From Sulfuricurvum sp. (GTDB lineage: Bacteria > Campylobacterota > Campylobacteria > Campylobacterales > Sulfurimonadaceae), in assembly GCA_030694265.1 (NCBI GenBank), contig JAUXYP010000008.1, positions 124,001 through 188,000 on the forward strand: DNA of 64,000 nt, given 5' to 3'. Positions 1 to 64,000 of this stretch are shown here, piece by piece. The number at the start of each line of letters is the position of its first letter. Position 1 is the stretch's first letter. A model generated the notes under the pieces. The model ran no database searches and was not told the origin of the DNA. It worked only from the letters and a program-made list of their open reading frames with translations. The translations under genes were made by a program, and so were the position numbers.

Positions 1-272
1 AGCGCCGTTGTCCATCCCGAACCTGAACCAATATCCAACACTTTGTTCCCCGCTTGCGGACGTAAGAGTTCTAGCATAATGGCAACGGTTGTGGGCTGAG
101 AAATCGTTTGTCCCATACCGATGGACAGAGGATAATCACCATACGTTTCGCTTTGGAGTTCGTCGGGAACAAAATACATACGGTTACATCGGTGAAATGC
201 TTTGATCAGGGAGGGGGAGTAGAGAACGCCCGAGGCGATCATAGAATCAATAAGCTTTTGATGCGTAGTCAT
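1..272 (-). CDS. pcm: Protein-L-isoaspartate O-methyltransferase, N-terminal part
   Basis: Only the first 90 residues are in the window; the gene runs off its left edge. Enzymes of this family use S-adenosylmethionine to methylate L-isoaspartyl residues in aged proteins so that they can be repaired. The visible part contains the typical N-terminal segment with RMYFVP (residues 31-36), the GMGQTISQP motif (52-60) and the SAM-binding motif VLDIGSGSG (78-86). The ATG at 272 lies 8 bases after the stop of the upstream radical SAM gene on the same strand, so the two are probably co-transcribed. The family assignment is strong from these motifs; catalytic completeness cannot be judged. Confidence 0.9.
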   Translation of the reverse strand, partial: MTTHQKLIDSMIASGVLYSPSLIKAFHRCNRMYFVPDELQSETYGDYPLSIGMGQTISQPTTVAIMLELLRPQAGNKVLDIGSGSGWTTA

Positions 273-280
273 TTTGGCTA

Positions 281-1306
281 TTATTGCCAAACCCCATGCA
301 GTTTATAACCGCATGAGGGGCAACTGTTTTTATTAATCAAATGATTTGTCACATATTGACCGATATGACCATGCCGATCAATTACCAAGGCATCGCACCC
401 AGGGCAATAGGTAGATTCTCGCGCTTCGTCATCAATATTTCCGACATAAACATATTTTAATCCAACATCTTTGCCTATATCGTATGCCCGACGAAGCGTT
501 TGCGGCGGAGTACTGTGAACATCCATCATTTTATACATGGGATGAAAAGCACTGATGTGCCACGGCATTGCAGGGTCAAGATCGGCTTGAAATTGTGCAA
601 TCGCCCTGATCTCTTCATCTGAATCATTGTATCCCGGTATGAGCAGGGTTGTTGTTTCTATCCATATCCCTTTTTTATGGGCATATTCGATCGTGTCGAG
701 CACCGGCTTGAGCGATCCTCCGCAGATATCTTTGTAAAAGGATTGGCTGTAACCTTTGATATCGATATTCATCCCGTCTAAATAAGGAGCAATGGTATCA
801 ATGGCTTTGTGAGTTTCGTAGCCACTTGTGACATAGATGTTTTTCAATCCCGCCTCATGGGCGAGTTTGGCGGTGTCATAGGTGTATTCAAAAAAGACAA
901 CGGGTTCATTATAGGTGTAAGCAATACTTTTACAGCCGTATTCAAGCGCCTTTGAAACTGCGCGCTCGGGCGAAAGAGGGTGCCCGACTATCTCATGATG
1001 ATGTTCTTTAGGATATTGGGAAATATCGGCATTTTGGCAAAACTTACATGAGAAGTTGCATCCTACCGTACCAAATGAAAAGACGCTTGACCCCGGTAAA
1101 AAATGAAACATCGGTTTTTTTTCGACAGGATCTACATTGACGGCTGCAGCTAAACCGTACGTTAGAAGCTGCAATTCACCATTTTCGACTTTTCGAATAC
1201 CGCAGATACCGTATTCACCTTCGTCTAGCTTACAATGTTGATTACATGCTTCGCATGCAATCCTACCATCCTCTAGTTTTTTAGAAAGCCATGCATGAGA
1301 TGACAT
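281..1306 (-). CDS. amrS: AmmeMemoRadiSam system radical SAM enzyme
   Basis: A 341-residue radical SAM protein of the AmmeMemoRadiSam type (AmrS, formerly lumped with pyruvate formate-lyase activating enzymes). The cluster-binding motif is C83-x3-C87-x2-C90, preceded by FGTVGC. Extra cysteines lie at the N terminus (C18, C21, C25, C35), and two C-x2-C pairs near the C terminus (CPGC and CPSC) look like a zinc ribbon, as in this family. The start is set by a strong AAAGGAG six bases before the ATG. In many genomes this enzyme is linked to an AMMECR1-domain protein and a MEMO1 protein. Here the MEMO1 partner is at 7096-7896 on the same strand and no AMMECR1 gene is in the window. The substrate is not evident from the sequence. 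Confidence 0.88.
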   Translation of the reverse strand: MSSHAWLSKKLEDGRIACEACNQHCKLDEGEYGICGIRKVENGELQLLTYGLAAAVNVDPVEKKPMFHFLPGSSVFSFGTVGCNFSCKFCQNADISQYPKEHHHEIVGHPLSPERAVSKALEYGCKSIAYTYNEPVVFFEYTYDTAKLAHEAGLKNIYVTSGYETHKAIDTIAPYLDGMNIDIKGYSQSFYKDICGGSLKPVLDTIEYAHKKGIWIETTTLLIPGYNDSDEEIRAIAQFQADLDPAMPWHISAFHPMYKMMDVHSTPPQTLRRAYDIGKDVGLKYVYVGNIDDEARESTYCPGCDALVIDRHGHIGQYVTNHLINKNSCPSCGYKLHGVWQ

Positions 1307-1335
1307 CCGGACTCCTTTAAAAAAGTTTCACCCGC

Positions 1336-1767
1336 TTATTTCTGAAAATGCTTTAAGAGTTGATCATCAGGAATTTTACTTAAATCCGCATGTAAATTCA
1401 TCGTCATTCTGGCTTTGATAGAGGGGTTGAGTAACTCAACAATTTGGTTATTGATTGCTTTTGGAGCCGCAAAATACCAAGGATTTTCTCCATGATTTTG
1501 AATGGTTTTATTAACCTGTTGGGCTATTTCTTTGATACGTCGACGCTCTTCTTCCAGCCCTCTATTGTGATCTTCTCCCGAACCGCTAGCCCCTACGCCT
1601 TGAAAATTGCCTTGCTGATCACTCACTTTTTCGTGTAGTCTTTGATGAATATCCAAGCTTTCACTGCCTTCCATAAGTTCAACTGCTTCTCTCCCCATTG
1701 GATCCACTTTGGACGTAAAAAGTTTAAAACGCTGTAAATCAGCGATGATGATAAGTTTTGATGACAT
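1336..1767 (-). CDS. Host attachment family protein
   Basis: A 143-residue protein resembling the 'host attachment protein' family (named after an Agrobacterium protein; PF10116). It starts with a hydrophobic strand (KLIIIADL), has a charged, glycine-rich middle (about 45-75) and a helical stretch, then WYFAAPKAINNQIVELL (about 97-113), typical of this family. There is no signal peptide or membrane segment, so it is probably cytoplasmic despite the family name. The biochemical role is not established; related folds occur in archaeal release-factor-like proteins. It sits 29 bases upstream of the radical SAM gene on the same strand and may share its transcript. Confidence 0.65.
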   Translation of the reverse strand: MSSKLIIIADLQRFKLFTSKVDPMGREAVELMEGSESLDIHQRLHEKVSDQQGNFQGVGASGSGEDHNRGLEEERRRIKEIAQQVNKTIQNHGENPWYFAAPKAINNQIVELLNPSIKARMTMNLHADLSKIPDDQLLKHFQK

Positions 1768-1825
1768 GTTAACCCCTTCATATTTAGTTTATTTATCGTA
1801 ACGAAATAAAATGAGTTATTTATGA

Positions 1826-2647
1826 TTATTTATTTAAATTTTTTTCTATTGCTGCATAAGTGTAGGGAAGTTGATAGTAATTTAAAAATCCTGCTGTTTT
1901 ATTGTAACCGTTTTGACGTGCTATTTTTGAAAAATTGATTCCGATTCCAAGATAAAGAATTCGATCACGTTCTGATGTAGTTTCTGCCTTATAATTTCTC
2001 GTATAATATCCAACTTGGAGTTCGCCATAACGGAGCCACGGATTTGATATAAAATCGAATCCTTCTGCTTTTATAGCTACCAAATATTTCATATTGTCGT
2101 ATTCTGTAACAACATCTGCTGTTTTAAAACTAGGAATATATTCAATCCTGAGGTCTATGCGTTTTGAAAGTTCAGGATACGTATAAAATGCGTATGAACT
2201 CAATGAGCCCAAAGTATTCATTATGAAATCTTCATATGAAAAGCCTTGTTCAGCACTGAAGGAATCACCGACCTCCATCGCATTCATGAGAAAAAATGAA
2301 GACAGAGAGCCGTACATTATCGCATCTTCGTCGTGATAGCCAAAGTTTTTGTACAGTTCGCACAGACTTGTCCCAAGTAGGTAGGAAGCGTAAAAATGGC
2401 CTAACTTGTCCGCACCGCCATATTTTGTATCCTTACCAAACCATCCTTCGTTATGTGCATGAGGGCTGCTTTTGCCGTATTCCCAAAAAGCAGCCCCCCA
2501 TGCTGTGATGATGCCAGCTCCAATAAGGTTTGCGTACAAAATATCATTTTTACTTTCATTATTTTCCGCCCATGTAGGATAAAATGGAATAATCATTATG
2601 ATTAAAAAACGAAGTATTGATAAAGTCATGTGGCTATTCTTTTTCAT
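1826..2647 (-). CDS. DUF2279 (YfiM-like) exported protein
   Basis: A 273-residue protein with an N-terminal signal peptide (hydrophobic residues about 8-22, likely cleavage after the TWA near residue 27) and a DUF2279/YfiM-like core. The diagnostic segment is GADKLGHFYASY (about 77-88), followed by hydrophobic helices and MEVGDSFSAEQGFSYEDF (about 124-141). The C-terminal third is rich in alternating aromatic and polar residues and may be a beta-rich extension. The start codon overlaps the last 14 bases of the Lon-like protease gene, so translation is probably coupled. Function unknown; location is predicted periplasmic or outer-membrane associated. Confidence 0.65.
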   Translation of the reverse strand: MKKNSHMTLSILRFLIIMIIPFYPTWAENNESKNDILYANLIGAGIITAWGAAFWEYGKSSPHAHNEGWFGKDTKYGGADKLGHFYASYLLGTSLCELYKNFGYHDEDAIMYGSLSSFFLMNAMEVGDSFSAEQGFSYEDFIMNTLGSLSSYAFYTYPELSKRIDLRIEYIPSFKTADVVTEYDNMKYLVAIKAEGFDFISNPWLRYGELQVGYYTRNYKAETTSERDRILYLGIGINFSKIARQNGYNKTAGFLNYYQLPYTYAAIEKNLNK

Positions 2648-5042
2648 CTTGGTGAATATTTTTATTATATTCTTGCAGTGTTTTTGTAAAGTTTTTGAGC
2701 CGTGCCATGATTTTGCCGTTTACAGTATTTTTTGGATAGTTCCCTTTTTTATCTGCTTCTCCTGCATCTACTCCTGTAAGGATGGTTATCCCCTCATGTA
2801 TATTTTGGACAGCGTATATTTTAAATCTTCCGCTCTTTGCAGCCGCTGTAACTTCTTGTTTGAGCATTAAATGTTTGACATTGGTTTGGGGAATGATAAC
2901 GCCGTATTCGCCATTGGGATCACGAAGAGTGCAAATATCGTAGAACCCCTCTATCTTTTCATTCACGCCACCAATGGGCTGTATCTCGCCAAATTGGTTG
3001 ACAGAGCCTGTTACTGCAATGTTTTGTTGTATCGGCAGTTGGGCCAATGAGGACAAAATCGCATACAGTTCTGTAGAGGAAGCACTGTCTCCCTCGATCA
3101 TGGCATAGGATTGTTCAAATACAAGGCTTGCCGAGAGATTAAACAGAGATTCTTTAGCATACGTAGATCCCAGATAGGCACTGAGTATCATTACCCCTTT
3201 GGCGTGGATGGGACCGCTGAGTTCTACTTTGCGCTGGATATCGATAACTTCACCTTTTCCCAGACGCGTACGGGCTGTAATACGGGATGGAAGTCCGAAT
3301 TGATGAGCACCCATAGAAATATAGGTCAGTGCATTGATCACGCCGATGGCACTTCCACTGGTGTTGATCATGATAGTTCCATCAGAAATTTGCTCATACA
3401 GTTTTTTCTGAATGCGGTTAACACGCTCGTTTTGTGCACGGAGAGCTGCTTCTATATCCTCTTTGTCCATAACTTTTTTTTGAGCTTTACGCGTCCAGTA
3501 ATCGGCTTCTTTGAGAAGATCAGAGAGATTGCCGATATGTGCCGAGATTTTAGATGAGTCTTGGGCTTCTCTCGCACCATGTTCTATGACACGAGCAACT
3601 GCTTGGGCATTGAGTGGCAGAAGATTGCTCTTTTTGGCAATGGTTCCTATCATCTGTGCATATAAACGGCTGTTTTCATCGTTGCGAGGCATATCCTCTT
3701 CGAAATCGGCGCTGACTTTGAAAAGCTCCTTGAACTCAGGATCGTAATGATAAAGGAGATAGTAGAAAATCCTCTCACCCATAAGAACCACTTTGACATC
3801 TATGGGAATAGGTTCTGGTTCCAAAGTTATGGTACTGATTAAGGCGTACTGTTGAGCAATGGATTCGATGCGAACTTCTTTGGAACGCAGTACACGTTTG
3901 AGTGCCTCCCACGCAAAAGGCTGTATCAAAAGTTTTCGGATGTCCAGAATCAGATAACCTCCATTGGCTTTATGAAGCGCTCCTGGTTTGATCATTGTAA
4001 AGTCGGTGACCAGCGTTCCCATCTGAGAAATGTGTTCTATGCTTCCGATTAAATTATTATGATTTGGATTGTCTTCATAGATGATCGGCGCTGTTTTATT
4101 CTTGCCATTACTAATAAACACGTTTACGAGATAGCGGCGAAAGGATGGTGTATAGTATTCCCGCATCATTGGCGGGATGTTCATCTCGTCCGGTTTGACT
4201 AAAAAATCCTGAACATTTTTAATGACATCGGTCTGCATATCCGCTAAATAGGTCATGATTTTTGGAATTTCTTTGTACGTAATACGAATCTCTTCGAGTA
4301 AAGTATATACTGTATCGGCGGTTGTTTTACGGTCAAGAGCTATAAACTCCTGTTGAAGCAGTTTGGCAATATTACTGACTTCATGCAGGGCATCTTTGAC
4401 AATTTGCTCGAATTCATTTAACTTTGCCGTCAGCTCTTTTTTTTCTTTACCTTTGATCTTTTTGAACTCTTCGGTTGTTATTATTTTTCCGTCAACCATT
4501 GGTACAAATGTGACACGGTTAGAAGAAGAGGTGTTCATGGCTATGCCAAGACGTTCTGCTTCTTTTTGCAAGTTTTGAAAAATCTCAGCTTGCATGCTTA
4601 TGTATTTTTGGTTGACACTCTCACGCATATTCCGATATTCATTGCTCTCAAATACAGAGGGCAAAATTGTTTTGAACAGTTCTATGAGTTCGGCTATATG
4701 ATCTCTAAAACGTATCGCATGTCCTGAGGGCATATTAATAGCGACAGGAGTTCGGTAGTCTTTAAAATTATTGACGTAGCACCAATCATCAGGAGGAGAA
4801 TCAGGAGCTTCTTTTTTTTCTAAAAAAGCAGTAATGAGAGAGTGCTTGCCGCTTCCCGAAGATCCCATTGCAAAAAGATTGTAACCGTCTTGTTTGATAT
4901 TGGTACCAAAATCAACAGCTGCCAATGCACTGTCTTGCCCGATTATGTCAGATAGCGGTTCAAGTTCCTCAGTCGTTTGAAACGTTAAGGTCTGAACATC
5001 GCATGGCGTATAAAGAACAGAAAAAGGCAATGGTTTAAGCAT
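2634..5042 (-). CDS. Lon-like ATP-dependent protease (LonB/COG1067 type)
   Basis: An 802-residue AAA+ protease of the COG1067 group, distinct from housekeeping LonA because it lacks the LonA N-terminal substrate domain. The Walker A motif GSSGSGKH is at 60-67. A long insert with coiled-coil character follows (about 130-260). The C terminus is an S16 protease domain with catalytic Ser653 (in EGDSAS) and Lys696 (in NEKIEGF), 43 residues apart as in Lon. It probably degrades misfolded or regulatory proteins in the cytoplasm. It is divergent from an hsp20 gene across 213 bases, consistent with a heat-shock or stress pairing, though no known heat-shock operator was recognised. The 3' end overlaps the DUF2279 gene. 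Confidence 0.85.
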   Translation of the reverse strand: MLKPLPFSVLYTPCDVQTLTFQTTEELEPLSDIIGQDSALAAVDFGTNIKQDGYNLFAMGSSGSGKHSLITAFLEKKEAPDSPPDDWCYVNNFKDYRTPVAINMPSGHAIRFRDHIAELIELFKTILPSVFESNEYRNMRESVNQKYISMQAEIFQNLQKEAERLGIAMNTSSSNRVTFVPMVDGKIITTEEFKKIKGKEKKELTAKLNEFEQIVKDALHEVSNIAKLLQQEFIALDRKTTADTVYTLLEEIRITYKEIPKIMTYLADMQTDVIKNVQDFLVKPDEMNIPPMMREYYTPSFRRYLVNVFISNGKNKTAPIIYEDNPNHNNLIGSIEHISQMGTLVTDFTMIKPGALHKANGGYLILDIRKLLIQPFAWEALKRVLRSKEVRIESIAQQYALISTITLEPEPIPIDVKVVLMGERIFYYLLYHYDPEFKELFKVSADFEEDMPRNDENSRLYAQMIGTIAKKSNLLPLNAQAVARVIEHGAREAQDSSKISAHIGNLSDLLKEADYWTRKAQKKVMDKEDIEAALRAQNERVNRIQKKLYEQISDGTIMINTSGSAIGVINALTYISMGAHQFGLPSRITARTRLGKGEVIDIQRKVELSGPIHAKGVMILSAYLGSTYAKESLFNLSASLVFEQSYAMIEGDSASSTELYAILSSLAQLPIQQNIAVTGSVNQFGEIQPIGGVNEKIEGFYDICTLRDPNGEYGVIIPQTNVKHLMLKQEVTAAAKSGRFKIYAVQNIHEGITILTGVDAGEADKKGNYPKNTVNGKIMARLKNFTKTLQEYNKNIHQDEKE

Positions 5043-5255
5043 AAATGTTAGGTCCTGTTTTTGGTCTCAAAAAAACATTGTATCACATCTGTTCTTGTCA
5101 CAATAAGAAACTTAAACCAAAAGATAAAGTTTTAAAATGATCATTTTTTTCTTATTTATTTTCATTAGAATGGTAGGTAACGATTATATTTGTATCACGT
5201 TATAAATGTAAAAATGGGGTATAGATAGATTGTAAATTAGTAAAAAGGATTTACC
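5043..5255. promoter_or_regulatory. Divergent promoter region, Lon-like protease / hsp20
   Basis: An AT-rich 213-base spacer between divergently transcribed stress genes. For the plus strand, TATAAA at 5201 and TATAGAT at 5220 are candidate -10 elements, and AAAAGGA about eight bases before the hsp20 ATG is a good ribosome binding site. I looked for a CIRCE element (HrcA) and a HAIR element (HspR) and saw neither. The promoter assignment is therefore only by composition and position. Confidence 0.35.
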
Positions 5256-5684
5256 ATGTTATTAACTAGATTTGATCCGTTTAAAGAGTTTCGTTCACTA
5301 GAAGAGCGTATGAACGAGGCGTTTTCCTCTGATTTAAGCAAGGATGTCCTCTCAAATTTTACTCCGACAGTGAACACGAGAGAGGGCGAGTTCGCTTTTC
5401 ATATCGATGTCGATCTGCCAGGTGTCAAAAAAGAAGATATCAGTGTGAAGATTGACAATAATGTGCTGACTCTAAAAGGTGAGCGGAAGTCAAAAAAAGA
5501 AGATAAAAAAGAGAACTATTATAAAGTAGAGAGCAGTTTTGGCAGCTTTACACGCAGTTTTACTCTTCCGAATAATATCGATGCAGAAAATATTCATGCA
5601 GAGAGTAAAGAAGGGGTTCTTGAAATCACTTTGCCAAAAAAAGAAGTAAAGAACGAAAAGTCAAAGCAAATAAAAGTAAAATAG
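5256..5684 (+). CDS. Small heat shock protein, Hsp20/alpha-crystallin family
   Basis: A 142-residue small heat shock protein. The alpha-crystallin domain covers about 40-130, with the conserved LPGVKKEDISV strand (about 54-64), LTLKGER (about 71-77) and GVLEITLPK near residues 120-130. The C terminus is lysine-rich. Such proteins form oligomers that hold unfolding proteins without ATP. The ATG is preceded by AAAGGA at good spacing. It lies divergent from a Lon-like protease, so the pair may serve holding and degradation of damaged proteins. Confidence 0.92.
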   Translation: MLLTRFDPFKEFRSLEERMNEAFSSDLSKDVLSNFTPTVNTREGEFAFHIDVDLPGVKKEDISVKIDNNVLTLKGERKSKKEDKKENYYKVESSFGSFTRSFTLPNNIDAENIHAESKEGVLEITLPKKEVKNEKSKQIKVK

Positions 5685-5757
5685 AACATCAACGTTTTTT
5701 TTGACATCGCAATGACGATTTAGGTACACTAAATAACTTTAAAAGTTGGATGTACAA

Positions 5758-6627
5758 ATGAAACAGATGATGCAGATTTATCGAGCCAATCGCGAGGCCG
5801 TAGAGGGATTTTTACTAACAACGATCAGTGACAATCCCCAGCAGGACTTTGATGATGTGCAGGTGCAGAACTTTTTTAAACGGCTCCCTTTTCTAAGCGA
5901 TCTTTATGTAATCAATGCACAGGGAGAACAGATTACTCCAACATGGCGCCGTGGCAGTCATGATGCATCCATGCTGGGAACTGATCGGGCTTATTTTATT
6001 AACCGAATCCGGTTCGATGACCATGGAAATTACATTTCAAGTCCCTATATCTGTGCTAACAGCGGCCAGTCCAAAGTTTCGATTGCCCATAAATACCCGG
6101 ATGAGAGAATTGCCGTATTTGATCTTGATTTGGTGTCAGTACTGACCAAAATGCATCTAATTGACAGTGATCGTCTCATCTCCAAACTCTCCGTTGCGGT
6201 TTATGCTCTGTTGGGAAGCGGGCTGGTGCTTTTGGCTTTATTTTTAGGTGTCTACGGGCTGATCGGATTTGTAAAAGCGGTGATCTATTTCGGGGATGAG
6301 ACGCTGCACTATGTATTCAAATCGATCATCGGGATAACGTTGGCCATTGCTATTTATGATCTGGCAAAAACGATTTTAGAGCAGGAAGTGTTCTACCGTT
6401 CTTTGACATTAGAAGAGGGGAATGAATACAAGACGCTGACAAAATTCCTCACCTCTATTATCATTGCTCTCTCAATAGAATCGCTGATGGTTGTATTTAA
6501 AGTAGCGATTGACGATATACGTAATATGAACTATGCCTTTTTTCTCATTAGCGGAGTGGGTATCCTCATCCTGTCTATGGCGGTCTTAACCTATGTAAGC
6601 CGTAAAAAACGTGAAGGTCACGAGTAA
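5758..6627 (+). CDS. Cache (PDC)-domain sensory membrane protein
   Basis: About 289 residues. The N-terminal ~135 residues resemble a PDC/Cache sensor domain: [14 protein letters not shown], then DRAYFINR and [18 protein letters not shown]. Four hydrophobic segments follow in the C-terminal half. No kinase, GGDEF or methyl-accepting domain is attached, so the output is not evident. No clear membrane segment precedes the Cache-like part, which is unusual for an extracytoplasmic sensor. I chose ATG 5758, seven bases after GGA; an in-frame TTG at 5746 would add four residues. The stop is two bases before the arfB start, so the genes are probably co-transcribed. Confidence 0.6.
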
Positions 6628-6629
6628 AA

Positions 6630-7052
6630 TTGCTAGTAATATCTAACTCCCTGAGTATCCCTGACGCTGAGATCGAAATAACAGCGATTCGATCACAAGG
6701 TGCAGGGGGGCAAAACGTCAACAAAGTATCGACGGCGATACACCTGCGGTTCGACATCCAAGCCTGCTCGCTCCCAGAACTTTACAAAGAGCGGCTACTA
6801 GCACTCACTGACCATCGAATAACAAAAGATGGAATCATCAACATCAAATCCCAAGAGTCACGTAGCCAGGAAGAGAACAAAGAAGCGGCATTGGAGCGAC
6901 TCAAAGAACTCATCAAAAGTGTGATGGTGACACAGAAAAAACGCACGGCAACCAAGCCGACCCGCAACTCGCAAAAACGACGGATGGACAGTAAAACGAA
7001 GCACGGGAACATCAAGAAGATGCGGGGGAAAGTGAACGGAAGGGAGGGGTAA
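6630..7052 (+). CDS. arfB: Alternative ribosome-rescue factor ArfB (peptidyl-tRNA hydrolase YaeJ)
   Basis: A 140-residue class I release-factor-like hydrolase. The catalytic GGQ lies in the segment [10 protein letters not shown] (about 25-34), and the basic C-terminal tail (about 105-140, rich in Lys and Arg) is the part that in ArfB enters the empty mRNA channel of stalled ribosomes. The protein matches the length and domain order of Escherichia coli ArfB from its first residues, which supports the TTG start at 6630. It cleaves peptidyl-tRNA on non-stop ribosomes. It follows the Cache protein gene by two bases. Confidence 0.92.
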
Positions 7053-7095
7053 AAATCCCTCTACCGTATCTGTTAAAGAAGTACTTTTACTTTAT

Positions 7096-7896
7096 TTAAT
7101 GAAACAACGCACTCATATACCCAACAACACGGGAAGTATCTCCGCTGGCATCAGCACTCGTTCGATAATCTAAAACGGTACTTGCCAGTCCTTTTTGTTT
7201 TGCTACGGTTAACATGGCTTTTACCCCTATTATTCCGCATGCTTCGCACCCTTTGTTGAGCGTATCCGTATCTTCATTCTCAATGGCATCCAAACATATC
7301 GAATCGAGTTGTTGTGCCTCACCAAGCGGATAGTAATGGCTCAAATCGGTACTGATGACGATGGCGGCATCGTGCAGAGACAATGCGTAGGCAATGATCG
7401 GTTCAAGAAGCTCAGCCTCGGCATACGCATAGACGAGCTCAACCACCTGTGTATGTGGAAGATAGTATTTGATAAAGGGCATCTGTACTTCGGTACTGTG
7501 TTCGTGATGCGCTTCGGGAAAATAGGGGATTGAAAAACGATGCCGTAATTCTTGGACCAAATGGTGGTTTATCGTCAAATCTCCCAGAGGTGTTGCATAA
7601 GATTGTGCATCAGCGATACTCACTCCTTGAAAACCGACACGATGAGAGGGCCCGATGACGACTACCGTTTTCGGATTGGTTTTTGCAAGTACCCGAAAAG
7701 CGATGTTGGCCGTAAAGCCTGAATAGATCCATCCTGCATGAGGGACAATAACAGCATTTCCATAGAGAGCATCAAAACGTTTGACGGTATCCGGATGGGA
7801 TTGTAAAATGCTATTAAAATGTTCGATCATGCTGTTTATTTCATCTGCGCTGTCGGGATAAAAACTCCCTGCTACACTCATATTTCTATAACTCAT
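7096..7896 (-). CDS. amrB: MEMO1-family protein (AmmeMemoRadiSam system protein B)
   Basis: A 266-residue MEMO1/AmrB protein. Recognisable elements are the N terminus RNMSVAGSFYP, PHAGWIYSG (about 52-60), IGPSHRVGF, the HHEHSTEVQMPF segment with clustered histidines, and STDLSHY (about 184-190). The fold is related to class III extradiol dioxygenases, and the histidines would bind a metal. It is the last gene of the acyl-CoA synthetase/2-oxo acid dehydrogenase/ACP operon, 18 bases after the ACP stop, and not beside the radical SAM partner at 281-1306. Its reaction here is unknown. The family call is secure. Confidence 0.88.
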   Translation of the reverse strand: MSYRNMSVAGSFYPDSADEINSMIEHFNSILQSHPDTVKRFDALYGNAVIVPHAGWIYSGFTANIAFRVLAKTNPKTVVVIGPSHRVGFQGVSIADAQSYATPLGDLTINHHLVQELRHRFSIPYFPEAHHEHSTEVQMPFIKYYLPHTQVVELVYAYAEAELLEPIIAYALSLHDAAIVISTDLSHYYPLGEAQQLDSICLDAIENEDTDTLNKGCEACGIIGVKAMLTVAKQKGLASTVLDYRTSADASGDTSRVVGYMSALFH

Positions 7897-7914
7897 TGTT
7901 TCCTCCTAATGCAG

Positions 7915-8163
7915 TTATTGTACAAGATTTTGTGAAAAATAGTGTGTCATATGTTCCAGTGTGTCGACCTTTGCATAATCTCTTTCAGGGACTTCTACTC
8001 CAAGTATCTCATTCAAAGCAGTCAATATTTTGAGAAAATCGAACGAGTCGATCTCCAAAGAGCGCTGGATGTTCTTGTCCGGGATAATATCATTTTCGTC
8101 TATGTCCGGAGCAATTTCGAGTATTTGGTCGATGATGGTCTTTTTGATCTGTTCTTGTGTCAT
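7915..8163 (-). CDS. Acyl carrier protein
   Basis: An 82-residue acidic acyl carrier protein. Ser40 in IDSFDF is the expected 4'-phosphopantetheine attachment site; the usual motif is DSL, so DSF is a mild variant. It overlaps the E2 gene by four bases (ATGA), which indicates translational coupling. An ACP inside a 2-oxo acid dehydrogenase operon is unusual; it is unlikely to be the housekeeping fatty-acid ACP. Because the divergent genes encode a lipoate ligase/octanoyltransferase-family protein and lipoyl synthase, a role as octanoyl donor for lipoyl assembly is a reasonable inference. AcpS, which would attach the prosthetic group, is at 61978-62340. Confidence 0.85.
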   Translation of the reverse strand: MTQEQIKKTIIDQILEIAPDIDENDIIPDKNIQRSLEIDSFDFLKILTALNEILGVEVPERDYAKVDTLEHMTHYFSQNLVQ

Positions 8164-9236
8164 AGTAACTCCTGCGGGTCTTGTAATATTTGGTTGAATT
8201 TCTCCAAAAACAATGCTCCCGTACGTCCATCCGTTGCTCGATGGTCACCTGCAAGGGTTGCTTGCATTACCTTGCGTACACACAGTGTGTCACCCTGCGC
8301 CCATGGTGCATCCATAATACGTCCAAGGCCTACGAGTGCCACTTGAGGAGGATAGATAACTCCGTAAACACTCTCTACGCCCAAATCACCAAGATTGGTG
8401 ATGGTAATGGTTTGCAGTGTCATCTCCGTATTACGCAGTTTTCCACTGCGGGTACGGGTGATCAGGTCATCTAGTGAGTGCATGGTCTCATCCAGACCCA
8501 TTTCGTGGGCATTGACCAGGGCAGGGGTAATCAACCCTCCTTTGCGCAAGGCAATGGCAATCCCGGGATGTATCGACTCGCTTATACGGTGCTCATTATT
8601 TTCCCAAAAACCGTTTAACTGCGGAACTTCTTTGAGCGCTCTGACAACGGCACGTATCAATAAGGCGGCAGGGAGAATACGTTCTTTGATAGTACGTGCA
8701 GCATTAAATGTTTCAAGCCATTTGAGTGCCGGTGTCATGTTGATCGACGTTGAGAGATAGTAATGGGGGATTTCAGCGTTTGAGCGGCTCATCGCTTTGG
8801 CAATGGCTTGACGCATACCATCTGACGTTGCTAATTTCGGGGTTTTCTCAGCGAGTTTTTCTATCGTAGCAAGATTGACTTTACCTGTGGCAGCTAAGCC
8901 TGCGATCTCGACTCCCATCTCTTTTGCTTTTCGTCTGGCAGCCGGAGAGGCTTTGATGCGTTCACTCTCTTTGACAGATGGTGAAGCGGGTGTTTCATCG
9001 GCCGTACGTATGTGGGCCAACGGCGTTCCGACGGTACATTCTGTCTCCTCTTTTACCAACAGTTTATCGACTATGCCATCTTCAAATACTTCTATGTCAA
9101 TGACCCCTTTGCTCGTTTCGACTTCGGCAACCACTTGACCTTTTGTGACGTGATCACCTTCTTTGACGAGCCACTCCATCAGCACAGCAGATTCCATATC
9201 GGCGCCTAAACTTGGCATTAAAAAATCACTCATCAT
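8160..9236 (-). CDS. Dihydrolipoamide acyltransferase, E2 of a 2-oxo acid dehydrogenase
   Basis: A 358-residue E2 with one lipoyl domain (about 1-75; lipoyl-lysine K43 in [11 protein letters not shown]), an Ala/Ser/Pro linker, a peripheral subunit-binding domain (about 98-135, [12 protein letters not shown]) and a compact acyltransferase domain with the catalytic HRATDG motif (H332, D336). It moves the acyl group from E1 via the lipoyl arm to coenzyme A. The gene overlaps E1 beta by four bases at its start and the ACP gene by four at its end. The single lipoyl domain is like many acetoin and Gram-positive-type complexes. The substrate (pyruvate, acetoin or a branched 2-oxo acid) is not fixed by the sequence. 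Confidence 0.9.
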
Positions 9237-10213
9237 TTCTCCATTATTTTTTTAGCCATGGCTACTATTTTATCTGCTTGTGGCAGAACTGCTTGTTCAA
9301 GATGAGCGGCATAGGGCATGGGTACCTCTAGCGTGCAGACTCTTCCCATAGGTGCATCCAACTCATAAAACGCTTGTTCGTTGATTCGAGCCATGATTTC
9401 TGCGGAGATACTCCCAGATTTCCATCCTTCATCCACAATCATAACCCGATGTGTTTTGGCAACTGATTTCATGATCGTCTCATCATCCAGCGGGCGTAAT
9501 GATCGAAGATCGATCACTTCGATATCGATTCCTTCATCTGAAAGGGTTTGTGCCGCTTCAAGTGCTTTGAAAAGGCTGGCACCATAGGTAATGAGGGTGA
9601 TGTCTTTACCTAATCTCTCTATTTTGGCTTTTCCAATCGACAAGGGGATGACTTTTGTATCCAGCAGACCTTTGTTATTATAGAGCATGGCATGTTCGAA
9701 AATCAATACCGGATCAGGATCGGCAAGAGCGAGGGTGACCATATCGTAAGCATCCTGTACGGTAGCGGGGGTTAGGATTTTGAGCCCAGGGATATGGGCA
9801 TACCACCCCTCTAACGAGTGAGAATGCTGTGCACCCAGCTGTTTTCCTCCACCGGTTACCATACGAATAACCAGAGGGACGTTAAACTGACCTCCTGACA
9901 TATGCAGGAGGTTCGCGGCATTGTTCATGATCTGGTCCAATGCCAATAGACTGAAATTTACGGTCATAATCTCTACGATGGGGCGCATTCCCCCTAATGC
10001 TGCACCGATTCCGGCACCGGTAAAGGCAGATTCGGACAAGGGAGTATCGATGATCCGTTCGGAGCCAAATTGTTCTAAAAGGCCCATGCTGACCGCATAA
10101 CCGCCGCCGTAATGACCGACATCCTCCCCCATTAAAAAGACTCTTTGGTCTTTTTCCATGGCTTGTTTGATGGCATGTCGCACCGCTTCGCGATAGGTTA
10201 TCGTAGAGTTCAT
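9233..10213 (-). CDS. 2-oxo acid dehydrogenase E1 component, beta subunit
   Basis: A 326-residue E1 beta (transketolase central plus C-terminal domains). Typical elements are [14 protein letters not shown] (about 24-37), the [16 protein letters not shown] segment, EIMTVNF (about 80-86) and [15 protein letters not shown] with the conserved His pair. The C-terminal half has [11 protein letters not shown] and VDEGWKSGS. With E1 alpha it forms the thiamine-diphosphate enzyme that decarboxylates the 2-oxo acid and loads the lipoyl arm. It overlaps E1 alpha and E2 by four bases each. AcoB (acetoin) and PdhB are equally plausible names, so no symbol is given. Confidence 0.9.
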
Positions 10214-11160
10214 CGTGCTACCTCCGAAGAGTAAATAAACTTTTCAAGATCGTCCACTGACTCCAGTGTACCATTTTCGGCAAATTCAACCGCTTCATCG
10301 ATGATGTGAGAGATCTCTTCTTCATGCTGGGCTATGTTGATATCGGACCAATCTTGAGGCAAGCGTATGAGTGGATCTTTTTGTTTCCACTCTTCAACTT
10401 CTGATTTTTGACGGTACAGTTCAGCATCATACATGGAATGGGCACGAAAACGATAGGTGAGACATTCGAGGAATACAGGGCCGTTCCCTGAGCGAATTTG
10501 TGCAATTGCTTCTTCGGACGATTCAGCCACCTCTGTAACATTCATTCCATCTATTTGTTTTGAGGTAATGCGATAAGATGCCGCTTTGAGGGATATGTTT
10601 GTTTCAGATTGCGTGAACTCAAGAGCGGTTCCCATCGCATAGAGGTTGTTTTCGCATACGAATAGAATCGGCAAATGCCATAGAGCTGCAAGATTAAGCG
10701 ATTCATGGAATTCTCCCTCTGCAACAGCCCCTTCTCCGAAGAAACATACGGTAACTTTGTTGCGTTTCATCATCTTATCGGAGAGGGCCATTCCGATGGC
10801 CATAGGTAATCCTCCTGTAACAATAGCAATTCCGCCATAAAAGCGTGTTGCGGCATCGAATAGATGCATGGAACCACCTCTTCCTCGTGAACATCCTTCC
10901 TGTTTACCGTATAGCTCCGCCATGATGCGATTGGGGTGAATACCACGTGCGAGGGCATGACCATGTTCTCGATAGGTCGCAAAAATAGCATCTTCAGAGC
11001 TTAGTGCATGCATAACACCAACCGCGACTGCTTCTTCTCCGATATAAAGATGTAAAAATCCTCGAATTTTTTCTTTGCTGTACATCTCCACACATTTTTC
11101 TTCAAATCGGCGTATCAACAGCATTTTATGGTACAACTTGTTCGCTAAATCTAAATCCAT
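10210..11160 (-). CDS. 2-oxo acid dehydrogenase E1 component, alpha subunit
   Basis: A 316-residue E1 alpha. It carries [16 protein letters not shown] (33-48), TYREHGH (62-68), GRGGSMH (93-99) and the thiamine-diphosphate motif GEG (142-144) running to NN (171-172). The [13 protein letters not shown] segment near residue 250 resembles the pyruvate dehydrogenase group (FRGHS), with Ala in place of Gly. Length and domain order suit a pyruvate or acetoin enzyme. It begins 12 bases after the acyl-CoA synthetase stop and overlaps E1 beta by four bases. Most Campylobacterota oxidise pyruvate with ferredoxin oxidoreductases, so this complex is an accessory or alternative route. Confidence 0.9.
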
Positions 11161-11172
11161 TGCTATCTCCTT

Positions 11173-12924
11173 TTAATCTTCCAACGTAGAGATATCGCCC
11201 TCAGGCAATCCCATCTCTCGCGCTTTGAGCAAACGGCGCATGATCTTTCCGCTTCTCGTTTTTGGCAGATTTTGTGTAAACTCTATCTCTTTGGGTGCTA
11301 CTGCGGCACCGAGTCTCTTTCGGCCAAAACCGATCAGTTCACGTCGGAGTTCTTCGGTAGGTTCAAAACCGGTTTTAAGAGAGACAAAGGCTTTGACTAG
11401 CTGCCCTATCATCTCATCAGGTTTACCTATGACTCCGGCTTCTGCAACACTGGGATGCTCCATCAAGGTGCTTTCTACTTCGAAAGGCCCTACCATATGA
11501 CCAGACGTCTTGATGATGTCATCGCTTCGCCCGACAAACCAGTAATAGCCATCAGAGTCTTTGTACGCAAGGTCACCGGAAAGATACCATCCTCCCGCAA
11601 AACTCTTAGCATATTTTTCATCATTATGCAGATAGGCACGAAACATAGATGGCCAGCCGGGTTTAAGGGCGAGCTCACCTTCTTTAAGCAGTTCCGTGAC
11701 TTCGGTGATACTTCCGTCTTCATTGAGATGAACGATTCCCGCCTCAATGCCCGGAAGAGGCCGTCCCATCGAGCCTGGCCGAATCTGTTGAGAGAGGAAG
11801 TTGGAAATCATAATCCCTCCCGTTTCGGTTTGCCACCAGTTATCGTGAATCGGCATTTTTAGTTTTTCTACTCCCCAGACTACTGCTTCGGGATTGAGCG
11901 GTTCACCGACGCTTTGGATGAGGCGCAAATGGGATAAATCGTATTCTTTTGTCGGTTCTGAATCGATGCGCATGAGCCGACGTATGGCGGTAGGAGCGGT
12001 ATACCACACACTCACTTTCTCGTTTTGTAGGATACTGTACCAGCGAACCGCATCAAACTCTGTTTCGTCCACAATGTTGGTAACACCATGAAGCCATGGG
12101 GTGATAATCCCATACGATGTTCCCGTAACCCATCCAGGATCGGCAGTGCACCAATAGATATCATCAGGATGTAAATCCAGCACGTAGTAGCCACTTGTCC
12201 AATGGTTATACATGGCTTTATGTACGTGCACCACTCCTTTTGGCATCCCTGTCGTACCGCTGGTAAAATGGAGAATAGACATATCTTCAAGATCGGTTGC
12301 CAAGATTTCATAGACATCTGAAGCGTTTTCCATAAGCCGCGTGAGAGAACGGATTTGGTTGTTTTCATCTTCTTTGGCATCGATCAACAATACAGTTTGC
12401 AGTTGTGGTAATTGTTCCAGCATGGGGCGCACTTTTTTGTCAAAAAGTGCTTGTGTTGTAATAAGCGCTTTGGCATCACCACGCAGTAAACGCTGTAAAA
12501 TCGGCTCAGGTCCAAATTGTGAGAAAAGAGGGCACATGACACTACGGTTCTTTAAAATACCGATGGCTGCAATATACAGCTGCGGAAGGCGTGTAGAGAG
12601 GGTGAAAATACGATCGCCTTTGCCAAATCCAAGGGACGAGAGAACATTGGCAAATTTTGAAGTCTGTTTTTTCATATCGAGAAAAGTAAAACTCTTTCGC
12701 TCTCCATTTGCGCCCAACCATACTAAAGCGGTCTTATCGGCAAGAGGGCCATTGGCATGTCGATCTATGGCTTCATGGGCGATATTGAAACCGCCACAAG
12801 GCAATCCATCAAATTGCTCAGCCACTTTTCCCCACTCAAAAGTTGTCCGTTCTTTGAAATAATCAATCAAATTTGGTTGTATCACAAAAGTATTTAGTTT
12901 TTTTTCTATCCATTTTTTTTTCAT
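11173..12924 (-). CDS. AMP-forming acyl-CoA synthetase (acetyl-CoA synthetase-like, AcsA group)
   Basis: A 583-residue ANL-superfamily enzyme. The phosphate-binding motif [15 protein letters not shown] is near residue 220, the acyl-pocket motif WWQTETGG near 348, YLSGDLA near 458 and the C-terminal [10 protein letters not shown] with catalytic Lys560. It activates a carboxylate with ATP to acyl-AMP and then acyl-CoA. The length is shorter than proteobacterial Acs (~650) and closer to Bacillus AcsA (~570). It is the first gene of the minus-strand operon, followed by E1 alpha. If the complex cleaves acetoin or a similar compound, this enzyme could activate the acetate produced; that link is inference. 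The acyl group cannot be decided from the sequence. Confidence 0.85.
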
Positions 12925-13039
12925 ATTACGTAACCCTCATATAAAACTTCGTTCTTTAAGGTACAATCAAACATAATTTATCACGTAAAAAGTATATTCT
13001 AAATTACTTATAAAAAAATGAGATACTAGAGATGGGGTT
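12925..13039. promoter_or_regulatory. Divergent promoter region of the lipoate module
   Basis: A 115-base AT-rich spacer between the two arms of the lipoate/2-oxo acid dehydrogenase module. Candidate plus-strand -10 elements are TATATT near 12990 and the AT-rich stretch at about 13009-13016. The plus arm has a weak GAGATGGGG before its ATG. No operator of a known regulator (PdhR, LipR) was recognised. Shared control of both arms is inferred from the arrangement. Confidence 0.4.
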
Positions 13040-13819
13040 ATGATTATTCATAATACGTGGCGTTTACTTGATAGCGGTATCAAAACTGCTCAGTGTAATA
13101 TGGCAATCGATGAAGCGCTTTTAAACTGCTTTAAAGAAGGAGATATGCCGATTATGAGGCTCTATGGTTGGGAAAATGCATTGAGTGTCGGTCGTTATTC
13201 AACTCTATGGACAAGTCTGGATCAACAAACAGTACTAGAAGAAAATATACCGTGTGTCCGACGCATGAGCGGTGGAGGTATTTTAGTACACGGAGGAGAT
13301 CTATCATATTCTTTGATTATGCCTCGTGATTGGTTGAGAGAAAAAGGGGTAAAGGAAAGTTATCACTATCTATGCGCATTTCTCCTCCATTTGTATGAAA
13401 AATTGGGATACAAAGCTGATTTTTCGGGTGAGAATATCGTGGATGAGCTACAGTCTGATATCTGTCTGACCGGCAATGAAGTATATGACATAGTGATCGA
13501 TGGCAAAAAGATGGGAGGTAATGCACAACGTCATACTCGTCATGTGTTATTTCAGCACGGAAGTATTCCTATGGGTATAGATGAACCATTTTTCAAACCA
13601 TTTTTTAGGTTAGACCCTGGATTTGAAAATGCTGCCACATTAGAACGCCTCGGAACTTCAATATCCTATAAAGAACTTGCTACATTAGTGCGAGAGATAT
13701 TTTGTGAGACATTTGGGGTAAAGCTTGTGCCAGGTTCGTTGAGCGAATCTGAAGAGCGGCAGGCCAAGGAACTACTAGCAGATAAATATTCTCAGGAAAG
13801 GTGGAATCTACATGGGTGA
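13040..13819 (+). CDS. Lipoate-protein ligase / octanoyltransferase family protein (LplA/LipM-like)
   Basis: A 259-residue BPL/LplA/LipB-domain protein. It shows RRMSGGGILVHGGDLSYS (74-91, the substrate-binding motif) and the DGKKMGGNAQ segment (154-163) containing the likely catalytic/adenylate lysine. Cys142 lies just before this segment in a position reminiscent of LipM-type octanoyltransferases, but I cannot align it with certainty. It either ligates free lipoate with ATP or transfers octanoate from ACP to the lipoyl domain of E2. The short length without a separate C-terminal accessory domain leaves both possible. It overlaps lipA by eight bases and is divergent from the E1-E2 operon, fitting a dedicated role in lipoylating that E2. 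Confidence 0.85.
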   Translation: MIIHNTWRLLDSGIKTAQCNMAIDEALLNCFKEGDMPIMRLYGWENALSVGRYSTLWTSLDQQTVLEENIPCVRRMSGGGILVHGGDLSYSLIMPRDWLREKGVKESYHYLCAFLLHLYEKLGYKADFSGENIVDELQSDICLTGNEVYDIVIDGKKMGGNAQRHTRHVLFQHGSIPMGIDEPFFKPFFRLDPGFENAATLERLGTSISYKELATLVREIFCETFGVKLVPGSLSESEERQAKELLADKYSQERWNLHG

Positions 13820-14669
13820 TATACATATTCCTAAGCCGCCATGGCTGCGTAAAAAGATTCTTCTAAGTCAGCAGCAACCAATGGAAGTCTTGTTGGCCAA
13901 GAACCGTGTTCACACCATCTGTGAAGAGGCAATGTGCCCCAATAGGAGTGAGTGTTTCTCTCAAAATGTAGCAACGTTTATGATTCTAGGAACAATATGT
14001 ACTCGAGGGTGTACTTTTTGTGCCGTCAGCAGAGGGGTACCTCTGAGCGTAAATCCTCATGAGCCTATCAATATAGCCAATACCGTTAAACACCTCGGAC
14101 TAAGCCATGTCGTTATTACAAGCTCTACGCGCGATGATCTAGACGATGGAGGTGCAGAACACTTTTGCAATACCGTTGATGCGATCAAAACGATGGACGG
14201 TTCCATAACGGTAGAATTGCTGATACCGGATATGCAAGAAAATCTTTTAGCGCTTGAGAAGATAGCTCATAGCGGCGCAGAAATCATCGGGCACAACCTC
14301 GAGACGGTTCCTAGCCTGTATCATGTACGCAATGGTTCCCACTATGAACGATCATTGAGAGTATTAGGCAAGCTCAGCACTTTCAATCCGGATATCAAAA
14401 CCAAAAGCGGCATCATGTTGGGATTTGGTGAACACGATGATGAAGTGCTGAGGCTTATGGAGAATTTATTGGACGTGAACTGCCAGTATCTCAGCATCGG
14501 ACAGTACCTCTCACCTTCATCCAAATACGAACCGGTAGTGGAATATGTGGAACCTAAGCGGTTTGAGTATCTGCGTAGCCGCGGGATGGAGATGGGATTC
14601 AAGTACATAAAAAGTTCCCCTTATACACGCAGCAGTTATATGGCACATGAATATTTGGAGGCAGAATGA
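13812..14669 (+). CDS. lipA: Lipoyl synthase
   Basis: A 285-residue radical SAM enzyme that inserts two sulfurs into a protein-bound octanoyl group. Both clusters are visible: the auxiliary-cluster cysteines C37, C42 and C48 and the SAM-cluster motif C63-x3-C67-x2-C70. The C-terminal RSSY (273-276), whose serine in LipA ligates the auxiliary cluster, is also present. The family length is normal. It overlaps the ligase gene by eight bases and lpdA by four, so the three are an operon. Its presence shows the cell builds lipoyl from octanoyl and does not rely only on scavenged lipoate. Confidence 0.95.
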   Translation: MGDIHIPKPPWLRKKILLSQQQPMEVLLAKNRVHTICEEAMCPNRSECFSQNVATFMILGTICTRGCTFCAVSRGVPLSVNPHEPINIANTVKHLGLSHVVITSSTRDDLDDGGAEHFCNTVDAIKTMDGSITVELLIPDMQENLLALEKIAHSGAEIIGHNLETVPSLYHVRNGSHYERSLRVLGKLSTFNPDIKTKSGIMLGFGEHDDEVLRLMENLLDVNCQYLSIGQYLSPSSKYEPVVEYVEPKRFEYLRSRGMEMGFKYIKSSPYTRSSYMAHEYLEAE

Positions 14670-16012
14670 AACATTTTGATGCAGTTGTAATCGGTGCAGG
14701 ACCGGGCGGATATGAAGCAGCTATCCAGTTGGGGAAAGCAGGTGTAAAAACACTTCTAATCGATAAATCAAAAGAACGTATCGGCGGAACATGCCTCAAT
14801 GAAGGATGCATCTCTACAAAAAATTATTTGGAGAGTGCAGGGTATGCCTCAAAGGCTCCCTATTTCCAAGAGTGCGGCTTGGATATGTCAATCAACGGTT
14901 TTGATCTGGCACGTTTGAGAGAAAAAACTGTCTCACTTAAAAATGAACTTCGCTCAGGGGTTGTCTGGCAGCTCGATGGGGCAAAAGTTGAAATGATGTA
15001 TGGATTCGCATCTTTTGTGGATGCACATACACTGGATGTCTCAGGCGAAACAATTTCTTTTGATAAATGCATTATCGCAACGGGTGCAAAGGTTAGAGAA
15101 GTCTCTGCATTGCCTTTGGATGGGAAACGTATTGTGTCCAGCAGTGATCTATTTGAGCTTGAAACTCTTCCAAAATCCATTGCTATTGTAGGAGGCGGCG
15201 CTATTGGATGCGAGTTTGCGACTTTTTTTAGTGCTTTTGGTGTAGAGGTTACATTGATCGCCAGGGGGACACAACTCTTAAGTGCTGAGGATGAGGATGT
15301 AGCCAAAGCACTGTTAAGAGCCTTTAAGAAAAACGGTATCAAGGTGATGACTTCATCTGCCGTTAAAAAGGTGGAAATTACAGAGCAGGGTGTTGAATTG
15401 GATGTGTCAGGGGAGATTGAGGAGAAAATCAAATGTGAGCTGGTTCTTTGTGCCATTGGTAGAGATCCCAATACTGAGGATATCTCTATAGATAATGCAG
15501 GAGTGCAACGTGATGCAAAAGGATTTATTACGGTTAATGACGCATTTCAAACGGTTCAAAAACACATCTATGCCATCGGAGACTGCATTGATACGCCGGC
15601 CTACGCACATACGGCCTATGCCGAAGCCAAAATCGCTGCTGTCAATATCATCAACGGCAGTGAGACTGTCAACACTCATATAACTCCATCCACTATTTTT
15701 ACCAATCCGCAAATAGCGAGCTGTGGGTTAAGAGAAAAAGAGGCCAAAGAACAAGGTATCGCCATTGAAGTAAAAAAAGCTTTTTTCAAAGCCAATGCAA
15801 AAGCAAAAATCAATGGGGATGACTCTGGATTTGTCAAAATGATCGTTTCCCCTCAGAATGATATAATCTTGGGAGCTTCGATCATAGGGGTAGAAGCCAC
15901 GGAAGTCATCCATGAGATGGTCATCGCTGTTGAGAAAAAACTTACAGCCAGTGAGCTAACCTCCATGATTCACGTCCATCCAAGCGTTTCAGAAATCATT
16001 CGGTATTTATAA
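14666..16012 (+). CDS. lpdA: Dihydrolipoamide dehydrogenase, E3
   Basis: A 448-residue flavoprotein disulfide reductase. The FAD-binding GAGPGG is at 10-15 and the redox-active disulfide is C43/C48 in GGTCLNEGCIS. The NAD-binding segment IVGGGAIGCEFA lies near 174-185, a second FAD motif (AIGDC) near 307, and the C-terminal catalytic HVHPSVSE begins at His436, close to the usual HAHPT-E. It reoxidises the dihydrolipoyl arm of E2 with NAD+. The GGTCLNEGCIST variant of the usual GGTCLNVGCIPSK marks a divergent subgroup. It ends the plus-strand arm of the module. Confidence 0.92.
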   Translation: MKHFDAVVIGAGPGGYEAAIQLGKAGVKTLLIDKSKERIGGTCLNEGCISTKNYLESAGYASKAPYFQECGLDMSINGFDLARLREKTVSLKNELRSGVVWQLDGAKVEMMYGFASFVDAHTLDVSGETISFDKCIIATGAKVREVSALPLDGKRIVSSSDLFELETLPKSIAIVGGGAIGCEFATFFSAFGVEVTLIARGTQLLSAEDEDVAKALLRAFKKNGIKVMTSSAVKKVEITEQGVELDVSGEIEEKIKCELVLCAIGRDPNTEDISIDNAGVQRDAKGFITVNDAFQTVQKHIYAIGDCIDTPAYAHTAYAEAKIAAVNIINGSETVNTHITPSTIFTNPQIASCGLREKEAKEQGIAIEVKKAFFKANAKAKINGDDSGFVKMIVSPQNDIILGASIIGVEATEVIHEMVIAVEKKLTASELTSMIHVHPSVSEIIRYL

Positions 16013-16124
16013 ATTATTTCCTATATTTAGCTATAAAATGTTAATTATTATTAAGATTAAATGCGCTATATTTTGTTTATTTCAATGTAATTAAGATTGA
16101 AATAGGTGAATATAGGATCTAACT

Positions 16125-19100
16125 TTGAAACTCTTTACATCTAACCAATTTTTCCGAAAAGCTTTTTCTTATGGCCTTATCTTCAAATGGATAGTCTTAT
16201 TATTCTCTCTGGTTGTAACCGTATTGGTTTGGTCTGTATCAAAAAATTATTATGAAAATCGTGCAAAAAAACTTTTTGAAGCCAATGTTAATGATAAGCT
16301 TCAACATATCAATCGACGGCTCTCAATGTACGAAGGTGTTTTGCATAGCGGTATCGCATTCTTCGAAGGAAATACTTATGTACGTCGGGAAGATTGGCAG
16401 CATTTTATTCAGGCACTTCAACTTCAAAAATTTTATCCCGGAATGCAAGGTGTTGGATTTTCGTTAATGCTTCATCGTGATGAAATCCCTATGCTAGAGC
16501 AAAAAATGCGTAGGGAAGGTTACCCTTCTTTTAGCCTCAAACCAGTGGGTGATCGAGACCAATACAGTGCTATTCTCTATCTCGAGCCTATGGATAAGCG
16601 TAATATTCAAGCGATCGGATACGATATGTTCTCCGAGCCCACTCGCCGTGTAGCGATGGAACGAGCGAGAGACACAGGGCTTCCAACCCTTACAGGAAGG
16701 GTAAAGTTACTTCAAGAGATTGATTCGAATACGCAATCAGGGGTACTGATGTATTTGCCTTTGTACAAGAAAGGGGTAAAAATTGATACGATTGAAGCGC
16801 GTCGTAAAGCACTCATTGGATATGTGTACAGTCCTTTTCGTCTCAATGATATGATGAATACAATTGAACTCGAAAAGGTATTCGTAAGTTTTGAGATGTA
16901 TGACGGCGAAGCAGTTAGTGCAAAACATCTTCTCTATCGATCGTTTAAGCCATCTTCGTATGTTCCAAAGTACATGGAACGCCGAAAAATACAAACGGGT
17001 GGACGAACATTTGAAATTATTTTTTCGAGTACTCGCGAATTTGATAAAAAAATGGACACTAATTACCCACTTTTGCTGACTTTAGCGGGCTTTTTTACCT
17101 ATTATATATTGTTTTCTATTATCGTGATTCTATATAGGGGAAGGATAGTCCTTAAATCTCAGGCAGAAGCACTGGAAGTGAATCGGGCATGGTTGGAAAC
17201 ACTTCTTGAATCCTCAATAGATGGGATCCATATCCTCGATTTTAATGGCAACCTAATCGAGTGGAGCCCCTCTTTTATTGAGATGCTTGGTTATACGGAG
17301 GAAGAAGCCTCTCATCTAAACGTAGTAGACTGGGATGCCAAGTACTCATCTGATGAGATTATTAAAGCCATCCATACGATTTTCAACTCAACTTCCATGA
17401 TGATTGAAACCATCCATCGCCGTAAAGACGGTACTTTCTTTGATGTAGAGATGACTACCAGACCTATTGTTCTAGAGAGTAAACGTTATATCTATGCTTC
17501 ATCGCGAGATATTACTGAACGTAAAAAAGTGGAAAATGAGTTACATAAGCTTTCTCAAGCGGTAGAGCAAAGCCCAAATACAATTGTCATAACCGATCTT
17601 GATGGTACTATCGAATACGTCAATACGGCTTTTGAATTCGCCACTGGATATACGAAAGCAGAAGCTCTCGGCAAGAATCCACGGCTGTTTCAATCCGGTA
17701 AAACGCCTAAAGGTTATTATGACGAAATGTGGGGGAAGCTTCTTCGTGGAAAAATATGGCATGGAGAATTTATCAATCGACGTAAAAATGGTACAGAATA
17801 CATTGAAGCTGTAAAAGTTGCCCCTATTTTTCAACCGGATGGGCATATAACCCATTATATGGCGATTAAAGAAGACATTACTGAGAAAAAACATGCTGAA
17901 GAGCGTCTTCATTACCTTGCTAATTTTGATCTTCTGACAGGGCTTCCTAACCATATTCAGCTGGAAGATCGAATCAATTATACGCTTAAAACAGCAAAGC
18001 GGCACAATGGTGAGTTTGCCGTGATGTTTCTTGATCTTGATCACTTTAAAGATATTAATGACGCGCTTGGGCATAAAAGTGGAGATAAACTGTTGGTTCA
18101 GGCAGCAAAACGTTTACTATCAGTCATACGAGATGAAGATACGATCTCTCGTTTGGGGGGAGATGAATTTATTTTCCTCTTGCCTGATGTGGATGCAGAG
18201 GGGGTCGTTTATGTTGTTCAAAAATTGTTAAACACGATGGCCGAGCCATTCGTTATTGAGCAAAATGAACTGAGTGTGACAGCTTCTATCGGTATTGCCA
18301 TCTATCCATACGATGGAACAGATCATGAAACACTTTCTAAAAATGCGGATACTGCTATGTATCGTGCCAAGCAAAATGGGCGAAATACGTACTGTTTCTT
18401 TACGCAGGCAATGCAGGATAATACTTCGCGTAATTTGCAATTGACTAATGCATTGTATCATGCATTGGAACGCAATCAATTACGTGTGGTCTATCAGCCA
18501 CAAATTTCAGCGCGTAATGGGCATATTATTGGAGCAGAATCGCTATTACGATGGACGCATCCCGAGTTTGGAGATGTCTCACCGGCTGAATTTATTCCTC
18601 TGGCGGAAGAGAGTGGATTGATTCTACCGATTGGAGAGTGGGTTTTGCGTACGGCGGTACAACAGGCAAAAATTTGGATTGATAACGGCTTTGAACCAAT
18701 GGTGATTGCTGTTAATCTTTCGGCAGTTCAGTTTCGTCATCCCCATTTAGTAGAATTGATTTCAACAATACTGGATGAGATTGGCTTACCCCCGGAATAT
18801 CTTGAGATTGAATTGACAGAAGCCGTTGCAATGCATGATCCAGAATCTGCCTATACCGTTATGGACAATTTACATGCACGGGGAATACGGATGTCGATAG
18901 ATGATTTCGGGACTGGTTATTCTTCTTTGAGTTACCTCAAAAAATTCAAGGTCTACAAACTCAAAATCGATCAGTCGTTTATTCGAAATATTACTACCGA
19001 CGCAGAAGACAAAGCTATCGTCATTGCGATTATCAATATGGCGGATGGCCTTGGATTGCAAACAATTGCTGAAGGGGTGGAAACCATAGAACAACTTGAT

Positions 19101-19208
19101 TTTCTTCGTGAAGAAGGATGCCATGAAATACAGGGATATTATTACAGTAAGCCGTTGAGTGTTGAAGATTTTAATTTATTTGTACAGAAAACAATAAAAG
19201 TCAATTGA
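16125..19208 (+). CDS. CHASE-PAS-PAS-GGDEF-EAL c-di-GMP signalling protein
   Basis: A 1027-residue membrane protein. Domain order: membrane segment about 20-42, an extracytoplasmic CHASE-type sensor (about 70-270), a second membrane segment about 325-345, two PAS domains (about 350-470 and 478-600), GGDEF (about 605-765) with intact GGDEF near residue 677, and EAL (about 780-1020) with ESLLRW near 804, TEAVAMHD, DDFGTGYSSL and AEGVET. Both catalytic domains look intact, so it could make or break c-di-GMP depending on signal. The start is TTG at 16125 behind AGGA (about 16113); no ATG is nearby. It is preceded by 112 bases with no recognised element and stands alone. Confidence 0.92.
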   Translation: MKLFTSNQFFRKAFSYGLIFKWIVLLFSLVVTVLVWSVSKNYYENRAKKLFEANVNDKLQHINRRLSMYEGVLHSGIAFFEGNTYVRREDWQHFIQALQLQKFYPGMQGVGFSLMLHRDEIPMLEQKMRREGYPSFSLKPVGDRDQYSAILYLEPMDKRNIQAIGYDMFSEPTRRVAMERARDTGLPTLTGRVKLLQEIDSNTQSGVLMYLPLYKKGVKIDTIEARRKALIGYVYSPFRLNDMMNTIELEKVFVSFEMYDGEAVSAKHLLYRSFKPSSYVPKYMERRKIQTGGRTFEIIFSSTREFDKKMDTNYPLLLTLAGFFTYYILFSIIVILYRGRIVLKSQAEALEVNRAWLETLLESSIDGIHILDFNGNLIEWSPSFIEMLGYTEEEASHLNVVDWDAKYSSDEIIKAIHTIFNSTSMMIETIHRRKDGTFFDVEMTTRPIVLESKRYIYASSRDITERKKVENELHKLSQAVEQSPNTIVITDLDGTIEYVNTAFEFATGYTKAEALGKNPRLFQSGKTPKGYYDEMWGKLLRGKIWHGEFINRRKNGTEYIEAVKVAPIFQPDGHITHYMAIKEDITEKKHAEERLHYLANFDLLTGLPNHIQLEDRINYTLKTAKRHNGEFAVMFLDLDHFKDINDALGHKSGDKLLVQAAKRLLSVIRDEDTISRLGGDEFIFLLPDVDAEGVVYVVQKLLNTMAEPFVIEQNELSVTASIGIAIYPYDGTDHETLSKNADTAMYRAKQNGRNTYCFFTQAMQDNTSRNLQLTNALYHALERNQLRVVYQPQISARNGHIIGAESLLRWTHPEFGDVSPAEFIPLAEESGLILPIGEWVLRTAVQQAKIWIDNGFEPMVIAVNLSAVQFRHPHLVELISTILDEIGLPPEYLEIELTEAVAMHDPESAYTVMDNLHARGIRMSIDDFGTGYSSLSYLKKFKVYKLKIDQSFIRNITTDAEDKAIVIAIINMADGLGLQTIAEGVETIEQLDFLREEGCHEIQGYYYSKPLSVEDFNLFVQKTIKVN

Positions 19209-19305
19209 TTTAAAAGAGGTGGGCTATGCCTCATAAAATAATAAATTGGCTAAAATAGTTGTATTCTAATACAGAAGAGCCATCATGAAAACTTTACTTT
19301 CCCTC

Positions 19306-19314
19306 TTTTTTTTT
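19306..19314 (+). repeat. Run of nine T separating signal peptide from the LolA-like gene
   Basis: An ATG at 19285 opens a hydrophobic leader (MKTLLSLFFF...) that reaches TGA at 19324 in the present sequence. One additional T in this run would join the leader to the downstream frame as MKTLLSLFFFSLSLMA-ITPDAI, a typical signal peptide with a cleavage site after Ala. The gene as read therefore loses its export signal. The cause may be slipped-strand phase variation, transcriptional slippage or a sequencing/assembly error. Confidence 0.75.
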
Positions 19315-19325
19315 CTCTTTCGCTG

Positions 19326-20009
19326 ATGGCCATTACTCCCGATGCGATTATCAAAAAAGTCGAGCATAATATCCAAAGCGACAGCGGCTACTCCAAGATC
19401 ACGATGACGGTAACGACGGCACGGGGTGAGCGGACGATGAAAATGGAAAGTTGGAATAGAGGGCATGAGAAAAGCTTTATCAAAGTGCTCTATCCCAAGC
19501 AAGACCGCGGGATCACTTTTTTGAAAGTCGATACGACGATGTGGCAGTATGTTCCCAAGATTGAAAAGACCATTAAAATCCCCAGTTCCATGATGATGCA
19601 AAGCTGGATGGGGAGTGATTTTACCAACGACGATATGGCTAAAGAGAGTTCCATCGTCGATGATTACCATGCACAGATCACTTTTGAGGATGGGCAAAAA
19701 TATACGCTGACACTCCTGCCCAAACCCGATGCTGCCGTCGTGTGGGGAAAAATCGTACTCGAAGTCGCCAAAGAGCACTTTGTCCCCTTACTGGCGATTT
19801 ATTATGACGAGGATGGGGTACAGCAGCGAATACTGTATTACAGCGATGTAAAGTTCTATGGAGATCATTATCTTCCGACCGTGATGACGCTGATACCACA
19901 GAATAAAAAGAGTAATAAAACGGTCGTTAAAATGGAGGAAGTTAATTTTGACGTCGTCATCAAAGATGAGCGCTTTACGAAAAATGCGCTCGTACGGTAC
20001 AGTCAATGA
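19326..20009 (+). CDS. LolA-like outer membrane lipoprotein-sorting protein (signal peptide out of frame)
   Basis: A 227-residue protein of the LolA-like family (PF17131 type), with WQYVPKIEKTIKIPSSMM (about 79-96) and MGSDFTNDDM (about 101-110), the family hallmark. Such proteins are periplasmic carriers that work with LolCDE-like transporters. The first in-frame ATG in this sequence is 19326, which gives a protein without a signal peptide; the leader begins at 19285 in another frame (see the T run at 19306). It overlaps the first permease gene by four bases (ATGA), so it is the first gene of a five-gene operon. Whether the exported form is made depends on the T-run length. Confidence 0.82.
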   Translation: MAITPDAIIKKVEHNIQSDSGYSKITMTVTTARGERTMKMESWNRGHEKSFIKVLYPKQDRGITFLKVDTTMWQYVPKIEKTIKIPSSMMMQSWMGSDFTNDDMAKESSIVDDYHAQITFEDGQKYTLTLLPKPDAAVVWGKIVLEVAKEHFVPLLAIYYDEDGVQQRILYYSDVKFYGDHYLPTVMTLIPQNKKSNKTVVKMEEVNFDVVIKDERFTKNALVRYSQ

Positions 20010-21247
20010 TCCTTTTTAAGATGGCACTGCGTGAACTGTTGAGCCATAAAAAACGTTCCATTGTCACGCTGTTGCTTAGTGCCTTTTCGACGGCACTTTT
20101 TATCTTTGCCAATGCCCTCAATAACGGTACCCATAATCAGCTAATCCGTTCGAGTGTCGAGATTTATCCGGGCTACATGCAAATCACTAACCGTGCCTTC
20201 GAAGAGAATCCGAACTTTGATAATCTCATTTTTGATGTGGCAAATGTCACAAAAACTTTACAAAAAATACATGAGATCAACGCTTCCGCCGCACGTTTTG
20301 AATCCTATGCTCTCTACTCGACCAACGAACAGTCTATCGGAGGGATGTTCACCGCGATCGAACCCGAAAAAGAGGCGCACGTGTCGAGGCTCAAACGCTC
20401 TCTTGTTGAGGGGGAATATTTAACGCCCAGCGATACCAACGCCATCTATTTGGGTGCAGAATTGGCCAAACGGCTCAAAGTTGGCATTGGGGACACCCTC
20501 TCTTTTATCTCTACGGGAGCAGACTACTCTTTTGCGGCGGACAATCTGGTGGTTAAAGGATTGTTTAAAACAAAGCTCTATGAGTTCGACAACGCTTCGG
20601 GTTTTGTGAATAAAGGGTATTTTGATGAGGTGATGCATAGCCGTAACATTGCAACCCATATTATCATGAGCCCAACCGATCTAGAACAGATCGATGTGGT
20701 AACGCAAAAAGTTCAAAAAGCATTGGGTCATGGTTTGGAGGTTAAAAACTACAAGACGACGCTGGAAGATTTGATTCTGGCGATGGAGATCGATACGATT
20801 TTCGGCTACATCACGTTGGGGATATTTTTTATCGTCATCTTTTTTGTGATCGGTATATTTGCATTTCTCTCTGTCTATGCCCGTATTCGTCAAATCGGCG
20901 TACTTCGGGCTATCGGGACGACGCCAAAGCAGGTGATGGGGATGCTGTTGATCGAAGCACTGATTTTGGGGTTTTTGAGTGTCGGACTGGGAGGAGCGGC
21001 AGGTGCTTATGCCAGCCATCATTATGAAAAACACCCCATTGAAATCACCTCTTTAGTGGATGTAGATGCACAAGAATATGCCAAACAGTACAACATGGTC
21101 GCTGAAGCCACTTTTCCCTCCGAGTTCAATCCCCCAAGGATTATGCTGGATATGCTTATCATGATGCTGCTAAACCTTATGACCGTGCTCTATCCGATCG
21201 TTCTCATCAACCGATTTACCCCAACTGAAGCGATACGCTATGTTTAG
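20006..21247 (+). CDS. FtsX-like ABC transporter permease (LolC/E-type), first copy
   Basis: A 413-residue permease with the MacB/FtsX architecture: one membrane segment near the N terminus (about 20-40), a periplasmic domain of about 220 residues, and three membrane segments in the C-terminal third, the first beginning near residue 268. The cytoplasmic motif RIRQIGVLRAIGTTPKQV (about 291-308) is the ATPase-coupling loop typical of this family. It overlaps the LolA-like gene by four bases and the second permease by eight. With the second permease and the ATPase it should form a lipoprotein- or lipid-extracting machine in the inner membrane. Confidence 0.85.
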   Translation: MILFKMALRELLSHKKRSIVTLLLSAFSTALFIFANALNNGTHNQLIRSSVEIYPGYMQITNRAFEENPNFDNLIFDVANVTKTLQKIHEINASAARFESYALYSTNEQSIGGMFTAIEPEKEAHVSRLKRSLVEGEYLTPSDTNAIYLGAELAKRLKVGIGDTLSFISTGADYSFAADNLVVKGLFKTKLYEFDNASGFVNKGYFDEVMHSRNIATHIIMSPTDLEQIDVVTQKVQKALGHGLEVKNYKTTLEDLILAMEIDTIFGYITLGIFFIVIFFVIGIFAFLSVYARIRQIGVLRAIGTTPKQVMGMLLIEALILGFLSVGLGGAAGAYASHHYEKHPIEITSLVDVDAQEYAKQYNMVAEATFPSEFNPPRIMLDMLIMMLLNLMTVLYPIVLINRFTPTEAIRYV

Positions 21248-22481
21248 TCATACTGAAATGCTCTATGTCAAAATGGCACTGCTGCACATCGTTCGCCGCA
21301 AGGGGCGCGCCGCCTTGATCTCCATCATGATCGCCATCTCGATGATCGGTTTGCTTTTGATGGAGGGGATGTACGAGGGAATGATGGTGCAAATCACCCA
21401 AAATTCGATCAAAACGGGCAGTGGAACCGTGTCGATCCAGCATAAAATGTTTCGATCGGACAATAACATAAAATACACGATTGCCAATCCCTATAAGATC
21501 ACCGCACTGTTGGATTCTAAAAAAGAGGTAGAAAGTTACGTCATGCGCATCAATCAAAGAGGGTTAATCGCAACGGCTGGCTATTCGCAAGGGGTCAATG
21601 TTATGGGGATCGATTTAGAGAAAGAATCATCGCATGCGAAGCTGGAAAACTTTATCATCAAAGGAAACTACAACTTTAATAAAAACGGCAGGGGAGCGCT
21701 CATCGGCTACCGTTTGGCAAAAAAACTTAAAGTGGACATCGGTAAAAAAGTCATAGTAACGATGCAAGATACGAACAACGAAGTGGTATCGGTTGCCCTG
21801 AAAATTACAGGGATACTCAAAACCAACAATATGGCCATTGACAGCAACGGTCTCTTGATGGACATAGAGAGACTGAGAGGTTTAAATGGTATCCAAGGAG
21901 TAACGGAGATTTCGATCTTGCTGCATGAACAAAATGACGATACCCAGCTGATACACTCCCTCGTCCCTAAGATAAACGATCAAAACATCGCCGTGTACTC
22001 CTACAAAGAGCTCTATCCCTCTTTGCACGAAGGGGAAGCGATGATGCAAACCTACAGCCGTATCAGTTCCAGTTTTATATTCATCGTGGCCACGCTGGGA
22101 ATCTTTGGCGTTGTCCTCGTCTCGGTGTTTGAACGGGTACGAGAGTTCGGTATCATGATGGCCATCGGGACACAATTTCACGACATTGCACGCCTTATTA
22201 TCTACGAGTCGCTGGTCATTACGATGAGCGGCTACATTGTAGGAGCATTGCTGGGAGGGGGACTCTTATGGTATTTTAAAGAGTTCGGGCTTGACCTATC
22301 AGGACTCAGCGATGCATTTGCTATCTTCGGTATGGATTCGAGCATTCACGCGATCCTAAAACGCGAATATTTCACCAGTGCTTTTATCAGTGTTTTAGTG
22401 GCGACATTGGCGGCAACAATCATTCCGATCCGTACGCTCAAACAGCGCAATCCTATCCAATCCATTAGTGAGCAACCATAA
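21240..22481 (+). CDS. FtsX-like ABC transporter permease (LolC/E-type), second copy
   Basis: A 413-residue permease of the same architecture and exactly the same length as its upstream neighbour, but clearly diverged in sequence. The N-terminal membrane segment is at about 25-42, the periplasmic domain about 45-270, and three C-terminal membrane segments follow, with the coupling motif RVREFGIMMAIGTQFHDI near residues 299-316. Two different permeases plus one ATPase is the LolCDE arrangement. The stop shares one base with the ATPase start (TAATG). Confidence 0.85.
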   Translation: MFSHTEMLYVKMALLHIVRRKGRAALISIMIAISMIGLLLMEGMYEGMMVQITQNSIKTGSGTVSIQHKMFRSDNNIKYTIANPYKITALLDSKKEVESYVMRINQRGLIATAGYSQGVNVMGIDLEKESSHAKLENFIIKGNYNFNKNGRGALIGYRLAKKLKVDIGKKVIVTMQDTNNEVVSVALKITGILKTNNMAIDSNGLLMDIERLRGLNGIQGVTEISILLHEQNDDTQLIHSLVPKINDQNIAVYSYKELYPSLHEGEAMMQTYSRISSSFIFIVATLGIFGVVLVSVFERVREFGIMMAIGTQFHDIARLIIYESLVITMSGYIVGALLGGGLLWYFKEFGLDLSGLSDAFAIFGMDSSIHAILKREYFTSAFISVLVATLAATIIPIRTLKQRNPIQSISEQP

Positions 22482-23170
22482 TGAACTTTCTAACCGTCCG
22501 CAATGTAAAAAAAGTATTTAATGAAGGCTCTGAAAGTCAAAGTAATGCCCTGATGGGGATTGATCTCTCCATCGGCAAAGAGGAATTTATCGTTATCTCC
22601 GGTCCTAGCGGTAGCGGAAAAAGTACCTTGCTTAACATCATCGGAGGACTCGATGCACCAAGCGAGGGAAGCGTAGAGCTGGTGGGAACCGTGATTACGG
22701 CGTTAAATGAAAACGATTTGGCGTTGTTTCGCAGAGAAAATATCGGATTTGTCTTTCAGGCCTATAACTTGATTCCCGTCCTTACAGTCAAAGAGAACAT
22801 CGAGTATGTGATGCGCCTCATGGGAATACCGCAAAGCCAATGCGATGCACGTGTACTGGAAGTAGCTCGAGAGCTTGATATTGATACCTATCTCAACAAA
22901 TTCCCCGATCATCTCAGCGGAGGACAGCAGCAGCGTGTAGCGGTAGCTCGAGCGGTAGCGAGCAAGCCTAAACTGATTCTTGCCGATGAACCTACGGCGA
23001 ACTTGGATACCGCAAACGCACAGAAGCTCATGGAGTTGATGCGCCGTTTAAACATAGAGGAAAAAGTGACGATTATTTTTTCTTCGCATGATCCGATGGT
23101 GATTGAAAAAGCACGCCGTTCCATCGTTTTGCGCGATGGCAAAATCATAGAGGATACGGTACGTTCATGA
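22481..23170 (+). CDS. ABC transporter ATP-binding protein (LolD/MacB type)
   Basis: A 229-residue ATPase with Walker A GPSGSGKS (41-48), the Q-loop in VFQAYNLIPVLTV (about 92-104), signature LSGGQQQR (about 145-152), Walker B LILADEP (about 166-172) and the H-loop in SSHDP. It belongs to the MacB/LolD group that powers mechanotransmission across the membrane and does not import. It is in frame-coupled order after two permeases and overlaps the next gene by four bases. Confidence 0.92.
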   Translation: MNFLTVRNVKKVFNEGSESQSNALMGIDLSIGKEEFIVISGPSGSGKSTLLNIIGGLDAPSEGSVELVGTVITALNENDLALFRRENIGFVFQAYNLIPVLTVKENIEYVMRLMGIPQSQCDARVLEVARELDIDTYLNKFPDHLSGGQQQRVAVARAVASKPKLILADEPTANLDTANAQKLMELMRRLNIEEKVTIIFSSHDPMVIEKARRSIVLRDGKIIEDTVRS

Positions 23171-24288
23171 TCAAAGCGGTCTGGTTGATCTCGATTTGTA
23201 TCTTGCTTGCAAGTGCGATAGAGTCTCAAACCACCTATGAAAACAGCAATTTCACCCTTTCTGCCCCGTTAAACGGCAATGGAAATCAAACCCTCTACAA
23301 CTACAATCGATTTCGTGTCAATGAACAAGTACGCGAAGGAAACTGGTTTTCTGTAGGCATTGGAGATATTGAAAACATTCTGGGGCGTGAGCTAATTCAA
23401 AGCAACGCCTATAAAACACTCAGTACTGGGCGATCCGATACGTCTTTTTCAACCCAAACAAAAACCTACGATTACGATGAAGGGCAGATGTACGCCCAGC
23501 TTTACCGTCTGTACGGAGGTTATACGGATGAAAAACACACCGTCACGTTAGGCTTGCAAAAAGTGAGCATGGGAGTAGGGCGCATCTGGAATCCAACCGA
23601 TTTGTTTAATCCCAAAAATCCCCTCGCACTGGAGCCTGATGAAGTGTACGGAGCCTTTGCGCTGTCGTATAGCTATGCTCCCAGCAGTTTGAGCCAAATA
23701 ACCGCCGTAGCGGCACAAAGAGCGGACAAGAGTTTTAAATACGCGGGAAGGGCAAAAGGATACCTAGGTGTTGCTGATGCAGCGATCGATGTTGTGAGTG
23801 CGGATGATGTTAGTATGCTCGGTTATGAGTTGGAGGGGGAACTTTTAGATACAGGAGTCGAACTGCGTAGTGAGGGGGGATGGTTTGATGACAAACTGTT
23901 GCATCAAAAGTTTTTTCAAGGGTTGATCGGTGCGGATTATGCATTTGATAATTCTTTTATGCTGATCGGAGAATGGCTACATACTTCGCGGACATTTGAT
24001 CAAGAGCTGCGATTTCGTATTCCCTCAGGCGCTTTGAATAATTTGGTACGTTCAAAAGATTATGCGGCTATTAGCTGTGGCTATCAGTTTGATCCGCTGC
24101 TGTACGGAACGCTTACCATCATTGTCAATGCCCATGACGGTAGTTTTTATACAGGGCCAGCATTACGTTATTCGTTAGATGATGATATGATGCTTGGGTT
24201 GGGAATGATGCTTTATGAGGGAAAGAATCAGAGTGAGTTTGGCACATTGGGTCAAACTTATTATGTAAATTTTAAAATCACGTTTTAA
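23167..24288 (+). CDS. Predicted outer-membrane beta-barrel protein of the Lol-like operon
   Basis: A 373-residue exported protein. A signal peptide covers about residues 1-18 (cleavage near LASA). The mature part is built of alternating aromatic and polar strands and ends in the aromatic terminus VNFKITF, as outer-membrane barrels do. No family is firmly recognised; it has the flavour of DUF1302-type or porin-like proteins seen beside LolA-like/FtsX export operons. The coupled start (ATGA overlap with the ATPase) says it works with the transporter, perhaps as its outer-membrane partner or acceptor. That role is inferred. Confidence 0.65.
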   Translation: MIKAVWLISICILLASAIESQTTYENSNFTLSAPLNGNGNQTLYNYNRFRVNEQVREGNWFSVGIGDIENILGRELIQSNAYKTLSTGRSDTSFSTQTKTYDYDEGQMYAQLYRLYGGYTDEKHTVTLGLQKVSMGVGRIWNPTDLFNPKNPLALEPDEVYGAFALSYSYAPSSLSQITAVAAQRADKSFKYAGRAKGYLGVADAAIDVVSADDVSMLGYELEGELLDTGVELRSEGGWFDDKLLHQKFFQGLIGADYAFDNSFMLIGEWLHTSRTFDQELRFRIPSGALNNLVRSKDYAAISCGYQFDPLLYGTLTIIVNAHDGSFYTGPALRYSLDDDMMLGLGMMLYEGKNQSEFGTLGQTYYVNFKITF

Positions 24289-24295
24289 TACGAGC

Positions 24296-25507
24296 TTATA
24301 GCCTATTTTTATCAATCTGAATGTTACTCAATTCTAATGCCTTACTTATAAAGGTAATATCAATTTTATCAAAGTTATTTATCATGAGCTGTTTTAAATA
24401 TTCGCGTTCGGAATGTACCGCATTTTGGAAACTTTCTAAAAATTTCCCTTTTTTCTCAATAACAAGATCGCTGATATCTTTGTCAACTTTAACGCCTTTC
24501 ATCACCATTTTTATATCTGTTTCGAACAGAGAATCGAGCATTGAAAACATCCCTGCAATATAAGCCTTGTCTTTTTCTGCAGGTCTGGCATCCGCTTCCA
24601 TTCTTTCCGCTCTTTTTATCGCGATTTGCATTGTGCTTTCTGAAATCGGATTATTGGAAAGTTCAGAGTGCAGGAAGAGAAGAAGCCATCGTAACAGTTT
24701 ATCTCTTCCAAGAAGGGTAATGATCTGAGTGATTGATTCAACTCTGGTTTCAAATTTCACTTCGTTATTGATAAATTTGACGAGTTTGTAGGAGAGATCT
24801 ACTCGTTGTTTGATAAAAGATTCTATCTCAACTGTATGTCCATCATCTTTGATGAGTTTGATTAAATTTAAAAGTACAAGTTTCGTAGCATCTTTATATC
24901 TGTCAATTTCTACGACTTCAGGTTTATGCAGATGGTATCCTTGAAAAAGATCAAATCCCATTCTGACATACAGTTTATATTCTTCCGCCGTTTCAATTTT
25001 TTCAGCGAGTACTTTGATCCCAAGTTGTTTGATTTTGCGCATCACATTTTTTAGATTTTCTTCCTCTGCAACCATCACATCCATTTTTATATAGTGGATA
25101 TATTTCAGTATAGGGGTAAATTTTTGGATCATATCTGTACTGCAATCAAAGTCATCGATTGCAATTTGGAAGCCTCTTTGATGGTATTGTTTGATTTTTC
25201 CAATCACTTTATCATTGAGATCCGTTGTCTCTAAAATTTCCAAGACAAATCTATTTTTATCTAATAAATCTACAATCCCGGAAGTAAGTGCATGACAATC
25301 TAGATTTATGAAAGCAATGGCTTTTTCTCCTAAAAGCTCACTGGTACTGATATTGGTTAGGGTGTTTAAAATAACGTGGGAAGTTGCCTGTAAGTTGCTA
25401 GGGAATTCTTTTATACCAAGCTTATGGTCTCTAAAAAGCAGTTCATAACCAAAAAGCTCACCTTTTTGGTTAAATATCTTTTGTTTTGCTATATAAACAT
25501 TATTCAT
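24296..25507 (-). CDS. EAL-HDOD signalling protein
   Basis: About 403 residues: an EAL-like domain (about 1-200) followed by HDOD (about 205-400), the YuxH/CdgJ arrangement. The EAL signature position reads ELLFRD, and the later motifs are only partly kept (IDDFDCS, KMDV, AEKIET), so it may bind c-di-GMP without hydrolysing it. I set the start at ATG 25507, seven bases after GGA; an in-frame TTG at 25519 would add four residues. HDOD-containing proteins generally act as signalling scaffolds. It converges with the Lol-like operon with an eight-base gap. Confidence 0.82.
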   Translation of the reverse strand: MNNVYIAKQKIFNQKGELFGYELLFRDHKLGIKEFPSNLQATSHVILNTLTNISTSELLGEKAIAFINLDCHALTSGIVDLLDKNRFVLEILETTDLNDKVIGKIKQYHQRGFQIAIDDFDCSTDMIQKFTPILKYIHYIKMDVMVAEEENLKNVMRKIKQLGIKVLAEKIETAEEYKLYVRMGFDLFQGYHLHKPEVVEIDRYKDATKLVLLNLIKLIKDDGHTVEIESFIKQRVDLSYKLVKFINNEVKFETRVESITQIITLLGRDKLLRWLLLFLHSELSNNPISESTMQIAIKRAERMEADARPAEKDKAYIAGMFSMLDSLFETDIKMVMKGVKVDKDISDLVIEKKGKFLESFQNAVHSEREYLKQLMINNFDKIDITFISKALELSNIQIDKNRL

Positions 25508-25645
25508 ATATGATTCCAACTCACTTATTTACTTCTAATTGTAAAAGTATATCGGTAATTCTTTATTTAATTGTTGTTTATTTGCTCATATGATTTAAAT
25601 AGCTTTTAAGATAATATTTTGAACTTTGAGACTCTAGGAGATATT

Positions 25646-27727
25646 TTGAACCATCGCCCCTTAACTCGTATCCTTTTGGCATCGAGTATGTACATTTTGG
25701 ACGTGAGTGCAGAAGAAACAATCACCCTTGAAAAAATACAAGTGGAAGAAAATGCGGATACGTTAGAGGAACGGCGGGATCATTCGTTGGCTAAACGGAT
25801 CATCAATGGTACGGAACTCACCCAATACGGCGATCTCAATGCCCTGGAAATACTTAAACGAACACCAGGGGTAAGTATCCCAGAGGGAAAAGGGCAAAAA
25901 GGATCGGCTGGAAAAGGCTATACCGTGGTTTTGATCGATGGCGAAGAGGCATCAGCAGGTTCAAAACGACGCGGTAATCCTCTGGAGCAAATAGCGTCGG
26001 ATATGATCGAACGCATCGAAGTGATGACCAATGGTTCAGCGGAATATACCGCAGAGTCCATGGGTGGAATAGTCAATATCGTCCTCAAAAAACCAAAAGC
26101 ACAAGGGTTGACTACCGTGAAGATCACCGGAGGAGCCTATGGCGGTGATGTACCTATGGCGAGTATTTTTTTACAGCGAGAGGGAAAATCTGAAAATTTT
26201 GCGTATCTCGTTAATCTAAATGCGGCGGATAATCAACAAGCCGATACGTCGACAACATTGATCGTGGGTACAAGTCCAAGCGATGAGATGAGAAGCAACA
26301 CCATGCGTAACCAGTCTCTAGGATTGGGGACGAAGCTGATCTATTCTGCCTCATCCAAAGATAAATATACCTTTGACGGATCCATTACAAAAAATAAAAA
26401 CAAAAGCACTACACAGTCCAGCCGCTATCCCGATGATCGGTTTTTGACGAATTACGATAATACCCGCGGTACGATGATCTTTTCAGCACTCAAAGGGGAA
26501 CATCATCTCTCCGGGACAGAGCTTTTAGAATGGAAATTCAAATTTCATGAGAACAGTGACAGTGGCGATAGTGGTGCTTTGCAATCGGTTCCGACATTAA
26601 ATACAAGTTCTCAAGAGGGTAAAGCTCTTTTTCGTGTGCTAGGGGCTGAGGGAAGTTATGCTCTTGCAACAGGAAACCATTTTATCAAAGCAGGAATGGA
26701 ACTCAAAGGGATGAATCAGCGCGATGAGGTACGACGTGATGTAAACGGTACTGATGTCACCACAGCTGGAGATATTATTTCGATGCATCAAAATAAAGGT
26801 GCTTTGTATGTTCAAGATGAGATTAGTGTTGGTGACTCACTCGTGTTTACTCCTGGAATACGGTACGAAACGATCACACGAAATTACGGGGCAACAGAGC
26901 ATATCGACTATGTGGCTCCTTCGCTGCACATGCTGGCACGTTTGAGTGCCAATGACAACCTCCGAGCAAGTGTTGCCAAAACGGTGAAATTACCGCGTTT
27001 GGATGAACTGTCTACGAGTTATGACAGCTCTTTTGAGCGCAATGACATTCGTCATCCCGATACTACGGGAAATCCAAATTTAACTGAAGAAAAAGCGCTG
27101 AGCTATGAGCTGCGTTTGGAACATTTTTTTGAGGATAAAGGAATTGTGAGTGTGGGAAGTTTTTACCGCAATATCGATGATAAGATTGAAAGAGTCACAC
27201 AGTTTGATACCAGTACTTCCCGCTATGTTCAACGTCCTCAAAATGCGGGGCAAGGAAATTTGTGGGGAGTTGAAGTGGAATTAAAAAAATCGTTAAGTGC
27301 TTATGTGGACGGTTTGGGAACTTTTGCCAATGCCACGTTTCAGAACTCATCGATCACCAATAACACTACGGGATTCAAACGGCCGATTAAACAAACCAAT
27401 GATTATCTCTATAACGTAGGGTTGGATCACACCCTAAAAGCGTATAAACTCACTTACGGGGCCGCATATCGCTACGTGGGAGGATATGATGATCCTATCG
27501 ATGAGAACCAAATTTCGCAAATGCAAAAGGGGTATGGAACGCTTGATATGTATGCGAACAAACGGCTCAATGAGACATTTAAACTGCAGTTAAATTGGAA
27601 AAATATCACCTGCTCAACGATAGAAACGACGTCGAAAACCTACAGCAGCGGCGTAGTGACCGAGACACAAATCAATCAAGATCGCTCAAAATCGTTCTTT
27701 CTTTTATCACTAGAGGGGAAATGGTAG
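25646..27727 (+). CDS. TonB-dependent outer-membrane receptor
   Basis: About 693 residues. Signal peptide about 1-22 (ending near DVSA), a plug domain with ILKRTPGVSIPEGKG and VVLIDGEEASAG (about 75-120), IERIEVMTNGSAEYTAESMGG (~135-155, the conserved plug end), then a beta barrel ending in the aromatic LSLEGKW. It should import a large ligand such as a siderophore or metal complex using TonB energy. I prefer the TTG at 25646, preceded by AGGAG (25635-25640), over an upstream TTG at 25619, because it places the signal peptide at the N terminus. No transporter partner is adjacent, so the ligand cannot be inferred. Confidence 0.88.
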   Translation: MNHRPLTRILLASSMYILDVSAEETITLEKIQVEENADTLEERRDHSLAKRIINGTELTQYGDLNALEILKRTPGVSIPEGKGQKGSAGKGYTVVLIDGEEASAGSKRRGNPLEQIASDMIERIEVMTNGSAEYTAESMGGIVNIVLKKPKAQGLTTVKITGGAYGGDVPMASIFLQREGKSENFAYLVNLNAADNQQADTSTTLIVGTSPSDEMRSNTMRNQSLGLGTKLIYSASSKDKYTFDGSITKNKNKSTTQSSRYPDDRFLTNYDNTRGTMIFSALKGEHHLSGTELLEWKFKFHENSDSGDSGALQSVPTLNTSSQEGKALFRVLGAEGSYALATGNHFIKAGMELKGMNQRDEVRRDVNGTDVTTAGDIISMHQNKGALYVQDEISVGDSLVFTPGIRYETITRNYGATEHIDYVAPSLHMLARLSANDNLRASVAKTVKLPRLDELSTSYDSSFERNDIRHPDTTGNPNLTEEKALSYELRLEHFFEDKGIVSVGSFYRNIDDKIERVTQFDTSTSRYVQRPQNAGQGNLWGVEVELKKSLSAYVDGLGTFANATFQNSSITNNTTGFKRPIKQTNDYLYNVGLDHTLKAYKLTYGAAYRYVGGYDDPIDENQISQMQKGYGTLDMYANKRLNETFKLQLNWKNITCSTIETTSKTYSSGVVTETQINQDRSKSFFLLSLEGKW

Positions 27728-27730
27728 ATT

Positions 27731-28969
27731 TTAGCCGTTCCCTTTAGCCGCTTGCTCTCTAAGTTTGTCTTTTTTACTTTTACCCTTTCCTTTGACCGGT
27801 TCGGGTCCTTTGACTTTTTCGGGGGCGTTTCCGCTTAGCTCATATCCGGCTATTTGCTCTCTTACTAGTTTGATTTGTGAGCGTTTTTCGATGAGGGCAA
27901 AGTGGTCTTGGTCTTCATGATCGATAAAAGAGACCGCTAAGCCTGATTTTCCGGCTCTTCCTGTACGTCCTATACGATGGATGTAATCCGCAGGTGAGCG
28001 AGGAAGGTCAAAATTGATCACACATGTGATGTCGTCGATGTCCAGTCCGCGTGCGGCGATATCGGTGGCGAAGAGTATGCGGATTTTTTTAGCTTTGAAG
28101 GCATCGAGGGTATAATTACGATCCTCTTGTACTAAATCTCCGTGAAATGATTCTGCCAAAAAGCCGTATTTTTTAAACTTTGCCGCGATATTATCGGTGG
28201 CTCGTTTATTGGCCATAAAGACGAGCACTTGCTCCCATTTTTCAGACTCGAGTAAATGACGTAACAGAGGACCTCGATTAGCATGATTGACTTCGATCAC
28301 GCGCTGATTTATCGCTTGAACCGTTGGTTCATCAGACTCTATGGTTACGGATATTGGATTTTGGGTGATTCGTGAGGCAATCATCTGCATTTTTGGCGGG
28401 TAGGTTGCGGAGAACAAGAGGTTTTGACGCTTGCTCGGGATTTCTTTTAAGATCAGTTCGAGTTCTTCGGCAAAACCTAGATCAAGCATCTTGTCTGCTT
28501 CATCCAAAACGAAAAATTGCAGATGCGACAAATTCATCTGCTTCTTATTCAGTACATCGATTAGCCTTCCTGAAGTTGCCACAACAATGTCACACCCTTT
28601 TTGGATAGCGAAAAGCTGATCGCCGATACTCTCCCCTCCAATGAGACTCACGACTTTTGGTTTCTGCGGTAAAAATTCTCCCATAGACACAAACGTTTGG
28701 GCGACTTGGAGGGTTAACTCACGCGTAGGGGTCAATACAAGTGTTTTGATTTTACTCTTTCCCTCACCGATATTTTTCGACCAAATCTCTAAAATCGGCA
28801 AGACGAAGCTCGCACTTTTACCGCTTCCCGTTTGTGCTTGTGCCATAACATCATGATGAGAGAGAACGAAAGGGATTACTTTATCTTGGATAGGGGTAGG
28901 CTGTTTGTAACCGCTATGTTCGAGTGCTCGAAGGATATTGGATGAAAGACCTAGTTTTGAAAATGACAT
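27731..28969 (-). CDS. DEAD-box RNA helicase (RhlE-like)
   Basis: About 412 residues with all core motifs: Q motif near GYKQPTPIQ, motif I AQTGSGKS, Ib TPTRE, II VLDEADKM, III SAT, and VI HRIGRTGRAG, followed by a short basic tail (KGKSKKDK) typical of RhlE. It unwinds RNA in ribosome assembly or decay. The start is ATG 28969, eight bases after GAGGAAA. An open frame continues upstream to 29077, but this would run through the promoter of the divergent gene. It converges with the receptor gene (three bases apart). Confidence 0.92.
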   Translation of the reverse strand: MSFSKLGLSSNILRALEHSGYKQPTPIQDKVIPFVLSHHDVMAQAQTGSGKSASFVLPILEIWSKNIGEGKSKIKTLVLTPTRELTLQVAQTFVSMGEFLPQKPKVVSLIGGESIGDQLFAIQKGCDIVVATSGRLIDVLNKKQMNLSHLQFFVLDEADKMLDLGFAEELELILKEIPSKRQNLLFSATYPPKMQMIASRITQNPISVTIESDEPTVQAINQRVIEVNHANRGPLLRHLLESEKWEQVLVFMANKRATDNIAAKFKKYGFLAESFHGDLVQEDRNYTLDAFKAKKIRILFATDIAARGLDIDDITCVINFDLPRSPADYIHRIGRTGRAGKSGLAVSFIDHEDQDHFALIEKRSQIKLVREQIAGYELSGNAPEKVKGPEPVKGKGKSKKDKLREQAAKGNG

Positions 28970-29037
28970 AAAGGATTTCCTCGTAAATAATAGAGGTATT
29001 TTAGGGGATTTGGGCTTTATGTGAGGTTTTGGTAGAG

Positions 29038-29043
29038 TATAAT
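29038..29043 (+). promoter_or_regulatory. -10 promoter element (TATAAT)
   Basis: A consensus TATAAT, 24 bases before the ATG at 29068, with GGAG between them. No good -35 is visible, which is usual for Campylobacterota sigma-70 promoters. Its position indicates that translation of the downstream gene starts after it and not at the in-frame GTG upstream. Confidence 0.5.
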
Positions 29044-29067
29044 TCTTTTTTAATGGAGATACTAACG

Positions 29068-29679
29068 ATGATGACACCCAGTTTTTTTAATGACGTCACC
29101 CCTATTATTATGCGTGATCCCTTAGCTGAAGTATTGGGAGCTGCGGCTAATGGGAGTATAGAGTATACCTACACTGATGTAGTAAAACTTGCAGGTCATG
29201 CGTGTCCTACGGTAGCAGGTGCATACTTGATGCTGGAAAAGGGGCTCACTGCCCTTTATGGAGAAGATACCCCCATACGAGGAGAAATCAAAGTTTTCGT
29301 AAAAGGAAAATTTGGAGAGGGTGTCGTAGGGGTTATTTCTAACGTTGCGTCGATGATTACGGGGGCAACGACCATAGGCGGTTTTCACGGTTTAGCGGGA
29401 CATTTTGATCGACGCGATTTACTTTTTTTCGTAGCGGATATGCAACCAGATATGGTACTCGAACGCATTGATACCGGTGCGCGCGTAGAACTTAGTTATG
29501 ATCCTTCTTTTGTCAGTACGGATGAACGCATGGGTGAATTACTTGTACGGATTGTTTCGGGTAGTGCAGATACGGAGGATAAAGAGCTTTTTGGAACGTT
29601 GTGGCAGGATCGTGTGAGACGTATTTTAATAGAGTCCAAAAATGATCCTCGATTAGTGAAGTGCACGGTACTAAAATGA
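29068..29679 (+). CDS. FmdE-like domain protein
   Basis: About 203 residues. The segment VVKLAGHACPTVAGAYLML (about 36-54) resembles the metal-binding GHxCP motif of FmdE-family proteins (formylmethanofuran dehydrogenase subunit E-like), and GKFGEGVVGVISNVASMITGA matches the second conserved part. No methanofuran pathway is expected here; FmdE domains occur in many bacteria without known function. I chose ATG 29068, eight bases after GGAG and downstream of the TATAAT at 29038. It overlaps the aldo/keto reductase start by four bases, so the two are co-translated. Confidence 0.6.
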   Translation: MMTPSFFNDVTPIIMRDPLAEVLGAAANGSIEYTYTDVVKLAGHACPTVAGAYLMLEKGLTALYGEDTPIRGEIKVFVKGKFGEGVVGVISNVASMITGATTIGGFHGLAGHFDRRDLLFFVADMQPDMVLERIDTGARVELSYDPSFVSTDERMGELLVRIVSGSADTEDKELFGTLWQDRVRRILIESKNDPRLVKCTVLK

Positions 29680-30488
29680 TAATGCCTGCTCTTATCTACG
29701 GCACGGCATGGAAAAAAGAGCATACTGCTGATTTGGTTGTTCAGGCTGTTTTGAGCGGATTTCGGGGAATTGATACCGCCTGCCAGCCAAAGCACTATAA
29801 CGAACAGTTGGTTGGTGAAGCGCTTAAACGGCTTAGGGTGCATGGGATTACAAGAGAGGAGCTGTTTGTCCAGACCAAGTTCACACCGCTCTCAGGACAA
29901 GATCCGCAACGTATACCTTATGACCCTAATGCTACATTGGACGTTCAAGTAGCGCAGTCTTTTGAATCATCAAAGCGTAACCTAGGTACGGAATATGTGG
30001 ATTCATTGGTTCTTCATTCTCCACTTTTTCCTTATACGAATCTTTCTACAGTATGGAAAGCGATGGAAAAGATTTTTTACAACAGTGGTGCTCGTGCACT
30101 TGGGATCAGCAACTGTTATGATTTGGAGCTGTTAAAACGGCTTTATCAAGATGCCGAGATTAAACCCTTTGTGGTGCAAAATCGCTTTTACAGTGAAAGC
30201 GGTTACGATACCCATTTACGACAGTGGTGTCATGATCATGGAATTATTTACCAGAGTTTTTGGAGCTTGACAGCGAATCCGCATATTTTGGGAAGTAAAA
30301 ACGTAGGGGATATGGCGCTTAAATACAGTAAAACACCTGCTCAAATAGTGTATCGCTATTTAAATCATGTAGGAATTACTCCCTTGATTGGGTCAACGTC
30401 TCAAGAACATATGAGTCAAGATTTGCAAATTTTTAAATTTGAACTCACCCTAGCAGAAATACAAAGTGTCACTGAACTCTTAGGGTAA
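29676..30488 (+). CDS. Aldo/keto reductase
   Basis: About 270 residues, a TIM-barrel NADPH oxidoreductase. The catalytic tetrad is visible: Asp in RGIDTA, Tyr in KHYNE, Lys in VQTKFTP and His in LVLHSP. The C-terminal cofactor segment TPLIGSTS is in place. The start at ATG 29676 (ATGA overlap) is preferred to the in-frame GTG at 29661. Substrate unknown; its tight coupling to the FmdE-like gene suggests a joint task that cannot be named from sequence. Confidence 0.88.
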   Translation: MIMPALIYGTAWKKEHTADLVVQAVLSGFRGIDTACQPKHYNEQLVGEALKRLRVHGITREELFVQTKFTPLSGQDPQRIPYDPNATLDVQVAQSFESSKRNLGTEYVDSLVLHSPLFPYTNLSTVWKAMEKIFYNSGARALGISNCYDLELLKRLYQDAEIKPFVVQNRFYSESGYDTHLRQWCHDHGIIYQSFWSLTANPHILGSKNVGDMALKYSKTPAQIVYRYLNHVGITPLIGSTSQEHMSQDLQIFKFELTLAEIQSVTELLG

Positions 30489-30492
30489 CCCT

Positions 30493-31374
30493 TTAGAGCA
30501 GGGTGACTTGTAAATTAGTGGATTGTTCTAGAGCAGTTTGCGCACGTTTGATAATGACGGTGATATCTTCTTTCTCATTTTGCACCGTTGCTCCCATACG
30601 CATGCTAATCGCATTTAAGCGTTCAAAGGGCTCTTGTCGCATTATTAACAGTAGCTTTTGACTAAATGCTATGACATCCTCTGCTGTATTTGCAAGGTAT
30701 GCAAGCAAGAAAGTCTTTTTATCCCATCGTACGAGCATATCACTTTGACGGATACTACTTTTGATACTCGCCGTAAAGTCACGCAAGAACTTCTCAGCTT
30801 CATGATCGGTAGACATCAATTCTATCATAGTGATTCCAATGGCTTTTTTATTAAAGTCTGCCGCATCATGAAAACTCTTTGACGTATGAATAAAATATTC
30901 TTTATCGTATGCGCCGCTTTCTTTGTCGATACTAACATCATTTTCGATCATGATACGTTTGATAAAGTCTTGCGAAATATCGGTAAACGTGATGATTTCA
31001 TAGTTGGGTACGCAGTTGTCAACACCTACGGAAAACGCAAAAGGTTCGGTTCGTGAATTGAACATACTGACGATTCTATCGTGTTCAGGCAGTGCCATCA
31101 GCGCTATGGTCCACTCATCCGGACTGTCTGTTTTACCAGTGTGAAAATAGGAATTATGAGGAACAAAACGGTCATGTAAAGGACCGAATTCACGCAAAAA
31201 TTCTTTGACAGAGGAGATACCGGAAAAATTTTGAAATGCTTTGTTAAAAAGAATAGGAGTATTTTTATACATCAAGACGATAAGATCTTTTTGGGTATTA
31301 ATCGCAGAGGTAAAGAGCTGACTCCACTCATTATTTTCAATTTCAGAAATGATAGTGTCTGACGAAAGGCTCAT
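30493..31374 (-). CDS. PAS-like protein with degenerate GGDEF domain
   Basis: A 293-residue soluble protein. The N-terminal part (about 15-130) looks like a PAS domain. The C-terminal part (about 145-290) follows the GGDEF-domain pattern: SGAYDKEYF in place of TGLxNRRxF, and VRWDKKTFLLAY where the active RxGGDEF would be. All catalytic residues are replaced, so it cannot be a diguanylate cyclase. Related Campylobacterota proteins with a PAS plus degenerate GGDEF are common. It is the last gene of a minus-strand set with a GIY-YIG protein, an Hpt protein and a YcgN-like protein. Confidence 0.7.
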   Translation of the reverse strand: MSLSSDTIISEIENNEWSQLFTSAINTQKDLIVLMYKNTPILFNKAFQNFSGISSVKEFLREFGPLHDRFVPHNSYFHTGKTDSPDEWTIALMALPEHDRIVSMFNSRTEPFAFSVGVDNCVPNYEIITFTDISQDFIKRIMIENDVSIDKESGAYDKEYFIHTSKSFHDAADFNKKAIGITMIELMSTDHEAEKFLRDFTASIKSSIRQSDMLVRWDKKTFLLAYLANTAEDVIAFSQKLLLIMRQEPFERLNAISMRMGATVQNEKEDITVIIKRAQTALEQSTNLQVTLL

Positions 31375-31404
31375 TCAAAGCTCCCCTGTACGTATGTGGT
31401 GTAA

Positions 31405-31674
31405 TCATAACATATTGCATGTAGAATTTAACAACAACGCTTCTTTTTTTTTTCTTGTCATTTTTTTAATGGCTATTTCTCGTTTTAATGCTGTACTTTT
31501 ACTCTGTAATTGCTCATTGTAGACCACTACACACGGACGTCTGCTACGAGTATATTTGGCCCCTTTGTCGGAGGTGTTATGTTCGTAAATTCTGCGTTCT
31601 AAATCAACCGTGATACCGGTATAGAGAGTTGTGTCACTGCATCGTAAAATATAAAGGATATAAGGAGAAGTCAC
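31405..31674 (-). CDS. GIY-YIG domain nuclease-like protein
   Basis: An 89-residue UvrC-N/GIY-YIG domain protein of the YhbQ group. The motif reads YILYILRC...LYTGIT, with the conserved Arg and His in LERRIYEHN and the basic segment GAKYTRSRRP. Stand-alone proteins of this type are often annotated as endonucleases; a target is not known. It overlaps the Hpt gene by four bases (ATGA). Confidence 0.88.
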   Translation of the reverse strand: MTSPYILYILRCSDTTLYTGITVDLERRIYEHNTSDKGAKYTRSRRPCVVVYNEQLQSKSTALKREIAIKKMTRKKKEALLLNSTCNML

Positions 31675-32045
31675 GCGAGGGATTGAAGTTTAATAGGCTT
31701 CCAATTCATGTAAAGGCTACGAAGGATTGTGATCTCATCTGAAATGGTATAGATAGCTGCTGGATAATCAAAAGCATCTTTAGTTTTTGCATGGCGTTCA
31801 ATCTCAGCTGCAGCGTGGCTAACTGATAAATGACGTAAAGATGCGGAACTTCCTTTGAGTGTATGCGAATGTAAAATAAGCTGTTCAAAGTTTTTTTGTA
31901 AGAAAGCGCTTCTTAGAAAGTCGATTTGTTGGGAAGCAATTTCAAAAAATGCATCATTAAGTTCAAAAAACATTTCATCCGGAAGATAAAACATCTCTTT
32001 CATTTCTAAGAAACATTGTTCGTAATAAGAGACTTCTTGGTTCAT
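31671..32045 (-). CDS. Histidine phosphotransfer (Hpt) domain protein
   Basis: A 124-residue helical Hpt protein. The phosphorylatable histidine is His61 in SHTLKGSSASL. Hpt proteins relay phosphate from hybrid kinases to response regulators. No cognate kinase is adjacent; the hybrid kinase at 41604 has a receiver lacking its phospho-acceptor and is not an obvious partner. It shares one base with the YcgN-like gene stop and overlaps the GIY-YIG gene by four bases. Confidence 0.85.
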   Translation of the reverse strand: MNQEVSYYEQCFLEMKEMFYLPDEMFFELNDAFFEIASQQIDFLRSAFLQKNFEQLILHSHTLKGSSASLRHLSVSHAAAEIERHAKTKDAFDYPAAIYTISDEITILRSLYMNWKPIKLQSLA

Positions 32046-32491
32046 TAGGAGTGTACTTTGATCAGATAATCTTCTAAATCGATATCAGGGGTCTCTAGTA
32101 CGGGATTGAGGGCATGCAAACTGTATGGTCTTACACTCTCTTTTGCCCCTGTTATAAGCGGATGCCATGAGGGCAATGGGAGATTATGGTGCCGCAAACG
32201 ATAGGCACAGGTAGTGGGCAGCCAATCGAACTCCGCGGCACGGCTGACGGTTAATGCAGTACATCCCGGTACTGTGGTATGGCGGTTAGCATAATCACTG
32301 CATTGTCCTGCGTTGATGTCATAACAGTGACAAACAACACGGGTCATTAACACGGGTGCACTATCATCCTCTTCGTCTTGCAATTTGTGCAGACAGCATA
32401 AGCCACATCCGTCACATAAAGCTTCCCACTCGTCATGGGAAAGTTCATGGAGTTGTTTAGTTTCCCAAAAGTGAGTATTATTCTTTTTCAT
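32045..32491 (-). CDS. YcgN-type cysteine cluster protein
   Basis: A 148-residue protein of the YcgN/UPF0260 family. The cysteine cluster CDGCGLCC (about 27-34) plus later cysteines (CHCYDI, QCSDY, PGC, TCAYR) matches the family, which is thought to bind a metal or iron-sulfur cluster. The RLRHHNLPLPSWHPLI segment near 100-115 is also typical. Function unknown. It is the first gene of the four-gene minus-strand set. Confidence 0.85.
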   Translation of the reverse strand: MKKNNTHFWETKQLHELSHDEWEALCDGCGLCCLHKLQDEEDDSAPVLMTRVVCHCYDINAGQCSDYANRHTTVPGCTALTVSRAAEFDWLPTTCAYRLRHHNLPLPSWHPLITGAKESVRPYSLHALNPVLETPDIDLEDYLIKVHS

Positions 32492-32588
32492 GATGAAAGT
32501 GTATCATTAAGTTGCTATTTATAAGAAATAAATGATATAAATTTATGATATACACTGTTAAATTTTTGAATTTTAGTAGGGAGAAAAA

Positions 32589-32864
32589 GTGCGATTTATT
32601 ATTTATATCATTCTTTTGGCACTTGTAGCGATGTTGTACAAAACATTTTATTGGGATTATCAGAAGAAAGAAATTTCTTTGGAATCAAATACTTCGATCG
32701 AAGAGACTAAGGCTCCTGAAGTGCAACCGGTTGTAGAGATACAGCAAAATGATACTACTGATGAGCAAAATAGGACAGGGTGGCAAAGTAGAAAAGGGAT
32801 GCCTATTGATAGACTAGGAGACAGTATCGGGGATTCTTTAAAAGATAAAATCAAAGTCAAATAG
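32589..32864 (+). CDS. Small membrane-anchored protein of unknown function
   Basis: A 91-residue protein with one N-terminal membrane segment (about 2-17) and a hydrophilic, Gln/Glu-rich exterior part (about 25-91). The start is GTG at 32589, preceded by GGGAG. I do not recognise a family. It stands alone between divergent and convergent neighbours. Confidence 0.6.
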   Translation: MRFIIYIILLALVAMLYKTFYWDYQKKEISLESNTSIEETKAPEVQPVVEIQQNDTTDEQNRTGWQSRKGMPIDRLGDSIGDSLKDKIKVK

Positions 32865-32873
32865 CGTGTTGCC

Positions 32874-33527
32874 TTATTCGAATAGAGATTGATGTATAGG
32901 CTGCTTCTTGGGTGCAGTTGTTTTTTTAACGATTTTTAGAATATTCAAGTAGGTTATCAAAATAGAAATATTGGAGTGATAGGTCTCTTCATCACGATTT
33001 CCTTTTGCGATAGAGAGTGATCCTTCGATGGAAGCGATGATAAAATAGGCGAGTTGTTCTACATTGACATCGGCACGAATGATATTTGCATCGATCCCCC
33101 GTTGCAAAGCATCAGTGATCGCATCGTGCCATAGATCCATGATGGAGATCAAGAGTGTTGAAAAATCTTCATCATTAGCACTGAGTTCATGAATAAGATT
33201 GTTTAGCGGGCATCCGTACCGCATCTCGAAAGGGACATTCTGGAGAAGTGTCGTATGGGGGAGTTCTTTTAACAGAGATTCCAGGGCGACAATAGGATCG
33301 TTATGCATTTGCAGCCCGTGTTTCCAAAAATGTTCTATAAACGCTTCTAGGACACTTTTGATCGATTCGAGTGCGAGCTCTTTTTTGGAACCAAAATAGT
33401 GATACAACCCACCTTTGGAAGATCCGGCACTCTTCAGAAGGTCAATAAGATTAGACGCATGATATCCCTCATGATAGAGGGAAGTGAACATAGTATGTAT
33501 GAGCTGTTCTCGAACATTATTTTTCAT
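32874..33527 (-). CDS. TetR/AcrR family transcriptional regulator
   Basis: A 217-residue regulator. The N-terminal helix-turn-helix (about 8-55) has GYHASNLIDLLKSAGSSKGGLYHYFGSKKELALE, typical of TetR, shown here only in outline. The C-terminal ligand-binding domain resembles the group with a TetR_C domain near YGCPLNNLIHE (about 105-115), often sensing small electrophiles or lipophilic compounds. It is divergent from the pirin gene (spacer 33528-33650), which is a likely target along with itself. Confidence 0.88.
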   Translation of the reverse strand: MKNNVREQLIHTMFTSLYHEGYHASNLIDLLKSAGSSKGGLYHYFGSKKELALESIKSVLEAFIEHFWKHGLQMHNDPIVALESLLKELPHTTLLQNVPFEMRYGCPLNNLIHELSANDEDFSTLLISIMDLWHDAITDALQRGIDANIIRADVNVEQLAYFIIASIEGSLSIAKGNRDEETYHSNISILITYLNILKIVKKTTAPKKQPIHQSLFE

Positions 33528-33650
33528 GAGGCTATTCTACATCAGACAAGTAGGCTTGTCAATGGATATTAGTGTAAGGTAATTTTATTTTTTATTTTAT
33601 TATGATGTTTTTAGAGGCAAGATATGGACACTGTTAGCAAAAGGATTCTT

Positions 33651-34367
33651 ATGAACGTTTTGATTCATCGAGCGCATGAGCGTGGAGTTGCTGAACATGG
33701 GTGGTTGCACAGCCGATTTAGTTTTAGTTTTGCAGAGTATCACAACCGTGAACGGATGGGTTTTGGAGTACTGCGTGTCATCAACGATGATGATGTCGAA
33801 CCACAAAGCGGATTTGGAATGCACCCTCATCGCGACATGGAAATCGTTACTATCGTATTAAAAGGTTCTATTGAGCACACGGATTCACTAGGTCATCATG
33901 GATATACCAAAGCGGGTGAGATACAGATGATGTCTGCGGGAAGCGGTATCGAACATTCGGAACGTAACCCTTCCTCTGATGAGTCATTGGAATTGTTTCA
34001 GATTTGGATTTTTCCCAATACGCATAATTTGGATCCTCATTACGAGCAGAAAGATTTTCGCGGTGTATCGATGTCAGGTGAGTGGGCACTTTTGGTCAGC
34101 GGTGATGGGCGTGGGGGATCGATGAAAATCGCGCAAGATGCCAATATCAAAATGACTCGCTTGAGCGCAGGTATGGAGATTGTATGCGATGAAGTCCCTC
34201 TAGGATACGGAAGATTGTTGCTGGTAATCGAGGGAGAAATACAAGTTGCAGAAGAATCTTTATATCAGCGGGATGAACTGCAAACAGTGGATACACAATC
34301 GTTTACTATCCATTCTTTGAGGCAGACGCATCTGCTCCTTTTTGAAGTTCCAATGACAAATAGATAG
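33651..34367 (+). CDS. Pirin family protein
   Basis: About 238 residues, a bicupin of the pirin/YhhW group. The metal-binding pattern is HPHRDME (His-x-His), EHTD, and EHSE in GSGIEHSERNP. Bacterial homologues can have quercetin 2,3-dioxygenase activity, but the physiological role is uncertain. The start is ATG 33651 behind AAAGGA; an in-frame ATG at 33624 lacks such a site. It is divergent from a TetR regulator that may control it. Confidence 0.9.
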   Translation: MNVLIHRAHERGVAEHGWLHSRFSFSFAEYHNRERMGFGVLRVINDDDVEPQSGFGMHPHRDMEIVTIVLKGSIEHTDSLGHHGYTKAGEIQMMSAGSGIEHSERNPSSDESLELFQIWIFPNTHNLDPHYEQKDFRGVSMSGEWALLVSGDGRGGSMKIAQDANIKMTRLSAGMEIVCDEVPLGYGRLLLVIEGEIQVAEESLYQRDELQTVDTQSFTIHSLRQTHLLLFEVPMTNR

Positions 34368-34369
34368 TT

Positions 34370-35257
34370 TTATAAAAGACTTTGCATTGCATAGGAAATT
34401 AGGGGAAGTGTTATCAAGCAGATAATGATTCCATATCCAACCATTGCGGCGCTCAAAGCAGGGGCAAATCCAGCAGCGATTGCCAATGCCCCCGCCGTGA
34501 TCATAGAAGGCATGCCTGATTCTAAGACGGACACTTGTAAAGCCATAGGGTCAACCCCCAGTTTAAATAACAACGCAAATGCAATGAGCGGCATCACGAT
34601 GAGTTTGAGAACCAGCGCTTTTGAGAGGAGAAAATAATCGAGCTCGCCGCTAAAACGCAGCGAATATCCTACAGAAACTAGGGCGAGTGGAACAAGGGTC
34701 GAAGAGAGTATCTCCAAATACGGGTAAACCGATAATGGCATTTTTCCAAAAGATAAAGCAAAAAGTAGGAAAAAAAATGGTGGAAAATAGAACAGTTTTT
34801 TGAGAATGAGACGTTTATGTATCTTGCCGATTTCATAATAGGAGATAATGGCACTTCCATACAAAGCAAGCATTAAAAATGTCCCAAACTGGTCATACAT
34901 GAGGACATATCCAATCGCATCAGAGCCAAGGAGGGTTTTGATGATCGGTATCCCTACAAAAGATGTGTTACCCAATGGAATGACAAGCAGGAGAGCGGCT
35001 CTGACATCTGTGGCATAGTTTTTCGTCATCAGAATAACGAGGTAGAACATTATCGGAAGCAAGAGCCATGGGATTAAGATGGTACTGAGGGCGGAAGCAT
35101 TTAGAGTGATTTTCGGAACTTGAATCAAAACCGTCGCCGGAAGAGACACATAGATCACGAAGACATTGAGGCTTTTAGAAAAATCGGCAGGTGCATCTGC
35201 CTTTTGAAGCAGTATTCCAATCAGTAGCAGTACGATGATAAAAATAAACTGCTCCAT
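34370..35257 (-). CDS. AEC family transporter (auxin efflux carrier type)
   Basis: A 295-residue membrane protein with about ten hydrophobic segments throughout and the AEC features PLGNTSFVGIPI (about 95-106) in the first half and a second repeat half with ESGMPSMITAGALA (about 246-259). Family members export malate, malonate or other carboxylates, or are of unknown substrate. It ends three bases from the convergent pirin gene. Confidence 0.88.
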   Translation of the reverse strand: MEQFIFIIVLLLIGILLQKADAPADFSKSLNVFVIYVSLPATVLIQVPKITLNASALSTILIPWLLLPIMFYLVILMTKNYATDVRAALLLVIPLGNTSFVGIPIIKTLLGSDAIGYVLMYDQFGTFLMLALYGSAIISYYEIGKIHKRLILKKLFYFPPFFFLLFALSFGKMPLSVYPYLEILSSTLVPLALVSVGYSLRFSGELDYFLLSKALVLKLIVMPLIAFALLFKLGVDPMALQVSVLESGMPSMITAGALAIAAGFAPALSAAMVGYGIIICLITLPLISYAMQSLL

Positions 35258-35375
35258 TGACTCTCCTAATATTTATATGCAAATAGTAATCAACGAGGGC
35301 TTTTAATCCTCTAAAAGGGGTAAACAGCTGATTATTCGGTGTGTACTCCTGAAGACCTATTTTTTTAGAATAGAG

Positions 35376-35401
35376 TATACTATGAACAATTTTTAAGGGA
35401 G
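35376..35401 (+). promoter_or_regulatory. -10 element and ribosome binding site of the phosphoesterase gene
   Basis: TATACT at 35376-35381 followed by AAGGGAG (35395-35401), which sits seven bases before the ATG at 35408. No clear -35 is visible. Confidence 0.45.
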
Positions 35402-35407
35402 CAATCA

Positions 35408-36724
35408 ATGCAAAAGTTTTTACTCTTGATGTACTTTTTAGTGTCGTTGGTACGTGCGGATGGATTAACCACTAACATTGACCATATTATTGTGGTGTAT
35501 CTCGAAAACCGTAGTTTTGACAATCTCTTTCGGGGATTTGAGGGTAGTGATAACTCTGCACATCCACAAAAACCGTTCGCACGTCAAATCGACAGTAATC
35601 AGACGCTGTATGCTCAGCTTCCTATGGGCGAAGAGGGAAAGAAGCTTGGGTTGCCCAACTTTGTTGATAACGAACCTTTTTTATTAGACCGTGTGGTTTC
35701 TAGAGATAAGATCATACCGGATATGGTGCACCGTTTTTATCAAAATCAGCTTCAGATAAATGGTGGAAAAAACGATCGTTTTGTAGCAATCAGTGATGAA
35801 AAAGCGCTGACGATAGGTTACCATGATATACGTGCCAGTACGTTATGGAAATATGCCAAAGAATATACATTGTGTGATCGATTTTTTGCCGCAGCGTTCG
35901 GGGGGTCTTTTTTAAACCACCAATGGTTAATCGCCGCACGTACACCGTATGTGGGACTAGAATCAAATATCTCACGGTATGAACTCACATCTGCTAATGA
36001 GATTGTCCGTGATGGAATCCTCACCCCTGATGGATATGCGGTTAACACGATTCAGCCGTTTTATCCGCCATATAAAGCAAAATATTCTGATCCCTCCATA
36101 CGCTTGAAGCCATTGACATATGATACGATAGGGGATCGTTTGAGTGCTAAAAATGTTTCATGGAGCTGGTATAGCGGAGGATACGATGAAGCAGTAGCAG
36201 GAAACGGGGATAGTGTACATTATCAATATCACCATAATCCATTATTGTATTTTGCAAAGTATGCGCCAGGAACTCTCGGAAGAGAGCATATCAAAGATGA
36301 AAAACTTTTTTTCAGTGAACTTCGGGATGGAAAACTGCCAAGTGTCGTTTTTTTCAAGCCGTCTGCTGCAGACAATCAACATCCAGGATACGCAAGTGTA
36401 AATGCGGCAGATCAAAAGGTACGAGATATCGTAGAGGCTGTCCAAAAAAACCAAAAGGTTTGGAAAAGGTCCGTGATCATCGTGACCTACGATGAGAATG
36501 GGGGATTATGGGATCATGTATCTGTCCCAAAAGGTGACAGATGGGGCCCTGGAACCCGTATCCCAGCGATTATCATCTCTCCGTATGCTAAACGTGGATA
36601 TGTGGATCATACCTCCTATGATACGACCTCTATTTTAAAACTTATTGAGCACCGATATAGGCTCAAACCGCTTACAGACAGGGATAAAGATGCAAAAGAT
36701 TTAGTCAACACTCTTATGTTATAA
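35408..36724 (+). CDS. Secreted phosphoesterase (phospholipase C / acid phosphatase AcpA family)
   Basis: A 438-residue exported enzyme of the PF04185 phosphoesterase family. A signal peptide covers about 1-17. The metal-binding motif ENRSFDNLFRG is near residues 33-43, and TYDENGGLWDHV (about 359-370) carries the second metal site; the region also has the FFKPSAADNQHPG segment. The enzyme may hydrolyse phospholipids or phosphate esters in the periplasm. It does not have a twin-arginine leader, unlike many PlcN proteins. A phosphate-scavenging role is possible but no Pho box was recognised. Confidence 0.88.
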   Translation: MQKFLLLMYFLVSLVRADGLTTNIDHIIVVYLENRSFDNLFRGFEGSDNSAHPQKPFARQIDSNQTLYAQLPMGEEGKKLGLPNFVDNEPFLLDRVVSRDKIIPDMVHRFYQNQLQINGGKNDRFVAISDEKALTIGYHDIRASTLWKYAKEYTLCDRFFAAAFGGSFLNHQWLIAARTPYVGLESNISRYELTSANEIVRDGILTPDGYAVNTIQPFYPPYKAKYSDPSIRLKPLTYDTIGDRLSAKNVSWSWYSGGYDEAVAGNGDSVHYQYHHNPLLYFAKYAPGTLGREHIKDEKLFFSELRDGKLPSVVFFKPSAADNQHPGYASVNAADQKVRDIVEAVQKNQKVWKRSVIIVTYDENGGLWDHVSVPKGDRWGPGTRIPAIIISPYAKRGYVDHTSYDTTSILKLIEHRYRLKPLTDRDKDAKDLVNTLML

Positions 36725-36725
36725 T
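36718..36725 (+). promoter_or_regulatory. Extended -10 promoter element
   Basis: TGTTATAAT (36717-36725) is an extended -10, overlapping the stop of the phosphoesterase gene and lying 28 bases before the ATG at 36753. It suggests the next gene has its own promoter. Confidence 0.45.
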
Positions 36726-36752
36726 CACCGTAATTACTCTAAAGCCGGGTGG

Positions 36753-38882
36753 ATGATGACAATAGCCAAAGAATTTCGATTGGGTTCGCCCGTAGTTGCC
36801 ATGAACGGCAATGAAAAAGTCCTTTTTTTGATCGATAACAATTCCAATCTTTATATTCTTAACAAAGGAACTTTTGAACTAAGCAAACCCATTGCTATAT
36901 CGTCCAAATTCTCTATGCGCCATCCCTATGACAATGCGTTGAGCATATCGTCAAATCTTGATATTTTGATGGCATCCACTAATGATGCAAAGGCGTTTTT
37001 GATGCGCTACAACAATAAGCTGGAAGTCGTCAACACATTGGATTACAACGATAAGCTGGTTTCGTGCAGTCGTTTTAGTCATGACAATACGATAATCACC
37101 ATTGGTGGAGAAGACGGTAAGGTATTTTTTTATAATACAGAGCAAAAGCAACTTATAGGATCACTTAAGACGGTACCGGACTCGATATCATCGATTACCT
37201 ATTCTGATGATAAACGTTTTGTCGCTGTAAGCTCTTTTGACAAGGGGACAGTTGTCTTTAATCTTGATTGTAACATCGTTGCAAGACGTTTTAAACTCGA
37301 AGATTTTGCGATCGAGCAGGCGTTATTTGTTGCAAATGATACCAAACTAATAGGTCTGACCCGTCATAAGAGTTTGGTGATGTACGATATGCAATTACGC
37401 GTAACTACTACCAGTTTATTTGAAATCGTAGGATGGCCCACGCAGATCATAGCAATGGGTTCCAATCACGTTTTAGTCGCTACTAGAGGTCAAGAGCTTT
37501 ATATTATTGACCATACCACATTTAAAATAACCAAATCACTGACGCTGAGCAATGTCGGGGTCACAAAGATGGTCTTGCAAGACCATCATCTATATCTTGG
37601 CTATTTGGACGGTGAAGTTCAGATTATCAATACAGAACTGCATGTCAAAGAGCTGGCTATGCATTTACGTATCAATGAGTTTAAAGAAGCTACGGCTCTT
37701 ATCAACACAAACCCGTTTTTATTGACCAAAGAGATGGTGGCTAAGTATGATAAGTTATGGCCATCAACATTGGAAAAGGCCAAACAACTTATTTTTGCAG
37801 ATAAAGTCGACGATGCGTTTGAGATGGCAAGTCCATTTTTTCTGGATCCGCGTAAAGAAGAAGAATATAATTTTTGCTTAGGAAATGCCGATGTTTTTCA
37901 ACAGTTGGGGCAACTTATAGAAGAAAAAAAATACATTGATGCCCATAAGTTTTGTGATGAGTACCCTTATCTCAAACATGCAAAAGAGTATGAAGTCTTG
38001 GATAAGCAATGGATCGCACTTTTCCAATCCTGCAAGCAGCTTTATATCAAAAACGATACGGCTTCACACACCAGTGCCAAGGCCATGCTCAAACCTTATT
38101 TATCCGTTCCCAGTAAAAAAATATTGATCGAAAATCTCCAATTAGAATACAAAACGTTTATGAAAGCGGATGAGTACATACGCGAACGGAACTTTAAAGG
38201 GTATTACGAACTGGTAGGTCACAACCCGTTTTTAAAGTCGGAAGAGATGTACAATCGCGTCCTTCAAATCGGAAATCAAACCTATGAGAAACTCAAAGCA
38301 CTTGAAAAAGAGAAACGGTATGATGATGCGCTGAAAGTAGCATTGTATTTGAAAGACTTTACGCCATTGCGTGAAAAAATCCTCCTTGCAACTGAGATGC
38401 TGAATCTGATAAAACAGCTGGTAGTCTTGATCAATCAAAATCAGATCAGCAAAGTCTATGAGAGTGTCAATAAGTATAAAGAACTCGAATCGCTTGAACC
38501 GTTTATCCGTTTTCATGAGGTGTTCCGCTCTTTAGAAAAACAGGCATGGGAATATGCAAAAGAGGGGAAATCGGCATGGATAGCAAAAAATCTATCCCCA
38601 TATGTCAGGGTAGAATACACGATGCATACCGTAGGACAGATCATTAAAAAGTCGTATCTTCAGGAATTTAAACACGCCTGTGAAACACACTCTTCGACCA
38701 TTGATTTTGGACGGACGATCAAGCAGTATATTGTCTTGTTTGGAGTAGATAACGAGTTGTCCTATTTGGCTAAAACGCAAAAGTTTGACAACATGTTGCG
38801 CCTTGATGATAAAAGTGCCAATGAACGAGGATATGAGACCAAAGAATATCCAGACTCTATCATGGTATTCATGAATGCTTGA
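36753..38882 (+). CDS. Beta-propeller protein with C-terminal helical repeats
   Basis: A 709-residue soluble protein. Residues 1-300 form WD40/propeller-like repeats (for example ITIGGEDGKVFFYNT and RFVAVSSFDKGTVVFNLD). Residues about 305-690 are helical and contain repeated units of a type '[F/Y]K-x-[A/Y]-x-x-L-[I/V]-x-x-N-P-F-L', seen at INTNPFL and VGHNPFL, with EEKKYIDAHKFCDEYPYL and EKRYDDALKVALYL in between. No enzyme motif is seen. The architecture is that of a scaffold, as in propeller-TPR proteins. It is followed convergently by flagellar genes. Confidence 0.7.
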   Translation: MMTIAKEFRLGSPVVAMNGNEKVLFLIDNNSNLYILNKGTFELSKPIAISSKFSMRHPYDNALSISSNLDILMASTNDAKAFLMRYNNKLEVVNTLDYNDKLVSCSRFSHDNTIITIGGEDGKVFFYNTEQKQLIGSLKTVPDSISSITYSDDKRFVAVSSFDKGTVVFNLDCNIVARRFKLEDFAIEQALFVANDTKLIGLTRHKSLVMYDMQLRVTTTSLFEIVGWPTQIIAMGSNHVLVATRGQELYIIDHTTFKITKSLTLSNVGVTKMVLQDHHLYLGYLDGEVQIINTELHVKELAMHLRINEFKEATALINTNPFLLTKEMVAKYDKLWPSTLEKAKQLIFADKVDDAFEMASPFFLDPRKEEEYNFCLGNADVFQQLGQLIEEKKYIDAHKFCDEYPYLKHAKEYEVLDKQWIALFQSCKQLYIKNDTASHTSAKAMLKPYLSVPSKKILIENLQLEYKTFMKADEYIRERNFKGYYELVGHNPFLKSEEMYNRVLQIGNQTYEKLKALEKEKRYDDALKVALYLKDFTPLREKILLATEMLNLIKQLVVLINQNQISKVYESVNKYKELESLEPFIRFHEVFRSLEKQAWEYAKEGKSAWIAKNLSPYVRVEYTMHTVGQIIKKSYLQEFKHACETHSSTIDFGRTIKQYIVLFGVDNELSYLAKTQKFDNMLRLDDKSANERGYETKEYPDSIMVFMNA

Positions 38883-38890
38883 GAGTGATA

Positions 38891-39172
38891 TTAAGCTTTT
38901 ATATCAAGCAGCCTTGAGCCTTTATTAGCCTGTTCTAGCGCTGCTGCTCGTAGGAAACCGAGGTCTATTATCTGTTTGGCCCCTTCAAAGTTTTTAGTAT
39001 AGATAAGTGAGTTATAGAGACGTTTTTCTGCAGGACTCAGATGTTCAGCCACGGTTATGAATTCACTTTTCAGTTGATCTTGAAGCTCGCTTGGTTTTGT
39101 GTCAGATTCTGGAGATGATGGGGACGCGTAAGGGTTGAAAAAAGGGGATAAACCGCTGGTTTGGACGTGCAC
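38891..39172 (-). CDS. Small protein of unknown function, flagellar neighbourhood
   Basis: A 93-residue soluble protein. The N-terminal 40 residues are rich in Ser and Pro and probably disordered; the rest is helical with EHLSPAEKRLYNSLIY. The start is GTG at 39172, preceded by GAGGAG at seven bases. I do not recognise a family. It follows FliK-like and FlhX genes on the same strand. Confidence 0.55.
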   Translation of the reverse strand: MHVQTSGLSPFFNPYASPSSPESDTKPSELQDQLKSEFITVAEHLSPAEKRLYNSLIYTKNFEGAKQIIDLGFLRAAALEQANKGSRLLDIKA

Positions 39173-39223
39173 CTATGCTCCTCATACGTTGTGTATGATG
39201 CACTAGAGCAAAAAATAGTCCAA

Positions 39224-39475
39224 TTATTCCTTATGTGTAATGTCGTACAAAAATCGAAATACTTCCGCAACGGCAATGTAAAGTTTGTCGGGTATCTCTT
39301 TATCGAGTTCGACTTTGCTCAAAAGTTCTACGAGGTCTTCGTCCTTACGGATTGGAAGATTGTGGAGCTCGGCGATTTTGATGATATTTTCGGCCGTTGA
39401 CCCTTTCCCCGTTGCAATGACGCGCGGGGAGTCTTCTTTGGATGGGTCATATCGTAGAGCAACGGCTTTTTTCAT
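39224..39475 (-). CDS. flhX: FlhB C-terminal homologue (FlhX), export-apparatus switch-like protein
   Basis: An 83-residue protein corresponding to the cytoplasmic C-terminal fragment of FlhB/YscU that remains after autocleavage at NPTH. It begins KKAVALRYD, the sequence that follows the cleavage site in FlhB, and continues with the family pattern to DKEIPDKLYIAVAEV. Campylobacterota are known for this separate copy, which can partly replace the FlhB C-terminal domain. It overlaps the FliK-like gene by four bases (ATGA), so hook-length control and export switching are co-translated. Confidence 0.9.
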   Translation of the reverse strand: MKKAVALRYDPSKEDSPRVIATGKGSTAENIIKIAELHNLPIRKDEDLVELLSKVELDKEIPDKLYIAVAEVFRFLYDITHKE

Positions 39476-40728
39476 ACTTTTACCTCAAATCCTGTATGAA
39501 AATCAGTATCCTCTGGCGTATAAGCACTTGTGTGAGATGCTGAGGACTCTGTGGCGTCGTATACCCGAATAGATCTTGGATTTATCCCAGCTTGTGTCAG
39601 CAACGCTCTGAGAGTGGAAAGGTGCTCTTGTATGAGTTTTTTAAATTCTGATTTTTCAGTATGCGCTTGAATTTCAAGTTGATTTCCTTCATACAGTGCC
39701 ATTATCAGATCAATTTTCCCATACTCTTTGAGCTGAAGATTCACTTCACAATAAAACTTTTTTTCCTCACGTTTTTTGAAAGAGAGAGACCCTTCTTCTA
39801 ACTTGTCCCATGAAAATGGAAAATACAGTGTGTTGGAACTGTCCAAGTGAGAAAGAAGTTGATTATAATCAATATTGGTGATAAGTAAATCAAGCTTAGT
39901 TTGTACTTCATTGGATACAGGAGTCGACAGTGTTTTTAGTTCATCGCTAAGCTTCATGAGTTGGGACTTTATGTCATGATTTAGGTGCTCTTCCAGTTGA
40001 CTTTGTATCAAAAGGTGTTCCGGTTTTGTAAATGGAGTCAATTGTTTGATACTAGTCTGAATACTCTCTATGATTTTGGCTTCTTGGTGTGTGATCGGAT
40101 CTATTTTAGGGAGGATACGTTCAAGTGTGTCGGTAAGTGTTTGGACAGTTTTAATAAGCATGCGTGCGGAACCAATATCCTCTCCCGCTTTATCTAAAAC
40201 GGGATGTTCGAGAAATTCACTCAAAGCCAGGGAAATGTTTTTAGCTTCAGTGTGGTTGGTTTGAGCCAATAAGAGTTGAAGATTCTGAAGTGTTTCTCGA
40301 ATGGTTTGCATGGGTAGAGTAGCTGAGGCGATTTTTGATTCCATAAATACACCGGAATTGCTAATTTGTCCTTTTAGGGTGGGAATATCCAGCTTATCTA
40401 TGGATTTTAACGATGCTTCGAGTGGGGCTAGTTTAGGTGCGAGCTGGGGAATTGTCTTGAGTGTCGTTAGTACGGTTTTTAGTTCGTGTGTAAAATTTCC
40501 AAACTGCTTAAATATACCGTTGTTTTTGAGGATATCAAGAAGTACCTGATCTGATTTAGTGTTACTTGTTTTGGAATGCAAGAGAGAGTCAACGACAGAC
40601 TTGAGATCTTTCCCCTCTTTTAACTGCTCCAACTGCATCGGAGTGGCAAGTGCCATTGCCATGCCAAGTGCTTTATTGTGATGAGGCATCATAATCGTGA
40701 TTTTTGCATCGGGTTTGAGAGTTATCAT
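39472..40728 (-). CDS. FliK-like flagellar hook-length control protein
   Basis: A 418-residue protein with a long, Leu/Thr/Lys-rich, helical N-terminal part (about 1-290) and a C-terminal domain like the Flg_hook domain of FliK (about 300-395: YFPFSWDKLEEGSLSF, YCEVNLQLKEYGKIDLIMALYEGNQLEIQ). FliK measures hook length and triggers the substrate switch through FlhB. Its coupling to flhX supports that role. Sequence identity to classical FliK is low, so this may be a second, FliK-related protein. Confidence 0.7.
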   Translation of the reverse strand: MITLKPDAKITIMMPHHNKALGMAMALATPMQLEQLKEGKDLKSVVDSLLHSKTSNTKSDQVLLDILKNNGIFKQFGNFTHELKTVLTTLKTIPQLAPKLAPLEASLKSIDKLDIPTLKGQISNSGVFMESKIASATLPMQTIRETLQNLQLLLAQTNHTEAKNISLALSEFLEHPVLDKAGEDIGSARMLIKTVQTLTDTLERILPKIDPITHQEAKIIESIQTSIKQLTPFTKPEHLLIQSQLEEHLNHDIKSQLMKLSDELKTLSTPVSNEVQTKLDLLITNIDYNQLLSHLDSSNTLYFPFSWDKLEEGSLSFKKREEKKFYCEVNLQLKEYGKIDLIMALYEGNQLEIQAHTEKSEFKKLIQEHLSTLRALLTQAGINPRSIRVYDATESSASHTSAYTPEDTDFHTGFEVKV

Positions 40729-40778
40729 ACTGATATATTACCAAATAGTATGCAAAATAATGGGCATTTTATTCTTCG

Positions 40779-41540
40779 CTAAATTCCACGCTGCTTTTTG
40801 ATCATTTCGTAAGCTGCGTTGATCTCCTGAACTTTGGCCGTTGCTGTTTGTATATAATCTTCACTTGCCCCTTGTGCTTTGACAATATCGGGATGGTACT
40901 GTTTGACGAGCGCGCGATAGGCTTTTTTGAGTTCATCGTTTGAGGCGTCTTTGGTGATTCCCAATAGGGTGAAGGCTTGGTCAAGGGAACTCTCTTTAAC
41001 GCTCTTGTGATGAAAGGATCCGAATTGCTCCAGCATAGCGGTAAGCTCATTGGAGTTGAAGTGTAAAAATGCCGCGATTTTGGTAAGCATCGCTTCTTCG
41101 CTGTGGCTGAGTGTTCCGTCAATGTAGGCAAGATTGACGAGGAATTGCATCATTTGAACACGTTTGTGTGAATCATTTTCGATGATGGCATACAATGCAA
41201 GTGCTACGGTATCGAGATTATAAGGTACTTGTTTTTCAATGTCAAAAATTTCTTTGAGAAGTTTTTTGGTGGCTTCAGGGTCTGGAAAAAGTGAGCTGAT
41301 ATCGTTGAACATATTGCCAACCAGTTCAGCTTCCAACTCATCGACTCTCCCATCGGCTTTGGCAACTTTTGCCGTTAAAGCAACAAACAACCCAAGCTCA
41401 CTTTTAGCAAGGGATTCTTTGGTGAGGACGAATCCTCTAAATTGTTTTTGGGAATATTCGCTTCCCTCGTATTTTGAATACCCTTTGGATATCCAATAAA
41501 AGATGGCTGCTAAAAAAGCTAAAAGAAAAATTTGTGTCAT
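40779..41540 (-). CDS. DjlA-like membrane co-chaperone (TerB and DnaJ domains)
   Basis: A 253-residue protein. An N-terminal membrane segment (about 1-18) is followed by a TerB-like domain (about 50-175, with [18 protein letters not shown] and [16 protein letters not shown]) and a C-terminal J domain (about 190-250) with the HPD motif in KQYHPDIV. This is the order in DjlA, which stimulates DnaK at the membrane. The conserved acid pattern of TerB suggests metal binding. Confidence 0.85.
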
Positions 41541-41603
41541 GTCATCCTCAAAAAATAAAAAGTTAACGGCATGTTAGCAACATATAGATAATAAAGTAGA
41601 AAA

Positions 41604-43217
41604 TTACAGGTGTGCAAGGGGAATTTTCATTACAAAAGTGGACCCTTGATTGGGACTTGAGTGAACTGCTATGGAGCCTTTCATTTTTTTGATGATAGCG
41701 TGAGCGATTGTGAGCCCAAGACCCATTCCTTCATGCTTACGGGAAAGGGAACCATCCACTTGCATGAGTTCAAATATTTTTGCCTGATCTTCAAGTGCGA
41801 TTCCAATACCGTTATCTTGTATTTGGAGTATAAGCAGTTGTTTATGATGATCATAGGAAGCGAAGAAATTGACTTTTCCTCCTTGAGGAGTAAATTTAAT
41901 GGCATTATCCAGTATTGCTTTTACCGCATGATCTAGTTGATTTGAATCACCGATGAGTGTTAACGGAGAATTAGAATCAATCGTATATTCAAGTGCAATT
42001 CCTTTTTCATTGGCTGCATTTTGATAATCTAGTAGAGATTTTTTAATAAAAGTTAAAAGCTCAAATTCTTTTTGAGATAATTGCAAATTGTTGCACTGAA
42101 TATTTTGAAGCTCCAGTACCGATTCGATCAATTGATGAAGATTTTGACTATTCTTTGCAATAAGATGGAGCATCTGCATGCTTTCTTGATCCTCATGTAG
42201 GCCTTCTTTAAGAAGTGAGGTGAACCCTATAATCGAATTTAGTGGGGTACGCATTTCATGTGAAATGTTACGAAAAAAGGAGTTTTTAGCCTGTTCAGCT
42301 TGCTTTGCCTGTTCCATTGAATGCATTATCTGAGTAATATCAGTTGCTATGGCAATAAATTCAGTAATTTCACCGTCCATATTGATAATAGGTTTGATGA
42401 GTTGTTCGATATAGTAAATATCTCCATTTTTAGATTTATTTTTAAAGATACTTCTATAGCTTTTTTTATTGGTGATGGTATTCCATAGTTTTTCAAAAAA
42501 GCTTGGGATCATATCATCGTTTTTGAGAATACTGTGTTTTTGTCCGATGATTTCTTGACGGGTGTAGCCTGTAATATTGCAGAATTTTTCATTGACATAG
42601 ATAATGTATCCATTTGGATCTGTTTTGGAAACGATACCGCTTTCATTGAGGGCGTCATTAAATTCTTCAAGTGTTTTTAGATTAGTTTCAAGTTTATTGA
42701 GATGATTTTTTTCACGTATTTTAAGGAGTTTATTGTAACTTTCCGTTTCGGTGTAATCCTCTTCTTTGAGCTTGTTCGTATATATACGGTGGGCGACATC
42801 GTAGATAATGTCATGCAGTTGTTGAGGCTCAATCGGTTTGCTGATAAATTTGTCGATACCCAAGTTAATGAGTTCAATAAGGCTTGATGTCTCATTGCAA
42901 GAAGAAATGACAATAATTTTTTGATTAGGATCAAAGTCAAAGATAGATTTACAAAATGCTATCCCGTCAATATTCGGCATCTTCATGCAGGTGATGACAA
43001 TATCGTAGTTTCGGTCGTTCTCATCGTGAAACTGTTTAAAAAGATGTAATCCCTCTTCACCATCCATAGCAGTGTTTATATGAACGAAATATTTTGCAAG
43101 TATTTTACTGGTGGTATGACGCACTGTATCTGAATTTTCGACATACAAAACATGCAACTCTTTTGTATGTCGATGGAGATCTTCGGATATAACTATCGAT
43201 GGTTCACTTACCGTCAT
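41604..43217 (-). CDS. Hybrid sensor kinase: receiver-PAS-histidine kinase, receiver degenerate
   Basis: A 537-residue soluble protein. The N-terminal receiver (about 20-140) has Lys127 (FISKP) but the phospho-acceptor aspartate position is Cys77 (YDIVITCMKMP) and the acidic pocket reads VEN instead of VED/VDD. A PAS domain (about 185-300) follows, then HisKA with His320 (FRNISHEMRTPLN) and HATPase with DNAIKFTPQGG, DNGIGI and GMGLGLTIAHAI. The kinase part looks active, while the receiver probably works without phosphorylation or not at all. No response regulator is adjacent. Confidence 0.88.
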   Translation of the reverse strand: MTVSEPSIVISEDLHRHTKELHVLYVENSDTVRHTTSKILAKYFVHINTAMDGEEGLHLFKQFHDENDRNYDIVITCMKMPNIDGIAFCKSIFDFDPNQKIIVISSCNETSSLIELINLGIDKFISKPIEPQQLHDIIYDVAHRIYTNKLKEEDYTETESYNKLLKIREKNHLNKLETNLKTLEEFNDALNESGIVSKTDPNGYIIYVNEKFCNITGYTRQEIIGQKHSILKNDDMIPSFFEKLWNTITNKKSYRSIFKNKSKNGDIYYIEQLIKPIINMDGEITEFIAIATDITQIMHSMEQAKQAEQAKNSFFRNISHEMRTPLNSIIGFTSLLKEGLHEDQESMQMLHLIAKNSQNLHQLIESVLELQNIQCNNLQLSQKEFELLTFIKKSLLDYQNAANEKGIALEYTIDSNSPLTLIGDSNQLDHAVKAILDNAIKFTPQGGKVNFFASYDHHKQLLILQIQDNGIGIALEDQAKIFELMQVDGSLSRKHEGMGLGLTIAHAIIKKMKGSIAVHSSPNQGSTFVMKIPLAHL

Positions 43218-43302
43218 AAAATTACCTTATAAGTTAAAAACTAGATTTTACACTAAAAGGCGAAAATATCAGAGTAATTTTTCGATATCGTGTGTAATCG
43301 AT

Positions 43303-44631
43303 TCAGATGATCTTAATGTCAGATATCGATGAACGAAAATATACTAATGCTTTTTTAGAGCTTTCTTGGTGATCGACAATGGGAAGTGTATTGTAATGTT
43401 TTGGCAAATATTTCTTGATATACATTTTATCTTTATCAAATTTATGGGCTTGAGTGTAGGGATTGAAAATTCTAAAATAAGGTTGTGGGTCGACACCTGT
43501 TCCAGCACTCCATTGCCATGAGAGAATGTTACTGGCGGCATCATAATCCATCAAATGCTGTGCAAAAAAAGCTTCGCCCCATTGCCAGGGCAAGAGCAGA
43601 TTTTTAGTAAAAAATGATGCACAAATCATTCGTACACGGTTGTGCATCTTTCCCGTTTCTAAGAGTTCTCGAACACCGGCGTCTACAATGGGAACACCTG
43701 TCTGTGCGGTACAAAAAGATTTGAAATAATGATCATTTGGATTACCCTTAAAACGATAGCGAAAATTTTGGGTTGCCAGATGAGGAAAATGATACAGAAG
43801 CATCGCGTAAAAATCACGAAAGATGAGTTGTCGGAAAAAAGGTTCTGTATCAATACCTAATTTTTTTTGTTTACTGAGCCATCGTAGAAGGGTTCGAATA
43901 GAGATTGTCCCAAAGCGTAAATCAGCGCTGAGTGAGGAGGTGGCGTCTAGAATCATGTAATCACGGTCATGGGAATAGTGGTTGAGTTTTGAGGCAAAGG
44001 ATTTGAGCTTTTCATTAGGAGACATTTTTTGATTGGCAGTAAGCGGTTGTGGCTCAAAGCCGATGGATTGTAGAGAAAGCGGAATGGAGGAATGTCCATT
44101 TTCATCAATATGATGGATTTTGGTGTAATCAAAGTCGATCAAGGATTGTGATACAGGCGCAAATTCGGCCATATGAGTAGAGTTGAATACAGTTTTAGCG
44201 CAGTTGTAAAACGGAGTAAATACTTGGTAGGGAGTTCCGTCTTTTTTGAGCACTTCATCGGGATGAAAAATATAGGTATCATGTATACGGTTAAATTCAA
44301 TAAGATGAGAAATTTCGCGGTCACGCTGTAGTGAGTAAGCATCATAGTCACCAGAGGCACATACGTTATGATAGGAGGCATTTTTTAACAGCCATTCAAA
44401 TACATCGGTAGGTTTGCCATAAAAGAGTGCGAGATCAAGCCCACACACACGTAATGCAGATTTGAGATGTAGAAGCGTATTAAAGATAAATGTGACACGC
44501 CGATCATTGCTGGGCAAGGGTTCTAAGATTGTGGGATCAAAGATGAAAATAGGAAGAGCATCTCCTTCTTGAGAGAGCAGGGGATTGTCTTCTACTCTTA
44601 AGTCCCGCCGAAACCATAGAATGCGGCGCAA
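43303..44631 (-). CDS. phrB: Deoxyribodipyrimidine photolyase
   Basis: A 442-residue DNA photolyase. The antenna domain begins ILWFRRDLRVEDNPLL (about 4-19), and the FAD domain has the signature segment QHLMDYDAASNILSWQW and GTGVDPQPYFRIFNPYTQAHKFD. It uses blue light to split cyclobutane pyrimidine dimers. The gene ends a run of short-spaced minus-strand genes and starts two bases after the DUF523-DUF1722 gene. Confidence 0.93.
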   Translation of the reverse strand: MRRILWFRRDLRVEDNPLLSQEGDALPIFIFDPTILEPLPSNDRRVTFIFNTLLHLKSALRVCGLDLALFYGKPTDVFEWLLKNASYHNVCASGDYDAYSLQRDREISHLIEFNRIHDTYIFHPDEVLKKDGTPYQVFTPFYNCAKTVFNSTHMAEFAPVSQSLIDFDYTKIHHIDENGHSSIPLSLQSIGFEPQPLTANQKMSPNEKLKSFASKLNHYSHDRDYMILDATSSLSADLRFGTISIRTLLRWLSKQKKLGIDTEPFFRQLIFRDFYAMLLYHFPHLATQNFRYRFKGNPNDHYFKSFCTAQTGVPIVDAGVRELLETGKMHNRVRMICASFFTKNLLLPWQWGEAFFAQHLMDYDAASNILSWQWSAGTGVDPQPYFRIFNPYTQAHKFDKDKMYIKKYLPKHYNTLPIVDHQESSKKALVYFRSSISDIKII

Positions 44632-44633
44632 TG

Positions 44634-45581
44634 TTATTTTCCGCTTTTGATGTGGGAACGCAATGCGAGCGTTTTGGGATAGGGCTCTAGAAACGTTTGT
44701 TCCAATAGATACTTTGTATCGTATTTCCGGGCATAAAGCTGTATTGTAGAGAGGGGAACGATGAGAGGGATGATTTTATTGGCATAATCGCGTATTTGAT
44801 CGTGAAGCGTCTCTTTTTCCCCTTTCGTCAGCTCTTTTTTAAAAAATCCTGCCATATGTTCCAAGACATTGCACGTTCTTTTGATGGAACTTTTACGGCT
44901 GATGGCGGTTTTGAATCCCAGTTCGTATTGTCCAAATAGAATTTCAAAAGAAAAGCCGTTTCGATTGGCAACGATATTACCCAATTCTCGGTAAAGTTGT
45001 TCGTCTTTGGCTTGGAGCATGAATTTGTGAGTTGTATGAAACATAACAAGATCGTTTAGGGTACGGGAAGCGGCTTTGAGTGTTTCAAACCGATCGTAGG
45101 CAAAAACCTGCATGACAAAATTTTCTCGCAGCCATGCGTCTTCGAGCCGTCCCTCTTCCTCCATAGGTAATAGTGGATAGCGTTCACGGCACATACTCGC
45201 GAAGATACCGTCTTCTTTTCCCTCACAGAAGCCGTTATCGAGATAGATTTTCGCACTTTTGAGCCCGCAGCTTGGAGATTTGGATTTGAAAATTATGCCG
45301 CAGAGGTTTTGCGATTCGAGTTGTGAGAGTTCATGGGCACTTTTTTCTATTAACGGTTCAGTCACATCAGTGCCATCTTTGTTGGAGTGTACTTGGAGCG
45401 CTTCTTCATTTTTCACCAGTCGTATGGAGGGACGAGGTGTTCCGTAAGCTAGATGTTCAGGGCAAAAAGAGACAAACTCTGCGAATTCTCCCAGCTCATC
45501 GGTAATGAAGTGATCGTGTTTGTGCCCTGCATCAAAGCGAACTTTGGCACCTAAAAGGCATGCTGATACGGCGATTTTCAT
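44634..45581 (-). CDS. DUF523-DUF1722 protein (YbgA fused to DUF523)
   Basis: A 315-residue protein with DUF523 (about 1-150; KIAVSACLLG, CPEHLAYGTPRPSIRL, SKSPSCGL) and DUF1722/YbgA (about 175-310). The cysteines C8, C60 and C106 in the first domain could bind a metal. The fusion is well known in bacteria and often next to photolyase genes, where it is thought to be part of a light or stress response; its chemistry is unknown. Four-base overlap with the SRPBCC gene, two bases before phrB. Confidence 0.85.
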   Translation of the reverse strand: MKIAVSACLLGAKVRFDAGHKHDHFITDELGEFAEFVSFCPEHLAYGTPRPSIRLVKNEEALQVHSNKDGTDVTEPLIEKSAHELSQLESQNLCGIIFKSKSPSCGLKSAKIYLDNGFCEGKEDGIFASMCRERYPLLPMEEEGRLEDAWLRENFVMQVFAYDRFETLKAASRTLNDLVMFHTTHKFMLQAKDEQLYRELGNIVANRNGFSFEILFGQYELGFKTAISRKSSIKRTCNVLEHMAGFFKKELTKGEKETLHDQIRDYANKIIPLIVPLSTIQLYARKYDTKYLLEQTFLEPYPKTLALRSHIKSGK

Positions 45582-46039
45582 TGTTCATCCCTGGAAAAAT
45601 AGTTTTGTGTTGCGCGATGGCGATAGGCAAACATCGTGTCCATGTCTTTTTTGATAAACGGTGAGATGAGATTTCCAAGCCACCCAAATGGAAGGCAAAA
45701 GGAGAGTTCCTCATCCATACGCGTTTCATCTTTTGACAGGGCTATGAATCGGCGTTCATGTCGAAAAAAGGTAAAAGGTCCCGAAACCATTAAATCAATA
45801 ACCGTATCAGGGCAGGAAAGCTTTTCAATTTTCATATTCCATCGGGTAGTCAAACCATAGCGTTTGATGTCTAAAATAACGTGTGAGTTTTCAACCATGG
45901 GGGTATCCATCTGCACGATTGTTACATCAATCCATGGCGGGGTGATGAGAGGAAGGTTATGGGTGTCGGTATGAAATTGACAAACGCTTTCTTGGGAGGC
46001 CGATAATAAACACGAATAATTTAGGGTATGTACGCTCAT
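45578..46039 (-). CDS. SRPBCC-fold protein
   Basis: About 153 residues with the pattern of a START/SRPBCC ligand-binding fold (strand-rich N terminus, a helical lid near CQFHTDTHNLPLITPP, and a C-terminal helix ending FAYRHRATQNYF). The C-terminal motif is common to proteins encoded beside photolyases. Start ATG 46039 forms an ATGA overlap with the lipocalin gene; an in-frame ATG at 46081 lies inside that gene. Ligand unknown. Confidence 0.7.
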   Translation of the reverse strand: MSVHTLNYSCLLSASQESVCQFHTDTHNLPLITPPWIDVTIVQMDTPMVENSHVILDIKRYGLTTRWNMKIEKLSCPDTVIDLMVSGPFTFFRHERRFIALSKDETRMDEELSFCLPFGWLGNLISPFIKKDMDTMFAYRHRATQNYFSRDEQ

Positions 46040-46578
46040 GGTAATGTCTTTGTAGGGGAATAGATTTTTGGATCGGTCCAATAAAGCTTGTCACTGCTGT
46101 AGCCAAATTGTGGCAATTGGGAAAGAATCGTTTGACGATCCGAATCACTCAGCGATGGAGTACGAGAGAGAATCCACAGGTATTTTCGTGATGGATCGCC
46201 TACAACGCTGTATCGATAATCATCCCCTAGCATTAGCACCCAGTAATCACCGTAAAATGGCCAAAAAAAGGTAACGCGCAGTTTAGTATTTTTAGAGGAC
46301 TCGACTGTAGACGCTTTACCTTGAGCTTGGCCAGTGATGGTTGAGTGTGCATCATAGCAACTGTTGGTAACGGCTACGTGGTCACCCAGCAGTGAGTAAT
46401 GGGCAGTGGCTCCTACGCATCCCTTTTCAAAACGGTTTTCGTAACGGGCGATTTCATACCATGTCCCTTTATACTGTTCTAAATCTAGAGAGCTTACCGT
46501 AGAAAGCGGCGCAGTTGCAGACGTACTGCAACCGTGTATCATGAAAATAAAAAAAATTGAGGGGATAAAATACTTCAT
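46036..46578 (-). CDS. blc: Outer-membrane lipocalin (Blc-like lipoprotein)
   Basis: A 180-residue bacterial lipocalin. Signal peptide ends at the lipobox-like IHGC (Cys17). The lipocalin signature GTWYEIARYENRFEKGC (about 36-52) and the C-terminal LWILSRTPSLSD are clear. Blc binds fatty acids or lysophospholipids at the outer membrane and is induced in envelope stress. The lipobox is slightly unusual (H at -2). It is in an operon with an epimerase-like protein upstream and an SRPBCC protein downstream. Confidence 0.9.
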   Translation of the reverse strand: MKYFIPSIFFIFMIHGCSTSATAPLSTVSSLDLEQYKGTWYEIARYENRFEKGCVGATAHYSLLGDHVAVTNSCYDAHSTITGQAQGKASTVESSKNTKLRVTFFWPFYGDYWVLMLGDDYRYSVVGDPSRKYLWILSRTPSLSDSDRQTILSQLPQFGYSSDKLYWTDPKIYSPTKTLP

Positions 46579-46605
46579 ATTTGCATCCTTGAGTTAATGG
46601 TGTAA

Positions 46606-48033
46606 TTAAATTTTATGCATAGTATTTTGTTTGGCTCGTTTCATCAAATTTCTTGCCATTCCGCCAAAAATAAAGAGATGAAAAGGAAACATGAGATACC
46701 AATAAACTCTTCCTGCTAGGCCGTGTGGATAAAAATAAGCGGTTTGATAGAGAGAACCATCCTTGATCAAAAATTCCAGCCATGCTTTGCCTGGAAGTTT
46801 CATCTGTGAAAAGAGCAACACTCTTTTATCTTCTTGTAAATCGACGACTTTCCAAAAATCGACACTATCACAGATACGCAGATTAATAGGGTCACGTCGC
46901 CCGCGAGAGAGGCCATAACCTCCAAAAAGTTTATCAATAAAACCACGAATTTTCCATAGGAGATCAAATCCAAACCAACCGTTGGAACCCCCGATAGTAC
47001 ATACGGTATTAAAGATTTCCTTCGGTCTGATACCATTGAGTGCAATGATTTGCCTATCAACGAATATAGCATTCGCTAAAGCAGAATGGTCAACTTCCCA
47101 CGCTTGTCCGGAGGCATCCGACCATCGGCTAATGACTTGCGTATTTTTGATTTCCTCAATAGCGGCTTTAACTGCTTGATCATAGCTGATTGGTTTAATC
47201 ATGGGAAAAAGTTGTGCGGCATTGTTGTTTTTAACGATGACTTCGCTTTTTAACCCTTCTATAAGAGCTGATGCGACAGAGTAGGGGACGGGGGTCATGA
47301 GCGTTAGCCAATAGGATGAAAGTTTTGGTGAGAAAAAAGGTACCGGAATCAAGATGCGTTCCAATCCAACGGCACGTGCATAGCCAAGCAAAAGATTTTT
47401 GTAGCTCATTTGCTCACTTCCAATATCGATGACCGTATTTTCACTTTCTTCTATCATCGCGGCTTGGGCCAAATACTCGATTACATCACACTGGGCACTG
47501 GGTTGGCAAAGGGTATTGACCCATTTCGGGGTGATCATAAAGGGGAGTTTTTCAACCAGATTACGAATGATTTCAAAACTCGCCGATCCGGATCCGATGA
47601 TTACTCCGGCACGAAACCATAGGGTTTGGATTTTATCAGGCCGTGAGCTTAGTATTTCTCCGGTTTCAATGCGGCTTAGGAGATGTTCGCTGGCACTCTC
47701 CTTTTCCCCAAGGCCTCCTAAATAGATGATCCGTTTCACCCCTTGCTTGATACAGGCATCCAAAAAGTTGTGCGCACTTTTTTGATCAAGTTCACGATAA
47801 TTTTTGGACTCCATTGAATGGATCAAGTAGTAAGCGGTATCGATACCTTCAAGTGCGGCTTCAAGACTTTTGATATCAAAGGTATTGCCTTGTGCAATCT
47901 GGATATTTGTTTGTTCTTTAACAGCGCGTACTTGTTTCATAAAAAGTCGAAGAGCGATATTTTTTTCTAGTAAAAGACGCTGTTTAAGGCGTCCTCCAAT
48001 GTATCCACTTGCACCTGTGAGTAGTATATTCAT
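46606..48033 (-). CDS. NAD(P)-binding epimerase-like protein with DUF2867
   Basis: A 475-residue protein. The N-terminal extended SDR domain has TGASGYIGGRL (6-16) and YLIHSM. The C-terminal DUF2867 domain (about 310-470) includes WFGFDLLWKIRGFIDKLFGG and GRRDP. The pair of domains is typical of oxidoreductases (COG0702-like plus DUF2867) found in stress clusters. Substrate unknown. It lies between the glutathione peroxidase and lipocalin genes on the same strand (47 and 27 bases). Confidence 0.85.
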   Translation of the reverse strand: MNILLTGASGYIGGRLKQRLLLEKNIALRLFMKQVRAVKEQTNIQIAQGNTFDIKSLEAALEGIDTAYYLIHSMESKNYRELDQKSAHNFLDACIKQGVKRIIYLGGLGEKESASEHLLSRIETGEILSSRPDKIQTLWFRAGVIIGSGSASFEIIRNLVEKLPFMITPKWVNTLCQPSAQCDVIEYLAQAAMIEESENTVIDIGSEQMSYKNLLLGYARAVGLERILIPVPFFSPKLSSYWLTLMTPVPYSVASALIEGLKSEVIVKNNNAAQLFPMIKPISYDQAVKAAIEEIKNTQVISRWSDASGQAWEVDHSALANAIFVDRQIIALNGIRPKEIFNTVCTIGGSNGWFGFDLLWKIRGFIDKLFGGYGLSRGRRDPINLRICDSVDFWKVVDLQEDKRVLLFSQMKLPGKAWLEFLIKDGSLYQTAYFYPHGLAGRVYWYLMFPFHLFIFGGMARNLMKRAKQNTMHKI

Positions 48034-48080
48034 GATTTTACCTCTCTTCTAAAGTATAGAAAAAATAGATATATGATTTA

Positions 48081-48614
48081 TTAGAACAACTTTTCTATGT
48101 CAGAAGCAATTGATTCAGGTGACGTTGATGGGGCATAACGGTGAACGACTTTTCCATTTTTATCTACTAGAAACTTTGTGAAATTCCATTTTACTGCTTC
48201 ACTTCCTAATATCCCGGGTGCTTGTTGCTTTAGGTATTGATAGAGGGGGTGAGCGTTTGCGCCGTTGACATCAATTTTTGCAAACATAGGGAAGGTTACA
48301 CCATAGTTAACACGGCAAAAAGTTACAATTCCGGCTTCGTTGAGGGGCTCTTGTCCCGCGAACTGATTACAAGGGAATCCTAATACTACAAACCCTTTGG
48401 TCTTATACGTTTTGTAGAGCTTTTCTAATCCTTCAAACTGAGGAGTAAAGCCACATCCGCTTGCCGTATTGACGATCAGCATGACTTTACCTTTATAGGG
48501 TTCCAGTGTTGTTTTTTCTTTTTTGATTGTGACGATTCCAAAATCGTAAATTGATGAAGGTTGTGTTGACATAAGCGTACCCCACGTGGCAATGAGAATG
48601 AGTAAATATTTCAT
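48081..48614 (-). CDS. Glutathione peroxidase, exported cysteine type
   Basis: A 177-residue thiol peroxidase. The peroxidatic Cys54 is in NTASGCGFTPQ (Cys in place of Sec), and the FPCNQFAGQEP motif and WNFTKFLVDKNG complete the catalytic triad. An N-terminal hydrophobic segment (about 1-18) suggests export to the periplasm, which is less common than the cytoplasmic form. It likely reduces lipid or organic peroxides with thioredoxin or glutathione. It shares the direction of the lipocalin-photolyase set. Confidence 0.9.
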   Translation of the reverse strand: MKYLLILIATWGTLMSTQPSSIYDFGIVTIKKEKTTLEPYKGKVMLIVNTASGCGFTPQFEGLEKLYKTYKTKGFVVLGFPCNQFAGQEPLNEAGIVTFCRVNYGVTFPMFAKIDVNGANAHPLYQYLKQQAPGILGSEAVKWNFTKFLVDKNGKVVHRYAPSTSPESIASDIEKLF

Positions 48615-48616
48615 TT

Positions 48617-48811
48617 TTAGTGTTTGGGCGGAGAAGTGTATTTCCCCTCTTTTATCCCTTTGGATATTTTTTCCAAGGTCTGTTTGGCTTGAAGTGTTTT
48701 ATTAACGGAATGATCATGAAGCGGTAAAACGAAGGCGAGTAAAATGAAAATCAGACTAAAAACCAATCCGCCAAGAACCGCGAGAATGAGTTTAAGTTTT
48801 GCGTCATCCAT
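48617..48811 (-). CDS. Small single-pass membrane protein
   Basis: A 64-residue protein with one strong membrane segment (about 8-30) followed by a charged tail rich in Lys. It lies two bases before the glutathione peroxidase gene and is probably co-translated with it. No family is recognised. Its conservation in other genomes cannot be judged here. Confidence 0.5.
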   Translation of the reverse strand: MDDAKLKLILAVLGGLVFSLIFILLAFVLPLHDHSVNKTLQAKQTLEKISKGIKEGKYTSPPKH

Positions 48812-48871
48812 AAAACTGCCTTCCTACTCATAGTTAGGAATATTATAGCTTATTTGCACTCGATAGTAAAA

Positions 48872-49411
48872 TTAAGATAATTTACCTGAAGAGACGAGGC
48901 GATCAACAACGGCCATATTTTTCATGACTCGATTGTAGTAAGGATGGTTGTTCATTCCACCATTGTATCCGCTAACGGCATGAAACGAGTTACTGCGTTG
49001 TTCGTGTAAGAGTACGACATAGTAGGTTGCCACTTTTGCGGAGAGACGGACATCTCCTAATAAACGTGCGGCAATTTGGATATCGCTTAGTTTGCTAATC
49101 CAGCTAAGTTTTGGAATGTATTGTGATACGTGTCGTGCTGTTTGAACACGAATTTGCATGGCGCCAAGAGAGGCTTTAGTAATTGATTTTTTGTTATGAT
49201 AGTCACCGACGAGATTATCACCTGCATCGCTCTCGGTGATACAAATAGCGCTGATGGTATTCTCATAAGTTGTCCCATGTTTATCGGGTATACTTTTAGC
49301 AATGTCACGAACGGTTTGTAAAACGTGTAGTTGTTTAGGGGACATTTTATTGCTGGTATTATTTGCAAAGAGACTTAGGGTTAGCAGTATTATCAACGAA
49401 ATGAATTTCAA
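48872..49411 (-). CDS. Lytic transglycosylase-like (SLT-domain) exported protein
   Basis: A 179-residue exported protein. A signal peptide (about 1-16, ending LFA) precedes a lysozyme-like SLT domain. The likely catalytic Glu is in CITESDAG (about residue 58), with SLGAMQIRVQTARHV and YNGGMNN matching the second and third SLT motifs. It would cut peptidoglycan in the periplasm. It starts the minus-strand run that leads into the stress genes, 60 bases upstream of the small membrane protein. Confidence 0.8.
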   Translation of the reverse strand: MKFISLIILLTLSLFANNTSNKMSPKQLHVLQTVRDIAKSIPDKHGTTYENTISAICITESDAGDNLVGDYHNKKSITKASLGAMQIRVQTARHVSQYIPKLSWISKLSDIQIAARLLGDVRLSAKVATYYVVLLHEQRSNSFHAVSGYNGGMNNHPYYNRVMKNMAVVDRLVSSGKLS

Positions 49412-49527
49412 AATTAATGGCTCCTTATTTTGGTAGTGAAAGTTTAAACCATTGAGGAGGCTCCAAGCCGTGTGTGAAGTTGGTAACCGTTTGAGTTAAG
49501 ATAAAGTTATCAATATCATCAATTTAC

Positions 49528-49541
49528 CCCTATGTATAGGG
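49528..49541. repeat. 14-base palindrome
   Basis: CCCTAT-GT-ATAGGG, a perfect inverted repeat with a two-base centre, about 120 bases from the SLT gene and 130 from the nuclease-like gene. It may be an operator, but no matching regulator motif was recognised. Confidence 0.4.
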
Positions 49542-49631
49542 AAAACTAATGTTAAGTTTCGGCAATTATGTGGGTATTTACTGTTTCTATATGTTACTTA
49601 TGCAGTGTGTAGTTTAAGTTTGAAATTAATA

Positions 49632-49650
49632 TTAAGCTATATTTAAGCTA
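49632..49650. repeat. Direct repeat, one helical turn apart
   Basis: TTAAGCTA occurs twice with an 11-base period, just before the ATG at 49673. The phasing places both copies on one DNA face, as for PhoB/OmpR-type response regulator sites. The regulator is not known. Confidence 0.35.
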
Positions 49651-49672
49651 AAAATGGAGAAAAATAACAACA

Positions 49673-50188
49673 ATGTGTAAAAAAGAAACACGATTTAAAC
49701 TTTGTATCGTATTTTTTTGCTTCTCAATATCATTAAATGCAAAAATTATGCTAGGTCAGATGAGTAGTATTGAAAATAACGCAGCTATGACACTGCTGGA
49801 TAATAATAAGCCGGTACGATGTGAACCTCATGGGATCAAAACTTTGGAATGGTTGGTTCGTGATGCAGCAAACCCTGCTGAGTGTCAAAAAAGCGTAAAT
49901 GCTTTTTATTTTTCCCATCCGCATGAGCGACTGTACGCTCAGGAGCACATACACCTATATCAGAGGTACCATTATGAAAAAGGTGATAAAGGGTGCATCC
50001 TTTATTCAAATGGCCCTGAGAGCTACAGCGAGGTGTTGTTAAATGAGGGATTGGCGGTAGTGGACGAAAAATACAATAACAGTGAATGGAATGAAAAGCT
50101 TAAGAGGGCTGCCTTACGTGGACAAAAGAAGAAAGGGAGAATTTACGAAAGTGATATTCTCCAAAAATGCATTGAAAAGAAGCGCTAA
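49673..50188 (+). CDS. Exported SNase-like protein, active-site residues not preserved
   Basis: A 171-residue protein with a signal peptide (about 1-23). The C-terminal part matches the thermonuclease fold: LLNEGLAVVDEKY and WNEKLKRAALRGQKKKGRIY. The residues used for catalysis in staphylococcal nuclease are not seen: the region that should carry DGDT is absent and the GR motif reads KGC. Four cysteines in the mature part could form disulfides. It is likely a non-catalytic relative or a diverged nuclease. Stands alone, convergent with the next gene. Confidence 0.55.
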   Translation: MCKKETRFKLCIVFFCFSISLNAKIMLGQMSSIENNAAMTLLDNNKPVRCEPHGIKTLEWLVRDAANPAECQKSVNAFYFSHPHERLYAQEHIHLYQRYHYEKGDKGCILYSNGPESYSEVLLNEGLAVVDEKYNNSEWNEKLKRAALRGQKKKGRIYESDILQKCIEKKR

Positions 50189-50197
50189 TCCTCTGGA

Positions 50198-50485
50198 CTA
50201 TTTGCTAGTAAGATAAATCCAAAAGTCTTTGTGCGTCTTTCCTTCATTTAGAAAATAAAACTGCAAAATGGCAACACGATAGAGAGTGATTGCCATTTTT
50301 GCAAAAGGGATGATGAGAGTGACGAACATCCACCACGGCTGTTCCTGATCCCCTTTGGAGAGAACCATCTCCTCGACACCGATATTATTACTCAAATATA
50401 CCCCAAGCGCCATCGAAAAGACGAAATTGAGGATCACGCCGAAAATAGTATAGGAATAAAATTCCGGTGTAGTAAAATCGATCAT
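50198..50485 (-). CDS. Small membrane protein of unknown function
   Basis: A 95-residue protein with two predicted membrane segments (about 10-30 and 48-72). It follows the pyrophosphatase gene by eight bases on the same strand. Several Campylobacterota have such proteins near ppa; no function is known to me. Confidence 0.6.
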   Translation of the reverse strand: MIDFTTPEFYSYTIFGVILNFVFSMALGVYLSNNIGVEEMVLSKGDQEQPWWMFVTLIIPFAKMAITLYRVAILQFYFLNEGKTHKDFWIYLTSK

Positions 50486-50493
50486 GGTTTCAT

Positions 50494-51015
50494 TTACTCT
50501 TTATAATTGCTAATAGCATCTTGGAGGATTTTAGTTGCGGATGCTTTGTCCTCAAATCCTTTTACTTTTACCCATTTATTAGGCTCAAGCATTTTGTAGG
50601 TTTCAAAGAAGTTTTTGATTTTTGCCAAGGTGTGTTTTGGAATATCACCAAGATCTTGAATCTCATCAAATGAAGGATCTATTTTTGAAGTCGGAACAGC
50701 GAGGAGCTTTTCATCAATACCGCTTTCGTCTTCCATGATTAAAACACCAACTAAACGACAGTTGGTAACACATCCCTCGACCATTGGATATTCTGTCAAG
50801 ATAAGAATATCAGCAGGATCGCCATCTTGAGAAAGGGTTTTGTTGACAAAACCGTAGTTCGCAGGATAATACATTGCTGAGTGCATAACACGATCAAGGA
50901 CTAAAGCACCGCTCTCTTTTTCTACTTCGTATTTGATGTTTGAACCACAGGCAATTTCAATAATCGCTTTGACTTTGTCCGGATTTTCACCGTATCCGAT
51001 TTTATTAAGATCCAT
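50494..51015 (-). CDS. ppa: Inorganic pyrophosphatase
   Basis: A 173-residue family I soluble pyrophosphatase. The signature is DGDPADIL (about 64-71), with YPANYGFV before it and DPSFDEIQDL after. It hydrolyses pyrophosphate in the cytoplasm and pulls biosynthetic reactions forward. The length is normal. Upstream is a divergent gene with 95 bases between. Confidence 0.95.
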   Translation of the reverse strand: MDLNKIGYGENPDKVKAIIEIACGSNIKYEVEKESGALVLDRVMHSAMYYPANYGFVNKTLSQDGDPADILILTEYPMVEGCVTNCRLVGVLIMEDESGIDEKLLAVPTSKIDPSFDEIQDLGDIPKHTLAKIKNFFETYKMLEPNKWVKVKGFEDKASATKILQDAISNYKE

Positions 51016-51110
51016 AAGGGTACCTCTTTTATTAATATGTAATAATTGGCGCGGATTGTAACGAAATATTCTTATAGGTTAATTGAAAGTCAAAGAGTAA
51101 AACTTTTTTA

Positions 51111-51491
51111 ATGAAGTTTATACTAGAATCACGTCAACGTATTAAGACGTGCAAATTAAACAAGGGACAGTGGGACGTGGAATTACTAACTAAAGTAATG
51201 AAATATTTGAACGTATTTCAAGCCAAAAATCTCTCAGAGTTACAAGTGTGTTCAGGACACACTGGACGTGATTCAGCCTTGTGTGATCGTACAGAGGGTG
51301 CAAAAGTTGCGGCAATTGCTACAGCACTGCACCATCATGAGACTGTTGAAAATGATGTACGAGCACGAGTGGCTGCAATTGCTGCTGCACTTCATCATCA
51401 TGAACTCGAAACAGCATCTCAGAATAACGGTGCATGGGGGCTTGCTGCTTTAGTGGCCGCGATTCATCACCACAAAAACACTAAGAAGTAG
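51111..51491 (+). CDS. Small protein with three Ala-rich His-triplet helices, upstream of PycB/OadA
   Basis: A 126-residue soluble protein with a striking pattern: three short units, each an alanine-rich amphipathic helix ending in HHH, at about 64-76 (VAAIATALHHHE), 86-98 (VAAIAAALHHHE) and 111-123 (LAALVAAIHHHK). The N-terminal 60 residues are ordinary and include three Cys. The helices resemble the C-terminal 'AAIxAA' tails of sodium-pump decarboxylase subunits but there is no membrane segment as in OadG. It ends 12 bases before the carboxyltransferase gene, so co-expression is expected. Start uncertain: ATG 51111 has no strong ribosome site; an internal ATG near 51199 is possible. Metal binding by the histidines is inferred. 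Confidence 0.6.
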   Translation: MKFILESRQRIKTCKLNKGQWDVELLTKVMKYLNVFQAKNLSELQVCSGHTGRDSALCDRTEGAKVAAIATALHHHETVENDVRARVAAIAAALHHHELETASQNNGAWGLAALVAAIHHHKNTKK

Positions 51492-51503
51492 GGAAGCTGA
51501 TAA

Positions 51504-53327
51504 ATGGCAAAAAAATACATCGACGTAATGGACACAACGTTCCGTGACGGTTTTCAATCCGTTTTCGGCGGACGGGTGTTGATGAACGATTTCTTTCCTG
51601 CGGTAGAAGCTGCGAAAGAAGCAGGGATCACCCATTTTGAATTCGGCGGCGGAGCTCGTTTTCAAAGCCTTTTTTTCTATCTCAATGAAAATGCATTTGA
51701 GATGATGGATAAATTTCGTGCCATTGTAGGTCCTGATGCAAATCTTCAGACGCTCGCTCGCGGCGTCAATACGGTCATGCTTGATACGGGAAGCCGTGAA
51801 ATGGTTGATTTGCATGCGAAGATGTTCAAAAAACATGGAACAACTACGATCCGAAATTTTGATGCGCTCAATGACATTGAAAATCTTAAATATTCAGGTG
51901 AGCGAATCGTTCACCATGGTTTAAAGCATGAAGCGGTTGTTACGTTAATGGATCTTCCTCCAGGGTGTGTAGGTGCTCATGATGTTCCATTTTATGAAAA
52001 AACCCTTCGTGATCTTTTGGATTCAGGGATTCCCTATCACTCTATCTGTTTTAAAGATGCAAGTGGAACGTCAAGCCCGCAAAAGGTGTTTGATACAATC
52101 AAGATGGCACGTAAGTTGGTTCCTGAGGGGACACATCTGCGTCTTCATACGCATGAAACAGCGGGAGTGAGTGTTGCATGTTATCTTGCAGCTCTTGATG
52201 CCGGTATTGATGGTATTGATATGGCGGCAGCTCCTGTGAGTGGCGGTACGTCACAGCCTGACATTTTGACCATGCTGCATGCAGTTAAGGGCAAAAATTT
52301 TGATTTAGGCGGTTTAGAACTGGAAAAAATTCTTCAATATGAAGATGTTTTGGGTGATTGTTTGAAAGACTATTTCATCCCACCTGAGGCAACGCAGGTG
52401 TCACCGCTCATTCCATTCTCACCAATGCCAGGCGGTGCATTGACAGCGAATACACAGATGATGCGTGATAACAATATGTTGGACCGTTACCCTGAAGTCA
52501 TTCGCGCAATGCGTGAAGTGGTAGAAAAAGGGGGATACGGTACATCGGTTACTCCTGTGTCTCAATTTTATTTCCAACAAGCGCTTAACAATGCATTGAT
52601 GGGTCCATGGAAAAAAATTGCACCGGGTTATGGCAAAATGGTATTGGGTTACTTTGGTAAAACACCAACGGCACCTGATGCCGAAGTTATTCGGATTGCC
52701 TCAGAACAGTTGAAGCTTGAACCGACATCTGAGAATGCGATTGATATCGCAGATCGTGATGAAAAGAAATCGATTGTGTATTGGACTAAAGCGCTAAAAG
52801 AAGAAGGCATTGAGGCTACGGATGAAAATATTTTCATTGCGGCTTCATGTGATGTCAAAGGAATTGCTTTCCTCAAAGGGGAAGCCGTGGTAAACGTACG
52901 AAAAAATGGCCCGAAAGTGCCAGAATCACTTAAAACAACACTACAGGAGAATTTTAATATGGCAAATGGTACATACACAGTAATCGTAGACGGACAACAA
53001 TATAATGTACAAATTGTAAATGGAAATGCAAATGTTCAATCAGTAGTAGCAGCCCCTGTAGCTGCAGCAGTAGCAGCACCAGTTGCAGCACCAGTTGCAG
53101 CACCGGCTGCAAACGCAAATGCAATTTGTGCTGAACTTCCAGGTTCAGTATTCAAACTGGTTGCATCAGTTGGTGACAGCGTGAATGCTGGCGATAAGAT
53201 TATGATTTTGGAAGCTATGAAAATGGAAATTGATGTACTTGCGCCACGTGCGGGAAAAGTGACATCAATCAGCGTCCAACCAAATGATAAGATTGAAGCC
53301 GGTCAGGTACTTGCTGTAGTAGAGTAA
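51504..53327 (+). CDS. Biotin-dependent carboxyltransferase, pyruvate carboxylase subunit B / oxaloacetate decarboxylase alpha
   Basis: A 607-residue enzyme. N-terminal HMGL-like metal-binding carboxyltransferase domain (about 5-270) starts DTTFRDGFQS and has LHTHETAG; then a PYC/OADA conserved domain (about 290-480), a Pro/Ala linker (about 510-540, VAAPVAAPVAAP repeats) and a biotinyl domain with Lys573 in EAMKMEID. In Campylobacterota this subunit pairs with a separate biotin carboxylase (PycA) for anaplerotic oxaloacetate synthesis, or with OadB/OadG as a sodium pump. Neither partner is in the window. An Ala/His-rich gene sits 12 bases upstream. A stem-loop terminator follows. Confidence 0.9.
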   Translation: MAKKYIDVMDTTFRDGFQSVFGGRVLMNDFFPAVEAAKEAGITHFEFGGGARFQSLFFYLNENAFEMMDKFRAIVGPDANLQTLARGVNTVMLDTGSREMVDLHAKMFKKHGTTTIRNFDALNDIENLKYSGERIVHHGLKHEAVVTLMDLPPGCVGAHDVPFYEKTLRDLLDSGIPYHSICFKDASGTSSPQKVFDTIKMARKLVPEGTHLRLHTHETAGVSVACYLAALDAGIDGIDMAAAPVSGGTSQPDILTMLHAVKGKNFDLGGLELEKILQYEDVLGDCLKDYFIPPEATQVSPLIPFSPMPGGALTANTQMMRDNNMLDRYPEVIRAMREVVEKGGYGTSVTPVSQFYFQQALNNALMGPWKKIAPGYGKMVLGYFGKTPTAPDAEVIRIASEQLKLEPTSENAIDIADRDEKKSIVYWTKALKEEGIEATDENIFIAASCDVKGIAFLKGEAVVNVRKNGPKVPESLKTTLQENFNMANGTYTVIVDGQQYNVQIVNGNANVQSVVAAPVAAAVAAPVAAPVAAPAANANAICAELPGSVFKLVASVGDSVNAGDKIMILEAMKMEIDVLAPRAGKVTSISVQPNDKIEAGQVLAVVE

Positions 53328-53340
53328 TCTTTTACTCTAC
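53319..53340 (+). other. Perfect inverted repeat at the end of the PycB/OadA gene
   Basis: GTAGAGTAA-TCTT-TTACTCTAC, a nine-base stem with a four-base loop, including the stop codon of the upstream gene. There is no T run directly after it; a second hairpin with T run follows. It could protect the 3' end of the mRNA. Confidence 0.45.
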
Positions 53341-53354
53341 ATACTCTCTTTCAT

Positions 53355-53377
53355 CTTCCCATTTCGGGAAGTTTTTT
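53355..53377 (+). terminator. Rho-independent terminator after PycB/OadA
   Basis: CTTCCC-ATTTC-GGGAAG followed by six T (53372-53377), on the plus strand, 27 bases after the stop. The stem is GC-rich and in the right place. It faces the convergent cheV end, so it may be shared, but there is no T run on the minus side. Confidence 0.7.
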
Positions 53378-53388
53378 ACTCTTCTCTT

Positions 53389-54351
53389 TTATCTAGGTAA
53401 TAAATTTTGTGCAGACTCTTCCATACTACTGATGATAAGCGGAATAATATCATGGCTTTTTGTTTTGTCGATGAAACCATCTGCTCCTAAGCCTGCTGCT
53501 TCACGTTTGTTATTCTCTCCGGTCATAGAGCTATTGACGATAATAGGAATATTTTTGGTTTCTGGATTTGCTTTTAGCATTTTTACAACGGTAAACCCTG
53601 ACATCTCTGGCATTTCAATATCCGTTATGATTGCGGGGATCGAGGAAGGGTTAGGATGCGCTGAAATATAGTCTATTAACTCTTTTCCATTATTGAATAT
53701 TTGATAAGAAAGTTTGGCATTGGCAAATATTTGTCGTAAATGCCTCTGAGCTGTTTTTGAATCTTCTGCAATAAGGACAGTACCATTTCGAAGCTTGTCG
53801 GGTATGACTAAGTTATCAATATTATTAGGGGATTCATGTATGTTGACCATAGCTTGTGGGATGACATCTGCCAAGAGTTTTTCATAGTCGAGTACTAAGC
53901 ACAAGCTTCCATCATCTAATCGGGTGTCATTGATAACAAGTCCATCTTCTCCTAAGCGATAGCTATCAGGTGCGTGCATTTCATTCCAATTCTTCTTAAT
54001 AACACGATGTGCGAACATAATACGAATACCGATAATAATCCCATTAAAATCGCAAATCAAAAGATTCGAGGCTTGCTTTTGCTCTTTATCAAGTTCCGAG
54101 CCTAACCATTTTGGCAAATTGAGAATCGGGATCTGAAGTCCGCGTAAAACAATAGTACCCTCAAGTAGTGGATGTGCTGCTGGAATAAGAGTTAAGTGAT
54201 GGTGCTTTGATTCAACTACTTCACGTGTTTTAAAAACGTTTATAGCGTAGTAAGAAGATGTTTGTGCTGCATCAATTTTGAATATGAGTAACTGTACTTC
54301 ATTGTTTTTTGCCAGGTTAGTGGACGCATCTACGTGTTCTAAAAGAGACAT
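53389..54351 (-). CDS. cheV: Chemotaxis protein CheV (CheW plus receiver domain)
   Basis: A 320-residue protein: CheW-like domain (about 18-168) and a receiver (about 190-315) with phospho-acceptor Asp244 (IITDIEMP), the acidic pair in IAEDSK (195-197) and Lys in FIDKT. CheV couples chemoreceptors to the CheA kinase and tunes its activity; Campylobacterota typically carry one to three. It stands alone with 114 bases to the divergent molybdopterin gene. Confidence 0.92.
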   Translation of the reverse strand: MSLLEHVDASTNLAKNNEVQLLIFKIDAAQTSSYYAINVFKTREVVESKHHHLTLIPAAHPLLEGTIVLRGLQIPILNLPKWLGSELDKEQKQASNLLICDFNGIIIGIRIMFAHRVIKKNWNEMHAPDSYRLGEDGLVINDTRLDDGSLCLVLDYEKLLADVIPQAMVNIHESPNNIDNLVIPDKLRNGTVLIAEDSKTAQRHLRQIFANAKLSYQIFNNGKELIDYISAHPNPSSIPAIITDIEMPEMSGFTVVKMLKANPETKNIPIIVNSSMTGENNKREAAGLGADGFIDKTKSHDIIPLIISSMEESAQNLLPR

Positions 54352-54474
54352 TCTAATCCTCTGCTAATTAATTGTATTAATGATAGCACAAATAAGGGAT
54401 TTTTTACTAAAAAGTAAAGCCATAGCACTGTAGAATATGTAAAAGTCGTATTGTGAAAGCAGAGTGTGCCTAAA

Positions 54475-56214
54475 ATGAGCCAAACTACTACATGTCCTCT
54501 GGATTGTTATGATGCATGCAGGATAATCATTGATAAAAATGGTAAGTTAAAAGGGGATGATACCCATCCAATTACCCAGGGATATTTATGCCCACATTTA
54601 AACCATTATGATGAATTTGAACGAATTTTAGTGCCAAAATATAAAGGTAAAACTATTTCTTTAGAAGAAGCTATGGAAATATTATGCAATACATTGCAAA
54701 GCAGTGATCCGGCTAAAACTTTATTTTATCGCGGGAGTGGAAATATTGGCTTGATGCAGCGAAGTTCTGATCATTTTTTTGCGGGGATGGGGGCCATAGG
54801 TACACGTGGTTCGCTGTGTGATGGTGCCGGAGAAGCAGGGATAATTGAGGGTCGTGGGATCAATTATGCTCTTTCGCCTGGTATCATTGACGAGGCAGAG
54901 GTGGTGATCGTATGGGGAAGAAATCCTCATGTTACACATTCGCATTTGTTAGGCACTCTAAAAAATAAATCGATTATTGTGATCGATCCCGTCCAAACGC
55001 AGTTGGCAAAAACAGCCGCTCTTCATATCCAGATTAAACCGCATTGCGATTTACAGTTGGCATTGTTGTTGTCTCGCTTTGTGGTTATTGAAGGATCACA
55101 GGATAAAGATTTTTTGGAAGAGTACGGAAATGATTATCAAGACTTTTATGAACTGACACAGACACTTAGGATTAAATCAACCCTTGAATCAATCGATGTG
55201 ACACTCGGTCAGATTGGATCATTATTAGAGTTGATTCGCGATAAAAGGACAGTGGTATTAGTGGGAACAGGTGTTCAAAAATATCGTAACGGTGCAGAGG
55301 TGCTGCGTGCGATTGATGCATTTGGAGCGATTCTAGGCTTATTCGGTAAAGCTGGATGCGGTGTAGGATTTTTAGGATCATCCACGCAGGGGTTAGACTT
55401 TCCATTTCGCACGTTGCACAAAACAGTTCCTAAACCTACGATTGATTTTTCAGCATTTAACACGGTGTTTATTCAAGGCGGAAATCCTTTAGGGCAAATG
55501 CCCAACAGTGGTAAAGTGACGGATGAATTTGGAAGGGCAGGGTTTAAAATTTATTTTGGCCTGTATGAAAACGAGACTTCGCAAGAATGTGACTTGATAC
55601 TCCCGGCAAAAACTTTTTTGGAAAAAGAAGATGTTCGCAGTTCGTATGGAGATTTTACACTGCAAAAAATGTCAAAACTTCGGGACAGTAAAATAGGGAT
55701 CAGTGAATACGATCTAGCATCTGCTTTATGCAATCGCTTTAATCTCTCTATTCCAACGCAGCAAGAGTGTTTGGAGTTTTTTTATGATCAGATGGTAAGT
55801 AAAGATGGAGTAGACTACAAAAAGAATATGCCAGATATTCCGTATGAAAATGGATTTGAGACCGATAACGGTGAGTTTGAATTTATAGATGAAATCGATT
55901 TAAGTTATAGTGGTGAAGAGGGACTGTTTTTGTTAACTCCTAAAGCAGCCAGATCTCTTAATTCACAGTTTCACCGTCCAAGTGGCGTTCATTTGCATCC
56001 GCAGAGCGGTTTTGAGATTGGAGATATGGTAATGGTAAGCAGTAAAAATGGATCGATTAAAATGAGCGTATATCACGATGAACGTTTGCGCATTGATTGT
56101 GCGATCATCTATGCAGGTACACGTGGTTTAAATAATCTAACACCCAGTCTTTTGAGTTATGAGGGTGAAAACGCTGTTTATCAAGAAAATAAAATAAAGG
56201 TAGAAAAATGTTAA
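54475..56214 (+). CDS. Molybdopterin oxidoreductase (COG0243, FdhF/BisC-like), single subunit
   Basis: About 579 residues. An N-terminal iron-sulfur cluster motif is present (C-x3-C-x3-C near residues 7-15, then a fourth Cys 24 residues later), followed by a molybdopterin domain (GSGNIGLMQRSSDHFF, VVIWGRNPHVTHSH, GVQKYRNGAEVLRAIDAF), with TPKAARSLNSQF and GLNNLTPS in the C-terminal molydopterin dinucleotide-binding domain. It is shorter than formate or nitrate reductases and has no neighbouring iron-sulfur or membrane subunit. Substrate not evident. Start ATG 54475, ten bases after AGAG; in-frame GTG 54466 is possible. Overlaps argD by seven bases. Confidence 0.82.
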   Translation: MSQTTTCPLDCYDACRIIIDKNGKLKGDDTHPITQGYLCPHLNHYDEFERILVPKYKGKTISLEEAMEILCNTLQSSDPAKTLFYRGSGNIGLMQRSSDHFFAGMGAIGTRGSLCDGAGEAGIIEGRGINYALSPGIIDEAEVVIVWGRNPHVTHSHLLGTLKNKSIIVIDPVQTQLAKTAALHIQIKPHCDLQLALLLSRFVVIEGSQDKDFLEEYGNDYQDFYELTQTLRIKSTLESIDVTLGQIGSLLELIRDKRTVVLVGTGVQKYRNGAEVLRAIDAFGAILGLFGKAGCGVGFLGSSTQGLDFPFRTLHKTVPKPTIDFSAFNTVFIQGGNPLGQMPNSGKVTDEFGRAGFKIYFGLYENETSQECDLILPAKTFLEKEDVRSSYGDFTLQKMSKLRDSKIGISEYDLASALCNRFNLSIPTQQECLEFFYDQMVSKDGVDYKKNMPDIPYENGFETDNGEFEFIDEIDLSYSGEEGLFLLTPKAARSLNSQFHRPSGVHLHPQSGFEIGDMVMVSSKNGSIKMSVYHDERLRIDCAIIYAGTRGLNNLTPSLLSYEGENAVYQENKIKVEKC

Positions 56215-57386
56215 CTCAAAATTTTGATCAATTTGTCCTTCCAACTTATGCGCGACAGCCTTTGAGCTTTGTTGAGGGAAAAAATGCACGTCTAACCGAC
56301 AGTGAGGGTAAAGAGTATATTGATTTTGCAGCAGGTATCGCTGTGTGCAGTGTGGGGCATGGAAATGATCGCTTGACCAAAGCTATATGTGATCAAGTTT
56401 CCAAATTAATTCATGTTTCAAATCTTTACTACATAGAGCCGCAGGGTGAATGTGCTCGCCGTATTGTTCAGCAAAGCGGTTATAACATGAAATGTTTTTT
56501 TGGAAACAGTGGAGCAGAAGCAAACGAAGGGGCGATTAAGATAGCACGTAAATTTGGGGAAGTGGATGGCGAACCAAAGCGGTACAAAATCATTACGCTG
56601 GAACACTCTTTTCACGGTCGTACCATCACGGCACTCAAAGCAACGGGTCAAGAGTCGATGCACAACTATTTCGGACCGTTCCCGGATGGATTTGTGTATG
56701 CTAAAAACATCGATGAAATTGAATCGTTATTGGATGAACACACCGTTGCAGTAATGATCGAGTTGGTCCAAGGAGAGGGCGGAGTACAACCGTTGGATCG
56801 CGACAAAGTGCAAGCACTCTCAAAACTGCTAAAATCAAAAAATATTTTGTTGATGGTAGATGAAGTTCAGACAGGTATCTACCGCACGGGTGAATTTTTG
56901 GCCTCGAATTTGTATGAAATCGAACCTGATGTTATCACTCTGGCAAAGGGTCTAGGGGGCGGTGTTCCAATCGGCGTTGTGATGACGAATCGCCTTGATG
57001 TTTTTGCTGCTGGTGATCATGGATCAACGTTTGGCGGGAACTATCTCTCCACCACGGCTGCCAATGAAGTACTGGACATTCTCGAAGAGCTTAAAAGCAG
57101 CGGTGAACTTGATGAGACACTGATTTATTTTGAAGAAGCCTTATCACGCTTTGCAGCACAACACCCTGCCATATTTATGGAACATGTAGGCTTTGGGCTT
57201 ATGCGCGGATTGCGTGTGGTGGATGCTGATACCTTGGGTAAAATCATCAATGCTGCTCGCAATGAAGGGCTTATCGTACTCAAAGCTGGACGCAATACAT
57301 TACGCTTTCTTCCTCCCCTTACGATTACCAAAGAGGATATTGACGAAGGATTTGCACGGCTTGAAAAAGCAATGGCAAGTTTATAG
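56208..57386 (+). CDS. argD: Acetylornithine aminotransferase
   Basis: A 392-residue class III PLP aminotransferase. PLP-lysine Lys247 is in TLAKGLGGGVP, and the D-E-V-Q-T-G motif (218-223) and FFGNSGAEANEGAIKIAR (98-115) fit acetylornithine aminotransferases (which may also serve succinyl-diaminopimelate). It catalyses a step in arginine synthesis. It overlaps the molybdopterin gene by seven bases and is followed by a methyltransferase gene eight bases later, so its operon partners are not biosynthetic neighbours. Confidence 0.92.
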   Translation: MLTQNFDQFVLPTYARQPLSFVEGKNARLTDSEGKEYIDFAAGIAVCSVGHGNDRLTKAICDQVSKLIHVSNLYYIEPQGECARRIVQQSGYNMKCFFGNSGAEANEGAIKIARKFGEVDGEPKRYKIITLEHSFHGRTITALKATGQESMHNYFGPFPDGFVYAKNIDEIESLLDEHTVAVMIELVQGEGGVQPLDRDKVQALSKLLKSKNILLMVDEVQTGIYRTGEFLASNLYEIEPDVITLAKGLGGGVPIGVVMTNRLDVFAAGDHGSTFGGNYLSTTAANEVLDILEELKSSGELDETLIYFEEALSRFAAQHPAIFMEHVGFGLMRGLRVVDADTLGKIINAARNEGLIVLKAGRNTLRFLPPLTITKEDIDEGFARLEKAMASL

Positions 57387-57394
57387 GGTTTTAA

Positions 57395-58384
57395 ATGCTT
57401 TTTAGTCAGTATATGCACGAGTGGCTGTATGGTGAAAATGGCTATTACGGATCGTATCATCCCATCGGTAAAAAAGGGGATTTTTACACGGCTGTTAGTA
57501 CCTCTAAGTTTTTTGGCGGTTCTATTGCACAGCACATCATTAAACGTATCGATGAGGGATTTTTGTCCTCTGACTCATTGATTTGTGAGATTGGTGCTCA
57601 CCACGGCTATTTATTAGCTGATATCATCGAATTTCTCTATACTCTTCGACCCCAATTATTGAAGTCACTACGATTTGGGATTATTGAGCGTTTTGATGCG
57701 CTTCAAGCTCAGCAGAAGAGCTATTTTGAGGAATCTTTTGGGGATGTCGTCAAGCTTGAACATTATCATGATGTCAGTGAGATAAAGGCATCGTGTGCTT
57801 TTTTTCTGGCTAATGAAATATTTGATGCCTTTGCTTGTGAACTTTTTTACAAAGATAAAATCGGTCGGGTGGAAGAGGGTAAAATAATCTTTGACGTAGA
57901 GTCAGCTGAATGTTCTGCACATGCTTTAAAATATAAAAAAGATCGTGGGGAAATAGCGGTAGGATACGAATCGTTTGCCGCTTCGATGGCACAAAGCGTT
58001 GCCAAATTTGAGTTTATGAGTTTTGATTACGGTGAGTTAGAGGCACGCAGTGATTTTTCGATTCGCGTCTATCAAGAGCACAAAGTATTTCCGCTGTTTG
58101 ATGAGACTTTAGAGATGCAAAAAGCATTTGCAACAACCGATATCACCTATGACGTCAATTTTGCACATGTTAAAGAGGCGTTTGAGGCTCAGGAGCTAAA
58201 ATGTGTACAGTATGCAACACAATTGGTGGCACTGGTGGAAATGGGAATTTTAGATTTACTCTCAACATTGAGGGAAAAAGCAAGCGATGAAATCTATATT
58301 CAAGAGCTCGAAAAAGTAAAAGTACTTATTACTCCATCCCTTATGGGAGAACGATTTAAGATGATCCGTTTTGTACAAGAATAA
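57395..58384 (+). CDS. SAM-dependent methyltransferase, NDUFAF7/MidA family
   Basis: A 329-residue protein of the COG1565 group. Seen are YGSYHPIGKKGDFYTAVSTSKFFGG (outline, residues about 18-42), EIGAHHGYLLADII (about 67-80, where most methyltransferases have E-x-G-x-G-x-G) and FLANEIFDAFACE (about 132-144). Mitochondrial NDUFAF7 dimethylates an arginine in complex I; the bacterial substrate is not fixed. The SAM-binding glycines are partly replaced (GAHHG), which is an unusual motif. Gene spacing of eight bases from argD and 14 to thiS suggests one transcript. Confidence 0.82.
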   Translation: MLFSQYMHEWLYGENGYYGSYHPIGKKGDFYTAVSTSKFFGGSIAQHIIKRIDEGFLSSDSLICEIGAHHGYLLADIIEFLYTLRPQLLKSLRFGIIERFDALQAQQKSYFEESFGDVVKLEHYHDVSEIKASCAFFLANEIFDAFACELFYKDKIGRVEEGKIIFDVESAECSAHALKYKKDRGEIAVGYESFAASMAQSVAKFEFMSFDYGELEARSDFSIRVYQEHKVFPLFDETLEMQKAFATTDITYDVNFAHVKEAFEAQELKCVQYATQLVALVEMGILDLLSTLREKASDEIYIQELEKVKVLITPSLMGERFKMIRFVQE

Positions 58385-58398
58385 AATTAGCAGGGAAA

Positions 58399-58602
58399 AT
58401 GATGAAGATTAAAGTAAATGGCGAAAGTAGAGAATTTGAAGAAGCGACAACGCTTCAACAGTTGATTCAGTCGCTAGGTTTAGAATCAAAAGTAATGGCT
58501 GCCGCAGTTAATATGGAAATTGTTAAACAAGATGCGTGGGATAAAGCAGTACTAAACGATGGAGATACCATCGAACTGCTGGATTTTGTTGGCGGTGGGT
58601 GA
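58399..58602 (+). CDS. thiS: Sulfur carrier protein ThiS
   Basis: A 67-residue ubiquitin-like protein ending in VGGG. ThiS-type proteins are thiocarboxylated at the terminal Gly-Gly (the final residue is an extra Gly here) and supply sulfur for the thiazole of thiamine. The ATG is preceded by AGGGAAA. No thiG, thiF or thiH is nearby, so the target pathway is inferred from family only; it could also serve another sulfur-transfer route. Confidence 0.85.
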   Translation: MMKIKVNGESREFEEATTLQQLIQSLGLESKVMAAAVNMEIVKQDAWDKAVLNDGDTIELLDFVGGG

Positions 58603-58603
58603 A

Positions 58604-58900
58604 CTACGATTGAGCTGACAACAGTTTCTCATATTTGGTTTTGAGTATAAGGTATTGTTTGTGTAGTTCTTCATACTCTTTTTTATAATCAATCGCAATT
58701 GCTTCACCATCATTTACGTTAGGATGAGAATCTTCAATAACTTTTTTCTCTATCTTTGGATTGAGAATATAGGTAATCTCTTTTCCATTTTCCTCTTTTA
58801 CAACAGTCTGCACTTCTCCATTCATTGTTTTTTTAATGACAGTGTGGGTACTGAGTCGATAAAGTGAGGCGTATTTTTGTATGGTTAGTAACGTTTCCAT
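58604..58900 (-). CDS. Small helix-turn-helix protein with coiled coil
   Basis: A 98-residue protein. The N-terminal part (LLTIQKYASLYRLSTHTV, about 4-21) resembles a MerR/excisionase-like helix-turn-helix; the C-terminal 35 residues (YKKEYEELHKQYLILKTKYEKLL) form a coiled coil. It may bind DNA as a dimer. It lies nine bases after the RlmI-like gene on the same strand. Family not identified. Confidence 0.55.
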   Translation of the reverse strand: METLLTIQKYASLYRLSTHTVIKKTMNGEVQTVVKEENGKEITYILNPKIEKKVIEDSHPNVNDGEAIAIDYKKEYEELHKQYLILKTKYEKLLSAQS

Positions 58901-58909
58901 CGGTTTTTC

Positions 58910-60082
58910 CTATAAAGCTGTTTTTCGTAATACGATGCCGCTAAGATATGCGGAATTTGGGATATTGAGGATATAGGGGTGATCTTCATCAGCACGCAAT
59001 AGCTCGATAACTTCTAAAGGAATACGTGCTTTGGTAGACGCTTCGAGTGATAGTTCCTGCAAGTCATTTAAAGAGACATGATGGGAGCATGAAAATACCG
59101 CAACGATTCCATCTTCATTTAACAATTTTAAAGCCGCTGAGAGGAGAAATTTAAACCCCTTGATCGCTCCCTCGGCTTCTTTTTTTGTTTTAGCAAAAGG
59201 GGGTGGGTCGAGGACGATACAGTCATACGTATTTTTGGTCATCTTTTCTAGCGTTAAAAAATCAAAAGCGTCTTGTTTGATAATGTCACAGGTCTCAAAA
59301 CCGTTAAGGGTGATGTTCTGCGCCACTTGTGCCAACGCATGATCGGCAAGATCGACAAAACGGACATGGGCACCGTTTTTGAGTGCGTAGAGTCCAAATC
59401 CACCTGCGTTGCAAAAGATATCGAGTACTTTATCGTTTTTGCGAATATGGTTGGCAAGAGCATGGCGATTGCGACGCTGATCCAAATAAAATCCTGTCTT
59501 TTGTCCTTCGTACAGATTAACAACAAAGGAGATACCATTTTCAGAAATGGTAATTTCTTGAGGTACTTCACCGTAAATAACGCCGTTTAGTGTTTCAATC
59601 CCTTCTTTTGTGCGTACTTTCATATCCGATTTGTCAAAAATACCCATTGGATTTAATACATCTATCAATGCCTTGATGATTTCTTTACGGAAGCACTCCA
59701 TACCAAGTGTATTTATCTGTATTGCGGTATAACCGTTGTACCAATCGACAATAAGACCAGGTAAAAAATCGGCTTCTGAGTGAACAACACGATAAGCATC
59801 AGAACTATCTGTGATATTCGTCCGTTTTTTTAGGGCTTGTTGTAGGCGTGAAGTAAAAAAATCTTGATTGATTTCTCTTTGTTCAAAGGTGAGGATACGG
59901 ACTGAAATTTTACTTTTTTGGTTGATGTACCCACGGCCTAAAAATTCACCATTGTGAGAGAGGACATCGACTACTTCGCCATCTTCCGCATCGATTGGTG
60001 CAATCAACTCATTTTGATAAACCCAACAAAAAAAACTTTTGAGTTTATAAGAAGCGCTTTTCGTAATGGTGACATTTTTCAT
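58910..60082 (-). CDS. Class I SAM-dependent rRNA methyltransferase, RlmI-like
   Basis: A 390-residue protein with a PUA-like N terminus (about 1-80), a middle EEHEAD-like domain, and a Rossmann methyltransferase core (about 200-390) containing KVLDIFCNAGGFGLYAL and the VLDPPPFAKTK motif (DPPPF, the active site). FSCSHHVS near residue 340 is typical of RlmI, which makes m5C in 23S rRNA. The name is by family; the exact base cannot be confirmed. Confidence 0.88.
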   Translation of the reverse strand: MKNVTITKSASYKLKSFFCWVYQNELIAPIDAEDGEVVDVLSHNGEFLGRGYINQKSKISVRILTFEQREINQDFFTSRLQQALKKRTNITDSSDAYRVVHSEADFLPGLIVDWYNGYTAIQINTLGMECFRKEIIKALIDVLNPMGIFDKSDMKVRTKEGIETLNGVIYGEVPQEITISENGISFVVNLYEGQKTGFYLDQRRNRHALANHIRKNDKVLDIFCNAGGFGLYALKNGAHVRFVDLADHALAQVAQNITLNGFETCDIIKQDAFDFLTLEKMTKNTYDCIVLDPPPFAKTKKEAEGAIKGFKFLLSAALKLLNEDGIVAVFSCSHHVSLNDLQELSLEASTKARIPLEVIELLRADEDHPYILNIPNSAYLSGIVLRKTAL

Positions 60083-60217
60083 CTATATCCCTGAATTGTC
60101 CCATTAAAAAGCTATGTGACTGGTGATGTAATGGTATCATATAGGGGGTTAGGAGTGAATAAAGTAAAAAGGAAGATTTTGTGTGGAAATGATTATATAA
60201 TTGTATGATTAAAATAA

Positions 60218-60226
60218 TGATATATT
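60218..60226 (+). promoter_or_regulatory. Extended -10 promoter element before the SQR-like gene
   Basis: TGATATATT (TG-n-TATATT), 31 bases before the ATG at 60257, with GGAG as ribosome binding site between them. No good -35 is visible. Confidence 0.4.
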
Positions 60227-60256
60227 ATGACTTTAGAAAAGTATTGGAGAATATGA

Positions 60257-61426
60257 ATGAAGCGTGTAGTGATCCTTGGTGGTGGTATTGCCGCAATAGA
60301 AGCAGCAATTTTTTACAAAAAAGAAGGATTTGAGGTTGAATTGGTCAGTGAACGAGACTATTTGTTCATCTATCCGATTTCGATTTGGATTCCTGTTGGG
60401 ATGACACCGTTTGAATATGCTTCTATGCCATTGGAAAAATTGGCACAACGCCATGGCTTTACTTTTACACTGGACAGCGTCGTAGAAATCAGTGGTTCAC
60501 AAAAAAGTATAACGCTCAAAGATAGCGGGTTGCGAGAGGTGGAACACCTCGTGATCGCAGTAGGCTCAGGGAAAATGAAACATGAGGGGCTAGAGCATAC
60601 CCTCTCCATTTGCGGGGCACCTGAACAGTCCGTGATGCTTAAGAAGCGTATTGATGATTTGATAAAAAAGGGGAGTGGAAAAATTGCTCTAGGTTTTGGT
60701 GGAAACCCAAAAGACAGCAGCGGTGTACGTGGCGGTCCCGGATTTGAATTACTGTTTAATCTTCATCATCAATTGACTACCAAAGGGATACGTGATCGAT
60801 TTGAGTTAACGTTTTTTGCCCCGATGGCACAACCGGGTGCCCGTATGGGAAATAAAGCCGTTGCTATGATGGGAAAAATGTTTACACGTAACAAGATAAG
60901 CACCCGGTACGGTCAAAAAATAAGCCGTTTTGAGTCCACTGGTGTTCTCTTTGAAGATGGCAATGTCTTGGATAGTGATTTGACGATGTTTATCCCAGCA
61001 GGAGACGGTCATCCTATTATAAAATCAAGTGATTTGCCTCAAAACGAAGCAGGATTTATCCGTATTGATGACTATTGTCAAATTCAGGGAATCGAGGGAT
61101 GGTATGCTATTGGTGACGTCGCAGCGCTAGAAGGACCTGATTGGAAAGCCAAGCAGGGTCACATTGCAGAAGTGATGGCGCGTAACAGTGCCCATAATAG
61201 CGCGATTGCTTTGGGTCTTAAAAAAGGAGAGCCAAAAGGGTATCAAGAGCACCTGAGTATTTTATGTGTCATGGACATGGGTAACGGTGCAGGATTTGTG
61301 TATCGAAGTGATACCAAAGCACTATTGATCTCTATGCCAATTATCGGACATTGGATGAAGATCGCATGGGGCTGGTACTATAAATGGAGCAAGATGAATT
61401 TTATTCCCCGAATTGGGGGACTATAA
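60257..61426 (+). CDS. Sulfide:quinone oxidoreductase-like FAD flavoprotein
   Basis: A 389-residue NAD(P)/FAD-dependent oxidoreductase of the SQR/FCSD/NDH-2 group. FAD motif VVILGGGIAAIEAA (4-17), GDG near 249-251, and the second FAD motif WYAIGDVAAL (282-291). It has three cysteines: C119, C274 and C337 (LCVMDMGNGAGF). SQRs generally use two or three conserved cysteines near the flavin, and the C337 segment looks like the conserved C-terminal Cys segment of that group, but I cannot confirm the pair. Membrane-anchor helices at the C terminus (WMKIAWGWYYKW) are consistent with a quinone-reducing protein. A role in sulfide oxidation is likely but not proven. Confidence 0.7.
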   Translation: MKRVVILGGGIAAIEAAIFYKKEGFEVELVSERDYLFIYPISIWIPVGMTPFEYASMPLEKLAQRHGFTFTLDSVVEISGSQKSITLKDSGLREVEHLVIAVGSGKMKHEGLEHTLSICGAPEQSVMLKKRIDDLIKKGSGKIALGFGGNPKDSSGVRGGPGFELLFNLHHQLTTKGIRDRFELTFFAPMAQPGARMGNKAVAMMGKMFTRNKISTRYGQKISRFESTGVLFEDGNVLDSDLTMFIPAGDGHPIIKSSDLPQNEAGFIRIDDYCQIQGIEGWYAIGDVAALEGPDWKAKQGHIAEVMARNSAHNSAIALGLKKGEPKGYQEHLSILCVMDMGNGAGFVYRSDTKALLISMPIIGHWMKIAWGWYYKWSKMNFIPRIGGL

Positions 61427-61978
61427 AGACTTCTTCATGTAGGCAGTAACCAAAACGATTTGGGTTCCGTTGATTTTTCCCTCGATGAATTTTGCATCAT
61501 CAGTTAGATGGATGTTTTTAACAATGGTTCCACGTTTTGCAGTAAATCCTGCACCCTTGACATCAAGGTCTTTGATCAGGGTTACTGTGTCACCTTCTGA
61601 CAAAATCGTACCGTTACTGTCACGGTGAACTGTTACTCCTGTATCCTCAGTATTCTTGGCCCTGATTTTTGCTGAATCAGCCCATGCTTTTACATCGTCT
61701 TCGAGATACATCATATCCAATAGTTCTTGATTGCCAAGTGCTTGTAACAAACGGTACGACATTACTTGTACGGCAGGTGTTTCGCTCCACATACTGTCGC
61801 TTAGACAGCGCCAGTGATTGGCATCCAAATTTTCAGGATTGGCAATTTGTGCACGGCAGGTTTCACACGCATAGAGAGATTGTTCAGGACTGCCATCTCC
61901 GATATTTAAAACGTCTAAGTTCTCGGTTGAACCGCATAGTTCGCACTGATTATTGCTTCTTTGTTGTACTGTACTCAT
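61421..61978 (-). CDS. PhnA-domain zinc-ribbon protein
   Basis: A 185-residue protein with two domains: a zinc ribbon (about 12-38, C-x2-C and a second C-x2-C) and the PhnA C-terminal SH3-like domain (about 115-180, VHRDSNGTILSEGDTVTLIKDL). The name comes from phosphonate operons, but a role in phosphonate use is not supported by the family's later study. It shares one base with the acpS stop (TAATG) and overlaps the SQR-like gene end by six bases. Confidence 0.88.
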   Translation of the reverse strand: MSTVQQRSNNQCELCGSTENLDVLNIGDGSPEQSLYACETCRAQIANPENLDANHWRCLSDSMWSETPAVQVMSYRLLQALGNQELLDMMYLEDDVKAWADSAKIRAKNTEDTGVTVHRDSNGTILSEGDTVTLIKDLDVKGAGFTAKRGTIVKNIHLTDDAKFIEGKINGTQIVLVTAYMKKSL

Positions 61979-62340
61979 TAATTTCCTTTGATGTTTGATT
62001 CTAATGCTACGACGGCGATGGCATAATCACCGTCGTGGGTAATAGATAGTGCGATATCTCTGATTTTAAAATATTCGGACACTTTCTGGCTAAGAAAGAT
62101 TTGAGGTGCCCCTTTTAACGTCTTGGATATCACAATATCATGAAAGCCGCACTCATGTCCTATACCACAGCCTAATGCTTTTGCACACGCTTCTTTGGCT
62201 GCCCAAAAACCGGCAGCGTTGCGAGGACTCTTGAGAAGTGCTATTTCGCTAGAAGAGAGAAATTTGTGCAGTCCACGATCGCCAAAACGTTCTATAAAAC
62301 GTTTCATCCGATCGATTTTTATGAGATCGATACCGATCAT
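61978..62340 (-). CDS. acpS: Holo-[acyl-carrier-protein] synthase
   Basis: A 120-residue phosphopantetheinyl transferase. The metal-binding motif IGIDLIKIDRM (2-12) and FWAAKEACAKALGCG (about 47-61) are clear. It moves phosphopantetheine from CoA onto the serine of acyl carrier proteins, including presumably the one at 7915-8163. It sits seven bases after fliL and is translationally coupled to phnA. Confidence 0.93.
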   Translation of the reverse strand: MIGIDLIKIDRMKRFIERFGDRGLHKFLSSSEIALLKSPRNAAGFWAAKEACAKALGCGIGHECGFHDIVISKTLKGAPQIFLSQKVSEYFKIRDIALSITHDGDYAIAVVALESNIKGN

Positions 62341-62347
62341 AGGCAGT

Positions 62348-62923
62348 TTATTGAACTACGAAATCGGTGAAGTAGACGTTTTTGATTTTTCCGTCTTTTA
62401 CGCGCTGATTAAGATCGTTAACAATCTCCTCTTTGAGTGTTTCTTTACCTTTAATGGTAGAAACTTCTTCGAGAGATTTTCCTGAGAGTATTCGAATGAT
62501 AACATCCCGCAATACCGGTTTTTTGCTTTCGAGTTCGAGAGCAAGTTCTTCTCCTTCGAGTTCAAGATTCATTTCAACTTTTAAGTAGCGTCTTCCGCTT
62601 TCAGAGAGGAGATTGACGGTAAATAATTCGAGTGGGAACATAATCCCCACTTCTGTTGAAATTTCTCCATGACCGCTTCCTGCTGATGGGGTGGCATGTT
62701 CACCCTCAGCGGGTGCTTCTTCCCCATGTGCGGCTGCTTCTTTTTGTACTGAACCCTCTGATCCGGCCTCTGCATCGTGGTTACCCGACATCAATGCAAA
62801 GATAACACCGCCGATACCTAAAATAAGTACCAATACGACAATGATAATAATCAGAAGCATATTCCCCGATTTTTTCTTTTCTTCGCCCTCAGAGGCTTTA
62901 TCTTCGTGTTCTTTTCCAGCCAT
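62348..62923 (-). CDS. fliL: Flagellar basal-body protein FliL
   Basis: A 191-residue protein with one N-terminal membrane segment (about 21-44), a periplasmic linker rich in Glu, Ala and His, and the FliL domain (about 95-190: FPLELFTVNL, YLKVEMNLEL, LSGKSLEEVSTIKGKETLKEEI). FliL sits at the stator and aids torque and swarming. The first gene of a fliL-acpS-phnA set. Confidence 0.92.
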   Translation of the reverse strand: MAGKEHEDKASEGEEKKKSGNMLLIIIIVVLVLILGIGGVIFALMSGNHDAEAGSEGSVQKEAAAHGEEAPAEGEHATPSAGSGHGEISTEVGIMFPLELFTVNLLSESGRRYLKVEMNLELEGEELALELESKKPVLRDVIIRILSGKSLEEVSTIKGKETLKEEIVNDLNQRVKDGKIKNVYFTDFVVQ

Positions 62924-63072
62924 TTGTGCTCCTGATCTAAATATAATTGTTTAATTGTAGCAAGATAGTGATGAATATTATGCAACCTACACTATTTCTT
63001 TATGAAATACCCCTAAGGTTTATTTGGTTAAACTTAGACAAATAGCATGTTAAACATATATGAAGGAATACA

Positions 63073-63588
63073 ATGCGTTATCTTTTACTCTCTTCTCTCT
63101 TTATTCTGATCGTTACAGGATGTTCGGTGACTACCTACAATCGAACAATTACACAGGGTAAAATTGAAAATCCTGATATTGTTATCACCGCTGAAGATAA
63201 AAGCTTCACGATGAAGGGTGAATTTACTTCTCCATTTCAAAGTTCAACGCGTTATAACTCACTTGAGATGCCCGATCGTGATCTTCCAAAGGCTTATAGA
63301 CAGGCATTGTATCATGGGGCAAAACATGTTCGTATAAAAGTAGCAAATAACGATAAAGAGTTGTTTGGTGTCTTGGCGTTGGATAAAGCAGATGATGAGG
63401 GAGTAGGTCCTAGTACTCAGTCGTACAAAATAATAGTTCCGCAGCCCTATATCGATGCGGCTAAAAATGGAAAAATTTCGGTTGTGTTTGAATATTACAA
63501 ACTCAAAAATGACGGATTGATTGATGTCGGCAAGATCAAAGAGCGTTCTTGGATTTTATGGTTAAGTGATCAGGATGTTTTTAAATGA
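63073..63588 (+). CDS. Predicted lipoprotein of unknown function
   Basis: A 171-residue protein with a signal peptide and lipobox IVTGC (Cys17). The mature part is beta-rich without a recognised family. The ATG is preceded by GAAGGAA. It overlaps the next gene by four bases, so the two are co-translated. Confidence 0.7.
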   Translation: MRYLLLSSLFILIVTGCSVTTYNRTITQGKIENPDIVITAEDKSFTMKGEFTSPFQSSTRYNSLEMPDRDLPKAYRQALYHGAKHVRIKVANNDKELFGVLALDKADDEGVGPSTQSYKIIVPQPYIDAAKNGKISVVFEYYKLKNDGLIDVGKIKERSWILWLSDQDVFK

Positions 63589-64000
63589 GAATTTTTTTCT
63601 TTCTTCTCGCAGGTGTTGCAGCATATTCAGGTGACTTGATATATCTTTCAAGCGATTCTTCCCCTAAAAATCTTGAAATGCTTAAGGGCAAGTATCAACA
63701 AACATTATTGCTTAATGAGAATCGCGTTTATCTTATCCCAAGTGAATGTCAAAGTGAACGTTATTTTGGCGGAGCCAGTGAAGGAGTTTTGAATCTCATC
63801 AAAGGACCCATGAGAACGGAAACAGTTTTGAATACGCAAGAAGTCTTTGAAGCAAAAGATGAAAAAGAAATTGTCAAAAAAATTGAGTTGGACAAAACAT
63901 TTGCAATAGCAGAGGGGAAAGTTTCTAAAGACTTTTTAGAGGATAAAGAGGGACGTGGTTTTGGCGGTGCGAGTGAAGTTCCTCTCGTTATTCACAATGA
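63585..64000 (+). CDS. Exported protein of unknown function, truncated by the window end
   Basis: The first 138 residues are visible. A signal peptide (about 1-15) is followed by an N-terminal domain DLIYLSSDSSPKNL and a repeat of the phrase FGGASE: RYFGGASEGV at about 59-68 and RGFGGASEVPL at about 124-134, suggesting duplicated units of about 65 residues. No family is recognised. The stop codon is outside the window. The start is coupled to the lipoprotein gene by ATGA overlap. Confidence 0.7.
   Translation, partial: MRIFFFLLAGVAAYSGDLIYLSSDSSPKNLEMLKGKYQQTLLLNENRVYLIPSECQSERYFGGASEGVLNLIKGPMRTETVLNTQEVFEAKDEKEIVKKIELDKTFAIAEGKVSKDFLEDKEGRGFGGASEVPLVIHN

Follow-up and report, generated by a model that had tools for sequence, protein, structure and literature searches.

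A predicted soluble relative of OadG with three tail helices precedes the carboxyltransferase gene pycB in Sulfuricurvum

What does a small protein with three alanine-rich helices, each ending in a histidine triplet, do directly in front of the gene for a biotin-dependent carboxyltransferase? The locus lies in a stretch of 64,000 nucleotides of a Sulfuricurvum sp. contig (JAUXYP010000008.1, positions 124,001 to 188,000), hereafter the window. A preliminary description based on the letters of this DNA had drawn attention to the three helices, which are present as reported (Table 1). The HHH triplets begin at positions 51330, 51393 and 51465 (residues 52, 73 and 97 of the 104-residue form discussed below), so the spacing from start to start is 21 and 24 residues, not 22 and 25 as first given. 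None of 100,000 composition shuffles contained three HHH.

The open reading frame of 126 codons also exists, but its probable product is shorter. The true start is probably the GTG at 51177 rather than the ATG at 51111, since in many relatives the frame is interrupted by stops ahead of the equivalent M/V-[EAGK]-LL start, and the ATG is further disfavoured because it sits 5' of a conserved block, TTTATACTAGAATC. The resulting protein has 104 amino acids and 11.2 kDa, and the sequence AAGGGA lies just 5' of the GTG. The conserved block itself shows a possible resemblance to a -10 element; a consensus promoter scan called no promoter at this block. Between the stop codon and the pycB/oadA start codon (ATG, 51504) lie 12 bases, in agreement with the preliminary description, and the two genes are probably co-transcribed. 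They also share one reading frame (51177-53324), with TAG, TGA and TAA in the 15-base gap, an arrangement that recurs in five related genomes.

Table 1. Features of the triple-tail locus, in window coordinates
Feature	Position	Strand	Remarks
Divergent upstream neighbour, presumed inorganic pyrophosphatase	50494..51015	-	also stands upstream of canonical oadG-oadA-oadB loci in congeners
ORF as listed	51111-51491	+	126 aa from ATG 51111
Conserved TTTATACTAGAATC block, possible -10 element	51117..51135	+	alignment of upstream DNA
Triple-tail OadG-like gene	51177..51491	+	104 aa, probable GTG start; in-frame stops in relatives, AAGGGA upstream, TIGR01195 match
N-terminal segment without membrane helix	51177..51296	+	counterpart in a congener matches PF04277 beyond its membrane part
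Tail helix 1, GAKVAAIATALHHH	51297..51338	+	tail-HMM 10.4 bits; pN/pS 0.055
Tail helix 2, RARVAAIAAALHHH	51360..51401	+	tail-HMM 14.2 bits; pN/pS 0.073
Tail helix 3, WGLAALVAAIHHH	51435..51473	+	tail-HMM 12.7 bits; pN/pS 0.226
pycB/oadA	51504..53327	+	607 aa: carboxyltransferase, PYC_OADA domain, short association strands, BCCP; proposed partner
CheW + receiver protein, CheV type, downstream neighbour	53389..54351	-	in congeners, oadB lies between pycB and the CheV-type gene

The preliminary description knew of no described family for this protein, which is not quite right, as it derives from a known one. OadG is the gamma subunit of the sodium-pumping oxaloacetate decarboxylase and is regarded as the membrane tether of the pump. 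The family model TIGR01195 (oadG_fam) matches the window protein in three stretches (E 3.9e-6); the best of them falls on positions 61-83 of the 84 in the model, at its C-terminal end. The score of 27.3 is under the curated cut-off of 36.05, as expected if the membrane part is missing, and that of PF04277 (16.1) is under its cut-off of 27. A tail HMM, for which 30 OadGs from other Campylobacterota genera were used, detects all three units (Table 1), the best of 2000 shuffles reaching 7.9 and the runner-up ORF in the window 3.3 bits; the early impression that the tail recalls decarboxylase small subunits is thereby supported. Moreover, residues 2-53 of the protein of a congener (G029, L007) align to positions 26-75 of the PF04277 (OAD_gamma) profile, a match that takes in the profile's post-membrane part and also the first tail, so that the N-terminal segment also looks like an OadG minus its membrane helix.

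The soluble appearance noted in the preliminary description holds as well: the best 19-residue Kyte-Doolittle mean of the window protein is 0.61 and that of the 26 triple-tail proteins considered below at most 1.23, none of them showing a membrane segment, whereas the OadG of a congener reaches 2.24. In three relatives (L024-L026) most of the N-terminal segment is missing and little remains beyond the three tails. Judged by sequence comparison, each unit is a homologue of the OadG C-terminal helix, and the triple-tail protein is a soluble relative of OadG, set apart from OadG in the strict sense by the membrane helix, the cut-off and OadB. It shares with OadG the alanine-rich C-terminal helix with histidines, the position directly 5' of oadA/pycB and the neighbours seen in congeners, but it lacks the membrane helix, has three tails instead of one and occurs in genomes that usually have no OadB. 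The OadG-related small transporter subunit NF040909 is likewise a partial OadG, but there the situation is reversed: what its 37-position model matches, weakly, is the membrane part at the OadG N terminus. In the open-access literature, neither a soluble OadG nor one with several tails was found described. When PDB sequences were searched with a profile made from the triple alignment, only leucine-rich repeat proteins came up, a chance-like result.

The distribution of the gene was followed in 41 Sulfuricurvum genomes. As the preliminary description had thought worth checking, the triple-tail protein precedes pycB in relatives, namely in 26 of the 41 genomes, that of the window included. In nine others the same slot is taken by a canonical OadG that combines a membrane helix with a single ...KVAAIAAAIHHHQTTQN-type tail; oadA and oadB come next, and wherever the flanks were read these loci are bordered by the same pyrophosphatase-like gene (which we take to be an inorganic pyrophosphatase from recognition of its sequence) and the same CheV-type gene. 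In one further genome (G026) an oadG-oadB pair lies close to a contig end and pycB was not detected, in another (G016) pycB was found without a tail and without OadB, and four genomes have no pycB at the threshold used. OadB (PF03977) is present in 3 of the 26 triple-tail genomes vs all nine genomes with an operon OadG (Fisher p 3e-6, uncorrected for shared ancestry), and it was not found in the genome of the window, which is 100% complete.

In the three triple-tail genomes with OadB (G012, G029 and G035) this gene lies elsewhere, beside an OadG of its own (L101-L103). These oadG-oadB pairs have no adjacent oadA, and the sole PycB detected follows the triple-tail gene; one alpha subunit may therefore serve two partners in these genomes. 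The orphan OadBs group with the operon OadBs of the genus and so do not stem from a distant source. The genomes compared in the Fisher test are not independent of one another: in the PycB tree the triple-tail sequences form one group with a support of 60/84, rising to 100/99 when the tail-less G016 is included, a topology compatible with a single replacement event. In G016, the closest tail-less relative, a malic-enzyme-like gene stands directly before pycB in the place of the tail gene (L091:906-4192). Between triple-tail genomes and congeners with an operon OadG, PycB is 53-57% identical in its C-terminal biotin domain and its association strands vs 90-95% in the carboxyltransferase domain. 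A partner-specific change of the association domain and BCCP of PycB was considered, but it is not decisive, as these parts also diverge between canonical pairs of different genera.

A sample of 397 genomes of the phylum yielded no further triple-tail protein outside the genus, and a scan of genome contigs gave matches only in records named Sulfuricurvum, Campylobacterales bacterium and Helicobacteraceae bacterium. The other genera of the family have OadB in 20 of 20 sampled genomes, and the OadGs read there have the membrane helix. Four other Campylobacterota genomes keep a tail before pycB although OadB was not found in them. Two of them (G068 and G086) have a membrane OadG with a single tail (L092:1792-2055 and L093:4669-4935), and in a third (G128) a membrane OadG carries two tandem C-terminal tails (L245:1486-1812, L253), which is a separate case of tail multiplication. 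In a fourth (G075, L094:1857-2024), pycB is preceded by an ORF of 55 aa that shows no evident membrane helix and has a single tail-like end (KKTAAVIAAILHMKGM); a biotin carboxylase gene lies nearby. An ORF of 38 aa with a weak tail-like end was identified in G079. Neither of these two ORFs reaches any relevant family model, and their assignment as tails is tentative. Finally, G088 and G097 contain pycB, but neither OadB nor a tail ORF upstream of pycB was found there; as they and G016 keep pycB, a tail is not always required.

The enzyme in which this PycB would act is probably a soluble pyruvate carboxylase formed with a separately encoded PycA, since such a biotin carboxylase is encoded elsewhere in the genome of the window (G000:C11:140415-141824; it shares 63% identity with the PycA-like protein of G075). 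In the two-subunit pyruvate carboxylase of known structure (5KS8, PMC5059739), the C-terminal helix of PycA, alanine-rich like the tails described here, lies inside a barrel formed by the strands of two PycB chains; it is, however, a single helix on the biotin carboxylase chain, whereas here a separate protein carries three. The HGE motif of that PycB class was not seen in the association region of the window PycB, where the strands read YTVIVDGQQYNVQ and the alignment to 5KS8 is weak. The idea that the tails substitute for a missing PycA helix is weakened, since PycA ends in a potential helix in both kinds of genome (in that of the window the C-terminal stretch reads MKHIEQVIAAINAKNLTVRH); having its own helix, PycA may not need the triple-tail protein. 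AlphaFold predicted helices and no overall fold for the triple-tail protein alone (pTM 0.28). When the tails were fused to PycB by reading on across the three stop codons in the natural frame, PycB was well predicted, and the tails had pLDDT values of about 30-55 and no confident docking.

According to PMC7274780, which cites Balsera 2011 and others, the alpha subunit needs the OadG tail to stay on the beta-gamma complex, and this tail binds alpha (through the OadA association domain) at about 1:2 and promotes alpha tetramers; beta-gamma is described there as a 3:3 hexamer. Small subunits that aid the assembly of biotin carboxylases are also known elsewhere. One is the epsilon subunit of acyl-CoA carboxylases (TfAcCCE, PMC7835884), small, non-catalytic and bound to the carboxyltransferase subunit; it belongs with another carboxyltransferase class, no repeated helix is claimed for it, and we compare it by function with no claim of homology. 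We consider it fairly probable, by analogy with these systems, that the triple-tail protein is a soluble gamma-like, multivalent assembly subunit for PycB, left after loss of the sodium pump. The association strands of one PycB chain, or of two, would clasp each alanine-rich helix, one molecule would hold several PycB dimers together and, as OadB has usually been lost in the same species, PycB would work as a soluble enzyme. Binding, stoichiometry and effect on assembly are inferred here from the literature on oxaloacetate decarboxylase and two-subunit pyruvate carboxylase; the present analysis contributes the tail homology to OadG, the shared locus, the conservation, the purifying selection and the association with OadB loss. 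An assembly factor for the biotin enzyme was among the roles first suggested, and the OadG tails, the OadG slot and the selection on the repeats lend it support. More speculatively, and with rather less than even confidence on our part, the single three-helix chain might mimic the three gamma tails of the beta3-gamma3 trimer and bring up to six PycB chains together in a defined soluble particle.

The first suggestions also included a regulator, a role that is possible. The tails could be a decoy that competes for PycB with the C-terminal helix of PycA or, where present, the OadG-OadB pair, leaving PycB idle or switching it between partners. PycA and the triple-tail protein do coexist, and in three species with one detected PycB each the triple-tail gene stands alongside a separate OadG-OadB pair. 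However, 23 of the 26 species lack OadB as a competitor, and a position immediately upstream of pycB, with probable co-transcription, better suits a stoichiometric subunit, so we regard a decoy as unlikely. It is improbable, too, that the main role lies in metal binding, with the HHH clusters taking up Zn2+ (or Ni or Co) to pass it to the carboxyltransferase or to assist carboxyl transfer. OadG itself has been reported to hold Zn2+ and to enhance carboxyl transfer (PMC2881705), and eight of the nine histidines are invariant over the 26 genes. But in 6 of these genes Arg replaces the ninth, making the third cluster HHR, and AlphaFold predicted no confident bundle. Moreover, canonical OadGs of the genus, with their single tail, also end in HHH, and other genera commonly have HH or HHH. 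The triplets are thus a legacy of ordinary OadG tails, and what the triplication multiplied was the tail as a whole; it did not create a metal site.

Two further explanations would deny the gene a function. After loss of OadB and the membrane helix it could be a mere oadG remnant, and the related G016 indeed keeps pycB without any tail; alternatively, the ORF could be spurious, its listed start being misplaced and many relatives having stops in the first 22 codons. A lack of conservation of the repeats, which the preliminary description had named as one outcome that would speak against its reading, is not what was observed. Exactly three tails are present in 26 of 26 triple-tail genes, the median dN/dS among them is 0.13 (76 pairs of moderate divergence), and pN/pS is about 0.4 in the linkers vs 0.06-0.23 in the helices. 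By these measures the gene is under purifying selection, with the helices more constrained than the linkers, which contradicts a remnant and makes it very hard to uphold. A spurious ORF is contradicted by the codon-level selection from 51177 onward and by the family-profile match, and we give it practically no credence.

If the triple-tail protein does organise PycB into such a soluble particle, the carboxyltransferase of a sodium pump would have turned into a cytoplasmic carboxylase upon loss of OadB, and the retention of tails after this loss in several lineages would mean that the gamma tail has a function independent of the pump. The conservation of a membrane-free, three-tailed version beyond the loss of the pump suggests that the tail aids the carboxyltransferase itself, for example in assembly or activation. 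The protein would also offer soluble material for studying the poorly resolved interaction of alpha and gamma subunits, and the genus would present an apparent conversion, among its own members, of an energy-conserving membrane complex into a soluble enzyme.
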